DNA of 64,000 nt from Photorhabdus heterorhabditis (lineage in GTDB: Bacteria > Pseudomonadota > Gammaproteobacteria > Enterobacterales > Enterobacteriaceae). Shown piece by piece: positions 1 to 64,000 of the stretch. The stretch is taken from positions 1 through 64,000 of the forward strand of contig NZ_RCWA01000020.1 in the NCBI RefSeq assembly GCF_018448905.1. The letters are read 5' to 3'. The number at the start of each line of letters is the position of its first letter. Within the stretch, counting starts at the first letter, position 1. A program made the position numbers and the translations under genes. The notes under the pieces were generated by a model that saw nothing but the letters and a program-made list of their open reading frames with translations, made no database searches and had not been told where the DNA came from.

Positions 1-1
1 T

Positions 2-118
2 ATCAATGCGGCGCTCAACATCCGGCGCAAGGGCATACAGGAATTACAGGCGGCGGGACTCGTCGTTTCTGCCCATGGAGGCCAGCGTAAATCCGTCACA
101 CAGACGGTTGCGGCCTGA
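2..118 (+). CDS. tnpB: IS200/IS605-family TnpB, C-terminal end (cut by window edge)
   Basis: An open frame runs in from the left edge and stops at 116-118. The last 38 residues contain NAALNIRRKGIQEL, which matches the C-terminal end of TnpB proteins, where the last RuvC motif (D-x-N-A-A-x-N-I) lies. TnpB is an RNA-guided DNA endonuclease of IS200/IS605 elements. The rest of the gene is outside the window, so whether it is intact cannot be judged. The hairpin that follows directly supports the call. It is convergent with yibQ. Confidence 0.7.
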   Translation: MNAALNIRRKGIQELQAAGLVVSAHGGQRKSVTQTVAA

Positions 119-162
119 GAAGTGGGAAGCCTCGCCGTTTACGGCGGGGAGCAGTCACGTGA
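119..162 (+). mobile_element. Right end of IS605-type element (hairpin)
   Basis: Just after the tnpB stop there is a GC-rich stem-loop, CCTCGCCGT-TT-ACGGCGGGG (131-149), followed by AGCAGTCACG. This layout is characteristic of the subterminal hairpin at the right end of IS605-group elements; in active elements this segment also forms the 3' end of the TnpB guide RNA. The exact terminal base is not defined by the sequence alone, so the end coordinate is approximate. Confidence 0.6.
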
Positions 163-166
163 GTTT

Positions 167-1075
167 CTATTTTGTTTTATCCTGAGATTTATCTCCGGTC
201 AATTTCTGAATATATTGGCTCACTGTATTCACAATAGGGTTATCAACCAGAGTATCGCCAATGATTGCCAGATAGTCTTTGCTGGTAACGGTATCTGGTG
301 CCTCTTTTATTTCACACTGCTTGCCCCATTTATGCTGATTGCCACTAGCAGGTGTACCACTTAACAGCATGCTTGGGCTGACTAATTCAATATCAGCGGG
401 AAGTGTTGGCAACATTTTTTGTAATGCACGAATGGTTGTTGGGTGAGGATGGCCGATAGCAATAGCTGAGCCATTCTTACGGGCAATAGAGATTGCCCGG
501 TTTAACTGATAATGAGTTTCCGCCTCTGATTGTACATCGTCTAGAAAAATATTCCGGCGGATAACACGGACAGGCGTGCCTTGCGCTGCCTTTGTTACTT
601 GGGAATTACCAATCGTTACACTATCGAGAAAATAGAGATGATAGCGGGACAGTGAATGCATAACTTTCTGCATTCCCGGCAAGCTTGAAGTCATGGCGCT
701 GCCCATATGGTTATTCATTCCTACAGCATAAGGGACTTTTTGTATTGCTTGCTGGATGATACGGTCAATTTCTTCACTGCTCATTGTTGTCAGGAGTGTA
801 TCTGGCTCTAACCGTTGTTTACTGAGCGGTGCCATTGGTAGATGAATTAAGATTTCTCGTCTTTGCTTATGTGCTTTTTCCGCCATTTCCCTGCCATGTG
901 GGGAATCTGGCAGAATGGCGATAGAAATCGCAACGGGCATCTGCAATATTTTGCTTTCATTATGAGGACGGTAGCCAAAGTCATCAATAACAATGGCCAG
1001 ACGAGAGGCATTGGCTTGCAGACTCAAAAATAACAGAGCGATAGCAATGAATTTTGTGAACCAAAGTTGTCTCAT
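167..1075 (-). CDS. yibQ: Divergent polysaccharide deacetylase family protein YibQ
   Basis: About 302 residues with an N-terminal signal peptide (LLFLSLQANA, cleaved near residue 25) followed by LAIVIDDFGYRP, the hallmark start of the divergent polysaccharide deacetylase (DUF610) fold. MNNHMGS and AIGHPHPTT further on are the other conserved motifs. The protein is expected in the periplasm; its substrate is unknown. The start at 1075 (MRQLW) is chosen over 1090 because it puts the hydrophobic signal directly at the N-terminus and leaves a 4-bp gap to envC, with which it forms an operon as in E. coli. Confidence 0.88.
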   Translation of the reverse strand: MRQLWFTKFIAIALLFLSLQANASRLAIVIDDFGYRPHNESKILQMPVAISIAILPDSPHGREMAEKAHKQRREILIHLPMAPLSKQRLEPDTLLTTMSSEEIDRIIQQAIQKVPYAVGMNNHMGSAMTSSLPGMQKVMHSLSRYHLYFLDSVTIGNSQVTKAAQGTPVRVIRRNIFLDDVQSEAETHYQLNRAISIARKNGSAIAIGHPHPTTIRALQKMLPTLPADIELVSPSMLLSGTPASGNQHKWGKQCEIKEAPDTVTSKDYLAIIGDTLVDNPIVNTVSQYIQKLTGDKSQDKTK

Positions 1076-1079
1076 CTGA

Positions 1080-2387
1080 TTATCTCCCAAGCCATGGTTG
1101 TGGGTTTACAGCTCTTCCCTGACGGCGGATTTCGAAATAAAGTGCGGGTTGATTTTGGCCGCCGCTGTTACCGACCAGTGCGATAGGTTGCCCGGCACGA
1201 ACTTGTTGACCAACGCTGACCAAGGCACTTTGATTATAGCCATAGAGACTCATATCGCCTTTACCGTGTTCTATAACGACGACCAGCCCATAGCCTTGCA
1301 ACCAGTCAGCTAATAGTACCCGGCCATCGGATATCGCTTTGACTTCAGTACCTTCTGTGGCAGAAATCACCATACCTTTCCAGCGTAACTCACCTTGCAG
1401 GGCTTCCCCAAACCCATGTATCACTCGGCCGTGGACAGGCCAGATTGCCTGACCAGCCGGGCGTCCGAGGCCACCGGTACGCGCCATTAATGCACGTTCA
1501 TCTTCAGTAGGTTTATAGCTAGAACCTCTTTGCTGTGCTTGCTTCTGTTTCGCTGCAACTTGCGCACGGACACGAGCTGCTTCTCTGGCTTCCCTTTCAG
1601 CACGAGCTTTCGCTTCTCGCTCTGCTTTGGCAATTTTATCTCTCAGACGGGTTTCATTTTGTTTTAACTCAGCAAGGTATTGCTGGTCTTTCTTCAGGGA
1701 AGATTCCAGCTCCGTTAGGGTTTTTTGCCGGGCATTGCGGGCAACTTCCATCTGCTGCTTTTGTTGCTGTTGTTCGGCCAGAATTTGTTTCTGTTCTTCT
1801 TGTTTTTGCTGCTCAAGTTTTTTCTGTTCAGTTAAATCAACGGTGGTTTGCTCAAGCTTAACAATAGTGTCTTGGCGGGCTTGATTAAGATAACTATAGT
1901 AAGCGAGGATGCGCTCACCACGTTTGCCTTCCTCACCTTTGAACATAAGTTCAAGCCCTTGATGTTGCCCCTGACGAAATGCTGCATCTAACTGGCGTGC
2001 CAGCATATCTTGTTGCAGTTTTTGCTGTTTTCTCAGTTTCTTGATATTGGCATTGAGAATAATAATTTCTTTATTCAGCTTACTGAGTTGAGTTTGGGTA
2101 CTGTATAGAGAGCGACCAACTTTAGAAATTGTATTTTCCTGATCTTCCAGTTGACTTAACAACGTGCCGCGTTGTTGTTGTTGTTGTTGCACGCTCTTCT
2201 CTTTTTCTGCGATGTTTTGCTGAAGATCTTTAAGTTGGTTTTTATTGTCGGTAATCTGGTTGGCAAAGGTATTAAAACTGAAAACAGCAGACAGGAAAGC
2301 ACAGAACAATAAGACATGGATTTTGTTCTGCCATAGGTTCTGATTGAGCCGATAATTACGGCTATATATTTCTTTGTTGTCAGCCAT
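1080..2387 (-). CDS. envC: Murein hydrolase activator EnvC
   Basis: 435 residues. The N-terminus has a membrane/signal segment (about 24-42, LLFCAFLSAVFSFNTFA), then a long Gln/Lys/Glu-rich coiled coil (about 45-285), then a C-terminal LytM/M23 domain (about 315-433). The M23 zinc ligands are degenerate: YFEIR replaces the usual HFE motif and the first ligand positions are lost. This is as expected for EnvC, which has no hydrolase activity and instead activates the amidases AmiA and AmiB at the septum under FtsEX control. yibQ follows 4 bp downstream. In E. coli gpmI precedes envC; it is absent here. Confidence 0.95.
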   Translation of the reverse strand: MADNKEIYSRNYRLNQNLWQNKIHVLLFCAFLSAVFSFNTFANQITDNKNQLKDLQQNIAEKEKSVQQQQQQRGTLLSQLEDQENTISKVGRSLYSTQTQLSKLNKEIIILNANIKKLRKQQKLQQDMLARQLDAAFRQGQHQGLELMFKGEEGKRGERILAYYSYLNQARQDTIVKLEQTTVDLTEQKKLEQQKQEEQKQILAEQQQQKQQMEVARNARQKTLTELESSLKKDQQYLAELKQNETRLRDKIAKAEREAKARAEREAREAARVRAQVAAKQKQAQQRGSSYKPTEDERALMARTGGLGRPAGQAIWPVHGRVIHGFGEALQGELRWKGMVISATEGTEVKAISDGRVLLADWLQGYGLVVVIEHGKGDMSLYGYNQSALVSVGQQVRAGQPIALVGNSGGQNQPALYFEIRRQGRAVNPQPWLGR

Positions 2388-2392
2388 TTATA

Positions 2393-2519
2393 TATACCTG
2401 TTATCTTTCAAGTTGCCCCTTTGTTGGCTGCACTCACTCACCCCGGTCACAGAGTTATCTATGCTCCCGGGGATTCGCTCCCTTGCCGTCGCGATGCATC
2501 TTGAAATCTATTGGGTATA
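2393..2519. repeat. ERIC element, full length (127 bp)
   Basis: Imperfect palindrome bounded by TATACCTGTTATCTTTCAAG and CTTGAAATCTATTGGGTATA, with the central conserved CACCCCGGTCAC...TATGCTCCCGGGGATTCGC portion targeted by ERIC primers. It is exactly 127 bp, the canonical ERIC length. It lies 5 bp upstream of the envC start, so it would be in the envC leader. Confidence 0.93.
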
Positions 2520-2874
2520 GACATACCTTGCTACGATATACGCCATATTATTCCATGATGAACAATTACTTACCAGATGCTGTGTTGATTTTTTACACTT
2601 TCAGATAATGCTGTCTTAACATTGAAATTGGATAATAATAAACATATTAGCTACTTTAGCCTATTTATTGCCGAAATTCCTTATGTATTCAGTGTGGCAG
2701 AGAATATTCTGGGTATGAACTTAAAACCCACCACTTTCAAGATATTTTTATTTTTCTCGAAACTCTCCGCAAAATTTCATTGAGCTTGCGCTATTTGGCT
2801 GTAATTGACGCAACACAAAGGTATACTCTGGAACCTTAGCTATTTGTTATTAACCAACGGGAGTTTTTGCCCCC
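2520..2874. other. Intergenic region before yibN
   Basis: About 355 bp between the ERIC and yibN with no credible ORF. It must hold the divergent promoters for envC and yibN. No strong operator or RNA structure was recognised. In E. coli gpmI occupies the envC-proximal position here. Confidence 0.5.
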
Positions 2875-3312
2875 ATGCTGCAAGAAATCATGCAATTTAT
2901 TAACCAGAATATGATCCTTAGCCTCGCTTGGATTGCGTTGCTGGTTGCCGTTATTGTGACTACGGCGAGAGGTTTCTTCTCTAAAACCAAAGAGATAACC
3001 CGTGTACAAGCTATTAATTTGATCAATAAAGAAGAAGCTATCGTTGTGGATTTGCGTTCCCGTGAAGATTTCCGCAAAGGGCATATCATTGGTTCAATAA
3101 ATTTGACTCCATCTGAAATTAAAGACAGCAATCTGGCAGAGTTGGAAAAACATAAAGGACAGCCTGTGATTGTTGTTTCAGCTAATGGTACTGAATCTCG
3201 TACTCCGGCTGAAAATCTTATCCGTGCTGGCTTTGAACACGTATGTTCTCTGAAAGAAGGATTAGCTGGCTGGACGGGTGAAAATTTGCCATTGGCGCGT
3301 GGTAAAAAGTAA
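2875..3312 (+). CDS. yibN: Rhodanese-like protein YibN
   Basis: 145 residues: one N-terminal transmembrane helix (about 12-30, [19 protein letters not shown]) followed by a rhodanese domain (about 40-140) with [20 protein letters not shown]. The usual catalytic Cys position reads [12 protein letters not shown], with no cysteine in the active-site loop, so sulfurtransferase activity is doubtful, as for E. coli YibN. It is first in the run yibN-secB-gpsA-cysE. In E. coli grxC follows yibN; here it is missing. Confidence 0.92.
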
Positions 3313-3321
3313 TCATTTGGG

Positions 3322-3341
3322 TGTGAGTGGTTACACTCACA
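3322..3341 (+). terminator. Stem-loop between yibN and secB
   Basis: Perfect 8-bp inverted repeat TGTGAGTG-GTTA-CACTCACA 9 bp after the yibN stop. The T-run is poor (ATAGAGAATTT), so it may be an attenuator or a processing/stability hairpin rather than a full terminator. Confidence 0.4.
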
Positions 3342-3384
3342 TAGAGAATTTAATAAGGACATCTAAAGAAAGGTAACAATTATT

Positions 3385-3861
3385 ATGTCAGACCAAAACA
3401 ACACAGAAATGACTTTCCAGATCCAACGTATCTATACCAAAGATATCTCTTTTGAAGCACCAAACGCGCCACAGGTGTTTCAGCAGGAATGGCAACCGGA
3501 AGTAAAACTGGACTTGGATACGGCTTCCAGTGAGTTGGCTCAAGGGGTTTATGAAGTTGTTCTGCGTGTCACTGTGACGGCAACTCTGGGTGAAGAGACT
3601 GCATTCTTATGTGAAATACAGCAAGGCGGTATTTTCTCTATCGAAGGTATCGAAGGAACCCAGCTGGCTCATTGTCTGGGTGCATATTGTCCAAATATCC
3701 TGTTCCCATATGCCCGTGAATGCATCACCAGCTTGGTGAGTCGTGGTACTTTCCCACAACTGAATCTGGCTCCGGTAAACTTTGATGCTTTGTTCATGAA
3801 TTACCTGCAACAGCAGGCAGAACAATCTCAGGATGGTGAGCAGGCTCAACAGGAAGCCTAA
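3385..3861 (+). CDS. secB: Protein-export chaperone SecB
   Basis: 158 residues, full family length. Conserved SecB features are visible: [19 protein letters not shown] near the N-terminus, [20 protein letters not shown] at about 106-125, and an acidic/Gln-rich tail. SecB works as a tetramer in the cytoplasm, keeping preproteins unfolded and delivering them to SecA. A purine-rich AAAGAAAGG lies upstream of the ATG. The stop codon overlaps the gpsA start (TAATG), implying translational coupling. Confidence 0.98.
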
Positions 3862-4883
3862 TGAATAACACTGCTTCTATGACAGTTATCGGTGCCGGTT
3901 CATACGGCACCGCATTAGCCATTACGTTAGCTCGTAATGGTCATGATGTTGTGCTCTGGGGGCATAATCCAGCGCATATTCAAGCTTTGCAGCAGGCACG
4001 TTGTAATCAGGAGTTTCTGCCGGATGTGACTTTTCCTGATAGTTTATTGCTTGAAGCAAACCTGACAAAAGCACTGGCGGCAAGCCGCAACATTCTTGTT
4101 GTCGTTCCCAGCCATGTGTTTGGTGAGGTGTTAAAGCAGGTGGAATCGCATCTGCGACCTGACTCTCGTATTGTCTGGGCAACTAAAGGCTTGGAAGCTG
4201 ATACAGGCCGATTATTGCAGGATGTGGCTCGAGAGATACTCGGTAATGAAATACCGTTGGCGGTACTTTCTGGTCCAACGTTTGCCAAAGAACTTGCGGC
4301 GGGTTTACCCACTGCGATTGCTATCTCTGCTACTGAACCTGCTTTTGGTGATGAGCTTCAGCAATTATTCCATTGTGGCAAAAGTTTCCGTGTTTATAAA
4401 AACCCTGATTTTATTGGTGTTCAGCTTGGCGGTGCCGTAAAAAACGTCATTGCTATTGGCGCCGGAATATCTGACGGTATGGGATTTGGTGCTAATGCCC
4501 GCACAGCATTGATTACCCGTGGATTAACAGAAATGAGTCGTCTTGGTACAGCGCTTGGCGCTGATCCTTCCACCTTTATGGGCATGGCAGGACTGGGCGA
4601 TTTGGTTTTAACTTGTACTGACAACCAATCACGTAACCGTCGCTTTGGCATGATGTTGGGGCAAGGAATAAATGTTGAAGAAGCCCAGAGCCAGATTGGG
4701 CAGGTTGTTGAAGGTTACCGCAACACCAAAGAAGTACGCGCATTGGCTGAACGTGCTGGTGTGGAGATGCCGATTGCAGAACAAATCTATCAAATACTGT
4801 ATTGCAATAAAAATGTAATAGAAGCTGCTCAAGCACTGTTAGGAAGAGCCAGAAAGGATGAGAGCGATGATGTACGCTCTTAA
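3861..4883 (+). CDS. gpsA: Glycerol-3-phosphate dehydrogenase [NAD(P)+] GpsA
   Basis: 340 residues. The N-terminal Rossmann motif is [12 protein letters not shown] and the catalytic-domain motifs LSGPTFAKE and [20 protein letters not shown] contain the conserved Lys. The enzyme makes sn-glycerol 3-phosphate from dihydroxyacetone phosphate for phospholipid synthesis. The ATG overlaps the last base of secB, and cysE follows, as in E. coli. Confidence 0.98.
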
Positions 4884-4935
4884 ATCAGAATAAAAATTTA
4901 AAGTAAGATAGGTTCTAATTGTGAGAGTAAACGTT

Positions 4936-5757
4936 ATGTCACTAGAAGAATTGGACGAAGTTTGGAAGAACATAAAAACAGAAGCGAGAGCACTGGCTGA
5001 ATGTGAACCGATGTTGGCCAGTTTTTTTCATGCGACGTTACTCAAGCATGAAAATCTTGGTAGTGCCTTAAGTTATATGTTGGCTAATAAACTGGCCACA
5101 CCGATTATGCCGGCTATTGCTGTCAGAGAAATTGTAGAAGAAGCCTATGGCTCAGATCAGAATATGATTGTCTCAGCTGCTCGTGACATCATAGCCGTAC
5201 GTTTACGTGATCCTGCGGTAGATAAATACTCGACTCCTCTGCTTTACCTCAAGGGATTTCATGCTTTGCAAGCCTATCGTATTGCCCATTGGATATGGGG
5301 AGAGGGAAGAAAAGCATTAGCGATTTACCTGCAAAACCAGATTTCAATGTCTTTTAGCGTTGATATTCATCCGGCGGCGAAGATTGGCTGTGGCATCATG
5401 CTTGACCATGCTACCGGTATTGTCATTGGTGAAACAGCTGTGGTGGAGAATGATGTTTCTATCCTGCAATCTGTAACCCTTGGTGGTACAGGTAAATCAG
5501 GGGGTGATCGTCACCCTAAAGTCAGGGAAGGAGTGATGATTGGCGCAGGTTCAAAAATACTTGGCAATATCGAAATTGGTCGTGGGGCAAAAATTGGCGC
5601 CGGTTCGGTTGTCCTTCGCTCTGTACCTCCACACACAACAGCTGCTGGTGTACCTGCCCGGATTGTTGGTAAACCTGAAAGCGAAAAGCCATCACTGGAT
5701 ATGAACCAGCACTTTAATGGAATCAACCATGGTTTTGAGTATGGTGATGGGATTTGA
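4936..5757 (+). CDS. cysE: Serine O-acetyltransferase CysE
   Basis: 273 residues from ATG 4936, the same length as E. coli CysE (MSxEELxxVW); an in-frame GTG at 4921 would add five residues and is less likely. The N-terminal helical domain is followed by a left-handed beta-helix with hexapeptide repeats (IHPAAKIGCGIML, DHATGIVIGETAV, GGTGKSGGDRHPK). It makes O-acetylserine from serine and acetyl-CoA, the first step of cysteine synthesis, and pairs with O-acetylserine sulfhydrylase through its C-terminal ...YGDGI tail, which is present. Confidence 0.97.
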   Translation: MSLEELDEVWKNIKTEARALAECEPMLASFFHATLLKHENLGSALSYMLANKLATPIMPAIAVREIVEEAYGSDQNMIVSAARDIIAVRLRDPAVDKYSTPLLYLKGFHALQAYRIAHWIWGEGRKALAIYLQNQISMSFSVDIHPAAKIGCGIMLDHATGIVIGETAVVENDVSILQSVTLGGTGKSGGDRHPKVREGVMIGAGSKILGNIEIGRGAKIGAGSVVLRSVPPHTTAAGVPARIVGKPESEKPSLDMNQHFNGINHGFEYGDGI

Positions 5758-5861
5758 TTTTTTGAACAACTGTATTGAGAAATATTGTTCACAAAGCTGA
5801 ATACTCAAAAATGCCGTGTTTAATGGGTTAGATGCACGGCATTAACTTTAGTCAATGGCAA

Positions 5862-6350
5862 TTACTCTTTCAATAAAGCACCTGAATAACCCAATTGCCG
5901 CCAGGCTTCAAAAACCACAACAGCAACTGAATTAGAGAGATTCATACTGCGGCTGTCCGCCAGCATTGGAATACGGATCTTTTGTTGGGGGGGCATATTA
6001 TCCAAAACATAAGATGGTAGCCCTCTGGTCTCTGGCCCGAACATCAAATAATCCCCATCCTGATAACTTACCGCACTGTGTGCTGATGTTCCTTTCGTCG
6101 TCAGAGCAAACAAACGGGCAGAAAACTCTCCTGTAAACCCTTCATTCTCTAAAAAAGCGTAATAATCATGATGTTGCTTGATATTGGCAAACTCATGATA
6201 ATCCAGCCCGGCGCGACGTAGCCTTTTATCATCCCAGGTAAAACCCAAAGGCTGAATCAGATGCAACTGAAAGCCGGTGTTAGCACAAAGACGAATAATA
6301 TTACCGGTATTAGGTGGGATTTCAGGTTCAAATAAAACGATGTTTAGCAT
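5862..6350 (-). CDS. trmL: tRNA (cytidine(34)-2'-O)-methyltransferase TrmL
   Basis: 162 residues from [21 protein letters not shown]; an upstream in-frame ATG at 6374 would add eight residues not found in the family. SPOUT-class knot motifs are clear: [22 protein letters not shown] and [20 protein letters not shown]. It 2'-O-methylates the wobble base of certain tRNA-Leu species. It is convergent with cysE, as in E. coli, and marks the left border of the O-antigen region. Confidence 0.95.
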
Positions 6351-6500
6351 ATGCCCCCCAGAAACAAGGGGCACAGATTAGCAGAAATTGAGTAGGGATG
6401 CAGAGGGGATTTCATCTCTGGTTTATCTGTTGGAAAATCTTTCAGAAATTTCTCATCACTCGGATATATTCATTTGTTTGTGGCTACAATATGGCTATTA

Positions 6501-6582
6501 TATACCCTTCATCTTTCAAGCTGCTGCTTTGTTGGCTGCGTTCACTTGCCGCCGCGCTGCAATTTGAAATCTATTGGGTATA
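6501..6582. repeat. Short ERIC-derived element with internal deletion
   Basis: Starts TATACCCTTCATCTTTCAAG and ends ATTTGAAATCTATTGGGTATA like the other ERIC copies, but only 82 bp long. The central conserved core (CACCCCGGTCAC...GGGGATTCGC) is missing and the two arms are joined directly. It lies just upstream of the toxin-antitoxin pair. Confidence 0.8.
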
Positions 6583-6605
6583 GACAAAAAATGAGGGGTT
6601 TTTTT

Positions 6606-6863
6606 ATGGCTGATACTGTTGTACGTGCCCGTGTTAACTCTAAATCCAAAGCGGCGGCGATGGCTAATGCGAAAGCCATGGGACTGAATCTTTCCACTAT
6701 AATTCGTATGGTGGTTAATCGTCTGGCTGTTGAGCCAGAATTACCTACTGAGTTGCTGCAACTTAATCAGGAGACATTACAGGCTATTCGAGATCTGGAA
6801 AATGGCGTAGGTGTTCATCGAGTTGATACGATAGATGAACTAAAGCGTGATCTTGGATGGTAA
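6606..6863 (+). CDS. RelB/DinJ-family antitoxin
   Basis: 85 residues. The N-terminus TVVRARVNSKSKAAAMANAKAMGLNLSTIIRMVVNRL is a ribbon-helix-helix DNA-binding domain of the RelB/DinJ family, and the acidic C-terminal half would wrap the toxin. The start at ATG 6606 is taken in preference to upstream in-frame codons that read through the ERIC remnant. Only 3 bp separate it from the toxin, so the two form one operon, probably autorepressed. A role in addiction or stress survival is inferred from the family. Confidence 0.87.
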   Translation: MADTVVRARVNSKSKAAAMANAKAMGLNLSTIIRMVVNRLAVEPELPTELLQLNQETLQAIRDLENGVGVHRVDTIDELKRDLGW

Positions 6864-6866
6864 ATA

Positions 6867-7133
6867 ATGTTAAAGATTGTTTATCAGAGTCGCTTCAAAA
6901 AAGATGCAAAGCGTTATGCTAATAATAAAAAGGCTCAATCTGTTATCTTGAAAGCTATTGAGCTTTTACAGACTGGTGAACCTTTACCAGAGCGTTACCG
7001 TGAACATTCATTAGCAGTTCAATATATTGGCTACCTTGAATGTCACGGAGCGCCGGATATTTTGCTTATTTATCAGCGTACAAGGACTGAATTAAAACTA
7101 TATCGGGTGGGTAGTCATTCGGATTTATTCTGA
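6867..7133 (+). CDS. YafQ-family mRNA interferase toxin
   Basis: 88 residues, RelE superfamily. The YafQ-type catalytic set is present: REHSL (His), LECHGAPDILLIYQ (His and Asp) and the C-terminal GSHSDLF (His and Phe). YafQ toxins cleave mRNA in the ribosomal A site. It pairs with the antitoxin encoded just upstream. The toxin appears intact. Confidence 0.87.
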   Translation: MLKIVYQSRFKKDAKRYANNKKAQSVILKAIELLQTGEPLPERYREHSLAVQYIGYLECHGAPDILLIYQRTRTELKLYRVGSHSDLF

Positions 7134-7187
7134 ATCTTACTCCTTATTAACTTACTTAAGGAACCAGACAGTATAGAGAGATACATC

Positions 7188-8207
7188 TCAATTAGAGCGA
7201 AAACCATTGGGGTTATTCATCTGCCAGTTCCAGCTATCGCGCATCATATCGTCAATATTGCGTGTTGCTTGCCAGCCGAGAATTTCATGGGCTTTGGATG
7301 GATCAGACCAACACTCAGCAATATCTCCAGGGCGTCTATTTGTAATTTTGTGAGGAATCTTCTTACCTGCGGCTTTCTCAAAAGCATGAAGCAATTCAAG
7401 TACAGAATAACCGGTCCCGGTTCCTAAATTGAAAACTTCATAGGATGGTTGTTTATCCAGATAGTCAATAGCAGCAATATGGCCTTCAGCCAAATCCATC
7501 ACATGAATATAATCACGAACACCGGTGCCATCTTTGGTTGGGTAATCATTGCCATAGACTGATAAACATTCCAGACGACCAATAGCAACCTGAGTGATAT
7601 AAGGCAGCAGATTATTGGGAATACCGTTAGGATCTTCGCCAATCATACCTGATGGATGTGCACCAACAGGATTGAAATATCTCAAGCTAGTGATTTTGAA
7701 ACTTGGCTCGGCAGCGGCAAAATCTTTTAGAACTTGCTCGACCATCAGTTTAGAAGTGCCATAAGGATTAGTTGTACCGCCTACTTTGGCATTTTCAGTT
7801 AGAGGGACAAACTCAGGATCGCCATAAACCGTTGCAGATGAGCTGAAAATCAGTTGATATACGCCATTGGCACGCATAGCCTGCAACAGAACCAGGGTAC
7901 CAGTAACATTATTCTGATAATACTCAAGTGGTTTTCTGGTGGATTCACCAACTGCTTTTAATCCAGCAAAATGGATGACGGTATCTATTTTATTTTCTTG
8001 AAAAATCTTATTTAATAAATTTAGGTCAAGAACATCACCTTGGTAGAACTTTACTGATTTGCCTGTGAGTTTTTCAACTCGGCGAAGAGATTCAGGTGAT
8101 GAATTGCAGAGATTATCAATAACAACAACATCAGCTCCTCTTTCCAGAAGTACTAATACTGTGTGTGAGCCGATGTAGCCGGCTCCGCCGGTGATTAATG
8201 TAGTCAT
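7188..8207 (-). CDS. galE: UDP-glucose 4-epimerase GalE
   Basis: 339 residues, extended SDR. The NAD motif is [13 protein letters not shown], the catalytic [10 protein letters not shown] follows SSSATVYGD, and the C-terminus holds [16 protein letters not shown]. It interconverts UDP-Glc and UDP-Gal (some members also UDP-GlcNAc/GalNAc). It is the last gene of the O-antigen locus, 36 bp after wbpM, and probably supplies UDP-Gal for surface polysaccharide. Its GC content is closer to the genome average than that of its upstream neighbours. Confidence 0.96.
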
Positions 8208-8243
8208 ATTATTTCTGTTTTAGTAGATTAGAATGTTTATGTA

Positions 8244-10124
8244 CTATTTTAAAACATCGTAAATATGATCTTTGGGATAAAAGTCAATAGGCGCATTAAT
8301 AAGAATATTCCTAATATTATCAAAGCCATAATTTTCACAAGATGTTTTTAAGTCATTTAATAATGAATTTAATTTATCCCAAGTCAGAAATATTTCATGG
8401 GCTGTCATAATTCTCGGGTGATTTGTGCCAGAAACATTATCACCAATTAATAATTCTTCATAAAGCTTTTCACCGGGCCTTAATCCGGTAATTTTGATTT
8501 CGATATCACCATGAGGATTGATTTCGTCTTTCACTGATAAACCGGATAGATTAATCATTTTTCGGGCAAGATCGTATATTTTTACTGGCTCTCCCATATC
8601 CAGCACAAAAACATCACCATTGTTGCCCATTGCTCCGGCCTGGATAACTAACTGGGCGGCTTCTGGGATTGTCATGAAATAACGGGTAATGTCTTTGTGA
8701 GTGAGGGTTATTGGCCCGCCACTTTCTATTTGTTTCTCGAAGAGAGGGACAACAGAGCCAGATGAACCAAGAACGTTACCAAAACGGACCATTGAGAATT
8801 TTGTATGGCTGTTTTCTTTAGCAAAAGCTTGCAATATAAGCTCTGCAAATCTTTTCGTTGCTCCCATAGTATTGGTGGGGCGGACAGCCTTATCGGTAGA
8901 GATTAATACAAATTTATCAACTTTTTGATTGATTGCTGCTTTGGCAAGTGAAAGAGTGCCAAAAATATTATTGTTAATGCCCTCGATGGTGTTCATTTCT
9001 ACTAGAGGAACATGTTTATATGCAGCAGCATGATATATTGTATTAATGTTGAATTTATTTATTATTTTATTTATCTTATCTGAGTCTTTTATATCACCTA
9101 AAATTGGAATAATAGTTATATTTAAATCGCTTTCTGAATTTATCTTTTGTAACTCTTTTTCTATTGAATAAAGGCAGTACTCGGTTAACTCAAATAATAT
9201 CAGCTGAGTGGGAGATTGAGTGATGATTTGTCTGCATAACTCTGAACCTATTGAACCACCGGCACCTGTAACAAGAATATTTTTATTTTTAATATTTTTA
9301 CATAGCAAATCTTGTAGTGGATTAACTTGCTCTCTTCCCAAAAGATCATTAATAGAAACCCGTTTTAGTGAGTTTATTTGGGCTTTTCCTTCAACTAGAT
9401 CATTGAAGCTTGGGATTGTGAGTATTTCACAATGCTTTTTTTGTAGTCTCTCAATTATTTTTTTTCTATCAGATATTGAAGCGCTGGGTATGGCTAATAA
9501 TATCTTCTTTATATTATATCTTTCTACTAAATATGTTATTTTCTCTGGAGAGAAGACGCAAACCCCATGAATAGATAAATTATGTAATTTAGCATTGTCA
9601 TCAACAAAGGCAACAGGGTTGAATTCTCTATGCTCTTTCAATATAGGTAAAAGTTGCCGACCAGATTCTCCTGCTCCATAGATAATAACTGGAACTCCTT
9701 TATCTTTTAGTAAATTACGTAGTGTTCTATATAAAAATCTTGTACCGCAGAGTGATGTAATCAGAAAAGAAAAATAAATAATAGGTACGGTTCTTGGTAG
9801 AAATGCCTGCTGATATAAAGAAAATGCTGTTAATAATAGAGCAGATAGAAATGAACCAATGACCGCCCATTTTAATATACTCATATTAACGTATTTTAAT
9901 ATCGATCTATAAAAACCAACTTTTAAGAAGATAAATAGAGTACAAGGTATTGTGAATATGATTGCTAGCCAATGCTTAAAGCTATTAATTGGGATTTCTC
10001 TATCTAAACGTAACCACATGCTAAGCCAATATGAGGCAATAATCATTAGTATATCAGCTATCAGAAGGATTATGGTTTTTATTAACCTGTCTTTACTTTT
10101 ATTAAGAATTGTTTTTTCATTCAT
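8244..10124 (-). CDS. wbpM: WbpM-type UDP-GlcNAc 4,6-dehydratase (membrane-bound)
   Basis: 626 residues. Four N-terminal membrane helices (about 15-130) are followed by a CoA-binding-like domain (VIIYGAGESGRQLL, about 145-165) and a C-terminal SDR domain (about 280-560). The SDR domain has VTGAGGSIGSELCRQ for NADP and ISTDKAVRPTNTMGATKR with the S-M-K catalytic set of the WbpM/FlaA1 family. The expected product is UDP-4-keto-6-deoxy-HexNAc, the precursor of QuiNAc, FucNAc or 4-amino sugars. The aminotransferase gene upstream would use such a keto-sugar. The gene is AT-rich. Confidence 0.9.
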   Translation of the reverse strand: MNEKTILNKSKDRLIKTIILLIADILMIIASYWLSMWLRLDREIPINSFKHWLAIIFTIPCTLFIFLKVGFYRSILKYVNMSILKWAVIGSFLSALLLTAFSLYQQAFLPRTVPIIYFSFLITSLCGTRFLYRTLRNLLKDKGVPVIIYGAGESGRQLLPILKEHREFNPVAFVDDNAKLHNLSIHGVCVFSPEKITYLVERYNIKKILLAIPSASISDRKKIIERLQKKHCEILTIPSFNDLVEGKAQINSLKRVSINDLLGREQVNPLQDLLCKNIKNKNILVTGAGGSIGSELCRQIITQSPTQLILFELTEYCLYSIEKELQKINSESDLNITIIPILGDIKDSDKINKIINKFNINTIYHAAAYKHVPLVEMNTIEGINNNIFGTLSLAKAAINQKVDKFVLISTDKAVRPTNTMGATKRFAELILQAFAKENSHTKFSMVRFGNVLGSSGSVVPLFEKQIESGGPITLTHKDITRYFMTIPEAAQLVIQAGAMGNNGDVFVLDMGEPVKIYDLARKMINLSGLSVKDEINPHGDIEIKITGLRPGEKLYEELLIGDNVSGTNHPRIMTAHEIFLTWDKLNSLLNDLKTSCENYGFDNIRNILINAPIDFYPKDHIYDVLK

Positions 10125-10485
10125 GATTTTTGATTAAATTAGATAATATTTTAATAAATATGGAATTCTTCTGATAAGAATATTAAAATCTTAAAATAAT
10201 ATATAGCCAATATTATAATAATGTATTTATCAGATAGATTTATTAACTAAATATAATGGTTAGAAAATAAACCAAGGTTGATTTGATCGAAATAAGTATT
10301 TTTTACTCATTTATCAATAAGAATTATATTTTATTAGATTGTAGATTGAAACTTCATGATAGGCTAGAATTTAGTAAAACAGATTCATATAATAATCTCT
10401 TCAGTGCCTTATTAATATAGCCCAAGATCACTAAAGAGATCTGACTAATTTGGTTTTGTAATTAAATTTTAAATAAAAAATGATA
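10125..10485. other. AT-rich intergenic region in O-antigen locus
   Basis: About 360 bp, strongly AT-rich, with no ORF of note between the aminotransferase gene and wbpM. No clear promoter, repeat or terminator was recognised. It could contain a remnant of a lost gene. Confidence 0.4.
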
Positions 10486-11673
10486 CTATTTTTTTATTTG
10501 AGCATTATTTAATACCTGACATATCAAATTGCTCATTAATTCCATCTCTTCCATAGTTAATGTTGGGTGTACCAGAAACATCAAGCTTGTTTCACCAAGC
10601 TCTTTTGCATTCTTTAGTCGAACTTTGGGACGCCAGATCGTATTATCAAATGCTTTTTCTAAATAGATTTCAGAACAGCTACCTTGATAACAAGGAACAC
10701 CAAGTTTATTAAGCTCTTCAATTATGCGATCTCGTGTCCAATTTTCTGATAATAAGTTAGGTTTAATAAATGCATAATACTTATACCAAGCATGTTGTAT
10801 ATAGTCAGGAACAATAGGAATTCTGATAAAGTCAAATTTTTCTAATGTATTGGTAAGTATTTTTGAGTTTTCAGAACGTATTTTAATCCATTCTGGTAAT
10901 CTTTTTAATTGAATACGTCCGATAGCTGCTTGCATCTCTGTAAGACGCCAATTAGTGCCAAAACTCTCATGCAGCCATCTAAAACCTGATTTACTCTCTT
11001 GATTATGTACTACATCAAAATTTTTTCCATGATCTTTATAACTCCACATTATAGACCAAAGATTAAAATCATTTGTTGTTACCATACCACCTTCACCACC
11101 TGTTGACATAATTTTATCTTGGCAAAAGGACCATGCACCAATATGACCAAAAGTACCTACAGAACGGCCCTTATATTTTGCACCGTGAGCCTGTGCGCAA
11201 TCTTCAATAATAAAAAGATTATGTTGATTGGCAAAATTGATGATTTCATCCATGTCTGCTGGCATACCTGATAAATGTACAACTATTACAGCTTTAGTTT
11301 TTGGTGTTAGAGCATTATTAAGAGTAACAGAGGTGACATTTTGGCTATTTAAATCAACATCAGCGAATATAGGGTTGGCTCCAGCATTGACAATACATGA
11401 TGCGGAAGCTAAAAATGTTCTAGAAGTGACTAAAACATCATCACCAACACCAATATTCAATGCGTGTAGTGCAATATCTATGGCAACTGTCCCATTAGCA
11501 AGAGCAATCGCATATTTTGACTTAGTAAATTCTGCAAATTCTTTCTCAAAAGTCTTGCATTCATTTCCAGTCCAGTAATTAACTTTATTAGAAAGTAATA
11601 CTTTTTCAACTGCTTTGGCTTCTTCATTTGTAAAAGATGGCCAAGGGGAAAAATGTGTATTTAACATTTTCAT
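10486..11673 (-). CDS. DegT/DnrJ/EryC1/StrS-family sugar aminotransferase
   Basis: 395 residues, PLP-dependent fold type I. ALANGTVAIDIALHAL binds the cofactor phosphate, FIIEDCAQAHGAKYKG holds the PLP-stacking region and SFCQDKIMSTGGEGGM contains the catalytic lysine. The family transfers an amino group from glutamate to a nucleotide keto-sugar. Next to wbpM, the likely substrate is UDP-4-keto-6-deoxy-HexNAc, giving a 4-amino sugar; this is inference. In-frame ATGs at 11673 and 11667 are both possible starts. Confidence 0.88.
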   Translation of the reverse strand: MKMLNTHFSPWPSFTNEEAKAVEKVLLSNKVNYWTGNECKTFEKEFAEFTKSKYAIALANGTVAIDIALHALNIGVGDDVLVTSRTFLASASCIVNAGANPIFADVDLNSQNVTSVTLNNALTPKTKAVIVVHLSGMPADMDEIINFANQHNLFIIEDCAQAHGAKYKGRSVGTFGHIGAWSFCQDKIMSTGGEGGMVTTNDFNLWSIMWSYKDHGKNFDVVHNQESKSGFRWLHESFGTNWRLTEMQAAIGRIQLKRLPEWIKIRSENSKILTNTLEKFDFIRIPIVPDYIQHAWYKYYAFIKPNLLSENWTRDRIIEELNKLGVPCYQGSCSEIYLEKAFDNTIWRPKVRLKNAKELGETSLMFLVHPTLTMEEMELMSNLICQVLNNAQIKK

Positions 11674-11677
11674 CTCA

Positions 11678-12304
11678 TTATTTTAATGTATACATAATAT
11701 ATTTTATATCCTTAAGGAAGGAATATTTTAGGTAATATTCCTTATTAATATTTACCTTATCAGGCCAGATAACGAGGTCATTATATTCTTTAGGATTAGA
11801 TTTTTCTTTTAGTAATGCCTCTTCATTCTTATATTTTATTGATGCAGGACCTGTTATTCCTGGTTTTAATTTAAGAATGATTCTATCATCCCCAATTAAC
11901 TTATCTGCATATCCAGGAACGTCAGGTCGAGGCCCAACAAAACTCATATCACCAATTATCACATTAATTAATTGAGGCAGTTCATCGATTTTGTACTTCC
12001 TAAAAAAACGACCACTTTTAGTAATCAATTGGTTATTCTCAGAGGTGATTGACGATCTGCTTTCATTTTTAATAATTGGTCGCATTGTTTTTATTTTAAT
12101 AACTGAAAATATTTTCCCATTTCGTCCTATTCTTTTTTGTAAGAAAAAACCATTAGATCTTGTTTCAACGGTAGAAATAAGCCAGCTTATAAATATTAGA
12201 GGAAATATAATCAAAATAATTGATATTGATAATATAAGGTCAAACGTTCTCTTAAGGGTAGTTTGTGATTTTTTCATATCAGTTAGACATCGAATAGCGT
12301 ACAT
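11678..12304 (-). CDS. Initiating sugar-phosphate transferase (PglC/WcaJ C-terminal type)
   Basis: 208 residues, bacterial sugar transferase family: a single N-terminal membrane segment (LILSISIILIIFPLIFISWLI), then FFLQKRIGRNGKIFSVIKIKTM, RKYKIDELPQLINVI and DMSFVGPRPDVPGY. These proteins move a sugar-1-phosphate onto undecaprenyl phosphate and start the repeat unit. The start at 12304 is supported by GAGG 8 bp upstream. It is the only initiating-type transferase in the locus, so it probably plays the WbpL role here, though it belongs to a different fold. Confidence 0.88.
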   Translation of the reverse strand: MYAIRCLTDMKKSQTTLKRTFDLILSISIILIIFPLIFISWLISTVETRSNGFFLQKRIGRNGKIFSVIKIKTMRPIIKNESRSSITSENNQLITKSGRFFRKYKIDELPQLINVIIGDMSFVGPRPDVPGYADKLIGDDRIILKLKPGITGPASIKYKNEEALLKEKSNPKEYNDLVIWPDKVNINKEYYLKYSFLKDIKYIMYTLK

Positions 12305-12549
12305 ATATTTAACCTCAGAATTTTTATAAGAGCATGATAATATAAAATTTAGAGGTACTTATATTTAGAGTTTCTTTAAGGATTAAAATAATATATATAG
12401 ACTTATAATCGCTAAATTCATAGTAATAGATTAATTATTTAAACTTAAGAAGAGATAAGCAAAATAGATGGAATATAATTATTCAACTTAAACTATTTCT
12501 TCATAAATTCTATTTTGTCAATTCTAGAAAAAAGAAAGAGATAAGTTTA

Positions 12550-13317
12550 TTATTTATTTAATCTTTTTAATATTCCATTGATGCTATAATATATAAAGTT
12601 AAATAATCTATTTTTCCAAGGAATTTCTTTAAAAGACCAATATAATTTTAGTATTTTTATTGCTGACATGAATTTATTGCCAGATATCTGATTAATTCTA
12701 ACTCTATATTTAACTAGGTCTTCTTGTAAACCGGCTATTTTGAAGCCTTGTGATAATAAGTTTATCCATAAATGGGCATCTTGGTGTAATCTTATTTTGT
12801 TTAAATAGAATTCACCTGTGACATTTTTGTTTATCATTGATGTTGAGAAGCCAATACATGTATTCTGCATATAGTTATCAAGGGTGATTTTTTTGTTGGG
12901 AATAACCTTTCCACGAATAACTTCATTTTCTTCATTTATAAAACTATAACCTGTACATATAGCAGCTAATTCCTGATTGTCTATAATATAATTAATTTGA
13001 GTTTCTAGTTTTTTAGGTAGCCATAAATCATCGGAGTCTATAAATGCAATATATTTACCTTTAGCTAATCTTAGGCCAGCATTCCTTGCCTCACCTGCAC
13101 CTATATTTTTGCTTAAAGGGAGAAGTTTAATTCTATCATCTTTGAATCTTTCTATTATTTCAATAGAGTTATCTTTAGAGCAATCATCAATAATCAATAG
13201 CTCCCAATCAGAGAATGTTTGTTGCAATACCGAATTTATTGACTGTTCAATAAAATTAGATGAATTATAGCTTGGCATAATAATGGAAACTATTACTTTA
13301 TTGCTACCTTCTTTCAT
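12550..13317 (-). CDS. Glycosyltransferase family 2
   Basis: 255 residues. GT2 GT-A fold: VSIIMPSYNSSNFIEQSINSVLQQTFSDWELLIIDDCSKDNS, then AFIDSDDLW with the DxD-type metal/nucleotide motif. It should add one sugar to the lipid-linked repeat; donor and acceptor cannot be told. Strongly AT-rich. The protein is related to the frameshifted GT2 at 14631-15382, suggesting the pair arose by duplication or both came with the AT-rich segment. Confidence 0.88.
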   Translation of the reverse strand: MKEGSNKVIVSIIMPSYNSSNFIEQSINSVLQQTFSDWELLIIDDCSKDNSIEIIERFKDDRIKLLPLSKNIGAGEARNAGLRLAKGKYIAFIDSDDLWLPKKLETQINYIIDNQELAAICTGYSFINEENEVIRGKVIPNKKITLDNYMQNTCIGFSTSMINKNVTGEFYLNKIRLHQDAHLWINLLSQGFKIAGLQEDLVKYRVRINQISGNKFMSAIKILKLYWSFKEIPWKNRLFNFIYYSINGILKRLNK

Positions 13318-13419
13318 GATATAAATTTTTATCCTATTAGTTTTTTATATAATATATATTGAAGAATATATTAAAATTTTACGTAGGGATTAATATGTAA
13401 ATTATAATGCGTTGGCTTA

Positions 13420-14589
13420 TTAATCACTACCAAACAGATCCCTAGTATAGACTTTATCTTTTACGTCATTGAGCTCTAAAGTCATTCGATTTGAAATGAT
13501 AACGTCTGAGATATCCTTAAAATAAGTGAGATTCCGTATAATTTTTGAATGGAAAAATTCTTCTTCTTTTATTTCTGGTTCAAAAATTACCACTTCTATT
13601 CCTTTGGCTTTGATACGTTTCATGATCCCTTGAATGGATGATGCCCTGAAGTTATCTGAACCAGATTTCATAATTAAGCGATAAACCCCAACAATTCTAG
13701 GATTTTTGCTGAGAATAGAGTCGGCAATAAAATCCTTACGAGTACGATTTGCTTCAACGATGGCACCAATAATATTATTAGGCACATTTTGGTAATTGGA
13801 TAAAAGTTGTTTAGTATCTTTTGGTAAACAGTAACCACCATAACCAAAAGATGGGTTGTTATAATGATTGCCAATTCTGGGATCTAAACATACACCTTCG
13901 ATTATCTGACGAGGATCTAAGCCCTGGGCCTCAGCATAGCTATCTAATTCATTAAAATAAGCAACGCGCATTGCCAAATAAGTATTTGAAAATAGTTTTA
14001 TGGCTTCTGACTCTGTTGAGTCAGTAAAGAGGATTGGAATATCTTTTTGAACAGCACCTTCAACAAGCAAATTGGCAAAAACTGTTGCTCTTTCTGAGCG
14101 TTCACCAACTATAATTCTTGATGGGTGCAAATTATCATACAATGCTCGACCTTCACGGAGAAATTCTGGAGAGAAAATGATATTTTCTGTTCTGAATTTT
14201 TTTCTCATTTGATTTGTGAAACCTACAGGGATTGTAGATTTTATTATTATTACAGCTTCTGGATTATATTTCAGAACATCTTTAATAACCGCTTCAACAG
14301 ATGAAGTGTTAAAATAGTTAGTTTTCGGATCATAATCAGTTGGAGTAGCGATAATAAGGAAATCAGCGTTATCATAAGCATCTTTTTTATTCAAAGTTGC
14401 TCTGAAATTTAGAGTTTTTTCTTTTAAAAAATATTCTATTTCCTTATCATAAATAGGAGATCTATTCTGATTAAGGAGGTCAACTTTTTCGCTATCAATA
14501 TCTAGAGCAATAACTTCATGGTTTTGTGATAAAAGAATTCCGTTTGATAAACCAACGTATCCAATCCCTGCGATAGCTATTTTTTTCAT
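13420..14589 (-). CDS. ugd: UDP-glucose 6-dehydrogenase
   Basis: 389 residues, in line with the short enterobacterial Ugd. [17 protein letters not shown] binds [23 protein letters not shown] is the substrate loop, and [15 protein letters not shown] contains the catalytic cysteine. It oxidises UDP-Glc to UDP-GlcA. In an O-antigen locus it would supply glucuronic acid, or galacturonic acid after epimerisation; in some relatives it also serves lipid A modification. AT-rich like its neighbours. Confidence 0.93.
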
Positions 14590-14630
14590 GCTAATTTTTC
14601 TTTATATAATGATTTTTTACGAGTAAGATA

Positions 14631-15382
14631 TTATTTTATTTTTTTTAGGAATCCAAAAAAAATATGTGAAGAAAAATAAATTAATGATTTTATTAATCCT
14701 AAATTTAAAACCTTATGATAGAAATACCATTGTGATTTTTCTGTTTTATATTTATTACTAGACAGGCTATTTTTAGATATTCTATAATAAGCTAAAACAT
14801 CAGGTATTGCATAAGCTTTCCCTGACATATCCATTATTTTAAGCCAAAGAGCCATGTCTTGTCTTTCTCTTATTAAAGGCATATATACCTTCCCAACTTT
14901 CTCAGTGTCGTAAATAGCTGTCAAACAACCTATGACATTTGTAAATAATAATTTTTTACTGCTTGTAGTTATCGGTAGATTAATAATACTTAATAGTTGA
15001 CCTTTTTCGTCTATTTTTTGGTAATAACTATCAGAGATAGCACAATTTTTGTTGATCATAAAATGAATCTGTTTTTCTAGTTTGGTAGGATGCCACATAT
15101 CATCATTATATAAGAAGGCAATAAAAATCTACCACTTGCGTTTCTTATGCTATTATTTCTTGTTGCCCCAGCACCTAAATTTTTTTCGTTTCTAAAGACC
15201 TTTATTCTAGAATCCATAGATGCATATTTTGAAATTATACCAAAAGTATTATCAGTTGAACAATCATCTGTAATTAACAATTCCCAATTAGGGTATGTTT
15301 GTTTTAAAACCGAATTAATACTATGTTCAATATATTTAATTGAATTATATATGGGCGTTATTATATAAATTAAACTATTCAT
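14631..15382 (-). pseudogene. Glycosyltransferase family 2, frameshifted
   Basis: Two overlapping frames together make one GT2. The 5' part (from 15382) encodes IITPIYNSIKYIEHSINSVL, LLITDDCSTDN and NASGRF, then reads nonsense and stops at about 15077. The 3' part resumes in another frame with IAFLYNDDMWHPTKLEKQ, the expected continuation of NASGRF, down to 14631. The break is at a run of five T on the coding strand around 15127-15131; a net one-base gain or two-base loss would restore the frame. A sequencing error or slippage-based phase variation is possible. Confidence 0.85.
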
Positions 15383-15639
15383 ATTTCATTGCGATGTTTT
15401 TGATATATAAAGATATGGTCTTTACTAATCTGTATTAGTTAGAATCCTATCTCAAATAGGTGTAATTATTGAGGATAGTTCGGGCACTGCCAAAGTTCAA
15501 AGTGACAAATAAAATAGTCTTATGGGATAGGAAGTAAGATATTTTTATATTCATAATAGATGATTATAGAAAATGATTTTATCAAGATTATACTTTAATA
15601 TTTAGAAAATTTTCATAGTGATTTATGAATACTCAACAA

Positions 15640-15990
15640 CCATCGACTAAAATCGGTGGGTTAGTGATTAACGGACTGAAAGTCCGGATACGCATCGGCT
15701 GAACGATGCGTCAATTGTCCATCCTGAAGTTATCATCCGGGTTTGGCTCACTACCCCTTTTAATATCTTGATTTCAAATGCTTCACATGTCTGACAAACT
15801 AACTCATGCACCCGTATTGCTACTTCACCTGTCAGCACTTTGTGTCTGTATTTCGTTACCCACACAAAATGATATTCAATCTGAAATACTGTGTGACTAC
15901 CGTATCTGTAATCCATGTTGCACCTCCCATGCAACACAGTATCTTAGCTAAAGCTGACCGACTACAGTCGGTGGTTTTAACCTTTCATAT
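15640..15990 (-). mobile_element. Decayed IS200-type element (MITE-like remnant)
   Basis: Both ends carry short palindromes of IS200/IS605 style: CGACTAAAATCGGTGGGTTAGTG with GGACTGAAAGTCC at the left, and GACCGACTACAGTCGGTGGTTTTAACC at the right. Between them lies only the 5' half of a tnpA on the minus strand. About half of a typical 700-bp IS200 is gone, so it cannot move alone, although a related Y1 transposase might recognise its ends. It separates the GT2 pseudogene from wbpI. Exact ends are approximate. Confidence 0.72.
15668..15916 (-). pseudogene. tnpA: IS200-type TnpA transposase, 3'-truncated
   Basis: The first ~55 residues (MDYRYGSHTVFQIEYHFVWVTKYRHKVL, CEAFEIKILKGVVS) match the N-terminal half of Y1-transposases. 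The expected DHVH(I/L) HUH motif and the catalytic tyrosine helix are missing; the frame runs instead straight into the element's right-end sequence. Non-functional. Confidence 0.8.
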
Positions 15991-16002
15991 GGAAGAATAA
16001 AT

Positions 16003-17073
16003 TCATAGTAATTGTTCTAATTCACTAGCAATTCTTAGAGCAGCGACACCACCACCGTACATGGATTGAACTGTATTTATATTAATTCCCATAATATCAT
16101 GAACTGATTGAGTTATTTTTTTACTGTCAGCATCTGAGAGTTTGTTCACACCAGCTTCAATTAATTCTATCCATTCAGTTTGATCCCTAACTGTTACACA
16201 AGGCTTCCGGAAGAAGAAAGCTTCTTTTTGTAGTCCTCCACTGTCTGTGATAACTATAGTTGTGTTTTTAAGTAGCCAGAGCATTTCTAAATATCCAATG
16301 GGTTCAATTAAATGGACATCTAAATGTAAATCATATTTTTCTAACATTTTTTTAGTTCTTGGGTGAAGTGGAAAAACAACCGGATAAATTGTTTTATGTA
16401 TATAATTTAATGCGCTCACTATTTCAGTTAAACGTTTTTGATTATCTGTATTTTCAGCACGATGCAGTGTAGTTAATATAAAATTTTGTATAGAGTACAG
16501 CCCATCAGGTTTTTTTGCCATTTGGCTAAAATATAAAGCTGCATCTTCCATCACATCCCCGACGTTTTTTATCTTAATCGGCTTTGAACCGAAACCTTCT
16601 CTTTGCAGATTATTGGTGGCGGTATCTGTTGGGCAGAAAAGTATTGAACTCACATTATCTGTTAATATTCTATTTATCTCTTCTGGCATTTTTATATTAA
16701 AACTACGCAAACCGGATTCAACATGTATAACCGGAATATGTAATTTAGACGCCGCTAATGCACCAGCTAAAGTGGAGTTAGTATCACCATATACCATGAC
16801 CGCATCGGGCTTTTCTGTAATTAGTACTTTTTCAATATCAATGAGCATTTTACCAGTCATTTCACCATGAGAGCCGCCATGAATATTAAGAGTGTAATCA
16901 GGATGAGGAATTTTTAATTCATTAAAAAATATATCAGACATGTTAGTATCAAAATGTTGACCTGTATGAATGATAATTTCTTTAAATTTATTATGCTTTT
17001 TTAAAGCACGAGATACTGGACTTGCTTTAATGAATTGCGGCCTGGCGCCTAATACGGTTAGGATTTTTTTCAT
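16003..17073 (-). CDS. wbpI: UDP-GlcNAc 2-epimerase family, probably WbpI-type
   Basis: 356 residues, WecB/WbpI family: GARPQFIKASPVSRAL, HTGQHFD, VYGDTNSTLAGAL, HVESGLRSF, PEEINR and TDSGGLQKEAFFFRKPCVTVRDQTEW. The last motif, with KEAFFFRKP, is typical of the WbpI/WlbD branch rather than WecB. Together with wbpA, B, D and E it would epimerise UDP-2,3-diacetamido-2,3-dideoxy-glucuronate to the manno form. Plain UDP-GlcNAc 2-epimerase activity cannot be excluded. The start lies 5 bp after the GT4 gene. Confidence 0.85.
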   Translation of the reverse strand: MKKILTVLGARPQFIKASPVSRALKKHNKFKEIIIHTGQHFDTNMSDIFFNELKIPHPDYTLNIHGGSHGEMTGKMLIDIEKVLITEKPDAVMVYGDTNSTLAGALAASKLHIPVIHVESGLRSFNIKMPEEINRILTDNVSSILFCPTDTATNNLQREGFGSKPIKIKNVGDVMEDAALYFSQMAKKPDGLYSIQNFILTTLHRAENTDNQKRLTEIVSALNYIHKTIYPVVFPLHPRTKKMLEKYDLHLDVHLIEPIGYLEMLWLLKNTTIVITDSGGLQKEAFFFRKPCVTVRDQTEWIELIEAGVNKLSDADSKKITQSVHDIMGININTVQSMYGGGVAALRIASELEQLL

Positions 17074-17078
17074 ATCGA

Positions 17079-18185
17079 TTAATATCTAATTTGTTGGTAA
17101 AATTTAATTAATTTACTCTGTTCAATATTCCAATTGTATTTATTATTTACTGCGAGACATCCATTGTTACCCATTTCTTCCGCTATATCATGGTTATTTG
17201 ATAAATAATCGATCGTATGAGCTAATTCTTTAGGATTCAATGGGTCGATGCAAATTCCACAATTGTTTCCTATAATGATATCTTTCCATAATGTAAAATT
17301 TGAAGCGATGACAGGAATACCTGCACTCATATATTCGAACATTTTATTGGGTTGTGCATCTATATGATTTGGTTGTGGATGAAATAGAACCATTCCAGCA
17401 ATAGATTTAGATAAAAGCTCCTTTGTTTCTGTGCGATTTAAGAAGCCAAGTTCATCTATTTTATGCCAATTCTTCATGCTTTTTATTTTATTTTCTAAAT
17501 CTTTGTTAGAAAAATTGCCAGCTAATTTCATTTTTGTATCAGTGGAGAGGTGAGAGATTGATTCAATCATCTCTTTTATGCCTCTAATACGGGAAATTCC
17601 GCCTACATAGCATACTTGTTTTTCTTTTTCACTCCATTCAATGTTACTATTATGTAACTCACCTAATATGGGATAATTATTTATATCTATGGTTCTTTTA
17701 TTTATTAATAGAAATTTATCACGTATAATAGGGGTTGCCGTAATGATACCACTAAATTTAGGTATTGCCCATCTTTCATATAATGAAAACCCTTTTGATA
17801 GAAATCGAAGTATGTATTTATTTAGATATGGTTTACTTAGTAATTGTTTTGGTACATCTTCATGAGCATCAAATATTACTATTTTATTTTTTTTAAGTAA
17901 TTTAAGTCCAATTGGGATTAGTTCTGGATCATGAAGGTGATAAATGTCTGCACTTAGTTCACAGGCTTTCTTATAAACTAGCTTTGTTGTTCTGAATATT
18001 CTATTTAAGCGACCAGGTAAGAAACCAACATCATAAATATTAATATTTTTATTTGTTTCATTTCCCCTTCCGTCAGCAACAATAAGAGAGACATCATATT
18101 TTTCTTGTTGTAAGGAAATACATTCTTTGAAAAAAATCCTAGTATCGTAACGAGAATGAACAGATGTCATATGAGCTATTTTCAT
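17079..18185 (-). CDS. Glycosyltransferase family 4 (WbpH position)
   Basis: 368 residues, GT-B fold. The N-terminus MKIAHMTSVHSRYDTRIFFKEC, the DIYHLHDPELIPIG and IVIFDAHEDVP segments, and the C-terminal NKMFEYMSAGIPVIASNF with a GICIDPLNPKELA stretch are GT4 signatures. It occupies the place of wbpH in P. aeruginosa O5, between wbpG and wbpI. The sugar transferred is unknown; a diacetamido-uronic acid is plausible from context. Confidence 0.85.
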   Translation of the reverse strand: MKIAHMTSVHSRYDTRIFFKECISLQQEKYDVSLIVADGRGNETNKNINIYDVGFLPGRLNRIFRTTKLVYKKACELSADIYHLHDPELIPIGLKLLKKNKIVIFDAHEDVPKQLLSKPYLNKYILRFLSKGFSLYERWAIPKFSGIITATPIIRDKFLLINKRTIDINNYPILGELHNSNIEWSEKEKQVCYVGGISRIRGIKEMIESISHLSTDTKMKLAGNFSNKDLENKIKSMKNWHKIDELGFLNRTETKELLSKSIAGMVLFHPQPNHIDAQPNKMFEYMSAGIPVIASNFTLWKDIIIGNNCGICIDPLNPKELAHTIDYLSNNHDIAEEMGNNGCLAVNNKYNWNIEQSKLIKFYQQIRY

Positions 18186-18352
18186 TAATATTTTCCGTGT
18201 CGAAGTATCTTCTGGTTTTAATTTTATAAGTTGAAAAATATAAATTTTATGAAAATTATAAAATTATAAAATTATAAAATAGAAATAAGGTTTATGCATA
18301 ATATACTTAAAATTATCTCTGAAAATGGTTTGATTTTATCATTTGCAATTGT

Positions 18353-19492
18353 CTAAGAGTAGTTTTTTATATTCTTGTTGATTGTTTTTTCGGCAATTTG
18401 CTGGATTTTTTTGAAAAATCTAAAGTAACTATCCCAGTTTTTATATTCACTATAATTTTTCCCAGGTGATCGAATGAATTCATTTAGATCATTTTCAGAG
18501 ATTTTTAATTTCTTTGCAATATATGAAAAATCTTCCCGTAATTCATTATCATCATATAAAGGCTGTTCTAATTCTAATAGTGATTCTTCTCTAGTTAATT
18601 GTTTACTTAATATAAGGCTAGATAAATGAGGCCTTCTTTTATCATAATTAAATTTAGTGGGTAAATAATAATTTTGGAAAAATTTTGTAAATATTGATTC
18701 GCCATGTTTTCTACCGTAGTCCTTATAATCTATTTTTTCTTTTAGAAAAGTTAAGGCATCTTTTTTATTGTAAGGAAGATAATTCAATGGTCTTACAGTT
18801 CTAAACTTATGTATAAATGGATAAGTAAAGTAATATTGAAATATGCTGATAGTTTTATAATATTTTAATTTTGTAACTCCAAATTTTTTATGTATATCAT
18901 GGAGATTAATAGCATCCATTGCTGAGTGATGCCAGCTAGTTGGAACGACTGATTCTGTTGCTATATTACCACCACTGATTACATATTTGATTTTATGTTT
19001 TATAGCGTAGTGATATAAGGTGGAGAAAAATGCATGATCTTGTACTACATCTTGGTTTGCAACACCAGATTTTAAATACGCTACTTGAAGATCCCTAATT
19101 TCATTCCAATTCATAACATGTGTATGAAAATCGAATCCAGTATGCTTTATAACCTGTTCTATATTGTAGACAGCCAACTCACTATTCCAGCCAGCATCAA
19201 TATGAATTACTAATGGATTTAATCCATAATCTTTTAATATAACTGCTAAATATGCACTATCTATCCCACCACTGAGACCGATTATACAATCATACTTTTC
19301 GTTTTTCTTAGATGCTTTTATTTTCTTAATTATATTATTTAGCTTTTCTTTTCCAAGATCAGTTGGATACCATGATTTGCTCGTCTTATTATCAAAATCA
19401 TTACAATGATTACAGACTCCATTGCTATCAAATGATATTGTTGGATCTGTGGTATCCATTACACATCTAGTGCACACTTGATATTTTTTCAT
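18353..19492 (-). CDS. wbpG: N-acetyl sugar amidotransferase, WbpG-type
   Basis: 379 residues. N-terminal CTRCVMDTTDPTISFDSNGVC and CNHC form a likely zinc site, followed by the PP-loop ATPase motif IIGLSGGIDSAYLAV. This architecture defines the WbpG/PseA sugar amidotransferases. With the HisH- and HisF-like proteins encoded just downstream it is expected to turn an acetamido group of a nucleotide sugar into an acetamidino group using ammonia from glutamine. Confidence 0.9.
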   Translation of the reverse strand: MKKYQVCTRCVMDTTDPTISFDSNGVCNHCNDFDNKTSKSWYPTDLGKEKLNNIIKKIKASKKNEKYDCIIGLSGGIDSAYLAVILKDYGLNPLVIHIDAGWNSELAVYNIEQVIKHTGFDFHTHVMNWNEIRDLQVAYLKSGVANQDVVQDHAFFSTLYHYAIKHKIKYVISGGNIATESVVPTSWHHSAMDAINLHDIHKKFGVTKLKYYKTISIFQYYFTYPFIHKFRTVRPLNYLPYNKKDALTFLKEKIDYKDYGRKHGESIFTKFFQNYYLPTKFNYDKRRPHLSSLILSKQLTREESLLELEQPLYDDNELREDFSYIAKKLKISENDLNEFIRSPGKNYSEYKNWDSYFRFFKKIQQIAEKTINKNIKNYS

Positions 19493-19519
19493 ATAAATTT
19501 GCTCTTAATAAAATTAGTA

Positions 19520-20278
19520 CTACGATGATAAACTGTTAATTTCTTTATAATTAGGGTAGGTTAGTAGAATTCCATCATTAGGACCATAAAAGGTGAACAT
19601 GGTTCCTATTGCTGAAGCTTGAGCTCCAGAATTAATTGCATCTCTTATATGATTAAATGAGCCTGCGCCACCAGAAATAACTATAGGAATATTTGTGAAA
19701 TGAGATGCTTCTTTTATTAAAATGGTGTCAAATCCTTTTTTTGTTCCTTCATTATTAATTGAGGTTAAAATTATTTCTCCTGCACCAAGATTTTCTATAT
19801 TTCTTATGTGTTCTTTGAAGTTCAATGTACACTTTTGTGTCCCAGATTTGGTATATATAATATATTTACCTATAAAATTCTTTTTGACATCAATGGAGAC
19901 AACTATACTTTGAGAACCAAACAGTGAGCTTGCTTCTTGAATGAGCTTAGGATTATTAACTGCACTTGTATTCAAAATAATTTTTTCAAATCCTATAGAA
20001 AATATTTTTTCTATATCTTTAATATTTTTTATTCCTCCTCCATATGAAAGCGGCATAAATGCTTCTGAAGCAATTTCTTTTAAAATATCAAAATTAATTT
20101 CCCTATTTTTCACACTTGCTTCTATATCTAATAATACTAATTCATCTACTTCTTTATTATTAAATATTTTTACAGCGTTGATCGGATCTCCTATATAACG
20201 ATGATTTTTGAATATCCTACCTTTTTGGAGACCATCGTTATTGAATAATAGTACGGGGATAACTCTGTGTCTTAGCAT
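19520..20278 (-). CDS. HisF-like amidotransferase-associated protein (HisF2/WbuZ-type)
   Basis: 252 residues, HisF TIM-barrel: RVIPVLLFNNDGLQKG, ELVLLDIEAS, PLSYGGGIKN and VISGGAGSFNHI. The usual histidine-pathway Asp residues are altered (LLFNNDG rather than LDVKDG), as in the O-antigen HisF2/WbuZ branch. Probably channels ammonia from the HisH partner to WbpG rather than making histidine. It overlaps the hisH-like gene by 7 bp, indicating coupled translation. Confidence 0.88.
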   Translation of the reverse strand: MLRHRVIPVLLFNNDGLQKGRIFKNHRYIGDPINAVKIFNNKEVDELVLLDIEASVKNREINFDILKEIASEAFMPLSYGGGIKNIKDIEKIFSIGFEKIILNTSAVNNPKLIQEASSLFGSQSIVVSIDVKKNFIGKYIIYTKSGTQKCTLNFKEHIRNIENLGAGEIILTSINNEGTKKGFDTILIKEASHFTNIPIVISGGAGSFNHIRDAINSGAQASAIGTMFTFYGPNDGILLTYPNYKEINSLSS

Positions 20279-20901
20279 TTACAGTGAGACTCAATTAGAT
20301 TCTTAAAGAAAAACATTCCGAATTTATGGCTTTTCTCTGGATGGAATTGAACACCATAAATATTATCTTTTTTAACTGAACTTACAAATTCATTAATATA
20401 ATTTGTCGTTGTTAGTATATTTTCATTATCTTGGCATTCTACATAATAAGAATGTACAAAATAGAATCTATCGGGATTATCAGGATTTTGTTGAAATAAA
20501 TTATTGTTAGTTTTTAATGATATATAATTCCATCCCATGTGTGGAATTTTTAGATTCCTATCTTCTTGGTTGTTAAATTTTTTAACGTTACCTTTTAACC
20601 AGCCTAGTCCGTTTGCAGTACCTTCTTCACTAGTATTAAATAATAGTTGCATTCCTAAACATATTCCAAGGAATGGGGTTTTTTCTTTAATTACTTTTTT
20701 ACTAAGTATAGTCTGTATACCAGAATTGGATAATTTTTTCATCCCATAGTCAAAACTTCCAACTCCGGGTAAGATGATAAAATTAGAATTTGATATAATT
20801 TCTAAATCAGAAGTAATAACAGAGTCATATCCAACTTTTCTGAGTATATTTTGAATGGAACTGCTATTACCCATTCCATAATCTATTATTGTAATTAACA
20901 T
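20272..20901 (-). CDS. HisH-like glutamine amidotransferase (HisH2/WbuY-type)
   Basis: 209 residues, class I glutamine amidotransferase. IIDYGMGNSSSIQNIL starts the fold, PFLGICLGMQLLF has the nucleophile cysteine, and YGVQFHPEKSHKFG has the His-Glu pair, so the triad is complete. It releases ammonia from glutamine for the HisF/WbpG partners. Located 3 bp after wzy and overlapping hisF. Confidence 0.9.
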   Translation of the reverse strand: MLITIIDYGMGNSSSIQNILRKVGYDSVITSDLEIISNSNFIILPGVGSFDYGMKKLSNSGIQTILSKKVIKEKTPFLGICLGMQLLFNTSEEGTANGLGWLKGNVKKFNNQEDRNLKIPHMGWNYISLKTNNNLFQQNPDNPDRFYFVHSYYVECQDNENILTTTNYINEFVSSVKKDNIYGVQFHPEKSHKFGMFFFKNLIESHCKC

Positions 20902-20904
20902 GTT

Positions 20905-22188
20905 TTATCTTCTACTATAAATGTTATCCGATTTTTTTGTAATTGATAATATAATTATGAGCAATAAAATGCCCGAGCTTATTAGAGCAGTTGTAAAAGA
21001 TTGTTCTATTAGGAGAAAGCTATATAGAATTGATGTGGCTATTATTTCTACGTTTTTTGTTTTTAACCATAATAGATCTAGATATATGAAAATTATAAAG
21101 ATACAAATTAGGTTTATCATATATCCTATTAGTCCATATTTTAAAAAATAATATAAAAAGGTATTTGTGTTGGCATTGGTGCTTTGATTCTGAAAATATT
21201 TTTCACCGATGTAAAAAGTAACATCAGAGTTGGTGAGCCTTTTTCCATATAAAAAATTATCAGGAATGCTGATTTCATTAAGATAATAATTCTGTATTAA
21301 GGATGCAACAAAAATCAACCTCCTTATGAAATAATCAGCAAGGTATGAGTACTCAAATATGAATGATTCTATGAGTGACGTTAGGCTAATAAAAACTAAT
21401 AATTTTATTATGAGTAAAGCCATATTTTCTATTTTATTTTTCTTCATATAAGCAGCAAAAATCATCATAGCTATGACATATAAAAAGGGACTCTTTAAAC
21501 CTATAAACCAAAAAGTTATAAATGGAAATAACAAAGAAGCAATGAAGCATTTTTTATTTTTGTATATTATACTATAAAAGGCTAGTAGCGGAATTAATCC
21601 ATTTGTTGTAATATTTAATATATAAGGAAATAGTAGGTCCTTCCCTAAATAATCTCTTGCTAATAGTCTTCGTTGATACATTGAATCTAGAGATAAAGAA
21701 CCAACTGGGATTTCAATGATTAGATTGCATATAGTGATTATAGAAAAAAGTATTGATATAAGAAATAATGTATTTCTTGGTAAAATAGGATAATATAATT
21801 TTATCTTTCTTAACTCATGTGCTATTTTCTTTTTTAGAATTGCTATTAATATTGGAGGAATATATAGGAATAAATAAAATAACATATAGTTATTATATGC
21901 TAGTTTAGTGATATTAGAAAAGTAACTGGTATATAATAGGCTAAATATAGTATATATAATAATGAAGATGTCTGATGGAGTTCTTATCTTTCTTGATATT
22001 AGCAATGTACATATAATACAGCTTATTATACAATAAAGTGTGCTATATTGATTCCATGTTACTTCTTTCATTCCAGAATATGAATTATTGGGCTGTATTT
22101 GATAATTATAAATTAAAAGGGTTGTTATTAGAAAAACCTGAATTAACATAAAGTTAATTATCAATCTATGAATATATTTAATTGACAT
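20905..22188 (-). CDS. wzy: Wzy-like O-antigen polymerase
   Basis: 427 residues, almost entirely hydrophobic, with about 10-12 membrane segments and a larger periplasmic loop around residues 275-335 (YYLNEISIPDNFLYGKRLTNSD...). Sequence motifs are weak, as usual for Wzy. The call rests on topology and position next to wzx, just as in P. aeruginosa O5. It would link repeat units at the periplasmic face of the inner membrane. Very AT-rich; overlaps wzx by 11 bp. Confidence 0.75.
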   Translation of the reverse strand: MSIKYIHRLIINFMLIQVFLITTLLIYNYQIQPNNSYSGMKEVTWNQYSTLYCIISCIICTLLISRKIRTPSDIFIIIYTIFSLLYTSYFSNITKLAYNNYMLFYLFLYIPPILIAILKKKIAHELRKIKLYYPILPRNTLFLISILFSIITICNLIIEIPVGSLSLDSMYQRRLLARDYLGKDLLFPYILNITTNGLIPLLAFYSIIYKNKKCFIASLLFPFITFWFIGLKSPFLYVIAMMIFAAYMKKNKIENMALLIIKLLVFISLTSLIESFIFEYSYLADYFIRRLIFVASLIQNYYLNEISIPDNFLYGKRLTNSDVTFYIGEKYFQNQSTNANTNTFLYYFLKYGLIGYMINLICIFIIFIYLDLLWLKTKNVEIIATSILYSFLLIEQSFTTALISSGILLLIIILSITKKSDNIYSRR

Positions 22189-23413
22189 ATTTAGAATATT
22201 TATATGAAATATATAGATAAATAATATATAGGGTTGTATAGCATAAAGAATATGAGATTATGCTTATCTTAACTGTCGAAATAACAGTAAAAGAGAATAA
22301 TGTGAAAGTTAATAAAGAAAGCTGCCAGATAAGATCTATGTGCTGTTTCTGTGCTATATACAAGGTATAGCTTAATGGACTTGAAACAAAACGCAAAGCA
22401 AACATTGGCATTAACCATACACCTATTAGCCCAGATATTTCCCATTCTTCACCAAATAATAACGAAAATGTTGGTCTTAGAAGAAATATAGAACATACTA
22501 TCATGATGATTGATAATATTATTAATACATTAAAGGTTTTCTTATATTCATCTCTACATGAACCTTTGACACGATAGCTTGTAGATGCACTTTTAATGAA
22601 AACATCTCTTACTGCACCTCCGAGTAGAGATATTGGTGCACCAAGTGTTCTGATAGTTAAGGAAAGGTATCCTGCCCATTCTGCACCGAATCTATAATTT
22701 ACTAAGATAATTGGCAATTGAGCAGATAAGTTGTTAGTTGCATCGGCTGGTAAAGAATATAATAGGAAATTTTTATGTTTTCTCCATTTTTTCTTGAATA
22801 TTGGAAAAGTAAAAGCTTTTAACTCTTTTCTAGTTATAGGTAATACTTTTAGGCAAAAAATACAAGAAAATATACTTCCTGATACATATCCTATGATTAT
22901 ATTTGATAAGTTAGGTTCTATATATCCAGATATTATTTGTGGAACTGTAATAAAGAAGTTCTGAGAGATTCTTATAATTCCTAACTTTTTAAAATATCCT
23001 CCACATGAGAGCCATGATTGAGTTGTTGTATAAATGGAATAACAGATACTTACGGGAATAATTGTTATAAGGAAAATATTCTTTGAGGTTTCGGGACTTT
23101 CTATATAAATATAGAATAACATTAATATTATTAGTGAAAATGATATTAGTGTTATATTTATTAAAGTTACTATTAATGTATTATTCCTTTCATAGCCATC
23201 TTCTTCTATACCAAAGGAAGACTCAAATCTGGCTGTGAGTATTATTGAAAGTAATATAGTAATACTAAGCCAGGTTGCGAATTCACCAATATTACCTGGA
23301 CTATATAGTCTGACTATTAGTAAAGAGCCAAAGATTGGAATTAATTGTGATATCAGTGTTCCTGAAAAAACTGTCCCAACCTTTGACCAATAATCATTTA
23401 CTTTTATAGTCAT
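22178..23413 (-). CDS. wzx: Wzx-like O-antigen flippase
   Basis: 411 residues, 12 or so membrane helices, polysaccharide-transport/MOP type: GTVFSGTLISQLIPIFGSLLIVRLYSP at the N-terminus and FGAEWAGYLSLTIRTLGAPISLLGGAVRDVF in the middle. It would flip undecaprenyl-linked repeat units to the periplasmic side. The ATG overlaps the end of the wbpE-like gene by 4 bp. GC content falls sharply at its 5' end compared with the preceding gene. Confidence 0.82.
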   Translation of the reverse strand: MTIKVNDYWSKVGTVFSGTLISQLIPIFGSLLIVRLYSPGNIGEFATWLSITILLSIILTARFESSFGIEEDGYERNNTLIVTLINITLISFSLIILMLFYIYIESPETSKNIFLITIIPVSICYSIYTTTQSWLSCGGYFKKLGIIRISQNFFITVPQIISGYIEPNLSNIIIGYVSGSIFSCIFCLKVLPITRKELKAFTFPIFKKKWRKHKNFLLYSLPADATNNLSAQLPIILVNYRFGAEWAGYLSLTIRTLGAPISLLGGAVRDVFIKSASTSYRVKGSCRDEYKKTFNVLIILSIIMIVCSIFLLRPTFSLLFGEEWEISGLIGVWLMPMFALRFVSSPLSYTLYIAQKQHIDLIWQLSLLTFTLFSFTVISTVKISIISYSLCYTTLYIIYLYISYKYSKYVN

Positions 23414-24483
23414 AGTATTTGCTTGCAGATATCTATGATCGAAGATGTTTCTAAATAAGGATGCATCGGTAAGCTAATCACTTCCTGGGCGATTTCATCA
23501 CCCACAGGCAGAGTGATATTACTGGCCACCGCAGGTTGTTTATTCAAGGGAATAGGATAATGAATGGCGGTTGGGATGCCTTGTTCTTTTAATTTTCGCT
23601 GTAATTCGTCCCGGTTTTTAACCCGGATAGTATATTGCGCATAGGCAGAGAGATTGTGTGGCTCAATATAGGGTGTGGTCATGATGCCAATGTTATTCAA
23701 TGCCTGATTGTAGTTTGTGGCAACTGTCTGACGTAATGCCATTTCTTCATCAAATATGTCCAGTTTGGGGAGTAGAATGGCCGCTTGCAGGGTATCTAAA
23801 CGGCTATTCACTCCAACTCTGACATGGTGGTATCGCCTGTCTTGTCCATGGCGGGCAATTTGACGAATAATTTTCGCCAGCTCTTCATCGTGGGTGAAAA
23901 TAGCCCCGCCATCACCGTAACACCCCAGGGGTTTACTGGGGAAGAAACTGGTACAAGAAATTGTGGTCAGGTTACAGGAGCGTTTTCCTTTATATGTTGC
24001 GCCGAAACTTTGGGCCGCATCTTCTATGACGGTCAGGTTATGTTTTGCTGCAATGGCATTAATTTCGTCAAAATCGGCACATTGTCCATATAAGGAGACC
24101 GGAATAATTGCTTTGGTTTTGGCGGTAATCGCGGCTTCGAGTAAAGCCGGGTCTAAGTTGTACGTGGTGGGTTTGACATCCACATAGACCGGTATGCCGC
24201 CCAGCAGTGCGACGGTTTCAGCGGTGGCAATGTAGGTAAATCCGGGGGTAATGACCTCGTCACCCGGTTTGATGCCAATCGCCATTAAGGCAATTTGTAA
24301 CGCATCGGTACCATTCGCGCAGGTAATACAATATGGCGCCCCGGTGTATGCAATCAGCTTTTCTTCTAATTCGGCCACTTCCGGCCCTAAAATATATTTG
24401 CCGTGGGTGAGGACCTTTTGGATATTCGCGTCAATGTTATCTTTAATTCTGCGTTGTTGAGCAGCCAGATCGGTAAATTGCAT
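23410..24483 (-). CDS. wbpE: WbpE-type UDP-3-keto-GlcNAcA aminotransferase
   Basis: 357 residues, DegT/DnrJ family: MQFTDLAAQQRRIKDNID, ITCANGTDALQIALMA, EVITPGFTYIATAETV, VIEDAAQSFGATYKG and TTISCTSFFPSKPLGCYGDGG with the catalytic lysine. This resembles WbpE/WlbC, which aminate the 3-keto group made by WbpB. Preceded by wbpD and wbpB homologs, and overlaps wzx by 4 bp. Average GC, unlike the genes downstream. Confidence 0.9.
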   Translation of the reverse strand: MQFTDLAAQQRRIKDNIDANIQKVLTHGKYILGPEVAELEEKLIAYTGAPYCITCANGTDALQIALMAIGIKPGDEVITPGFTYIATAETVALLGGIPVYVDVKPTTYNLDPALLEAAITAKTKAIIPVSLYGQCADFDEINAIAAKHNLTVIEDAAQSFGATYKGKRSCNLTTISCTSFFPSKPLGCYGDGGAIFTHDEELAKIIRQIARHGQDRRYHHVRVGVNSRLDTLQAAILLPKLDIFDEEMALRQTVATNYNQALNNIGIMTTPYIEPHNLSAYAQYTIRVKNRDELQRKLKEQGIPTAIHYPIPLNKQPAVASNITLPVGDEIAQEVISLPMHPYLETSSIIDICKQIL

Positions 24484-24497
24484 TCTTTTATCCTTGC

Positions 24498-25085
24498 TTA
24501 TTTAATTCGCACGACGGTCTGGTTATTGAGCTGATAAATATGGTGTGTGTGTGGACAAATGGTGGTGGCTTGTCCATGTAGCGGTAAATCGAGTTGTTCA
24601 CCAAATTCACTCATCCAGCCAATCTGTTTGGCCGGTACACCCACCATCAGGGCATAATCGGGGACATCTTTATTCACGACCGCACCGGCGCCAATAAAGG
24701 CATAAGCGCCAATGGTGGTGCCACAAATAATGGTGCAATTGGCGCCTAAAGTGGCGCCTTTTTTTACCCATGTGTTTTGATATTCACTTTTTCTTTCAAT
24801 CAATGAACGGGGATTATAAACATTGGTGAAAACCATGCTGGGGCCACAAAATACGCCGTCTTCCAGATGAACGTTGTCATAAACAGAGACGTTATTTTGT
24901 ATTTTGCAGTGATTGCCGAGGGTGACTTGATTGCCAATAAAGACATTTTGTCCTAACGAGCAGCCTTCGCCAATTTTGGCTCCAGAACAGACATGCGTAA
25001 AATGCCAGATACGGCTGTTTTTCCCGATTTGTGCCCCTTCATCAACGATAGCACTGGGATGTATCATTACGTGTTCGGCTGACAT
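24498..25085 (-). CDS. wbpD: WbpD-type N-acetyltransferase
   Basis: 195 residues, left-handed beta-helix with many hexapeptide repeats ([61 protein letters not shown]). The family acetylates the 3-amino group of UDP-GlcNAc3NA, after WbpE. There is a 14-bp gap to wbpE and 18 bp from the wbpB-like gene. Confidence 0.9.
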
Positions 25086-25103
25086 GAGGCTGGTTCCATG
25101 GGG

Positions 25104-26153
25104 TTAATAGGTTAGAGGCAAAGAAATGGTTTTATTATCTCTGGCCGATAGGTAGGCGGCGATAAGCAGCTCTAAGGATTTTAAGCCTTCCCGGCCATCC
25201 GTGATGGGCTGGGCTTCGCCTTTCATGACATCAATGACATTTTTATAGTAGAGGGGATGACCAAAGCCATAAACGGAGGTGGTTTCATAGTTGGCGGTTT
25301 TGACGTGTTGGTCATACTCTTTTTCGTCAGCGAAATGCCATTGCTGGATTTCATTGACCGCTAAGCCGCCTACTCTAACGGTGCCTTTTTCCCCCAGAAT
25401 GGTGATGGAACCTTCGAGATTCTGCGGATAGGTACACATGGTGACCGCCATTGAGCCTAAGGTGCCATCCCGCCAGCGGATATTCAGTACCCCGGTATCT
25501 TCCGTTTCGATATCCAGGTGGGTAGATGTCATGGCCTGAACATCTTTGACCGGGCCGATTAACCATTCAATTAAGTCAACATAGTGGCTCGCTTGATTCA
25601 TGAAAGCGCCACCGTCAAATTCCCAGGTGCCCCGCCAGGCGGCCTGGTCATAATAGGCTTGGGGGCGGGTCCAGAACACATTGAGGTGAACCATATAAAT
25701 TTTGCCAAAACGTTTTTCACTGACTGCGCGTTTTAATAATTGTAGCGTCGCGTTGAGGCGGTTCTGTTTGACCACAAAGAGGTATTTACCGGCTTTATCG
25801 GCGGCCTTAACCATATTTTCACCATCTGCCAGCCGGGTAGCCATCGGTTTTTCGGTGACGACATGAAAGCCTTTATCGAAGCAGGCTATTGCCTGCTCTG
25901 GATGGAGGCCGGATGGGGTGGTCAGGATAATGATATCGGCGGTGATAGTCTCCAGCATGGTGTTTAAGTCGCTGAACCCCGGGACACCGGTTTTTTCTAC
26001 CGCGGCGTTTAATGCGTCTTGATCGTTATCACAGACGGCGACTAATTCGGTCTCTTCTTGATGGATTTCCAGCGCATTGAAATGATTTTTAGCGATCCGT
26101 CCACAACCTACTAAAGCAAACCTTATCTTTCTGTCTTTGATGATGTTCAGCAT
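25104..26153 (-). CDS. wbpB: WbpB-type UDP-GlcNAcA 3-dehydrogenase
   Basis: 349 residues, Gfo/Idh/MocA oxidoreductase: FALVGCGRIAKNHFNAL for NAD(P), VTEKPMATRLADGENM with the conserved EKP motif, and GGAFMNQASHYVDLIEWL in the substrate domain. WbpB/WlbA oxidises C3 of UDP-GlcNAcA. The position between wbpA and wbpD agrees. Confidence 0.9.
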   Translation of the reverse strand: MLNIIKDRKIRFALVGCGRIAKNHFNALEIHQEETELVAVCDNDQDALNAAVEKTGVPGFSDLNTMLETITADIIILTTPSGLHPEQAIACFDKGFHVVTEKPMATRLADGENMVKAADKAGKYLFVVKQNRLNATLQLLKRAVSEKRFGKIYMVHLNVFWTRPQAYYDQAAWRGTWEFDGGAFMNQASHYVDLIEWLIGPVKDVQAMTSTHLDIETEDTGVLNIRWRDGTLGSMAVTMCTYPQNLEGSITILGEKGTVRVGGLAVNEIQQWHFADEKEYDQHVKTANYETTSVYGFGHPLYYKNVIDVMKGEAQPITDGREGLKSLELLIAAYLSARDNKTISLPLTY

Positions 26154-26166
26154 GGTTTATCCTGAG

Positions 26167-27477
26167 TTAAGCTTTTGTAATGTTTTTATGATTGGGAGAA
26201 TATTTGCCACGAGTATCAACGACTAATGTGGCGTTATTAATAATTAATTCATAATCAAATTTATCGTGATCAGTGGCTAAAATAACGCAGTCGAAGGTTT
26301 GGAGATTATTTTCCGTGATGGGCTGGCTGATTAAATTAAAATGATGTTCCCGCATTTTAGGAAAGGCCGGAACGTGCGGATCTGAATATTCGATATTTGC
26401 CCCCAATGCCTGGAATTTTTCCATAATATGTACCGAGGGGCTTTCCCGCATATCATCCACATTCTTTTTATAGGCGATACCGAGGATTAATATACGGCTG
26501 CCATTAATGGATTTATTCGCCTTGTTGAGGGCTAATATGGTTTTATTGACCACATAATCGGGCATGGAGGAATTGACTTCACCGGAGAGTTCAATAAAGC
26601 GGGTATTGATACCATATTCTCGGGCTTTCCAGGTTAAATAGAAGGGGTCAATCGGAATGCAGTGACCGCCTAATCCCGGGCCGGGGTAATAAGGGACAAA
26701 GCCGAAGGGTTTGGTTGCGGCGGCGCGAATCACTTCGTGGATATCAATCCCCATTTTATCGGTAACGAGTTTCATTTCGTTGACTAAGCCGATATTGACC
26801 GCCCGGTGTATATTTTCAAGCAGTTTCGTCATCTCGGCGGCTTTAGTTGAACTGACCGGGACAACCTGGTCAATGGCGGGTTGATAAACGGCGATACCGG
26901 CTTTTAAGCAGTTTTCCGTGTGGCCGCCAATGACTTTAGGGATAGTTCGGGTTTCGAAATCAGGATTACCGGGGTCTTCCCGTTCGGGAGAATAGACCAG
27001 GAAGATATCTTCACCGACGGTTAACCCGTTTTCTTCGACCCGGGGTAATAATTCTTCTTCCGTGGTACCCGGGTAAGTGGTGCTTTCTAAGGAGAGGAGT
27101 TGCCCGGCTCTTAAATACGGTTTTACCCGGTTGGTGGTGTTAATGACAAAGCTGATATCGGGTTCGCGGTATTTATTTAGCGGCGTGGGAACGCAAAGAA
27201 TAATGGCATCACATTCCGCGATTTTGGTGAAGTCCGTAGTGGCTTCAAAACCGGTATTTATCGCTTTACTGATTTTGGATGAGGAAATATGTTCGATATA
27301 ACTTTGGCCTTGATTTAATTTATCTGTTTTTTCTTTATCAATATCAAAACCAATGACCTTAAAACCGATATCGTTATATCGAAGCATTAACGGTAAGCCA
27401 ACATAACCCAGGCCAACAATGGCAATAATGGCGGTTTTATTATCAAGTTTCTCGGTGAGAATGTTAAGTGAGGACAT
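26167..27477 (-). CDS. wbpA: UDP-N-acetylglucosamine 6-dehydrogenase, WbpA-type
   Basis: 436 residues from ATG 27477, which has AAAGGC upstream; an in-frame ATG at 27516 would add 13 residues and has no ribosome site. Nucleotide-sugar dehydrogenase motifs: [35 protein letters not shown] and [15 protein letters not shown] with the catalytic cysteine. It oxidises UDP-GlcNAc to UDP-GlcNAcA, the first step towards diacetamido-uronic acids. First gene of the O-antigen transcript, about 175 bp after the JUMPstart. Confidence 0.93.
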
Positions 27478-27651
27478 ATTTTGCCTTTTAAAATGATGAT
27501 TTAAAAATGAAATCATGAAAATAAGTCACATTTGGTTTTTAATAGAATGTTATCTATTTTCATAAGTTTTATTTGGCAAGTGAAACTTTAACAACCTATT
27601 TTAAATAGGTTTTATAAGATATATTATTGGAATAATAAATAATGTAATAAC

Positions 27652-27686
27652 AAAGCTACCGCACTAGGTTATTGGCTCCCAGAATT
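27652..27686 (-). promoter_or_regulatory. JUMPstart element with ops site (RfaH recruitment)
   Basis: On the minus strand the leader reads TTCTGGGAGCCAATAACCTA then GTGCGGTAGCTTTG. It lines up with the JUMPstart consensus found ahead of O-antigen and capsule operons (CTCTGGTAGCTGTTAAGC then CAGGGGCGGTAGCGTG). The GCGGTAGCTTT at 27652-27662 is the ops core, where paused polymerase recruits RfaH to give long-range antitermination. Location in the leader of wbpA and orientation are right. The match was made by eye. Confidence 0.82.
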
Positions 27687-27698
27687 CCTTGGAATTTT

Positions 27699-27728
27699 AT
27701 AATGTTATCTATTATTTTGATTTTTCAA
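27699..27728 (-). promoter_or_regulatory. Candidate promoter for the O-antigen operon
   Basis: On the minus strand TTGAAA (27728-27723) and CATTAT (27704-27699) are separated by 18 bp, just upstream of the JUMPstart. The -10 match is modest (4 of 6) in an AT-rich region, so this is tentative. Confidence 0.3.
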
Positions 27729-27860
27729 TGCTTTTGCCTGCTGTAATGGAAAAGCAGTAAAAATATAAGTGTTTTTAATGAATAAAGGGGAGATTAAACC
27801 GTCAGACTCTCTGGGTCAAGCATAATAAAAATTTATCTATTTAATTATTTTGTATAATAA

Positions 27861-27887
27861 GGCCGGTGAAAATCTGTATCACCGGCC
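27861..27887 (-). terminator. Terminator of cpxRA
   Basis: Perfect 8-bp GC-rich stem GGCCGGTG/CACCGGCC with an 11-base loop. It overlaps the cpxA stop codon and is followed on the minus strand by the T-rich TTATTATAC. Confidence 0.6.
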
Positions 27888-29249
27888 ATGAAGTGGTAGC
27901 CAAATAACCAAGCGTAAGCCGCCTAGTGGGCTGTCTTCAGCACATACCCAGCCACGATGTTGGCTGACTGCGGTTTCTACAATGGCTAAACCAAGGCCGG
28001 TGCCGCCAGATTCTCGGTCGCGGGCTTCGTCTGTGCGGTAGAAAGGACGGAATATATGTTCGCGGTCTTCTGGGGTGACGCCAGGGCCGTCATCGTCAAC
28101 GGTGATGGTGATCCCTTGATTATCGGTGTGGAAACCCACGGCAATGTGGTGGTGGGAGTAGCGTAAGGCATTGCGTACAATATTTTCAAAAGCACTGCTA
28201 AGCGCTGATGGGTTGCAGTAAATAGTCCAGGAACCCGGTGGTGAGGTTGTTTCAAGGATTTTATCCATTTGTTCAGCTTCAAAGCTGGCGTTATCAAGAA
28301 TATCGTTCCATAACTCTGTCATTTTGATATTTTCTCTCAGCAGCTCATTTTTATGCTGGCTGCGGGAGAGCACTAACAGATCGTTAATCATGCTGTCTAG
28401 TCGTTGGGCTTCTGTCTCAATTCTTTCCAATTCTTTACTTTCACCATGACGACGGCGAAGTAATGCTGTTGCAAGTTGTAGGCGGGTGAGGGGCGTGCGT
28501 AGTTCATGGGAGATGTCGGAAATGAGTCGTTGCTGTGCGGTGACCATGCGCTCTAATACACTGATCATCTGATTGAAGCTGTTACCTGCGGCCAGAAACT
28601 CTTGTGGGCCAGCTTCCAATTCTGGATGCTGGCGTAGATTGCCTTTAGCAACATCGTCTGCGGCATTTTTTAATTTACGGGCCGGTTTAGCCAAACTCCA
28701 GGCTAGCCATAATAGGAGTGGCGCACTGATTAGCATAGTGGCAATTAATAGCAATAGTGGTCGGTCAAACATCAGGTTAATAAAGTCTGACTGTGGGCTG
28801 TTTGCTGGGCGAACTAAGTAGAGTTGGTAATGATCTTCTCCGTCCCGGATAGAAAATGGCCCTAACATCTCAGAACGGCCATATTTTTTCTTTTTAGGGT
28901 GATCTGCATTATCTGATTGTCCGATAAAATTGCGGACAACTTGCATTTCACTTCTCTGGGCACCAATAACCCGTCCTTCACTGGTGACTAATATCAGGCG
29001 TTGTCCTGGTGGCGCCCATTTTTCAATTGCGCGAAATAAACGGCGCCACCAGAGTAAATCATTAGCTGGGTCTTGTGCTAATTCTGCTTCAATATGTTGT
29101 TCCAGCATAACTCCCTGCCGATATTCATTTTCCAGCAGAGAGGTCAATTGTCTGGAATCCAGTTTTGGTACCATCAATACCAGCATCAGGACTAACGCGA
29201 GAGTAAACCAGAAAATTGCGAAGATGCGTGCTGTTAAGCTGTTTATCAT
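27879..29249 (-). CDS. cpxA: Envelope-stress sensor histidine kinase CpxA
   Basis: 456 residues. N-terminal membrane helix (about 7-28), periplasmic domain to about 165, second helix LLLLIATMLISAPLLLWLAW, HAMP, HisKA with ISHELRTPLTRLQLA (phospho-His), and ATPase motifs DDDGPGV and GGTGLGLAIV. It phosphorylates CpxR on envelope protein misfolding. Its start overlaps the end of cpxR by 4 bp. Confidence 0.97.
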   Translation of the reverse strand: MINSLTARIFAIFWFTLALVLMLVLMVPKLDSRQLTSLLENEYRQGVMLEQHIEAELAQDPANDLLWWRRLFRAIEKWAPPGQRLILVTSEGRVIGAQRSEMQVVRNFIGQSDNADHPKKKKYGRSEMLGPFSIRDGEDHYQLYLVRPANSPQSDFINLMFDRPLLLLIATMLISAPLLLWLAWSLAKPARKLKNAADDVAKGNLRQHPELEAGPQEFLAAGNSFNQMISVLERMVTAQQRLISDISHELRTPLTRLQLATALLRRRHGESKELERIETEAQRLDSMINDLLVLSRSQHKNELLRENIKMTELWNDILDNASFEAEQMDKILETTSPPGSWTIYCNPSALSSAFENIVRNALRYSHHHIAVGFHTDNQGITITVDDDGPGVTPEDREHIFRPFYRTDEARDRESGGTGLGLAIVETAVSQHRGWVCAEDSPLGGLRLVIWLPLHGR

Positions 29250-29941
29250 GTTGCAGAAACCATTAAATAGCCGCGGCCACGTAAAGTTTTAAACCAAGGC
29301 TGACCATCTTCCCGTTCAGGTAATTTACGACGCAGGTTAGAGATATGCATATCAATTGCCCGGTCAAATGGGGTCAGCCGTTTACCTAATACTTCTTGGC
29401 TTAGGTGTTCGCGGGAAACAACTTGCCCCAAATGTTGAGCTAATAAATAGAGCAATGTGAATTCAGTACCTGTTAAATCTAATATTTGATTAGCGAAGCT
29501 GGCTGCCTGGCGGCCAGGGTTTAATTGTAGGTTATCGACCAGAAGCGTGGGCAGGCCGTTGTCTGTCTGTTGTTGTTCACTCCAATTTGAGCGGCGAAGA
29601 ATAGCGCGTATACGAGCCACGAGTTCACGATCATTAAATGGCTTGGCAAGATAGTCATCAGCGCCTAATTCCAGTCCCAGAACACGATCCAAATCGCTTC
29701 CGCGTGCTGTCAGCATAATTACCGGGGTTTGGTGATGTAGCCGAAGTTCTTTTAATGTTGAAATACCATTCTTACGCGGCATCATAATGTCGAGTAGTAG
29801 TAAATCAATCGAGTCGTCAAGGAATTTTAATGCTTGTTCTCCGTCATAAGCGATAACAACGTTAAATCCTTCCATTTCAAGTAATTCTTTTAATAGTGAT
29901 GTCAGTTCACGGTCATCATCAACTAATAGGATTTTATGCAT
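29246..29941 (-). CDS. cpxR: Envelope-stress response regulator CpxR
   Basis: 231 residues, OmpR family. Receiver: LLVDDDRELTSLL, LLLLDIMMPRKNG with the phospho-acceptor Asp, and KPF. The winged-helix C-terminus contains FDRAIDMHISNLRRKLPE. It is transcribed divergently from cpxP across a CpxR box, so autoregulation with cpxP is likely. Confidence 0.98.
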   Translation of the reverse strand: MHKILLVDDDRELTSLLKELLEMEGFNVVIAYDGEQALKFLDDSIDLLLLDIMMPRKNGISTLKELRLHHQTPVIMLTARGSDLDRVLGLELGADDYLAKPFNDRELVARIRAILRRSNWSEQQQTDNGLPTLLVDNLQLNPGRQAASFANQILDLTGTEFTLLYLLAQHLGQVVSREHLSQEVLGKRLTPFDRAIDMHISNLRRKLPEREDGQPWFKTLRGRGYLMVSAT

Positions 29942-29995
29942 CGATTACTTCCTCCAGGAACAAAAATACGATAACAAACTTTGTTATTCCACGAC

Positions 29996-30010
29996 TTTAC
30001 GTTCTTTTAC
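29996..30010 (-). promoter_or_regulatory. CpxR box between cpxR and cpxP
   Basis: The minus strand reads GTAAA-AGAAC-GTAAA, a perfect GTAAA-N5-GTAAA CpxR site. It lies 54 bp upstream of cpxR and about 88 bp upstream of the cpxP start, in the shared divergent promoter region. Confidence 0.88.
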
Positions 30011-30097
30011 AAGCTCTGACGCTAGTTTGCAGCCGCACAGGTATAGTTGTCTACATTGAATCGAATAGCATCGTTCGGGGAAACGAGGAGTTGTTTA

Positions 30098-30592
30098 ATG
30101 CGTAACATAGCAGCGTTGGTTCTTGCGTCAATATTTGTTGTTAGCTCGGTAGCATCTTTAGCTGAAACAGCAAATACAGCTCACGCTGCTACAGTACCTG
30201 ATATTTGTGCGTCGTGTGGTTATAAGAGTGGTGAAGCTCATCATTATCGTAATAATAATGAAACCAGTGACAATGATCATATGTTCAATGGTATCACTTT
30301 AACCGAGCAGCAGCGCCAGCAAATGCGTGATTTGATGGTGCAAAAACATCAGCAGCGCTCATTGATGTTGATTAATCGCGCAGAACGTGAAGAGATGCGC
30401 AAATTAGTAACGGCGAAGGATTTTGATGAAGCGGCAGTAAAGGCTCAAGCTGAAAAGATGGCTAGATATAGTGTTGAACGTCAGGTGGAAATGGCCCGTA
30501 TCCATCATCAGATGTATCAACTGTTGACTCCTAAGCAGCAAGCACAATTAGAGCAACACCATCGGCAGCGTATGTCTCAGTTACCGAACTGA
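30098..30592 (+). CDS. cpxP: Periplasmic Cpx regulator CpxP
   Basis: 164 residues from ATG 30098, which has GAGGAG 8 bp upstream; in-frame codons further up lack a signal peptide. Signal peptide MRNIAALVLASIFVVSSVASLA, then the paired LTxxQ motifs typical of CpxP/Spy (TLTEQQRQQM and LLTPKQQAQL). It inhibits CpxA and helps clear misfolded proteins in the periplasm. The 3' UTR encodes CpxQ. Confidence 0.93.
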   Translation: MRNIAALVLASIFVVSSVASLAETANTAHAATVPDICASCGYKSGEAHHYRNNNETSDNDHMFNGITLTEQQRQQMRDLMVQKHQQRSLMLINRAEREEMRKLVTAKDFDEAAVKAQAEKMARYSVERQVEMARIHHQMYQLLTPKQQAQLEQHHRQRMSQLPN

Positions 30593-30638
30593 TTTTGTAG
30601 TATCCATAGCATAGTAGTAAGTTAGTAGTAAACGAGAA

Positions 30639-30697
30639 TTTTTCCTTGCCATAGACACCATCCCTGTCTTTCAGGCCCTTTTTAGGGCCTTTTTTTT
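30639..30697 (+). ncRNA. cpxQ: CpxQ-type 3'-UTR small RNA
   Basis: Forty-six bases after the cpxP stop the sequence TTTTCCTTGCCATAGACACC, continuing ATCCCTGTC, is essentially the conserved Hfq-dependent sRNA CpxQ of E. coli and Salmonella, released from cpxP mRNA by RNase E. It ends in a perfect terminator stem AGGCCCT-TTTT-AGGGCCT plus T8. The terminator stem differs from that of E. coli (CCCCCACATGCTGTGGGGG). The change is explained if the 3' half was replaced by an integrating element (see the repeat entries). CpxQ represses membrane-protein mRNAs. Confidence 0.85.
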
Positions 30698-30769
30698 CAG
30701 TCACTTACAACACATTTCTTTGTAAAACAACAACATAAAAAAGTATGAAGGGGTTAGAAAGTATACGAA
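30658..30769 (+). repeat. CpxQ 3'-half direct repeat, copy 1 (attL-like)
   Basis: 112 bp starting at CCATCCCTGTC inside cpxQ and running 72 bp past the T-tract to GTATACGAA. It recurs at 33513-33624 with the same length and only about six mismatches. The first ~40 bp are the sRNA 3' end; the last ~70 bp (with AAAAAAGTATGAAGGGGTT) form a shared right arm. Copy 3 (34537) shares only the core. Confidence 0.88.
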
Positions 30770-30803
30770 AGTTTTTGAGTGTGGACGCTTGCCACAATAT
30801 CAG

Positions 30804-30926
30804 ATGCGCCTTCCAGAAAAATTTCGCGAGCAATTAGAAGAGCAAGCGTGTAGAGACGGTGATTTTTCTCTTGTAACATGGATCAAGCGGATTTTGCGTA
30901 AAGAACTACGGGAACGAGGTATTGAA
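30804..30926 (+). pseudogene. Fragment of small Arc/YlcI-like DNA-binding protein
   Basis: MRLPEKFREQLEEQACRDGD and FSLVTWIKRILRK resemble the ribbon-helix-helix core of small phage-type proteins. After that the frame is shifted by an extra A in an A4 run (around 30900); the intended tail, ELRERGIEPKG, lies in the next frame ending at 30937-30939. Upstream the frame is open without an ATG into the repeat arm, so the 5' end has probably been lost. Confidence 0.5.
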
Positions 30927-31015
30927 CCGAAAGGTTGAATCTTGTGAAATGCCAAGAAGCACCCATTCTAGGTGCCTCTTGTTTTGAATTGCTCTAACAC
31001 CTTTATATGTGGGTC

Positions 31016-31354
31016 TTAGCCTACCGTAATCTGAACAGGTTTTCCTATACGGGTTAACATATTAACCAATGCGTCAATGGTGAATTTACTTACCTTTTTA
31101 TTCACAACATCAGATACTCTTGGACGAGAAATGTGCAACACCGTTGCTACTTCAGCTTGTTTCATTTTTTTATCTGCAATCCATAAAGTAATTTCTTCCA
31201 TTAGCTGTTCTTTGATTTGCAATGTGTTTTCTATTTCTCGTAAAGAGGTTGCATGAAGTTGCTGAGCCTCTTGCTCAGTAAAACCTAACTCAGAAAATAT
31301 ATTATGTCCGGCTGGAGTTACCCTACGAATTTCAGTGTCAATTTTAGTGGTCAT
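31016..31354 (-). CDS. HigA-like helix-turn-helix antitoxin
   Basis: 112 residues. The C-terminal half holds an XRE-type helix-turn-helix (MKQAEVATVLHISRPRVSDVVN, HTH_37 style); the N-terminus is acidic. It follows and overlaps the toxin by 4 bp, the HigBA gene order (toxin first). Expected to neutralise the toxin and repress the operon. Confidence 0.87.
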   Translation of the reverse strand: MTTKIDTEIRRVTPAGHNIFSELGFTEQEAQQLHATSLREIENTLQIKEQLMEEITLWIADKKMKQAEVATVLHISRPRVSDVVNKKVSKFTIDALVNMLTRIGKPVQITVG

Positions 31355-31710
31355 TTGATATTTCTCCGTTGCTGGATAACTGCGTTGTATCGTACTTTAG
31401 CGATATCCTTATCATGTTTATTCGTTTGTTGAGTTTTTTTCTGAAAACTATGCAATACATAAATAACTTCATCGAATTTAGCAACATACATAATACGATA
31501 AATACCTGTATTGTCTCTTAGCCGTATTTCTTTTACGCCAGAACCGATGTCAGAAAAGGGTTTCCAATCTTCAGGATCTATTCCATGCTGTATTCTATGA
31601 AGCTGATAGCCTGCGTCTTTACGTGCATCTGTAGGGAAGGCTAACAAATCTTCATAAGAAGAGCCAATCCAGGCAATTTCTTTCTCTGTACCGCTCCTGA
31701 TTTTCGTCAT
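31351..31710 (-). CDS. HigB-like toxin (phage Gp49-like/DUF891 family)
   Basis: 119 residues, RelE-superfamily. WIGSSYEDLLAFPTDARKDAGYQLHRIQHG, VKEIRLRDNTGIYRIMYVAKF and VIYVLHSFQKKTQQTNKHD are the typical Gp49-like motifs. Presumably a ribosome-dependent mRNA interferase. The GGAAGGGAAA before the ATG is a good ribosome site. Intact pair with the antitoxin gene. Confidence 0.87.
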   Translation of the reverse strand: MTKIRSGTEKEIAWIGSSYEDLLAFPTDARKDAGYQLHRIQHGIDPEDWKPFSDIGSGVKEIRLRDNTGIYRIMYVAKFDEVIYVLHSFQKKTQQTNKHDKDIAKVRYNAVIQQRRNIK

Positions 31711-31947
31711 AGTTTTCCCTTCCTTACCTGATTGTATAAAATTTTATACAATTCTGTGCAAAGTTACAAGAATTGTCGCTTCATTTATCGTGCGCGGCAT
31801 GAGTCTTTTGATTACTCAAGGATGAACATCTCTAATACTCTTTTTATATCCTCCACTTTGTGCTATCCCTGATACTTACCCAATCAACTGAATTTTATTG
31901 TCACAGTGATCACCATAGCGAAATCATCATTACGGGAGTCTTTCGCT

Positions 31948-32347
31948 ATGGCACAAGATTATCATCATGGTGTCCGCGTGCAGGAAATCAACGAGGGTAC
32001 GCGCACTATTACCACTGTCAGCACCGCTATTGTCGTGCTAGTCTGCACAGCGGATGATGTTTGACACCAAAACTTTTCCCTTAAACACGCTAGTCTTGTT
32101 AACCGACGTTCTGACTGCCAATAGTAAGGCCGGCAAAACGGGCACATTGTTCCATGCTCTGCGAGCGATTGCCGACCAGTCCAAACCCGTGACTGTTGTT
32201 GTGCGTGTGGCTCAGGGGAAAACTGAAGCAGAAACCACGTCGAATATCATTGGCGGCGTTACCGACGAGGGCAAAAAAACGGGAATGCAGGCGCTGCTTG
32301 CGGCACAAGGTCAGCTTGGCATCAGACCGCGTATTTTGGGTGCTTGA
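31948..32347 (+). pseudogene. P2-like phage tail sheath protein (FI) fragment, frameshifted
   Basis: [20 protein letters not shown] followed by [16 protein letters not shown] is the N-terminus of P2-family tail sheath FI. The frame then ends at TGA 32062, while homology continues in the +1 frame (TFPLNTLVLLTDVLTANSKAGKTGTL, QGKTEAETTSNIIGG, MQALLAAQGQLGIRPRILG). It breaks off at 32347. Only the first third of the usual ~390 residues remains. Relic of a prophage or tailocin. Confidence 0.85.
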
Positions 32348-32821
32348 GCACGTTATTTTAGCTATGAACGATTTCAGCAATATTTGACATGTGAAGATGT
32401 TGAAAAGAGACAACGTGCAATAATCAAAATCATCGGCGCATCAAATCTTATTGGTAAATCTGAAAGTTGACTTTTGGATTCTATCAACTAGAGTACGATT
32501 ATTCCCCATGAGGGCTTTGTTAAAAAATTTCTCCCGCAAAGGGCTTATAACCCCTCATACATAGTATGAGGGGGTTTCAGACCGCTGACAAACTTCGTTG
32601 AAAATAACGGGGTTTGTTTCCTTCATTATGAATCATAATGTCTCCATTTTCCTCATTAACCCGGTCTAATCCCCCGCTAAGGCGTTATTTTCACTTCTCC
32701 CGTAATAAAATGCTTGTTCTCCAGAAATAAAAACAACAAAGCATTGCGATCAGCAATGGCAGCTCGCAGGACGAGACAGCTATGCTGGCTTGATGCACAG
32801 CACAACATAGCACCCGCCCGC
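32348..32821. other. Non-coding stretch with palindromes
   Basis: About 470 bp without a credible gene. It contains a strong hairpin, CCCCTCATAC-ATA-GTATGAGGGG (32551-32573), and a second palindrome, CATTATGA-ATC-ATAATG (about 32623-32640). Either could be a terminator or mobile-element end; no known IS terminus was recognised. Confidence 0.45.
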
Positions 32822-33106
32822 TCAAAGAAGATGACGGGGGTGATTCATCTGTTGATGAAGGATACGCGCAATCAGAATATCGGTATCCCGGATAGTATAG
32901 AAAACCGTGTGACGGTGAAACTCAACCCGCATGACACTTGGGACAGATGGGTATTCCCTCCCTATATGTGGCATTTCAGCTAGTGTGTCAAAAAATGCTT
33001 CCAGTGCCTCCGTATAATGGTCAGCCTGAACTTCACCGAATTGCAAAAGTGTATAATCATAAATCCCAGCAAAATCTTCAGCAGCCTGATCCGTGAGCTT
33101 ATACAT
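32822..33106 (-). CDS. ParE-family toxin
   Basis: 94 residues, RelE/ParE superfamily: YKLTDQAAEDFAGIYDYTLLQFGEVQADHYTEAL, MPHIGREYPSVPSVMRVEFHRHTVFYTIRDTDILIARILHQQM. This is typical of ParE, which poisons DNA gyrase in studied cases. It overlaps the parD gene by 8 bp. Intact. Confidence 0.9.
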   Translation of the reverse strand: MYKLTDQAAEDFAGIYDYTLLQFGEVQADHYTEALEAFFDTLAEMPHIGREYPSVPSVMRVEFHRHTVFYTIRDTDILIARILHQQMNHPRHLL

Positions 33107-33341
33107 TATGTCTGTGTTTCCGTTGTTCCGCTATATCCCGTAGGGTCAGCGAGCTTTCCCCACTTTCCAAGCCAGCAATAACCGCTTTGCGTACAATCTC
33201 ATCGTAAGCTTCTTGTTGCTCCAGCAAACGCAGCGCCGAACGCATAACTTCACTGGCATTTCCATAACGGCCACTTTCAATCATATGCTGTACGAACCTG
33301 TCAAGTTGTTCGCCCATACTGACAGTAGTAATTTTTCTCAT
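33099..33341 (-). CDS. ParD-family antitoxin
   Basis: 80 residues with an N-terminal ribbon-helix-helix (TTVSMGEQLDRFVQHMIESGRYGNASEVMRSALRLLEQQ), the CopG/ParD signature, and a C-terminal toxin-binding tail. First gene of the minus-strand parD-parE operon; likely autorepressor. Confidence 0.9.
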   Translation of the reverse strand: MRKITTVSMGEQLDRFVQHMIESGRYGNASEVMRSALRLLEQQEAYDEIVRKAVIAGLESGESSLTLRDIAEQRKHRHNV

Positions 33342-33410
33342 ATTTCACCGATGTATTAATAGTTAATACATCAAGTGTACAGCAAATGAGGCTGCATTAC
33401 CAATGTCCTG

Positions 33411-33512
33411 AAGCCCCGAAAAAAATCGGGGCTTATGTCGATGTGGTCAAGGTGTGGACACTTACTTAAATAAATCATTTTATTACAATGTGTTATGTTT
33501 GAAAAACAAACG
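33411..33512 (+). repeat. Island left arm, copy in the middle of the island
   Basis: Begins with a perfect hairpin AAGCCCCGA...TCGGGGCTT (33411-33434) and continues TCGATGTGGTCAAGGTGTGG...TTATGTTTGAAAAACAAACG up to the CpxQ core at 33513. The 75 bp from TCGATGTGG are repeated at 34462-34536 with the same length and distance to the core. Confidence 0.8.
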
Positions 33513-33624
33513 CCATCCCTGTCTTTCAGGCCCTTTTTAGGGCCTTTTTTTTCGGTCATTTACAATGCATTTCTTTGTAAAACAACAATATAAAAAAGTA
33601 TGAAGGGGTTGGAAAGTATACGAA
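33513..33624 (+). repeat. CpxQ 3'-half direct repeat, copy 2 (hybrid att-like site)
   Basis: Near-identical to 30658-30769, including the terminator AGGCCCT-TTTT-AGGGCCT and the right arm up to GTATACGAA. It carries both the left arm (shared with copy 3) and the right arm (shared with copy 1), as an attP-like or junction site between two tandem insertions would. The CpxQ 5' half (TTTTCCTTGCCATAGA) is not present. Confidence 0.88.
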
Positions 33625-33769
33625 CGGCAACGGATCACGCCGGAAGTTTATCCTCATGGACTCAGTCTATCAGACTCCTCAACCTCATCCTGGTAACGTA
33701 ATGGATAAAGGCGCAGTAAATGGCCTTCGTGAGTGGTTCGAAAATGTAATAGGAGTCGAACATGATTAA
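33623..33769 (+). pseudogene. HicA-type toxin, 5'-truncated
   Basis: The frame entering from the repeat arm reads NGNGSRRKFILMDS, then PQPHPGN and MDKGAVNGLREWF, which is the C-terminal half of a HicA-family mRNA interferase. The N-terminal half is missing and its place is taken by the right arm of the repeat. The stop overlaps the hicB start by 8 bp, as in intact hicAB operons. Confidence 0.7.
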
Positions 33770-34105
33770 AAGCAACAACATTATGACTATCGACGGTCAT
33801 CCCGCTTCTGTTACCTACGAAGCAGAAATTAGGGCCTTTCGCGGCAAGTTTCTGGATGTCACCGGATATTGTGATTTCGTATCAAACAGTATTGACGGGC
33901 TTGAAAAAGAGGGACAAATCTCACTGGCTGAATATATAGAAACGTGCGAGGAAGAGGGAATTAACCCATTCAAGGAAGAGGACAGGATAAAATCTTTTAC
34001 TCTTCGTTATCCTGGCTGGAAGCTCGTTTGACTGCGGCGACAATATCACTCGCAGTCTCAAAGAACCAGTTCATAGTTCAGCTGCTTGAGCGGGAACTTC
34101 AATAA
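33762..34105 (+). pseudogene. HicB-type antitoxin, frameshifted
   Basis: The first frame (MIKSNNIMTIDGHPASVTYE, FRGKFLDVTGYCDFVSNSIDGL, RIKSFTLRYPGW) is a HicB partial-RNase-H domain and stops at 34031. The continuation of the protein lies in another frame: WLEARLTAAATISLAVSKNQ then FIVQLLERELQ, ending at 34103-34105. This is the expected DNA-binding tail. A one-base change near 34014 (TATCCTGGCTGG) would explain it. The short form may still fold, but the operator-binding tail is lost. Confidence 0.72.
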
Positions 34106-34133
34106 AATAGATAACGCCGGACAGTAACAAAAC

Positions 34134-34496
34134 GTGTTTTTAGTGATACGTATTTCATGGGAAGAAATCGCCCAAACTGACCGGGAGCAAATTTATCTCT
34201 ACTTCTTTGAACGGGCTGGGCTGTTATTGGCTGATACAATGGATACAAAATTTTCGGAGATGGCTGAACTTCTGAAAGTTAGCCCATACGCAGGCATAAA
34301 GGCTCGTAACAGCCCTGATGAACGTTATAGAAAACTCGTTGTCCCTCATTTTCCTTTCATCATGCTCTACCGTTACGATGAGGATATAGAAAATATAAAA
34401 ATTCTCAGAATATTGCACATCTCATTAAGCCCCTCGGCATGCGAAGGACTTTTCTTGTATATCGATGTGGTCACAGTGTGGATATTTTTGTTTTAA
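34134..34496 (+). CDS. Orphan ParE/RelE-like toxin with arm-derived tail
   Basis: 120 residues from a GTG start. IRISWEEIAQTDREQIYLYF, PYAGIKARNSPDERYRKLVVPHFPFIMLYRYDEDIENIKILRILH is a ParE/RelE core. The final ~20 residues (ACEGLFLYIDVVTVWIFLF) are read from the repeat left arm and do not belong to the family, so the original 3' end has been lost. No cognate antitoxin is adjacent; the gene starts 28 bp after the broken hicB. Activity is uncertain. Confidence 0.65.
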   Translation: MFLVIRISWEEIAQTDREQIYLYFFERAGLLLADTMDTKFSEMAELLKVSPYAGIKARNSPDERYRKLVVPHFPFIMLYRYDEDIENIKILRILHISLSPSACEGLFLYIDVVTVWIFLF

Positions 34497-34536
34497 AATC
34501 CTTTTGTTACAATTCGTTATGTTTGGAAAACAAACA
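34427..34536 (+). repeat. Island left arm, right-hand copy
   Basis: AAGCCCCTCGGCATGCGAAGGACTT, a degenerate form of the hairpin in the middle copy, followed by TCGATGTGGTCACAGTGTGG... to the CpxQ core. The 75 bp from 34462 align without gaps to 33438-33512. Confidence 0.75.
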
Positions 34537-34579
34537 CCATTCCTGTCTTTTTCCCGCCTTCTGGTGGATTTTTTTTAAT
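34537..34579 (+). repeat. CpxQ 3'-half, copy 3 (attR-like, diverged)
   Basis: CCATTCCTGTCTTT followed by a different terminator, CCCGCCTTCTGGTGGATTTTTTTT. It resembles the E. coli CpxQ 3' end (CCATCCCTGTCTTCCCCC...) in style. The downstream sequence is backbone. It is plausibly the original chromosomal 3' end of cpxQ displaced by insertions. Confidence 0.7.
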
Positions 34580-34666
34580 TGTTGTTATTCTGACCAATCC
34601 TGTTTATCTTACTTCATTTAACTTAAGTTGATTTAATTATTCATGGTTCTCAGGAAGGGAAATAGT

Positions 34667-35341
34667 ATGTCTGGTAACGAGATAAAAGATCGACGTCCGA
34701 TCAAAACGCGCAATTCAGTATGGGCTGGGAAAGCGGCTAAGTGGCTGCAATATCACGGGGTGACACCAAATAGCATATCTATTGCTAGTGTTGTTTTTGC
34801 TGCATTAGCTGGATTGTGTTTCGCGGCCTGTTTTAAGGACCAACCTTTCTGGTTAACTTCAGTATTATTGGTTATTGGGGCTTTATTTATTCAGACTAGG
34901 TTAGTGTGTAATTTATTGGATGGAATGGTGGCTGTTGAAGGTGGTTTGAGAACATCTGCCGGCACTGTTTTTAATGATCTTCCAGATCGTATCGCTGATT
35001 CTTTTATTTTGATTGGATTGGGATATGGTTTAACTCTTTTCCCATTTGCAATTTCCCTTGGCTGTATTGCGGCATTATTGGCCGTTTTGACCGCTTATAT
35101 TCGCTTATTAGGTGGTACTTGTGGTTTGCCTCAGCGTTTTCTTGGCCCAATGGCGAAACAGCATCGTATGGCATTAATTACTGTTGGTTCAATTATCGCG
35201 GCTTTTTTACCTCAGTTATGGGGCCAGTATCTTTTGTTTGTGGTATTAGTCGCTATCACCTTGGGTTGTCTCTGGACATGTATTCGTCGAACTAGAGTCA
35301 TATTAAATGAATTGCAAGAGAAGGATGCTTGTAATGAATAA
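34667..35341 (+). CDS. CDP-alcohol phosphatidyltransferase family protein (YnbA-like)
   Basis: 224 residues from ATG 34667 (AAGGGA upstream). About six membrane helices. The family motif D-G-x2-A-R-x8-G-x3-D-x3-D is partly visible as LLDGMVAVEGGLRTSAGTVFNDLPDRIAD, with the conserved Asp residues. Enzymes of this family swap CMP on CDP-diacylglycerol for an alcohol. The order with an acyltransferase and a CdsA-like gene resembles E. coli ynbAB. Substrate unknown. Its stop overlaps the next gene by 8 bp. Confidence 0.85.
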   Translation: MSGNEIKDRRPIKTRNSVWAGKAAKWLQYHGVTPNSISIASVVFAALAGLCFAACFKDQPFWLTSVLLVIGALFIQTRLVCNLLDGMVAVEGGLRTSAGTVFNDLPDRIADSFILIGLGYGLTLFPFAISLGCIAALLAVLTAYIRLLGGTCGLPQRFLGPMAKQHRMALITVGSIIAAFLPQLWGQYLLFVVLVAITLGCLWTCIRRTRVILNELQEKDACNE

Positions 35342-35975
35342 ATCCCAAGAAGTGACACTGGTAAGTAAAGGCATGGGTTCTTTTCTGTCCGGGCTTTGCC
35401 GTTTGTTAACCGGTGTGAGAATTCGTTGGATTGGATGTAAGCCATCAGTGGCTTCCCGAATTTATTATGCTAATCATACCAGTCATCTGGATGGGTTAGT
35501 TATCTGGGCTGGGTTTCCTCGGGCATTACGTTATCGGGTGCATCCGGTTGCTGCTCGTGATTATTGGAGTAAAACTCGTCTGCGCAGGTATTTTATCAAT
35601 AAAGTTTTTCGGGCTGTGCTTATTGATCGTAGAGGAGAGGATTGTTTAAAGGGAAATACTCTTACGCCAATGGAGGATGTATTAAAACGAGGGGAGTCTT
35701 TAATTTTGTTCCCAGAAGGGACACGAGGAAATGGGGAACAAATTAATAAGTTTAAAGGCGGTCTATATTATTTAGCGAAGAAATATCCTGATGTTGAGCT
35801 TATTCCTGTTTATCTGGAAAATTTAAACAGGGTTTTGCCAAAAGGTTCGGCACTTGTTGTTCCTGTTATTTGTTCGGCAACATTTGGTCAGCCTTTGGAG
35901 AAATTAGGCGAAAAAGAGGAGAAAGCTGATTTTCTCCAGCGGGCTCGTCTGGCATTGGAGGTGTTAATATTATGA
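35334..35975 (+). CDS. PlsC-like 1-acylglycerol-3-phosphate acyltransferase
   Basis: 213 residues. The catalytic motif YANHTSHLDGLV (H-x4-D) and the substrate motif LFPEGTRGNGEQINKFKGG are clear. It acylates a lyso-lipid, likely lysophosphatidic acid. It sits between the YnbA-like and CdsA-like genes, overlapping both (8 and 4 bp), so the three gene products should act together. It is distinct from the housekeeping PlsC, which is normally encoded elsewhere. Confidence 0.87.
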   Translation: MNKSQEVTLVSKGMGSFLSGLCRLLTGVRIRWIGCKPSVASRIYYANHTSHLDGLVIWAGFPRALRYRVHPVAARDYWSKTRLRRYFINKVFRAVLIDRRGEDCLKGNTLTPMEDVLKRGESLILFPEGTRGNGEQINKFKGGLYYLAKKYPDVELIPVYLENLNRVLPKGSALVVPVICSATFGQPLEKLGEKEEKADFLQRARLALEVLIL

Positions 35976-36916
35976 CTATGCTTAATAATAAACTACTCCT
36001 GTTGCTGGGTGGTATGTTCGTGCCGTTAATTATTGCCAGTATTGTTGGCGCAATACTATCTTTCAAATATTCAAAGGATAACAGTAATGCGACAATCGAT
36101 AATCTGAATGCCCGCATCCGCGGCTGGTGGGGGATGTGTGTTGTTTGTTTGTTATCAGTGATTATTGGGCCAATCGGTTCAGTTTTATTATTTGCAAGTA
36201 TGTCATTTTTCGCTTTACGGGAATTTTTTACTCTGACACCAACACGACGAAGTGATCATGAAGCCATGTTTTGGTGTTTTTTTATTTTTATGCCATTGCA
36301 ATATATTGCCGTTGGTATTCAGTGGTATGGTGTGTTTTCTATTTTTATTCCTGTTTATGTTGTCCTGTTTTTACCTGCCCGTATTGCATTGGCTGGTGAT
36401 ACGACTAATTTTCTAGAGCGGACGGCTAAAATACAGTGGGGGATGTTAGTTGCTGTATTCTGTATTAGCCATGCACCTGCGTTATTGATGTTGAATATTC
36501 CTGGTTATGAAGGGGAAAATGTTGAATTACTTCTGTTTTTGATGATTGTGGTGCAGATGTCGGATGTTTTGCAGTACGTGTTTGGTAAATTATTTGGCAA
36601 ACATCCTATTGTGCCTAAATTGAGTCCTAATAAGACAGTTGAAGGTTTTGTCGGCGGCATTTTGGCGTCAGTTTTATTAGGAATGTCGCTTTATTGGGTT
36701 ACGCCATTTTCTCCGTGGGAGGCAGGTTTGATGTCGTTAGCGATTACGCTGATGGGCTTTATTGGTGGCTTGTGTATGTCGGCGATAAAACGCGATAGTG
36801 GCATTAAAGATTTTGGTGAAATGATTGAAGGTCACGGCGGCATGTTAGACCGAATCGATTCTTTGTGTTTTGCTGCCCCAGTATTTTTTCATCTGACACG
36901 TTATTTTTATACATAG
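35972..36916 (+). CDS. CdsA-like phosphatidate cytidylyltransferase (YnbB-like)
   Basis: 314 residues with about eight membrane helices. The CDS signature SAIKRDSGIKDFGEMIEGHGGMLDRIDS is near the C-terminus, and PKLSPNKTVEGFVGG precedes it. It makes CDP-diacylglycerol from phosphatidate and CTP. Overlaps the acyltransferase gene by 4 bp. With the two genes upstream it could make phosphatidate, activate it and move it to an alcohol, a self-contained lipid-head-group pathway. Confidence 0.88.
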   Translation: MTMLNNKLLLLLGGMFVPLIIASIVGAILSFKYSKDNSNATIDNLNARIRGWWGMCVVCLLSVIIGPIGSVLLFASMSFFALREFFTLTPTRRSDHEAMFWCFFIFMPLQYIAVGIQWYGVFSIFIPVYVVLFLPARIALAGDTTNFLERTAKIQWGMLVAVFCISHAPALLMLNIPGYEGENVELLLFLMIVVQMSDVLQYVFGKLFGKHPIVPKLSPNKTVEGFVGGILASVLLGMSLYWVTPFSPWEAGLMSLAITLMGFIGGLCMSAIKRDSGIKDFGEMIEGHGGMLDRIDSLCFAAPVFFHLTRYFYT

Positions 36917-37296
36917 TGGAGTGGAAAGATACCAACGTAATGAATGAGGGTTATAGGTGTGAGCACTGTGGCGTTGGTTGTTGCAGTGCTGGTTTCTGTT
37001 TTGTTGGTGACTTGTGACAATTTGCTGATAAGGTGTATTTTTGCTGAGTGTGTGAAATGTGGGGCGGTAATTAAATTATTTTCAGTTAAGTTGATCTCAA
37101 AAAGGGACTCATTGTTAATGCAGACTTGGTTTTTTACCGTATTATATGTACGGTTGAATCAATTCAGCATGATTGCCTCAGTGCGCTAGGCAATGACAGG
37201 TTAAAAAGGCAGATTTCTGTTTCAGGCAAAGTGATAGCATACGAAATCCGCTGTTAGCGGGTTTGCAAATATTACATCTACAAGTCAGAGGTCATC
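36917..37296. other. Intergenic region upstream of pfkA
   Basis: 380 bp without a convincing gene; an 81-codon frame at 36944-37189 lacks recognisable features. Must hold the pfkA promoter. No terminator with a good stem was found after the cdsA-like gene. Confidence 0.45.
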
Positions 37297-38268
37297 ATGG
37301 TCAATGAGATCAAAAGAATCGGTGTCTTAACGAGTGGCGGTGATGCGCCGGGTATGAATGCGGCTATTCGCGGTGTGGTTCGTGCAGGATTAACCGAAGG
37401 GTTAGAAGTTTTCGGTATTTATGATGGTTATCTTGGCTTGTATAAGAACCGCATGAAGAAACTCGACCGTTTCAGCGTATCCGATATGATTAATCGTGGT
37501 GGTACTTTCCTAGGCTCAGCTCGTTTCCCTGAGTTTAGAGATGAGAAGGTGCGAGCTATCGCTATTGAAAATATGAGAAAGAATGGTCTCGATGCGCTGG
37601 TCGTCATTGGTGGTGATGGTTCTTATCTTGGGGCGAAGAAGCTGACAGAAGCGGGTTTCCCATGTATTGGTCTGCCAGGGACTATTGATAATGATGTGGC
37701 GGGTACAGATTATACTATCGGCTATTTCACTGCGCTGGAAACGGTTGTTGAAGCCATTGACCGGCTACGTGATACTTCGACTTCCCATAAACGTATTTCC
37801 ATTGTTGAAGTGATGGGGCGTTATTGTGGTGATTTGACTTTGTCTGCCGCGATTGCGGGGGGATGTGAGTTTATCGTGTTGCCCGAAGTTTCATTTAGCC
37901 GTGATGAACTGGTTGCTGAAATTAAAGCAGGTATCGATAAAGGTAAACGCCATGCGATCGTTGCGATTACTGAACACGTTTGTGATGTGTATGAACTTGC
38001 GAGGCATATTGAAAAAGAGACTCAGCATGAAACTCGTGCAACAGTCTTAGGCCATATTCAGCGTGGTGGTTCCCCGGTTGCTTATGATCGTATTCTGGCT
38101 TCTCGCATGGGAGCATATTCTATTCAATTGCTGCTGGAAGGTTATGGTGGTCGTTGTGTTGGTATCCAGAACGAGAAACTTGTTCACCATGACATCATTG
38201 ATGCAGTGCAGAATATGAAACGTGTGTTTAAACAGGATTGGCTGGAAACCGCGAAAAAACTGTATTAA
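37297..38268 (+). CDS. pfkA: ATP-dependent 6-phosphofructokinase PfkA
   Basis: 323 residues, usual length. [21 protein letters not shown] binds [14 protein letters not shown] and [13 protein letters not shown] contain the catalytic Asp, and [10 protein letters not shown] binds fructose 6-phosphate. Key glycolytic enzyme. In E. coli it lies between fieF and sbp; here fieF is missing. Confidence 0.98.
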
Positions 38269-38312
38269 TTATTCCCTGTTGCCTGTAAATGCAGGAAAAT
38301 TTGTATCTGTTG

Positions 38313-38338
38313 CAGCCTCGTTGGAGGCTGTAATTTTT
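38313..38338 (+). terminator. pfkA terminator
   Basis: CAGCCTC-GTTG-GAGGCTG stem followed by TAATTTTTCC, 44 bp after the pfkA stop. Confidence 0.8.
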
Positions 38339-38451
38339 CCTCAGTATATTCCTCTGGCGTATAAGTGAATGCTTTTAATTATTTCTGAGAGATAACGCTT
38401 TCTGTCAGCCTTGAATTTCATAATAGTTAAAACCGTTTGGGAGAAATCCAG

Positions 38452-39453
38452 ATGAAAGTCAGATGGCATGTGGGATTGGCGTTACTTTTTGTTGCTAGTA
38501 GCAGCCTGTGGGCAAAAGATATTCAGCTTCTTAATGTTTCCTATGATCCAACCAGAGAGTTTTATCAGCAATATAATCAGGAATTTAGTCATTATTGGCA
38601 GCAGAAGACTGGGGATAAAGTGATAATTCGGCAATCTCATGGCGGTTCCGGTAAGCAGGCAACTTCTGTGATCAATGGTCTTGATGCGGATGTTGTGACG
38701 CTGGCTTTGGCCTATGATGTGGATGCGATTGCCGAGCGCGGTCGGATAGATAAAGCATGGATTAAGCGGTTGCGAGATAACTCAGCACCTTATACTTCAA
38801 CTATTGTTTTTCTGGTGCGGAAAGGCAATCCTAAACAGATTAAAGACTGGTCAGATTTAATTCGTACAGGTGTATCTGTTGTGACACCCAATCCAAAAAC
38901 ATCAGGTGGAGCGCGCTGGAACTATCTGGCTGCATGGGGTTATGGGTTGGCTCATAACAATCAGGATCAGAATAAAGCGAAAGCGTTTGTGAAAGCACTT
39001 TACCACAATGTTGAAGTGTTAGATTCAGGTGCAAGGGGAGCGACCAATACTTTTGTCGAACGTGGCCTTGGTGATGTATTAATTGCCTGGGAGAATGAGG
39101 CGTTATTGGTTATTAATGAGCTTGATAAAGACAAATTCGAAATTGTGACGCCAAGTTCTTCAATTCTTGCTGAGCCAACAGTTTCTGTTGTTGATAAAGT
39201 GGTTGATAAACGTGGTAGTCGTGATCTGGCAACGGAATATCTACAATACCTTTACTCTCCTGCTGGGCAAGAGATAGCCGCTAAAAACTATTATCGTCCA
39301 CGTGATAAAGCGGTTGCCGATAAATACCGGTCTGTTTTTCCTGAATTGGAATTATTTACTGTCGACGAAGTATTTGGTGGTTGGGGAAAAGCTCAGAAGG
39401 TACATTTTGTGACAGGCGGTGTGTTTGATGAGATTATTCAGCGCCAGAGATAA
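38452..39453 (+). CDS. sbp: Periplasmic sulfate-binding protein Sbp
   Basis: 333 residues from ATG 38452 (GGGAGAAA upstream); the in-frame upstream start would not begin with the signal. Signal peptide [21 protein letters not shown]; mature part starts [18 protein letters not shown], with [12 protein letters not shown] and [17 protein letters not shown] binding sulfate. Feeds the sulfate ABC transporter CysUWA encoded elsewhere. Confidence 0.96.
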
Positions 39454-39456
39454 ATA

Positions 39457-39478
39457 GCCGCCGTAGTTATACGGCGGC
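39457..39478. terminator. Bidirectional terminator between sbp and tpiA
   Basis: Perfect 9-bp stem GCCGCCGTA-GTTA-TACGGCGGC between the two convergent genes; the T-rich stretches are weak on both sides. Confidence 0.6.
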
Positions 39479-39516
39479 CAATGACTATTTTATGGTCATA
39501 TTGATAAAACGATGAA

Positions 39517-40284
39517 TTATACTTTTTTCGCTGTTACCGCGGCTTTTACGATAACAGCGAAAGCGTCAGCTTTCAGGGAAGCACCACCAACCAGAGCACC
39601 GTCAATGTCTGGTTGAGCGAATAGTTCAGCTGCGTTATTTGCATTCACAGAACCACCGTACTGGATAATGACTTGTTCTGCGATTGCTGCGTCTTTCTTC
39701 GCAATATGATCACGAATAAATTTGTGCACAGCTTGAGCTTGTGCTGGTGTTGCTGATTTACCGGTACCGATCGCCCAGACAGGTTCGTAAGCGATTACTG
39801 CTTCTTGGAATGCTTCGACTCCCAGTAAGTTCAGCACAGCATCAATTTGCCTTGCACATACAGTTTCAGTCTGACCGGCTTCGTTTTCCTGTTCCGTTTC
39901 ACCGATGCACAGAACTGGGATCAGACCTTGTTGTTTAAGAACAGCAAATTTTTTCGCAATGAATTCGTCGCTTTCTTTGTGGTAAGTACGGCGTTCGGAG
40001 TGGCCGATGATAATGTATTCTGCGCCAATGTTTTTCAGCATTTCGGCAGAAGTTTCACCAGTAAATGCGCCAGACAAGTTTACATCGACGTCTTGTGCGC
40101 CCAGAGCAATGTGACTGCCAACCAGCGCTTGTTTAGCCTGAAAGAGATAAAGTGCTGGTGGCGCGATAGCAATTTCACAGCCAGCAACATGGTTCAGTTC
40201 TTTACGCAGGCCAGTAATAAGTTCGTTAACCATGTGGGTACTGCCGTTTAATTTCCAGTTACCCATAACCAGTGGATGCCGCAT
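39517..40284 (-). CDS. tpiA: Triose-phosphate isomerase TpiA
   Basis: 255 residues, TIM barrel. Catalytic residues are visible: MGNWKLNG (Lys), IIIGHSERR (His) and [16 protein letters not shown] (Glu and flexible loop). It interconverts glyceraldehyde 3-phosphate and dihydroxyacetone phosphate. Preceded by GAGGAAAAA. Neighbours as in E. coli except that cdh is absent. Confidence 0.98.
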
Positions 40285-40418
40285 GTTTTTTCCTCCAACC
40301 AGAGAATTTTTAAGTAGTGGATTGAATGAAATTCATTCTTGGAATAGATTCGGTCGTCAGGGTCCACAGTATAGTGATCATTACAAACAATAGCTTTGTT
40401 TTTTATCACTAATCTTGA

Positions 40419-41015
40419 TTAGTTGTCAGGTTCAGATAGTGATAGCTTAATCGGTTCAATAGCGAAAGTTAGTATCTTTTCGCTACTACTTATCACAATA
40501 TAGCGAATTGCCCCAATATTTTGGCTGTAAAATGGTGATTTTTTGCCGTTTTTCAATAAATTATCAATATTCTCTTTGCCTTGCTCCAGTGAAAGGGTCG
40601 GGTTAAAGTGGCGCATCAGAGCTATCATATATTGCTTTATCAAAGTTTGATTTTTTTGGGTTTCTATTTCATTTTCTGATGGTAACAACGTGAGTTGCAG
40701 GCTTTTGATTTTCTCATTTCCCCGTTCCAAAACGGCAGAAGAGTAAAGTTTCTCATTGATTTTGCTGGCTGCCCGTGTCAGTGGCAGAAGAATGTCTTTG
40801 CCGGTGATTACGCGATACTCATGTAGTGGTAATGCCGGATTACGGCGATTATATTTTTCACGAAACAGTGGAATGGTTTCATCAAAGGATGGTGCATTCG
40901 GTAGAAGATAAATCGCCTGAGTTGCTGTTGATCTATCAGCATTGGCTGCCAACGGCAGGTTGGCGCTGATTGCTATTAATAGCATGGCCAGAAATTTATT
41001 GACGCCGATTTTCAT
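40419..41015 (-). CDS. yiiQ: DUF1454 family protein YiiQ
   Basis: 198 residues with an N-terminal signal peptide (FLAMLLIAISANLPLAANA) and the rest soluble, so periplasmic. Recognised by sequence style (YLLPNAPSFDETIPLFREKYN) and position between tpiA and yiiR. Function unknown. Confidence 0.87.
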   Translation of the reverse strand: MKIGVNKFLAMLLIAISANLPLAANADRSTATQAIYLLPNAPSFDETIPLFREKYNRRNPALPLHEYRVITGKDILLPLTRAASKINEKLYSSAVLERGNEKIKSLQLTLLPSENEIETQKNQTLIKQYMIALMRHFNPTLSLEQGKENIDNLLKNGKKSPFYSQNIGAIRYIVISSSEKILTFAIEPIKLSLSEPDN

Positions 41016-41076
41016 GTTGCCACTCGCTTAGGTTAAACTGCACTGAAAAACAGCATACACGATTGGAAAAGAATAA

Positions 41077-41511
41077 ATGACATTACAACAATGGGGTTTT
41101 TCATTCAAAGGGCGAATTGGGCGACGTGAATTCTGGATTGGTATCGGTATTTGTCTGGCTCTGATGTTGGTTATCTTTACTATTCAGGGAATGAGTGATT
41201 TGCCCATGCATTATGCGGTTTTTGCCGTTGTTTTGGTGATGTATCCAGCAGTAGCAATAATGGCTAAGCGTTTGCATGACCGAAACAAACGGGGAGGTTG
41301 GTCACTGCTTTTATTACTGGCATGGTTGCTGATCGCTGTTGATTGGGGTGGCATGGAACCATTCTGGCAATGGGGGATTGGACGTTTTATCCCCACATTG
41401 ATAATCGTTATGATGGTGCTTGATTGTGGTGTATTTCGTGGCACCGATGGGCCAAACCAATTCGGTAAGGTGGCAGAAAAAGTCGATTTTGTTTCTGCTA
41501 AAGATGACTGA
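41077..41511 (+). CDS. yiiR: DUF805 membrane protein YiiR
   Basis: 144 residues, four membrane helices. FKGRIGRREFWIGI and AKRLHDRNKRGGW are the DUF805 hallmarks. Function unknown. Transcribed divergently from yiiQ and convergently with fpr. Confidence 0.88.
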   Translation: MTLQQWGFSFKGRIGRREFWIGIGICLALMLVIFTIQGMSDLPMHYAVFAVVLVMYPAVAIMAKRLHDRNKRGGWSLLLLLAWLLIAVDWGGMEPFWQWGIGRFIPTLIIVMMVLDCGVFRGTDGPNQFGKVAEKVDFVSAKDD

Positions 41512-41513
41512 AA

Positions 41514-42260
41514 TCACCAATATTGCTCGCTGGTGATATGCCCAGCTTTGCGGCGCAGGTGTTTTGTCATTCCACGCTGTTCTTTCAGCAGGTTTTGGGT
41601 GTCTTTCACCATTTGAGGATTACCGCATAACATAATATGGCTGTTGTTGCTGTTCATAGGAAGCCCGACAGCCGCTTCAAGTTCGCCATTTCCGATTAAT
41701 GCAGGGATACGGCCAGTCAGCGAAGTGGGGTTTTGCTCGCGGCTGACGATAGTTTGAATCCGTAATTTGCCATTGAAACGCTGAACCAGTTGCTGCATTA
41801 GGGGCAGATAACTTAAATCTTGTGTGAGTCTGACCGCATGTACCAATACGATGTTCTCGAATCTATCTAGATAATCCCCTTGCTGGAGGATTGACAGATA
41901 AGGACCAATGGCTGTCCCCGTTGAAAGCATCCATAATGTTTGACAATCAGGTATTTCATCAAGAATGAAAAATCCCGCAGCTTGTTCTGTGACTAATAAA
42001 TCATCACCGGGTTGTAATGCAGCTAACCGTGGGCTGAGTTTACCTTCAGGAACCGTGACTAGATAGAATTCAAGATTATTATCTGTCGGGGCATTAACAT
42101 AAGAGTATGCACGCTGAATTCGTTCATCATCTATTTCCATAGCCAGTTTCGCAAACTGACCAGCGGTGAACTCTTCAACCGGTGCATGCACTTTGATACT
42201 GAATAAAGTATCCGTCCAGTGAATAACTTGTGTGACTTTTCCTGTAACCCAGTTGGCCAT
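41514..42260 (-). CDS. fpr: Ferredoxin/flavodoxin--NADP+ reductase Fpr
   Basis: 248 residues. FAD-binding RAYSYVNAP and LSPRLAALQPGDDL, NADP motif MLSTGTAIGPYLS and the C-terminal LRRKAGHITSEQYW ending. Links NADPH to flavodoxin and ferredoxin; part of the SoxRS regulon in E. coli. Convergent with yiiR with 2 bp between stops. Confidence 0.96.
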   Translation of the reverse strand: MANWVTGKVTQVIHWTDTLFSIKVHAPVEEFTAGQFAKLAMEIDDERIQRAYSYVNAPTDNNLEFYLVTVPEGKLSPRLAALQPGDDLLVTEQAAGFFILDEIPDCQTLWMLSTGTAIGPYLSILQQGDYLDRFENIVLVHAVRLTQDLSYLPLMQQLVQRFNGKLRIQTIVSREQNPTSLTGRIPALIGNGELEAAVGLPMNSNNSHIMLCGNPQMVKDTQNLLKEQRGMTKHLRRKAGHITSEQYW

Positions 42261-42578
42261 TGAAACTCATCCCCTATCCTGAAATCCCGGAACAATTTTT
42301 TACGCTGTTATTCTAATCTATGGATACCAATACCATTATCGATTCTGTGTCATAGGGAAATTGACTGGTTTTTTCTTAATATCTGGTTTTGTATGTACAA
42401 AATTGTTGCCATTTAAGGCGTAATTAACTGTCATTTTTTATGAAAATAAAATTGTGTACTATCTCGAAAAAATTTTTAAATTTGTTAAGTTAGTCACATT
42501 GATGGAGTAAGAGACTACAGCTGTTTTCTAATCGCTGGGTAATTCTGTTGTTAATTATATGAACTTGTTGTGAATTCG
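42261..42578. other. Divergent fpr/emrD promoter region
   Basis: About 318 bp between the divergent fpr and emrD genes, AT-rich, with no ORF and no strong repeat. It must hold both promoters. In E. coli this site belongs to the fpr-glpX interval. Confidence 0.4.
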
Positions 42579-43763
42579 ATGAGAAAATTAGATAACTTTA
42601 ATTTATTGCTAATATTGATTGCATTGGCTGCTGTGGGGCAGATGACACAGACAATCTATGTGCCTGTTATTGCAGATATTGCTAAAGACTTTAATATGCC
42701 AGCCGGTTCTGTACAAAGTGTGATGGCGGCATATCTGTTTTCTTACGGGCTTTCACAGCTTTTTTATGGCCCTCTTTCAGAGCAGATTGGCCGTCGTCCG
42801 GTGATTCTGGCTGGCATGATGATTTTCCTGTTTGCTACGGTTTGTGCTTTATTTTCTCCCAATCTGGATGTATTGGTTGTTGCCAGTGCCTTACAGGGGT
42901 TAGGGACGGGGGTTGCTGGCGTCATGTCCAGAACGATGCCGCGGGATTTGTATACGGGTACTGCGCTACGTTATGCCAACAGTTTGCTAAATATGGGGAT
43001 TTTAGTCAGTCCGTTATTAGCGCCAATGATTGGTGGTGTTATCGCGCATTTTTTTGGCTGGCGTTCTTGTTATCTGTTTTTGCTGATTCTATGCGCGGGT
43101 GTTGTTTATTATGTGTTTCGTAAGCTACCAGAAACCCGGCCACAGCAAATTGAAAAACGAAAAATGTTCACTTCTTTTCGTCATCTTTTATCGAACGGGC
43201 CATTCACTTCTTATTTGATGATGTTAATTGGGGGTCTGTCAGGTATTGCTGTTTTTGAAGCCAGTAGTGGCGTGCTGATGGGGGGAGTGCTTGGATTGAA
43301 CAGTATTACTGTCAGCATCTTATTTATTCTGCCAATTCCAGCAGCTTTCTTTGGGGCGTGGTATGCAGGGCGGGAAGGAAAACCTTTTTATAACCTGATG
43401 TGGCATTCGGTGATTTGCTGTTTACTGGCTGGGGTGCTGATGTGGTTGCCGGGATGGTGCGGTGTCATGAATATCTGGACGTTATTGGTTCCCGCTGCGC
43501 TCTTTTTCTTCGGTGCCGGGATGTTATTCCCACTGGCAACAACGGGGGCAATGGAACCATTTCCTTATCTGGCCGGTGCAGCTGGTGCGTTGGTTGGCGG
43601 TTTACAGAATGTTGGTTCTGGTGTAGCGACCTGGTTATCAGCAATGTTGCCACAAAACGGCCAATTCAGTGTGGGTATGCTGATGTTCTTTATGTCAGTT
43701 TTTATCCTGCTTTGCTGGTTACCTTTGGCGCATAGGATGCAGCATCAGGAACATGTAGCCTAA
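42579..43763 (+). CDS. emrD: Multidrug efflux MFS transporter EmrD
   Basis: 394 residues from ATG 42579 (a GTG at 42570 is possible). Twelve helices; LSEQIGRRPVILAGMMIFL is the MFS loop 2-3 motif, and RTMPRDLYTGTALRYANSLLNMGILVSPLLAPMIGG matches EmrD closely. In E. coli emrD is elsewhere on the chromosome; here it sits where glpX would be. Confidence 0.94.
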   Translation: MRKLDNFNLLLILIALAAVGQMTQTIYVPVIADIAKDFNMPAGSVQSVMAAYLFSYGLSQLFYGPLSEQIGRRPVILAGMMIFLFATVCALFSPNLDVLVVASALQGLGTGVAGVMSRTMPRDLYTGTALRYANSLLNMGILVSPLLAPMIGGVIAHFFGWRSCYLFLLILCAGVVYYVFRKLPETRPQQIEKRKMFTSFRHLLSNGPFTSYLMMLIGGLSGIAVFEASSGVLMGGVLGLNSITVSILFILPIPAAFFGAWYAGREGKPFYNLMWHSVICCLLAGVLMWLPGWCGVMNIWTLLVPAALFFFGAGMLFPLATTGAMEPFPYLAGAAGALVGGLQNVGSGVATWLSAMLPQNGQFSVGMLMFFMSVFILLCWLPLAHRMQHQEHVA

Positions 43764-43784
43764 TATGTGTTCATGTAGTAAGAC

Positions 43785-43806
43785 AAGGGTGGAAGATTCC
43801 ACCCTT
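43785..43806. terminator. Bidirectional terminator between emrD and glpK
   Basis: Perfect 10-bp stem AAGGGTGGAA-GA-TTCCACCCTT followed by TTAT on the plus side and A/T-rich on the other, between convergent genes. Confidence 0.8.
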
Positions 43807-43820
43807 TTATCTAAGGAAAC

Positions 43821-45344
43821 TTAGCTTTTATCTTCCCAATCTTGCGCGCGGGCAACAGCCTTTTTCCAGCCATTATATTTGTAATTACGTTCAGTGGTTT
43901 CAATGCCTGGACGGAATTCTTTTTCAATGGTGGCTTTGCTTTTCACTTCATCCAGATCTTGCCAGTAGCCTACAGCTAATCCTGCGAGGAATGCCGCTCC
44001 CAATGCCGTGCTTTCACGCACAACAGGGCGTTCTACGCGGGTGCCAAGAATATCTGACTGGAATTGCATCAGGAAGTTATTGGCAACTGCACCACCATCT
44101 ACACGCAGTGCTTGCAGTCTGGTCCCTGCATCAGCCTGCATTGCATCCAGTACATCACGAGTTTGATAGGCAATTGATTCTAGTGTCGCACGAATGATGT
44201 GATTACTGTTGGTACCACGGGTCACGCCGAAGATTGCACCACGGGCGTAAGGGTCCCAATAGGGTGCGCCAAGACCGGTAAAAGCTGGAACCACATACAC
44301 GCCGTTACTATTTTTAACTTTAGTGGCAAAGTATTCGGAATCAGCAGCATCTGCAATGAGTTTTAGTTCATCACGCAGCCACTGAATAGAGGCTCCACCA
44401 ACGAAAACTGCACCTTCAAGTGCATAGTTTACTTCGCCGCGGGGGCCGCAAGCAATGGTGGTTAATAATCCATGGTTGGAACGTACAGCATCTTTACCTG
44501 TGTTCATCAACAGGAAACAGCCTGTCCCATAGGTGTTTTTCGCCATACCGGGCTGAACACAAAGCTGACCATATAGTGCAGCTTGCTGGTCACCCGCGAT
44601 TCCTGCAATAGGAATACGGGTGCCGCCTTTACCGCCAATGTTGGTTTGACCATAAATTTCAGAAGATGAGCAAACCGTTGGCAGTAAGGCGCGTGGGATT
44701 TGTAATTCATCAAGAATGTGCTGATCCCAATCCAGATTGTGAATATTGAATAACATTGTACGAGATGCATTCGTGAAATCCGTAACGTGAACACGGCCTT
44801 GAGTCATTTTCCAGACTAACCAAGTGTCCACAGTACCGAATAGCAGTTCGCCTTTTTCGGCCCGTTCACGTGCGCCTTCGACATGATCCAAAATCCATTT
44901 TACTTTGGTACCGGAGAAGTAAGGGTCCACAACTAGCCCTGTATTCTGGCGAATATATTCTTCCAGCCCCTCTTTCTGCTTCAGTTTAGTACAGACATCC
45001 GCAGTACGGCGACATTGCCACACAATAGCATTATAGATAGGTTTGCCAGTTTCTTTTTCCCAGATAATGGTTGTTTCACGCTGGTTAGTAATACCGATGC
45101 CTGCAATCTGATCAGAGCTAATATCCGCTTTCGCTAATACTTCTACCAGCGTTGAGCTTTGGGTTGCCCAGATTTCCATCGGATCATGCTCGACCCAGCC
45201 GGGTTTCGGATAAATCTGGGTAAATTCTCTTTGTGAAATAGAGATAATATTAGCATTGTGATCAAGAATGACAGCTCGTGAGCTGGTTGTTCCCTGATCA
45301 AGGGCAACGATATATTTTTCCTCAATCATATTCTTTGTTGTCAT
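43821..45344 (-). CDS. glpK: Glycerol kinase GlpK
   Basis: 507 residues, FGGY family. [16 protein letters not shown] binds phosphate, [30 protein letters not shown] and [12 protein letters not shown] are conserved. It phosphorylates glycerol. The ATG 45344 has AGG 8 bp upstream; ATG 45329 would give the E. coli length. It follows glpF by 30 bp as one operon; glpX is absent. Confidence 0.97.
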
Positions 45345-45374
45345 GATAATAACCTGTTTTGGAGATCCTCTACT

Positions 45375-46205
45375 TTAAGCTTTCTTTTTGTTCTGGTTTT
45401 CAGTTTTACCAACACTAGTTGGCAGATTGCGGCCAATAAGTTTACGGTAGCCAAATGCCCCGATAATGCCGCCGATAATTGGAGCGGTCAGAGTAACCAG
45501 GCAGTAAGGGATTTCACGTCCACCAGTTAGCGCAATATCTCCCCAGCCAGCCAGATAAGCAACTAATTTAGGGCTAAAATCACGGGCTGGATTCAGGGCG
45601 AAGCCTGTTAGTGGGCCAAATGCACCACCGATAACGGCAATCAGAATACCAATCAGTAATGGAGCCAGAGGACCACGGGGAACGCCGTTACCATCGTCAG
45701 TCAGCGCCATAATCAGACATAGTAAAACGGCGGCAATGATGGCTTCTATCATAAATGCCTGAGAAATAGAAAGTGATGCCATTGGATAAGTAGAGAATAC
45801 GCCCGCAGTAAACAGACTTTCAGAGGTACCACGAACGATATTATGTACCTGTTCGTAATCAAGGAATATATTGTAATACATCGTATAGACGATAGCCGCA
45901 GCGACAAAACCACCAATCATCTGGGCAATAATAAAAGGAATAACTTTTTTGCCGCTAAAACGGGCAAACAGCCATAAGGCAATGGTTACAGCTGGGTTAA
46001 GGTGACCGCCGGAAACACCTGCGGTAAGATAAACAGCTAAAGCAACTCCCAGACCCCAAATAATACTGATTTCCCACAAACCCAGTTGTGCGCCGGCAAT
46101 ACGGGCAGCGGCAACGCAACCCAGACCAAAGAAGACCAGTAGTGCGGTACCAAGAAACTCAGCGATACATTGCCCGGTTAATGTCGTGCTAGTAGTTTGG
46201 CTCAT
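45375..46205 (-). CDS. glpF: Glycerol uptake facilitator GlpF
   Basis: 276 residues, six membrane helices with two half-helices bearing the NPA motifs GGHLNPAVTIAL and GFALNPARDFSPK; the Asp after the second NPA marks an aquaglyceroporin. First gene of glpFK. Confidence 0.97.
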   Translation of the reverse strand: MSQTTSTTLTGQCIAEFLGTALLVFFGLGCVAAARIAGAQLGLWEISIIWGLGVALAVYLTAGVSGGHLNPAVTIALWLFARFSGKKVIPFIIAQMIGGFVAAAIVYTMYYNIFLDYEQVHNIVRGTSESLFTAGVFSTYPMASLSISQAFMIEAIIAAVLLCLIMALTDDGNGVPRGPLAPLLIGILIAVIGGAFGPLTGFALNPARDFSPKLVAYLAGWGDIALTGGREIPYCLVTLTAPIIGGIIGAFGYRKLIGRNLPTSVGKTENQNKKKA

Positions 46206-46509
46206 ATGTTCTATCCTACTAAGAAGATTTTAGAGTGATAATTATTCTTTTCGCCTTTCAGACATTGAAAGGTGGATTATGTAAATTTATCGTTAATGCG
46301 CGCAAACGAGAAATAGCGCAATTGAAATGTGTGTGTTGTGTCAACAAAATGAGCGAATTCGCATCTTTTTATGATTGTGCTAAAAATTAAAGTATGAGCC
46401 GCTTTGTGCTTTTATTTGAATAGTTATTTTACTTGTACTGGGGATGTTGCTAGACAGGGGCGCTTTGGCTACATACAATCAGACAATTGCTTATAAGGGG
46501 GAACCGAGA
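46206..46509. other. Divergent glpF/zapB promoter region
   Basis: About 304 bp. AT-rich; no ORF or strong hairpin. Expected to hold glpF and zapB promoters; operators for GlpR or CRP may be present but no clear match could be seen by eye. Confidence 0.4.
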
Positions 46510-46752
46510 ATGTCATTTGAAGTTTTTGAAAAGCTGGAAGCCAAGGTTCAGCAGGCGGTTGATACTATTACCCTGCTACAAATGGAAATTGAAGAATTAA
46601 AAGAAAAAAACAGATCTTTATCTCAGGAAATTCAGAATGCAACCAGTAGCAATGAGTCTTTGGCTCGTGAAAATGAGCAATTGAAGCAAGAGCAGCAGGG
46701 TTGGCAGGAGCGTCTTCGTGCCTTGTTAGGCAAAATGGAAGATGTTCAGTAA
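46510..46752 (+). CDS. zapB: Cell-division protein ZapB
   Basis: 80 residues, one continuous coiled coil: [20 protein letters not shown] and [13 protein letters not shown] onwards. It stimulates Z-ring assembly with ZapA and links to MatP. Start 46510 is preceded by AAGGGGGAA; in-frame upstream codons do not belong to the family. Confidence 0.95.
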
Positions 46753-46774
46753 CGACAATTTCTAGCAGACAAAA

Positions 46775-46804
46775 AAGGGCGATTCAAAAAAATCGCCCTT
46801 AATT
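46775..46804. terminator. Terminator between zapB and rraA
   Basis: AAGGGCGATT/AATCGCCCTT stem with a 6-base loop, A-run before and TAATTTT after, serving both convergent genes. Confidence 0.85.
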
Positions 46805-46817
46805 TTATACATTGCTG

Positions 46818-47327
46818 TCAGATGATCTCATCTTCTTCGCTATCATCAAGCCCCAGCGGCTCTTCGGATAGGATGATACCAGTATTATCAGCATACAGAT
46901 AATCACCAGAGAAGAAAGTTACACCACCGAAATTTACCCGGATATCGCTTGTTCCGGTACCTTCATCACGACAGCCAGCCGGAATAGCCGCTATAGCCTG
47001 AATACCAAGGTCAAGCTCTGCCAGTTGATCAACTTGACGTACAGCACCGTAAACGACAATGCCTTCCCATTCATTTTGCACAGCGAGTTGTGCAAGTTCT
47101 GCATCAATCAATGCTTGGCGTACAGAACCACCACCATCTACCAGCAAAATGCGACCACGACCGTTTTCTTCAAGCAGGTCATAAAGCAACCCGTTATCTT
47201 CAAAGCATTTAACTGTGATGATTTGACCACCAAATGAAGTACGTCCACCAAAATTGGAGAACATAGGCTCTACCACATTTATTTCTTCCTGATAGATATC
47301 ACAAAGCTCGGAAGTATCATATTTCAT
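46818..47327 (-). CDS. rraA: Regulator of RNase E activity RraA
   Basis: 169 residues. [54 protein letters not shown] and VRVNFGG-like [22 protein letters not shown] match RraA. Trimeric; binds RNase E and slows RNA decay. Slightly longer acidic C-terminus ([14 protein letters not shown]) than E. coli. Confidence 0.96.
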
Positions 47328-47435
47328 AGGATTTACGTCTGGTTAAGGTATGGAACGATAAGTATATCCCTTCCAGGCTGGTGTTAGCAAAATCATCAAT
47401 TGATAAAATGGTACAAAAGATCAAATTCTGCCTGG

Positions 47436-48353
47436 TTAATTAAGAATAAGACCGATAGAAAAAAGAATGTTAGTCAGTAGTGCTGTTTTGACCATCTGTT
47501 CTAGCATTGGACGCATTCCTTCTGATGTGGGTTCATTAAGTACATACCACATGTGCTTGAGTAATAAGGGTAGAGCGAGCAGGAATAGCCAACCGGTCCA
47601 GCCAGGCAAATTTCGTATGGTAAATAATACCAAGCAGAATATTGCTCCGATTATCAGACTGACATGATAGTAACGGGCTTTTTTAGGGCCGAGACGGACA
47701 GCCAAGGTGTTTTTGCCATGTCGTTTGTCATCTTCAATATCGCGCAAGTTATTAATATTCAAAACAGCAGTAGACAGAAAACCGCAGGCCGTTGCCGGCA
47801 ACATAACAATTGAGTCAAAAAAACTAGCTTGAAGATAGTAAGTCCCGGCAACACTTAACCAGCCAAAGAAAATCATTACTGAAATATCACCGAGTCCCAT
47901 ATAACCATAAGGTTTTGTACCGACTGTATAGGTAATTGCGGCAACAATTGCTAGCAAACCAAGTACCAAGAAACCTAATATGTCCCTAGGTTCTTCACAG
48001 GCAATAGCAATCAGGGTAGCACCAGATAGGCAAGCCAGCAGCACCATAATCTTCAGTGCCCTTTTCATCTGTGAAGCAGTAATAATTCCTTTTTGCATAC
48101 CGCGCAGTGGTCCGATACGTTTTTCGGTATCACTTCCTTTAACAACATCACCGTAGTCATTGGCGAGATTGGATAAAATTTGCAGTATGGCGGCTGTTAA
48201 TAGAGCAAGTAAGGCAACAGGGAGCTTGAAATGCCCGTTCCAGGCAGCAAGGGCTGATCCGGTCATGATAGCGGCAAGTGCCAGCGGAAGCGTTTTAGGA
48301 CGCAAACTTTCCAGCCATGCTTGGGTTTGACTAATGGAAGTTGATGAGTTCAT
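47436..48353 (-). CDS. menA: 1,4-dihydroxy-2-naphthoate polyprenyltransferase MenA
   Basis: 305 residues, UbiA family, about nine helices. First Asp motif LANDYGDVVKGSD and second NNLRDIEDDKRHGKNTLA. It joins a prenyl chain to DHNA for menaquinone. Between rraA and hslU as in E. coli. Confidence 0.96.
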   Translation of the reverse strand: MNSSTSISQTQAWLESLRPKTLPLALAAIMTGSALAAWNGHFKLPVALLALLTAAILQILSNLANDYGDVVKGSDTEKRIGPLRGMQKGIITASQMKRALKIMVLLACLSGATLIAIACEEPRDILGFLVLGLLAIVAAITYTVGTKPYGYMGLGDISVMIFFGWLSVAGTYYLQASFFDSIVMLPATACGFLSTAVLNINNLRDIEDDKRHGKNTLAVRLGPKKARYYHVSLIIGAIFCLVLFTIRNLPGWTGWLFLLALPLLLKHMWYVLNEPTSEGMRPMLEQMVKTALLTNILFSIGLILN

Positions 48354-48447
48354 TTCTGCGTTAACTCGCTCCTTTGGATGTTATAAAAAAGTGATGGGAG
48401 GCAAGCCTCCCATCATTTATAGCGAATCAAGGAATCACATACCCCGA

Positions 48448-49779
48448 TTATAGAATAAATCGGCTTAGATCTTCATCTGCAACCAGTTCATCTAAATGTT
48501 CTTTAACGTAGTCAGCATTGATGTCGACTGACTGACCGTGACGTTCGCTAGCTTCAAAAGAGATATCTTCCATCAGTCGTTCAAGAACAGTATGTAAGCG
48601 ACGAGCACCGATATTTTCGGTTGATTCGTTTACCTGCCATGCTGCTTCAGCGATTCTGCGGATTCCGTCAGTGGTGAAACTGATGTCCATTCCTTCTGTT
48701 GCCATCAGTGCTTTGTATTGTTCAGTCAAAGATGCGCTAGGTTCAGTTAGAATGCGTTCAAAATCTTCTGTGGTTAATGCTTGCAGTTCCACGCGGATTG
48801 GCAAACGCCCTTGTAATTCGGGGATCAGATCAGAAGGACTGGAAACCTGGAATGCACCGGATGCGATAAACAGGATATGGTCTGTTTTTACCATGCCATG
48901 TTTAGTGGATACAGTACAACCTTCCACCAGTGGCAGTAGGTCACGTTGAACGCCTTCACGGGAAACATCAGGGCCTGAAGTCTGACCGCGTTTACAGATC
49001 TTGTCGATTTCATCAATGAAGACAATGCCGTGTTGTTCAACTGAATCAATTGCCTGCTGTTTCAACTCTTCAGGGTTAACCAGTTTAGCGGCTTCTTCTT
49101 CTACCAACAGTTTGAAGGCATCTTTGATTTTCAGCTTACGTGATTTGTGTTTCTGACCGGCAAGGTTCTGGAACATGGATTGTAACTGATTGGTCATCTC
49201 TTCCATGCCAGGAGGGGCCATGATTTCCACGCCCACGGGTGCGGTAGCAACGTCGATTTCGATTTCTTTATCATCAAGCTGACCTTCACGTAATTTCTTA
49301 CGGAATGCTTGGCGTGCTGCTGATGGTTCAGACTGAACTTCTGCTTGCCCCCAGTTATTTTTTGCTGGTGGGATCAACACATCCAGAATACGCTCTTCTG
49401 CCAATTCTTCAGCCCGGTAACGGTTTTTTTCAATGGATTGCAGCCGAACCATTTTAACCGCAGCGTCTGTTAGATCACGGATAATAGAATCGACTTCTTT
49501 ACCAACGTAGCCAACTTCTGTGAATTTTGTTGCTTCAACTTTGATGAATGGTGCATTTGCCAGTTTTGCCAGCCGACGTGCGATTTCGGTTTTGCCTACA
49601 CCAGTCGGGCCAATCATCAGAATATTTTTAGGCGTCACTTCGTAACGCAGCATTTCATTCAACTGCATACGACGCCAGCGGTTACGGAGTGCGATAGCTA
49701 CAGCGCGTTTCGCTTTGTCCTGACCAATAATGTAGTTGTCAAGTTCACTGACAATTTCGCGTGGAGTCATTTCAGACAT
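48448..49779 (-). CDS. hslU: HslUV ATPase subunit HslU
   Basis: 443 residues. Walker [25 protein letters not shown] pore loop, Walker [14 protein letters not shown]-terminus EDLSRFIL that docks into HslV. Unfolds substrates for HslV. Follows hslV by 11 bp. Confidence 0.98.
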
Positions 49780-49790
49780 ACTATCTATCC

Positions 49791-50321
49791 TTACGCTTTT
49801 GAAGGAAGTTCTTCGAATTTGTGATTATGGTTGGTGTAAATACAGATATCACCGGCAATTGTCAGCGCTTTCTCTGCAATTTCTCTGGCATTGAGATCAG
49901 TATTTTCCAGCATTGCCCGTGCGGCGGCCTGCGCGTATGGGCCACCAGAACCAATAGCAATCAAGTCATTTTCAGGCTGAATAACATCGCCGTTGCCTGT
50001 GATGATAAGGGAGCTGTTTTCATCTGCTACTGCCAGTAATGCTTCCAGTTTGCGCAACATACGGTCAGTTCGCCAATCTTTGGCAAGTTCAACAGCTGCC
50101 TTTGTCAGGTGGCCTTGATGCATTTCAAGTTTACGTTCAAACAGCTCAAACAGAGTAAAAGCGTCTGCTGTACCGCCGGCAAAACCCGCGATTACTTTGT
50201 CATTATAGAGGCGGCGAACTTTCCGGACATTGCCTTTCATGACGGTATTACCCATCGTTGCCTGTCCATCACCACCGATTACGACTTGGCCATTACGGCG
50301 AACACTTACGATTGTAGTCAC
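49791..50321 (-). CDS. hslV: HslUV peptidase subunit HslV
   Basis: 176 residues. After Met removal, Thr2 of [13 protein letters not shown] is the nucleophile; [25 protein letters not shown] and [17 protein letters not shown] are conserved. Threonine peptidase of proteasome type. A long hairpin lies in its leader. Confidence 0.98.
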
Positions 50322-50358
50322 GAGTAAGCCCTTGGTTACAAAATAGATAAATGTGACG

Positions 50359-50401
50359 CACGGTATTTTCGGCAGTGTATATAGCTATCGAAAATACCGT
50401 G
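50359..50401 (-). promoter_or_regulatory. Long stem-loop in the hslVU leader
   Basis: Perfect 13-bp inverted repeat, CACGGTATTTTCG and CGAAAATACCGTG, with a 17-base loop between ftsN and hslV. On the minus strand no T-run follows, so it is less likely to be a terminator. A 5'-UTR stem-loop that stabilises hslVU mRNA is known in E. coli. Confidence 0.6.
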
Positions 50402-50444
50402 TGCACGGTGCTAGGAGTTATAAATGGGGGAGGATTATAATTTT

Positions 50445-51248
50445 TCAACCCCCTGTTACACGGAGAATACAACCGGGTACTCCGGCACCTTTCAGACGTT
50501 CCTGCATTTTTTCAGCGGTGCTTTTACTGTAGGGACCAAGAATAACACGATGCCAGCCGCCCCCCGTTGTGATTTGGCTTTCAATACCGGCAAATGCCAG
50601 TCTGGCGCGTACTGATTCAGCCTGATCCATATTACGGAATGAACCACACTGTAAAATCATGCGTTGTGCGCTTTCTGCTGGTTTAGGTTTACTGGTTTCA
50701 ACTGATGGTGTTTGCGGTTGAATTGTTTGAACTTGTACTTGTTGCTGAGGTTGTAGCCTTGCTTCCAGCGGTTGTTGCGTCTCTGCTGGTGGCTTGATGA
50801 TAACTTGTGAACGTGGCACTTGAACGCCATTGTATGGAACTTCTGGCAATGAAGTTGCTGGTTGTTGCATATCTGCCTGCATCTGTTCAAGTAGCTGCCG
50901 TTGTTCTGCGGTTAACTGGGTTTGTGAATTTATTTGTCCGCTAGATGATGGATCACGCGGAGTCGCTATGCCGACAGGGCGATTTTCCAACTCTTTGATG
51001 TAGCGCCAGCGCTCTTCCGGTTTTGGCGGTAAGCCGTGATTTTGCTGAGGATGTTTTGGTAGTGTGTCTGGAGCGCTTTCCTGTTTATTGTGGGTAATAA
51101 AGTAAAGACCACCAATAAAGATGACCACCAAGGCTATTGCTACTGCCAATGTTGTTTTTGGCAAACCTTGGGTTTGGTGTTTTTTCTTGTCGGTATTTTT
51201 ACGGCGGGGGTTTGAACGCCCGCGGCTCACATAATCTCGTTGTGCCAC
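50445..51248 (-). CDS. ftsN: Cell-division protein FtsN
   Basis: 267 residues. Basic cytoplasmic N-terminus with QRDYVSRGRSNPRRKNTDKK, one membrane helix (TTLAVAIALVVIFIGGLYFI), a Pro/Gln-rich linker with short helices, then the SPOR domain (QCGSFRNMDQAESVRARLAFAG) that binds denuded septal glycan. Triggers septal synthesis. Confidence 0.95.
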   Translation of the reverse strand: MAQRDYVSRGRSNPRRKNTDKKKHQTQGLPKTTLAVAIALVVIFIGGLYFITHNKQESAPDTLPKHPQQNHGLPPKPEERWRYIKELENRPVGIATPRDPSSSGQINSQTQLTAEQRQLLEQMQADMQQPATSLPEVPYNGVQVPRSQVIIKPPAETQQPLEARLQPQQQVQVQTIQPQTPSVETSKPKPAESAQRMILQCGSFRNMDQAESVRARLAFAGIESQITTGGGWHRVILGPYSKSTAEKMQERLKGAGVPGCILRVTGG

Positions 51249-51317
51249 TGTCTAATTCGCTGAGTTATTTAAATAAAAGAAAATAAACAATATATTACTT
51301 AACCTGCGGTTATTTGC

Positions 51318-52346
51318 CTAGCTTTTAGGCGAACAGGCACTTTGTCGAATGATGAGTTCAGATTCTAATAATTGAGAACCGCCAGATGTTGTGTGGCCCT
51401 GGATTTGATCGAGTAATAGCAGCATTGCTTTGTGACCAATCTGATAACGAGGTTGGCCAACCGTGGTCAGAGGTGGATCGCTGTACGTGGCTAAATTTAA
51501 GTTATCGAACCCAATAATTGATAAGTCTTCCGGTATTTTTAAGCCCATTCTTTTAGCTTGCCACATGACGCCAATCGCCATCACATCGCTGTGGCAGAAA
51601 ATGGCGGTAGGAGGCTCTGGTAGAGACATCAACTGTTCGGTCAGCTTTGCACCGCTTTCATGGGTAAAATTACCCTGGACAATATAATCTTCACGAATTG
51701 TCCCACCAGAGCGCCGCAATGCTTGTATATATCCCTGAAGGCGATAACGGCAAAGTAGCATATCTTCCGGTCCGGAAATGCAGGCAATATGTTTATGACC
51801 CAGTGTTTGCAGGTAATGGGTGGCGTTGAATGCTGCGGTCAGGTTATCAATATGAATAGTTGGAAGTTCTAGATCAGGTGCAAATTCGTTTGCCATCACC
51901 ATTGGCGGCAGGTTTTTTTGTTCTTCTTTACTGGCATCAAATGGAATGTTAGAACCGAGCAGCAACATACCATCAATCTGTTTAGTGATAATCAGGTTGA
52001 GAAATGCGTGTTCTTGTTTATGCTGATGTTGACAATCACCGATTAACACTAGATAACCATGTTGCGTGGCTGTCTCTTCGATACCACAAATCACATCTGT
52101 GAAAAAAGGGTCACTGATATTCGGCACTATTACCAGGATCGTTTTCGACTCACTGCGTTTGAGATTGCGGGATAAGTTATTAGGATAATAGCCCACAGCC
52201 AGTACAGCTTGCTCCACTTTTTGTCGTGTCTGAGAGGAAACCTTTTCCGGATTCATGAGTGTTCTTGATACTGTTGCGGTAGAAACGCCAGCCACTTCAG
52301 CGACATCTTTCATCGTTGCGGAGGTGCCATTCTTTTTCTGCTCCAA
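51318..52346 (-). CDS. cytR: LacI-family regulator CytR
   Basis: 342 residues. Helix-turn-helix ATMKDVAEVAGVSTATVSRTLMNPEKVS and hinge, followed by the periplasmic-binding-like domain. The similarity and its place between ftsN and priA support CytR, the nucleoside-uptake repressor that works with CRP. An ERIC lies 30 bp upstream. Confidence 0.93.
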   Translation of the reverse strand: MEQKKNGTSATMKDVAEVAGVSTATVSRTLMNPEKVSSQTRQKVEQAVLAVGYYPNNLSRNLKRSESKTILVIVPNISDPFFTDVICGIEETATQHGYLVLIGDCQHQHKQEHAFLNLIITKQIDGMLLLGSNIPFDASKEEQKNLPPMVMANEFAPDLELPTIHIDNLTAAFNATHYLQTLGHKHIACISGPEDMLLCRYRLQGYIQALRRSGGTIREDYIVQGNFTHESGAKLTEQLMSLPEPPTAIFCHSDVMAIGVMWQAKRMGLKIPEDLSIIGFDNLNLATYSDPPLTTVGQPRYQIGHKAMLLLLDQIQGHTTSGGSQLLESELIIRQSACSPKS

Positions 52347-52376
52347 AACTCACTCCTCATTTCCTGACTGATTAGT

Positions 52377-52503
52377 TATACCTGTTATCTTTCAAGTTGC
52401 CTCTTTGTTGGCTGCACTCACTCACCCCGGTCACAGAGTTATCTATGTTCCCGGGGATTCGCTCCCTTGCCGTTGCGATCCATCTTGAAATCCATAGGGT
52501 ATA
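52377..52503. repeat. ERIC element, full length (127 bp)
   Basis: Starts TATACCTGTTATCTTTCAAG and ends CTTGAAATCCATAGGGTATA with the intact conserved centre. It shares almost the whole sequence with 2393-2519. Located in the cytR leader region. Confidence 0.92.
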
Positions 52504-52766
52504 AACGATTGTCATTTTTGGGTTGCCGGAAGCCATCAGTCATTTTAAGTAAAATAATGACATTTGGTTTAGGATTATGACAATGTTATTAAGGGATCAT
52601 TCTAAACAGTTTGGCAAATTCGTTTATTCCTTAGTTTGCAAAAAAAGGTGATATAAATCATTTATTCGATGTGGCTCGCAAATTAGTAAATAATTTTTCA
52701 TTGATTGCGTTTATCAAGTGTGATTTTTCCGAGTAGTTAATAGAAGAATGTTTTATTTGATAAACT

Positions 52767-52893
52767 TATACCTGTTATCTTTCAAGTTGCCTCTTTGTTG
52801 GCTGCGTTCACTTACCCCAGTCACATCGTTATCTATGCTCCTGGGGATGCGTTCTCTTGCCGCCGCCCTGCAACTTGAAATCTATTGGGTATA
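52767..52893. repeat. ERIC element, full length (127 bp)
   Basis: Second copy in the cytR-priA interval, 263 bp after the previous one and in the same orientation, ending 21 bp after... before the priA stop at 52915. The centre reads CACTTACCCCAGTCACATCG...CTCCTGGGGATGCG, closer to the classical ERIC consensus. Between the two copies there is AT-rich sequence with no ORF. Confidence 0.92.
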
Positions 52894-52914
52894 TATGCTT
52901 AAAAATAAAGGTCA

Positions 52915-55164
<2,250 letters not shown>

Positions 55165-55333
55165 CTATAGAGTATCACAGACCATGAACGGATTTCATTG
55201 CGAGATAGATGGATATTCTGTATGATCCGCCGCCTTTGGTATGGAAGATGCCAAACTTATTTTATCAACGCGACGTGTGGTGTCTGGCGGCAACAGGGCT
55301 GGATAGCGACACGGCCTTAACAGAGGTTATCCC

Positions 55334-55549
55334 ATGAAAAAAGGTATTCATCCTAAATATGAAGCAGTTACTGCAACTTGTTCTTGCGGTAATGTAATGC
55401 AAATCAGATCTACCGTTGGTCACTCCCTGAATTTGGACGTATGTGGTCAATGTCACCCATTCTATACTGGTAAACAACGTGATGTTGCTACCGGTGGTCG
55501 TGTTGATCGCTTTAACAAACGTTTCAACGTTCCAGGTGTTGGCAAGTAA
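55334..55549 (+). CDS. rpmE: 50S ribosomal protein L31 (zinc form)
   Basis: 71 residues. Four cysteines (positions 16, 18, 37 and 40) make the zinc site of the C+ paralog: ATCSCGN and [14 protein letters not shown]. Divergent from priA. Confidence 0.97.
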
Positions 55550-55595
55550 TTGCGGATTTGTGTCTGCTTATAGAGCAGGCCACTGGTACGAACAA

Positions 55596-55624
55596 ACGCC
55601 CGGTGCTTTGCATCGGGCGTTTTG
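55596..55624 (+). terminator. rpmE terminator
   Basis: ACGCCCGGTGC-TTT-GCATCGGGCGT stem and TTTT tail. Confidence 0.88.
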
Positions 55625-55641
55625 CATTTAAAGTGAACATA

Positions 55642-55679
55642 ACAACAAAGCCCCTGAATTTTGCAGCGGGCTTTGTTGT
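55642..55679 (-). terminator. metJ terminator
   Basis: Perfect 12-bp stem ACAACAAAGCCC/GGGCTTTGTTGT with a 14-base loop, 8 bp beyond the metJ stop; the T-rich descending arm (TTTGTTGTT) is on the metJ strand. Confidence 0.7.
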
Positions 55680-55686
55680 GCCACCA

Positions 55687-56004
55687 TCAATATTCCCAGG
55701 TATCGGGATCAATACCCAATTCACGCATGATCTCTTTTGCTGCTTCTGGGATTTCATCGTTACGCTCTTTGCGTAAGTCATTATCATCAGGAAGTGGTTG
55801 CCCGGTAAATGCATGCAGGAATGCTTCACACAGCAATTCACTGTTAGTTGCGTGACGCAGGTTATTTACCTGGCGACGGGTACGCTCATCAGTGAGAATC
55901 CTCAACACTTTCAAAGGAATTGAAACTGTGATTTTCTTCACTTGTTCACTTTTTTTGCCATGTTCAGCATAAGGGCTGACATATTCACCGTTCCATTCAG
56001 CCAT
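55687..56004 (-). CDS. metJ: Methionine repressor MetJ
   Basis: 105 residues, full length. [46 protein letters not shown] is the ribbon-helix-helix region with bound S-adenosylmethionine as corepressor. Divergent from metB across tandem met boxes. Confidence 0.98.
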
Positions 56005-56206
56005 GGGGTACCTTAAATAGTCGTATAGTCATAAAATTAAGCCAGATAACAGAGCCAGCTTTCGTTGTGAAATATTGCCATTTTATCGTGATTTCCTTAT
56101 CAATTATACAGTTATAGTATATTCGATAAACTAATTGCTACTAATAAAAGTATCATAATTATGATGGATAATTATCCCATTGGTTAATCTAACTGCAAAG
56201 AAGTTT

Positions 56207-56230
56207 AGATGTCTAGATGTGTTGACGTCC
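56207..56230. promoter_or_regulatory. MetJ operator (3 met boxes) before metB
   Basis: Three contiguous 8-mers close to the consensus AGACGTCT: AGATGTCT, AGATGTGT and TGACGTCC. They lie in the metJ-metB divergent region, 58 bp before metB. Confidence 0.85.
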
Positions 56231-56287
56231 ATTATGGTAGAGGATATTCTTCCTTGACTCAATTTATGGCAGACAGTGGTAACTGAT

Positions 56288-57448
56288 ATGACACGCAAAC
56301 AGGCAACGATAGCAGTTCGCAGTGGGCTGAATAATGATGAGCAATATGGCTGCGTTGTTCCACCTATTTATCTTTCCAGTACTTATAATTTTACTGATTT
56401 CAATCAGCCGAGGACACATGATTATTCCCGGAGGAGCAATCCTGGTCGTGATATGGTGCAGAGAGCATTGGCTGAATTGGAGGGAGGGGTAGGTGCTGTA
56501 ATGACCAGCAGTGGAATGTCAGCGATTCACCTACTATGCACCGTTTTTCTAAAGCCTGGTGATCTGTTGGTTGCTCCTCATGACTGTTATGGCGGTAGTT
56601 ACCGATTGTTTGACAGTCAGAGTAAACGTGGTGCTTATGAAGTCGCTTTTGTCGATCAGGGGGATGAACAGGCGTTAAAGCGAGTATTGTCCAGAAAGCC
56701 AAAGCTGGTATTGATTGAAACGCCGAGTAATCCTTTATTACGTATTGTCGATATTGCCCGTATATGCCAGCTTGCCCATGAAGTAGGTGCGATAGTCATT
56801 GCTGATAATACTTTTCTGAGTCCAGTATTACAGAAACCGCTGGAATTAGGAGCGGACTTGGTTGTTCATTCCTGTACTAAATACCTTAACGGACATTCTG
56901 ATGTTATTGCTGGAGCGATTATTGCTAAGGATGAAGAGATAGCAACAGAACTTGCTTGGTGGGCCAATAATATTGGTGTAACTGGTGCGGCGTTTGATAG
57001 TTACCTGTTACTGCGTGGAATACGTACTTTATCGCCACGGGTACTTTTACAGCAAAATAATGCGCTAGAGATTGTGAATTATCTTCAACAGCAACCGTTA
57101 GTGAAAAAGCTTTTTTACCCCTCTTTGAAAGATCATCCAGGACATGAAATTGCTTGTAAGCAGCAATCTGGTTTTGGCGCAATGATAAGTTTTGAGTTAG
57201 ATGGCAGTGAACAGGCGATACGCTGTTTTCTGTCTGAGTTAAAATTATTTACTTTGGCGGAATCATTAGGTGGTGTGGAAACTTTAATTTCCCATACGGC
57301 AACGATGACTCATGCTGGAATGTCAGCACAGGCAAGGGCAGAAGCGGGGATTACGGATTCACTATTGCGTGTTTCTGTAGGTATCGAAGATAGTCAGGAT
57401 TTAATCACTGACTTAGAAAATGCATTTCAGGCAGTAGTAAAGGAGTGA
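56288..57448 (+). CDS. metB: Cystathionine gamma-synthase MetB
   Basis: 386 residues from ATG 56288 (MTRKQATIAVRSGLNNDEQYG, same as E. coli); a GTG 12 bp upstream is unlikely. PLP enzyme: SSTYNF, YSRRSNPGRD, APHDCYGGSYRLFD and HSCTKYLNGHSDV with the lysine. Makes cystathionine from O-succinylhomoserine and cysteine. Overlaps metL. Confidence 0.97.
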   Translation: MTRKQATIAVRSGLNNDEQYGCVVPPIYLSSTYNFTDFNQPRTHDYSRRSNPGRDMVQRALAELEGGVGAVMTSSGMSAIHLLCTVFLKPGDLLVAPHDCYGGSYRLFDSQSKRGAYEVAFVDQGDEQALKRVLSRKPKLVLIETPSNPLLRIVDIARICQLAHEVGAIVIADNTFLSPVLQKPLELGADLVVHSCTKYLNGHSDVIAGAIIAKDEEIATELAWWANNIGVTGAAFDSYLLLRGIRTLSPRVLLQQNNALEIVNYLQQQPLVKKLFYPSLKDHPGHEIACKQQSGFGAMISFELDGSEQAIRCFLSELKLFTLAESLGGVETLISHTATMTHAGMSAQARAEAGITDSLLRVSVGIEDSQDLITDLENAFQAVVKE

Positions 57449-59886
57449 CCATGGGTGCACTGGCAGTAGCATGGGCGGAAAATGGCCGCCAATTACATAA
57501 GTTTGGTGGCAGCAGTCTCGCGGATGTGAAATGTTATCAACGGGTAGCTAAGATTATGGCTAATTACAGCCAACCTGGTGATTTAATGGTGGTATCCGCG
57601 GCAGGCAGCACAACTAACCAGTTAATTAACTGGCTTAAGCTCAGTCAGAACGACCGTATTTCTGCCCATCAGGTACAGCAGGTTCTGCGCCGTTATCAGC
57701 AGGATCTTATTAAGGGATTGCTACCTGAAACTGTTGCTGAAGAATTGATGGAGGGTTTTATTGCTGATCTTGAAAGATTGAGTGCATTACTGGATAAGCC
57801 GGTTAGTGATGTGACTTATGCCGAAGTTGTTGGTCACGGTGAGATCTGGTCTGCACGTCTGATGTCAGCAGTACTAGAAGCTCAGGGGATTCCTAGCGCT
57901 TGGGTAGACGCCCGTCAGTTTTTACGTGCCGAGCGGACAGCTCAGCCACAAATTGATATTGCACTTTCTCAGCCATTGTTGGGTCAGTTGTTAACTCAAA
58001 ATCCAAATAAACGATTGGTTGTGACGGGTTTTATCTCCAGTAATCATGATGGAGAAACGGTTCTGTTGGGACGTAATGGCAGTGACTACTCTGCAACTCA
58101 GGTTGGTGCTTTGGCTGGGGCGAAACGAGTGACTATCTGGAGTGATGTTGCTGGTGTTTACAGTGCTGACCCAAGAAGAGTAAAAGATGCTTGCCTGTTG
58201 CCTTTATTGCGTTTGGATGAAGCCAGTGAGCTGGCTCGTCTTGCTGCTCCTGTATTGCATACTCGTACCTTGCAGCCTGTTTCCTCTAGCGATATTGATC
58301 TGCTACTGCGTTGCAGCTACCAACCAGAGCAGGGTTCTACCCGTATTGAAAGGGTGCTAGCGACTGGGACTGGGGCAAAAATTGTTACTAGTCATGATGA
58401 TGTTTGCCTGATTGAGTTGCATGTGGCTGCATATCATGATTTTAAACAGATCCACAAAGATATCGATTTGTTGTTAAAACAGGGACAAATTCGTCCGTTG
58501 GCAACAGGTATTCATCCTGACTGTAATCTGATTCAGCTTTGTTACACTGCCGAAGTGGTGAATAGTGCCCTGAATGCTCTGGAAGATGCCGCGTTGCCGG
58601 GGAAATTGTCCTTGAGAAAAGGTCTGGCGCTGGTGGCATTGGTTGGTGCAGGTGTATGTAAGAATCCATTGCATTGTCATCGTTTTTATCAACAACTTAA
58701 AGATCAGCCAGTAGAATTTATCTGGCATGCAGAGGATGGCATTAGTCTTGTTGCTGTATTGCGAACCAATCAGACTGAGCATGTCATTCAGGGGTTGCAC
58801 CAGAGTTTGTTCCGTGCTGAAAAGCGGATTGGTCTGATTTTGTTCGGTAAAGGAAATATCGGTTCTCGTTGGTTAGAGCTATTCACCCGTGAGCAGAAAA
58901 ATATTTCTGCTCGCAGTGATTTTGAATTTATTCTGGCGGGGGTAGTGGATAGCCGCCGAAGTTTGCTTGATTATCAGGGGATTGATGCTAGCCGGGCATT
59001 AGCTTTCTTTGATAATGAGGCGATAGAGCATGATGTTGATGAGCTGTTCCTGTGGATGCGAGCGCATCCTTATGATGATTTGGTTATCCTGGATGTGACT
59101 GCGAGTGAAGAATTGGCCCGGTGTTACACCGATTTCGCCAGCTATGGTTTCCATGTTATCAGTGCTAATAAAATTGCGGGTTCTTCCAGTAGTAACGATT
59201 ATCGTCTTATCCGTGATGCATTCGCCAAAACAGGTCGTCACTGGTTTTATAATGCGACAGTGGGGGCTGGCTTGCCGATCAACCATACTGTGAGAGATTT
59301 ACGAGAAAGTGGCGATACCATTCTGTCGATCAGCGGGATCTTCTCCGGCACATTATCTTGGCTGTTTCTACAATTTGATGGTTCCGCGCCATTTAGTGAC
59401 TTAGTTGAGCAAGCGTGGCAGCAGGGATTGACAGAGCCTGATCCGCGTATTGATCTGTCTGGCCAAGATGTGATGCGTAAATTAATTATCCTTGCCCGTG
59501 AAGCGGGGTATGAGATTGAACCAGAGCAAGTACGTGTTGAGTCACTCGTCCCGAAAGAAGCAGCATCAGGTTCTATTGAGCAATTCTTTGATAACAGTGG
59601 TGCTATTAATGAGCAAATGGTACAGCGATTGGCAGCAGCACAGGAAATGGGTATGGTGTTGCGTTATGTTGCTCGTTTTAATGCGAACGGTAAGGCAAAA
59701 GTAGGTGTCGAGGCGGTATGTCCTGATAACCCGCTAGCTTCTTTGTTACCGTGTGACAATCTATTTGCGATTGAGAGCCGCTGGTATCGTGATAATCCGC
59801 TGGTGATCCGCGGACCGGGCGCTGGTCGTGATGTGACAGCAGGAGCGATTCAATCTGATCTTAACCGTTTGTCGCAGCTGCTTTGA
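57445..59886 (+). CDS. metL: Bifunctional aspartokinase II/homoserine dehydrogenase II MetL
   Basis: 813 residues from GTG 57445 or 811 from ATG 57451. Aspartokinase part: LHKFGGSSLADVKCYQRV, NGSDYSATQVGALAG; homoserine dehydrogenase part: ILFGKGNIGSRWLELF, ISANKIAGSS, NATVGAGLPI and LTEPDPRIDLSGQDVMRKL. Provides homoserine for methionine. Overlaps the metB stop, forming metBL. Confidence 0.97.
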   Translation: MTMGALAVAWAENGRQLHKFGGSSLADVKCYQRVAKIMANYSQPGDLMVVSAAGSTTNQLINWLKLSQNDRISAHQVQQVLRRYQQDLIKGLLPETVAEELMEGFIADLERLSALLDKPVSDVTYAEVVGHGEIWSARLMSAVLEAQGIPSAWVDARQFLRAERTAQPQIDIALSQPLLGQLLTQNPNKRLVVTGFISSNHDGETVLLGRNGSDYSATQVGALAGAKRVTIWSDVAGVYSADPRRVKDACLLPLLRLDEASELARLAAPVLHTRTLQPVSSSDIDLLLRCSYQPEQGSTRIERVLATGTGAKIVTSHDDVCLIELHVAAYHDFKQIHKDIDLLLKQGQIRPLATGIHPDCNLIQLCYTAEVVNSALNALEDAALPGKLSLRKGLALVALVGAGVCKNPLHCHRFYQQLKDQPVEFIWHAEDGISLVAVLRTNQTEHVIQGLHQSLFRAEKRIGLILFGKGNIGSRWLELFTREQKNISARSDFEFILAGVVDSRRSLLDYQGIDASRALAFFDNEAIEHDVDELFLWMRAHPYDDLVILDVTASEELARCYTDFASYGFHVISANKIAGSSSSNDYRLIRDAFAKTGRHWFYNATVGAGLPINHTVRDLRESGDTILSISGIFSGTLSWLFLQFDGSAPFSDLVEQAWQQGLTEPDPRIDLSGQDVMRKLIILAREAGYEIEPEQVRVESLVPKEAASGSIEQFFDNSGAINEQMVQRLAAAQEMGMVLRYVARFNANGKAKVGVEAVCPDNPLASLLPCDNLFAIESRWYRDNPLVIRGPGAGRDVTAGAIQSDLNRLSQLL

Positions 59887-60131
59887 GTTGTAAAACTTTC
59901 ACTTTAATCTGATGTGATTTCCTTCGCTTGATATTCGAGGAAACGTGAGGAAGGTTGCTCTGAGAAGAGAGTTCTTCCTCATTGTTGTCTTGGACATTTT
60001 GATCTGCCAACTCGATGTAAACATAACCAAATATCCATTGATGAATTTTTTTCCGATTCAGGATGAAGATTACTCACTCGCTTAACCCAAATTTTTTGTT
60101 GACTAAAAAATGCCAATCATTCATCTTGTTT
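59887..60131. other. Intergenic region metL-metF
   Basis: Contains an imperfect hairpin (GAGGAAGG...CTTCCTC, about 59945-59983) that could end metBL; T-run absent. The remainder leads to the metF operator. Confidence 0.4.
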
Positions 60132-60163
60132 AGACGTCTAAACGTATAGGTGTTTAGATGTTT
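60132..60163. promoter_or_regulatory. MetJ operator (4 met boxes) before metF
   Basis: AGACGTCT (perfect), AAACGTAT, AGGTGTTT and AGATGTTT in exact 8-bp tandem, 65 bp before the metF start. Confidence 0.9.
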
Positions 60164-60194
60164 AAATAAGAGTGGCTGGCAAATTATAAGATAG

Positions 60195-61112
<918 letters not shown>

Positions 61113-61118
61113 TCGTTG

Positions 61119-61158
61119 GCTCTTACTAAGAAAACCTCTTAGTAAGAGCATTTTTTTT
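61119..61158 (+). terminator. metF terminator
   Basis: Perfect 12-bp stem GCTCTTACTAAG/CTTAGTAAGAGC with 7-base loop and T8 after one A. Confidence 0.92.
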
Positions 61159-61546
61159 GCGGCCTTACTTCGATAAAGGATAAACTTTCATTTGTTTATA
61201 GGACAATAAGATTAATATATTTAAATATAATGTGTTTATGTTTCTGATGGTTAGAATTCCTTTCAGAGTTCATCGGAGATCAGTTATTGGTCGCGAATAG
61301 TTTTTTCATTAGCGAAATAAAGCGTTATGCCTATCTATTTATAGACAATTACCTTTGGGGTAGGTTCTTATTTGCTTAATAGAGCGTCATTGAATTATCA
61401 CGGAATACAATGATGAAGAGATGCTAAAGATATTTGAATTTGTCATGCAGAGTCACTGAGGATAAACCATCGGAGTCAATATCTGTGCGTAAAAATGAAC
61501 AAGGGCGGTTTCCCGGCCCTTGCAGATTTAAGTAGATTTCAGCAGG
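61159..61546. other. Intergenic region after metF
   Basis: About 390 bp without ORF. CAAGGGCGGTTTCCCGGCCCTTGC (61500-61523) is a hairpin that may terminate the minus-strand gene ending at 61547. In E. coli katG follows metF here, but is absent. Confidence 0.45.
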
Positions 61547-62131
61547 TTAAAGAATGCTGATCTGTACTGACATGGTATTCTGAGGCCAATTAGCAGAAGT
61601 GTTCTGGTATCTGAAGATACCATTCTGGTAACCGTCTAGGACGTATTCCTTAAGGAAGCCAGCCACAATTTGGCCCCCAGCACACGGCCAAGTGTAGTAC
61701 CCGTTTGTAATGCAAACTGGCGTAGAAGAGTACAGCGAGTATGGCAGCATACCGCCGTTCATCCAAGCAAAGGAATTGTATCCGTAGCCAATTTCCAGAA
61801 CAGCGGCGCGGAGCTGTTGCCCTCCGTGATTGCAGTTCGTTACCGACAAGTTGGAAGTGTATTCCCATCCGCAATTCGTCGAGCCAACGGCATAGACCCA
61901 TATATTGGTTAGCGGAGGTGCTGGGATGTAAGCTAGTTCAGACTTAGTGTTGAGTTCTTTCTCTTCAACCCGGACGGGACTCTCAGGGTTAGGCAGCAGA
62001 GGTGATTGCGCTGTCAGGGCATTTTGAGTGGCAGGAACCTCCTGCGGTTGCTCTGTTTGGGTTTGGGCATAGGCATTAACGCCAAACAAGGAAGCAAGAG
62101 ATAACAAAATGGCAAGTTTATTTTTCTTCAT
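61547..62131 (-). CDS. Secreted DUF4879/YolA-like protein, copy 1
   Basis: 194 residues. Signal peptide MKKNKLAILLSLASLFGVNA with cleavage after AYA; a variable Pro/Glu-rich linker to about 75; then a conserved domain beginning LTNIWVYAVGSTNCGWEYTS, HGGQQLRAAVLEIGYGYN, CITNGYYTWPC and GFLKEYVLDGYQNG. The style fits DUF4879, known from Bacillus YolA; function unknown. Four cysteines could make two disulfides. AGAGGA precedes the ATG. The paralog is encoded 307 bp upstream. Confidence 0.75.
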   Translation of the reverse strand: MKKNKLAILLSLASLFGVNAYAQTQTEQPQEVPATQNALTAQSPLLPNPESPVRVEEKELNTKSELAYIPAPPLTNIWVYAVGSTNCGWEYTSNLSVTNCNHGGQQLRAAVLEIGYGYNSFAWMNGGMLPYSLYSSTPVCITNGYYTWPCAGGQIVAGFLKEYVLDGYQNGIFRYQNTSANWPQNTMSVQISIL

Positions 62132-62438
62132 GATTTAATCCTCTTAGAAATGGAAGAGCACAATTCTAGGGAAGTGAGCAAAAATCACATTATTAAATTT
62201 TATTTATGTAATGAGGGGCGGTCTGCCCTTGGCGCGTCTTTGCTTATCTCATTGCGGAACAGAGCTGGGTAAATTATAAGGAATTATTCTTTAACAAAAC
62301 TGTGGAATTCTTTCCCTAAGTTCTCATTAAGAGCGAAGCAAACTTTTAGGATTAGGGGAGGAGGGATAGCTAACAACCCATCGGGCTGACAATAAAAAGG
62401 GCGGTTTCCCGCCCCAGATTTAAGCTAATTTCAGCAGG

Positions 62439-63020
62439 TTAAAGAATGTTAATCTGCACGGACATGGTATTCCAAGGCGAATTCGTGGAAGTGTTCTGGT
62501 ACCTGAAGGTACCATTCTGGTTGCCGTCGAGGTTGTATTCATTAAGGAAGCCAACCACAGTTTGGCCCGCAGTGCACGGCCAAGTGTAATACCCGTTCGT
62601 AATACAAACTGTTTGAGAAGAGTACATCTCTGATTTAGACAGTATACCGCCGTTCATCCAGGCAATGGGGTTGACCCCGTAGCCAATTTCCAGAACGGCG
62701 GCACGGAGCTGTTGTCCTCCATGATCGCAGGTCGTTGCAAACAAGTTAGACGTGTATTCCCATCCGCAATTCGTTGAGCCAACGGCATAGACCCACATAT
62801 TGGTTAGCGCAGGTGCGGGAGCGTGAACAGACCCATCCTCGATTTTGAGATTCTGCTCTTCGGCTCGGATGGGACTCTTAGCGTTAGGCAGTAGCTGGGA
62901 TTGCTCTATTAGGACTTTTTGAGCAGCTGGGATTGCCGGCAGTTGCTCTGTTTGGGCATAGGCATTAACACCAAACAAGGAAGCAAGAGATAGCAAAATG
63001 GCAAGTTTATTTTTCTTCAT
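62439..63020 (-). CDS. Secreted DUF4879/YolA-like protein, copy 2
   Basis: 193 residues. Same signal peptide as copy 1 and nearly the same domain (NMWVYAVGSTNCGWEYTSNL, HGGQQLRAAVLEIGYG, CITNGYYTWPCTAGQ, NEYNLDGNQNG). The linker (residues 24-70) is much more diverged than the domain. The upstream ~60 bp are also shared with copy 1, so the duplication includes the promoter. No CDS for export machinery is nearby; a Sec signal suffices for the periplasm. Confidence 0.75.
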   Translation of the reverse strand: MKKNKLAILLSLASLFGVNAYAQTEQLPAIPAAQKVLIEQSQLLPNAKSPIRAEEQNLKIEDGSVHAPAPALTNMWVYAVGSTNCGWEYTSNLFATTCDHGGQQLRAAVLEIGYGVNPIAWMNGGILSKSEMYSSQTVCITNGYYTWPCTAGQTVVGFLNEYNLDGNQNGTFRYQNTSTNSPWNTMSVQINIL

Positions 63021-63331
63021 GATTTAATCCTCTTAGAAATGGAAAAATACAATTCTAGGGAAGTGAGAAAAAATCACATCATCAAATTTTATTTATATAA
63101 TTGGTGAAAATTAATCTGGCGTCATTGCATATTTGCTTGTCCTATTGCGGAAAAAGGGTTGAGTAAATGATAAGGAATTTTTCTTAAATTAGACTTGGCC
63201 GGGTGAGAAATAGTTACTTTTTCGTTGTCTATTGAGCACATTTTATATGAGGTTTCCTGGGGAAAAGATATCAGTACTGTGCTCAATAATGTCACTACCG
63301 TTGCGCAGAGATTGCCTACTACTGACTGCTA
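63021..63331. other. Intergenic region before DUF4879 gene and after ppc
   Basis: About 310 bp with leader and promoter of the DUF4879 copy 2 gene (in the first 60 bp, shared with copy 1). No ORF and no evident ppc terminator hairpin. Confidence 0.4.
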
Positions 63332-64000
63332 CTAACCTGTATTGCGCATTCCTGCGGCGATACCAGCAATGGTTACCATCAACGCCTGTTCGACCCGTGG
63401 ATCAGGATATTGTTGTTGACGAGAACGTAGTAATAGTTCTGCCTGTAGGACGTTTAATGGATCGGTATAAACATTACGCAGAGCGATTGATTCTGCAATC
63501 CACGGTAAATCTGCCATCAGGTGTTCATCCTTGGAAATAGTTAATACCGTCTTAATATCTGCAGAAAGTTGCTCGCGCAGCCTCTGGCCTAACGGCCATA
63601 AGCTCTTATCTACCAAACGATGATCGTAATATTCCGTCAACCATAAATCAGCTTTGGCGAAGACCATTTCTAGCATACCAATGCGAGTGGTAAAGAAAGG
63701 CCAATCATGGCTCATTTCTGCCAGTACATCCTGTTTACCATCATTCACCACTTTTTGTAGTGCAGCGCCCGCACCTAACCAGGCTGGTAACATCAAGCGG
63801 TTCTGTGTCCAAGCGAAAATCCACGGGATAGCGCGCAGACTTTCTACCCCCCCTGTCGGACGGCGTTTGGCAGGGCGGGAACCCAAAGGCAGTTTAGCTA
63901 ATTCCTGTTCTGGTGTTGCTGCGCGGAAATAAGGCACAAAATCGGGCTGTTCACGCACATAATCACGATACATGTGGCAAGAAACATCAGACAGAGTATC
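63332..64000 (-). CDS. ppc: Phosphoenolpyruvate carboxylase Ppc, C-terminal part (cut by window edge)
   Basis: The frame is open to the right edge (223 codons). [52 protein letters not shown] and the invariant C-terminus [10 protein letters not shown] are the end of Ppc (about 880 residues in full). It carboxylates PEP to oxaloacetate. The visible stretch shows no break. Confidence 0.97.

Follow-up and report, generated by a model that had tools for sequence, protein, structure and literature searches.

A probable stack of two decayed P2-family prophages at the 3′ half of the sRNA gene cpxQ in Photorhabdus

P2-type prophages of E. coli strains are reported at rybB, cyaR and cpxP-fieF in the relevant passages of PMC3032704, where the cpxP-fieF locus of E. 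coli W carries the P2-type prophage Wphi1, and an account of an E. coli O157 strain places a 31-kb prophage at cpxP-fieF as well (PMC7609406). For Photorhabdus and Xenorhabdus, cpxP is a listed plasticity hotspot (PMC3091717). The locus there is the same as the one described here and holds the regions RGP1, RGP82, GI109 and P103 in four genomes, but the passages on these regions give no att site, integrase or sRNA. Judging by its label, P103 is a prophage. Twelve passages of the CpxQ paper PMC4817254 that concern phage, integration and insertion say nothing on attachment sites, and a literature search on cpxP/cpxQ, P2-like prophages and sRNA attachment sites, with most subscription journals outside its range, found no publication naming CpxQ as an attachment site. 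The preliminary description of this DNA had taken the use of the cpxQ site to be undescribed, which does not hold: the core is present in the attP of coliphage WPhi, and both the prophages at cpxP-fieF and the hotspot are covered by the passages cited above. As far as those passages reach, the integration locus and its prophages are already in print, and the new angle is the CpxQ 3′ half with its terminator as the core, together with terminator exchange.

The locus lies in the window, the whole 64-kb stretch of P. heterorhabditis DNA that was analysed. From cpxQ to 34550, this DNA is in all probability a stack of two decayed, deletion-scarred prophages of the P2 family (Peduoviridae, WPhi type), a reading directly supported by the att anatomy, the homology of the arms to P2/WPhi, the integrase and prophage genes found at the site in relatives, and the deletion blocks.

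Attachment cores and island genes

The features of the locus, in window coordinates, are:

30100..30592, + strand: cpxP, an ORF with a DNA-level match in 13/13 Photorhabdus genomes and CpxP relatives in named Photorhabdus species
30640..30697, + strand: cpxQ sRNA, matching K-12 cpxQ at every one of its first 31 nt, with a terminator of the phage right-arm kind
30656..30790, + strand: copy 1, attL; core 30656-30671, then the right (P′) arm, with an Int arm-type site TGTGGAC at 30780
31016-31354, − strand: HTH_37 antitoxin-like gene (Pfam)
31351-31710, − strand: Gp49/HigB-like toxin gene (Pfam); the HTH_37/Gp49 block also lies inside long prophages of two relatives
31906..32347, + strand: broken P2-type tail-sheath (FI) fragment (Pfam/PHROGs tail sheath)
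32822-33106, − strand: ParE toxin (ORF and Pfam)
33099-33341, − strand: ParD antitoxin (ORF and Pfam); the ParDE pair adjoins the P arm
33438..33496, + strand: P arm of copy 2, carrying Int arm-type sites at 33442 and 33453 and, from about 33469, an AT-rich IHF-like site
33511..33624, + strand: copy 2, attP-like junction of both elements; core 33511-33526 and right arm
33611..34102, + strand: truncated HicA-like gene and frame-broken HicB-like remnant (Pfam and comparison with relatives)
34134..34496, + strand: ParE-family toxin-like ORF (ORF and Pfam), here without an RHH partner
34462..34550, + strand: copy 3, attR; P arm and core 34535-34550
34551..34642, + strand: chromosomal right flank with a displaced, weaker terminator-like hairpin
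34643..35341, + strand: backbone gene right of the site, present in 13/13 Photorhabdus genomes and matching no Pfam family at E 0.01

The sRNA is identified as CpxQ from the identity of its first 31 nt to the annotated E. coli K-12 gene and from its position directly after cpxP; a Rfam search at gathering thresholds did not flag it. The three copies of the CpxQ 3′ half first described at 30658, 33513 and 34537 are all present, the core CCATCCCTGTCTTT being exact at the first two positions and carrying one mismatch (CCATTCC...) at the third. No further copy was found on either strand of the 64-kb window with up to one mismatch allowed. Copies 1 and 2 do share their right arm as claimed, and the earlier figure of 112 bp with about six mismatches becomes 7 mismatches in 115 nt (108/115 identical, 30655-30769 / 33510-33624); directly left of the core the same two copies agree at 22/74 nt. 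The left arm ascribed to copies 2 and 3 is likewise shared, with 59/76 nt identical (74/93 with the core included), and right of the core these copies agree at 19/44 nt. Since identity switches partner exactly at the core, the repeats speak for integration and not duplication, and the tandem site-specific integration proposed at the outset stands with its att layout: the three cores are attL-, attP- and attR-like, and two tandem elements lie at the cpxQ 3′ half. The possibility that the right arm is an ordinary dispersed repeat is ruled out, as a copy 1 query (30600-30780) against the whole draft genome (226 contigs) matches two places only, copy 1 itself and copy 2, both of them att copies. 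A tRNA gene as the integration target was also considered and rejected, the window containing no tRNA.

The P2 record, in whose annotation the P arm, the IHF site, the core and the P′ arm are marked, served as the reference for the arms. The best place in the 64 kb for the 28-nt annotated P arm of P2 is copy 2 (22/28 nt at 33438), and the second best is copy 3 (20/28 at 34462). Both copies have a P arm left of the core with paired Int sites and an IHF site. In a blastn search with copy 2 against 50,697 phage records, 10 matched, including P2 at its annotated Int and IHF features. Of the two Int sites of the P′ arm, copy 1 retains one and copy 2 none. The attP of WPhi lies between ogr and int and holds the core, followed by a terminator one base off K-12 cpxQ, and a 61-nt query with the WPhi core matched 47 phage records.

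The tail-sheath fragment alone is clearly virion-derived among the virion and replication genes sought in the window, the long relatives carrying full sets, and the intact genes of the island are mostly toxin-antitoxin genes. The blocks 30878-32341, 32332-33526, 33622-34145 and 34142-34423 each recur in relatives with different neighbours, the first of them inside long prophages of G012 and G002. Adjacent blocks overlap by a few bases, which fits deletions at short homology as the probable mechanism. All six small Photorhabdus stacks (6/6) carry full-length ParD and ParE, and none (0/6) carries a full-length integrase (coverage 0 to 0.80), counts that are not independent because the stacks share ancestry; ParDE is present in one of the three long Photorhabdus prophages at the site. 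Toxin-antitoxin genes outlast phage genes in the small stacks, and they may be retained by addiction.

The site and its integrase in other genomes

The Photorhabdus sample comprises 13 genomes, including that of the window. Insertions between cpxP and the next backbone gene, which the preliminary description had proposed to look for, are indicated in 13/13 by an arm of phage type to the right of the CpxQ core, either one of two right-arm kinds (A, B) or a mixture; in G009 the arm breaks off after about 70 nt. No empty cpxQ site was found (0/13), and we infer the attB of the genus. Both flanks lie on one contig in nine genomes, 2.6 to 38.2 kb apart, and on different contigs in the other four. 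At least one internal att-like core is present in G012, G002, G005, G007 and G010; G011, G001, G008 and G004 show no internal copy by the strict pattern and arm remnants by looser matching.

No trace of an integrase was found in the window, and the island is a remnant, not a prophage able to move by itself. The mobilising enzyme had been supposed either lost or acting in trans. Loss is borne out: nothing closely related to the P2-type integrase was found in the draft genome, where the best match covers 45 aa at 47% identity. Action in trans from the draft genome was considered and rejected: its 20 Phage_integrase matches align with the P2-type enzyme over just 45-55 aa, at 33-47% identity. Among the relatives, an ORF cluster of 11 members adjoins the right arm, and the three members tested by PHROGs are all phage integrases (E 1e-65 to 1e-70), with a C-type repressor, a gpA-type (origin-nicking) replication protein and a terminase recognised by profile as neighbours. 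Dam and capsid genes near the integrase in these relatives were recognised by eye. The missing enzyme is probably a P2-type tyrosine integrase, of the kind that other Photorhabdus genomes encode next to this right arm.

By tblastn, 337/50,697 phage records contain relatives of the integrase, and P2-like phages of Enterobacter, Escherichia and Salmonella lead the matches listed. The recurrence of one integrase family next to the core, suggested from the window alone, is found both beside the same arm in related Photorhabdus genomes and more widely, with an exact core at most 800 bp 3′ of int in 17/20 integrase loci (nine of the 17 found through the core). The three exceptions are P2, which has a CyaR core, ENT4, which has another core, and L028, where the contig breaks. 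In the integrase tree the CpxQ-core integrases lie on one side, apart from P2, P22H1, Kp4868, pro483 and P88, with support of 92/89 for a group of 17 rows, a value below the tool's star, in a tree rooted for drawing only. ENT4 falls on the CpxQ side, yet has a different core, so the integrase group is not uniform.

Beyond Photorhabdus, empty sites hold a single core copy (K-12), in agreement with what had been expected of them. The exact 15-nt core occurs in 81/149 genomes of the family sample, and 87 places outside Photorhabdus were classed (86 distinct, two stretches of G098 overlapping), 79 of them linked to the CpxQ 5′ part and 8 without such a link. The 79 comprise 37 empty sites (fieF within 300 bp), 14 with fieF further off, four with a full P2-type integrase, four with an integrase remnant, one with the P′ site pair only, and 19 unclassed. 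In E. coli, a 221-nt cpxQ query matches 5375/5426 genomes, of which 4545 are covered at 80% or more and 830 are split or partial; five of the latter were inspected, and P2-type late genes precede fieF in four of them, the fifth having an IS200. IMG/VR holds at least 120 stretches with the core, and at least 121 cores among the matches listed; of 121 cores among these listed matches, 28 are accompanied by a P2-type int, 51 by a P arm but no int, six by fieF only and 36 by nothing, the last perhaps being chance matches to 15 bases.

The 3′ end of CpxQ and sRNA genes as targets

Across 13/13 Photorhabdus genomes CpxQ is invariant over its first 31 nt, and the sequence past the core, terminator included, is of phage-arm type in all of them, with at least two kinds. 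Folding energies of the terminator now following CpxQ range from -10.5 to -13.7 kcal/mol in 13/13 genomes, and those of the displaced chromosomal end (a 45-nt stretch) from -2.9 to -8.5 kcal/mol in 12/13, with -16.9 in G006. As the folded stretches are not strictly alike, these values are a hint, not a test, of decay in the displaced chromosomal terminator. The comparison of these genomes indicates, as first proposed, that each insertion rebuilds CpxQ with a new, phage-supplied terminator, and the rebuilt CpxQ would presumably be functional.

Reverse-complemented, the 27-nt core of P2 equals the final 27 nt of K-12 CyaR; in the K-12 annotation the cryptic prophage PR-X starts inside cyaR. The last 27 nt of RybB were not found, with up to 4 mismatches, at most 800 bp 3′ of 26 integrases (three with only 114-134 bp), so the rybB case is taken wholly from the passages of PMC3032704. 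The 3′ ends of sRNA genes may be a recurrent target of the P2 family. We lean moderately towards a broader proposal, in which P2-family integrases are specialised on the 3′ ends of Hfq-type sRNAs (that of CpxQ in the WPhi type, that of CyaR in P2 and, by report, that of rybB), and in which phage attachment DNA encodes a functional 3′ half and terminator of CpxQ, a core sRNA of envelope stress, genus-wide in Photorhabdus, exchanged at each integration, as the chromosomal terminator decays. The phage would supply this functional 3′ half because it brings an sRNA end of its own. On the reading of two stacked prophages, CpxQ, a stress sRNA of known function, serves as a phage attachment site with its terminator drawn from phages, and it becomes testable whether lysogeny alters the 3′ end, stability or Hfq binding of an sRNA.

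Origin of the stack and relation to known phages

In the proposed mechanism, a P2-type tyrosine integrase would recombine the attP core of the phage with its counterpart, the 3′ half of the CpxQ gene. The 5′ part of CpxQ would then stay at attL, followed by a core, terminator and P′ arm of phage origin, and attR would be left with the P arm and the former terminator of the chromosome. Integration of another element at either attL or attR, the order of the two being presumptive, would give the arrangement attL - element - attP - element - attR, and later deletions at short homology would have removed integrase, replication and virion genes, leaving mostly toxin-antitoxin genes.

Separate integrations of this kind have to be weighed against a single phage resident as a tandem dilysogen, or recombination between two resident prophages, which we regard as unlikely. 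The right arm common to copies 1 and 2 would suit such an origin, as would the joint that follows the right arm in P. sp. G007, identical in kind to that of the window (1685 nt at 97.7%) and pointing to a common pool of elements, but the left arms of copies 2 and 3 diverge more, and other genomes stack the clearly different arm kinds A and B. The prevalence of toxin-antitoxin genes among the intact genes of the island could also suggest a non-phage island or an array of toxin-antitoxin cassettes, with an unrelated enzyme responsible for its mobilisation at cpxQ. This is very improbable given the P2-type arms, the core, the neighbouring integrase and the gene order in relatives, and the same toxin-antitoxin blocks sit inside long prophages. 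Still less credible is a plain segmental duplication that involved the cpxQ end and no site-specific recombination; it could by itself yield direct repeats but is opposed by the change of partner exactly at the core, left of copy 1 and right of copy 3, and by the same switch in relatives. Two stacked P2-family prophages, reduced by deletion, would explain the recurrent cpxP hotspot by one mechanism with a named enzyme, and make it testable whether toxin-antitoxin genes are what holds prophage wrecks in place.

The closest known systems are coliphage WPhi and like Peduovirus phages, with which the locus shares the core sequence, the arm layout, the integrase kin, the position of int adjoining the P′ arm, and the chromosomal site cpxP-fieF, whereas the window holds two stacked remnants without an integrase and the Photorhabdus arms bear other terminators. 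The likeness to phage P2 extends to the P arm and IHF site and to the integrase, which shares 50.6% identity with its P. bodei counterpart, but the core of P2 is the 3′ end of CyaR, not of CpxQ.

Core copies and insertions around fieF

Outside Photorhabdus, copies of the CpxQ 3' half that forms the WPhi attP core are found in two further arrangements around fieF, the gene that follows cpxP/cpxQ in E. coli. In contig G098:C1 (stretch L137), cores lie at 4359315 and 4361481, the second one 2.2 kb past cpxQ and immediately before fieF; no integrase accompanies this second core, which probably marks a further decayed island. In contig G024:C233 (L165/L166), an oppositely oriented pair at 6028 (+) and 14333 (-) flanks fieF. 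The cpxP-fieF interval of E. coli GN02461 (L317) carries an IS200 transposase gene immediately 3' of the cpxQ terminator.

Right flank in Photorhabdus and other features of the window

In Photorhabdus, fieF is replaced by three genes of other kinds (window 34643-36916), the first of which has no Pfam match; they stand ahead of an ORF that was named pfkA-like by eye. In the khanii-type genome G006, attL, the cpxQ-side junction with the P' arm, is followed on the same contig by four related ORFs of cluster c23 (L029 3285-8504). The window has a single Rfam match at the gathering threshold:

55274-55327, L31 ribosomal protein leader

Cores of related phages

The CyaR sRNA gene ends in 27 nt whose reverse complement is identical to the annotated P2 attP core (L290 3115-3201; L292 2857-2883). 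Enterobacter phage ENT4, whose integrase belongs to the WPhi group of P2-type integrases, carries a different core between its P and P' arms (L295 2280-2560), and may have undergone a target switch.
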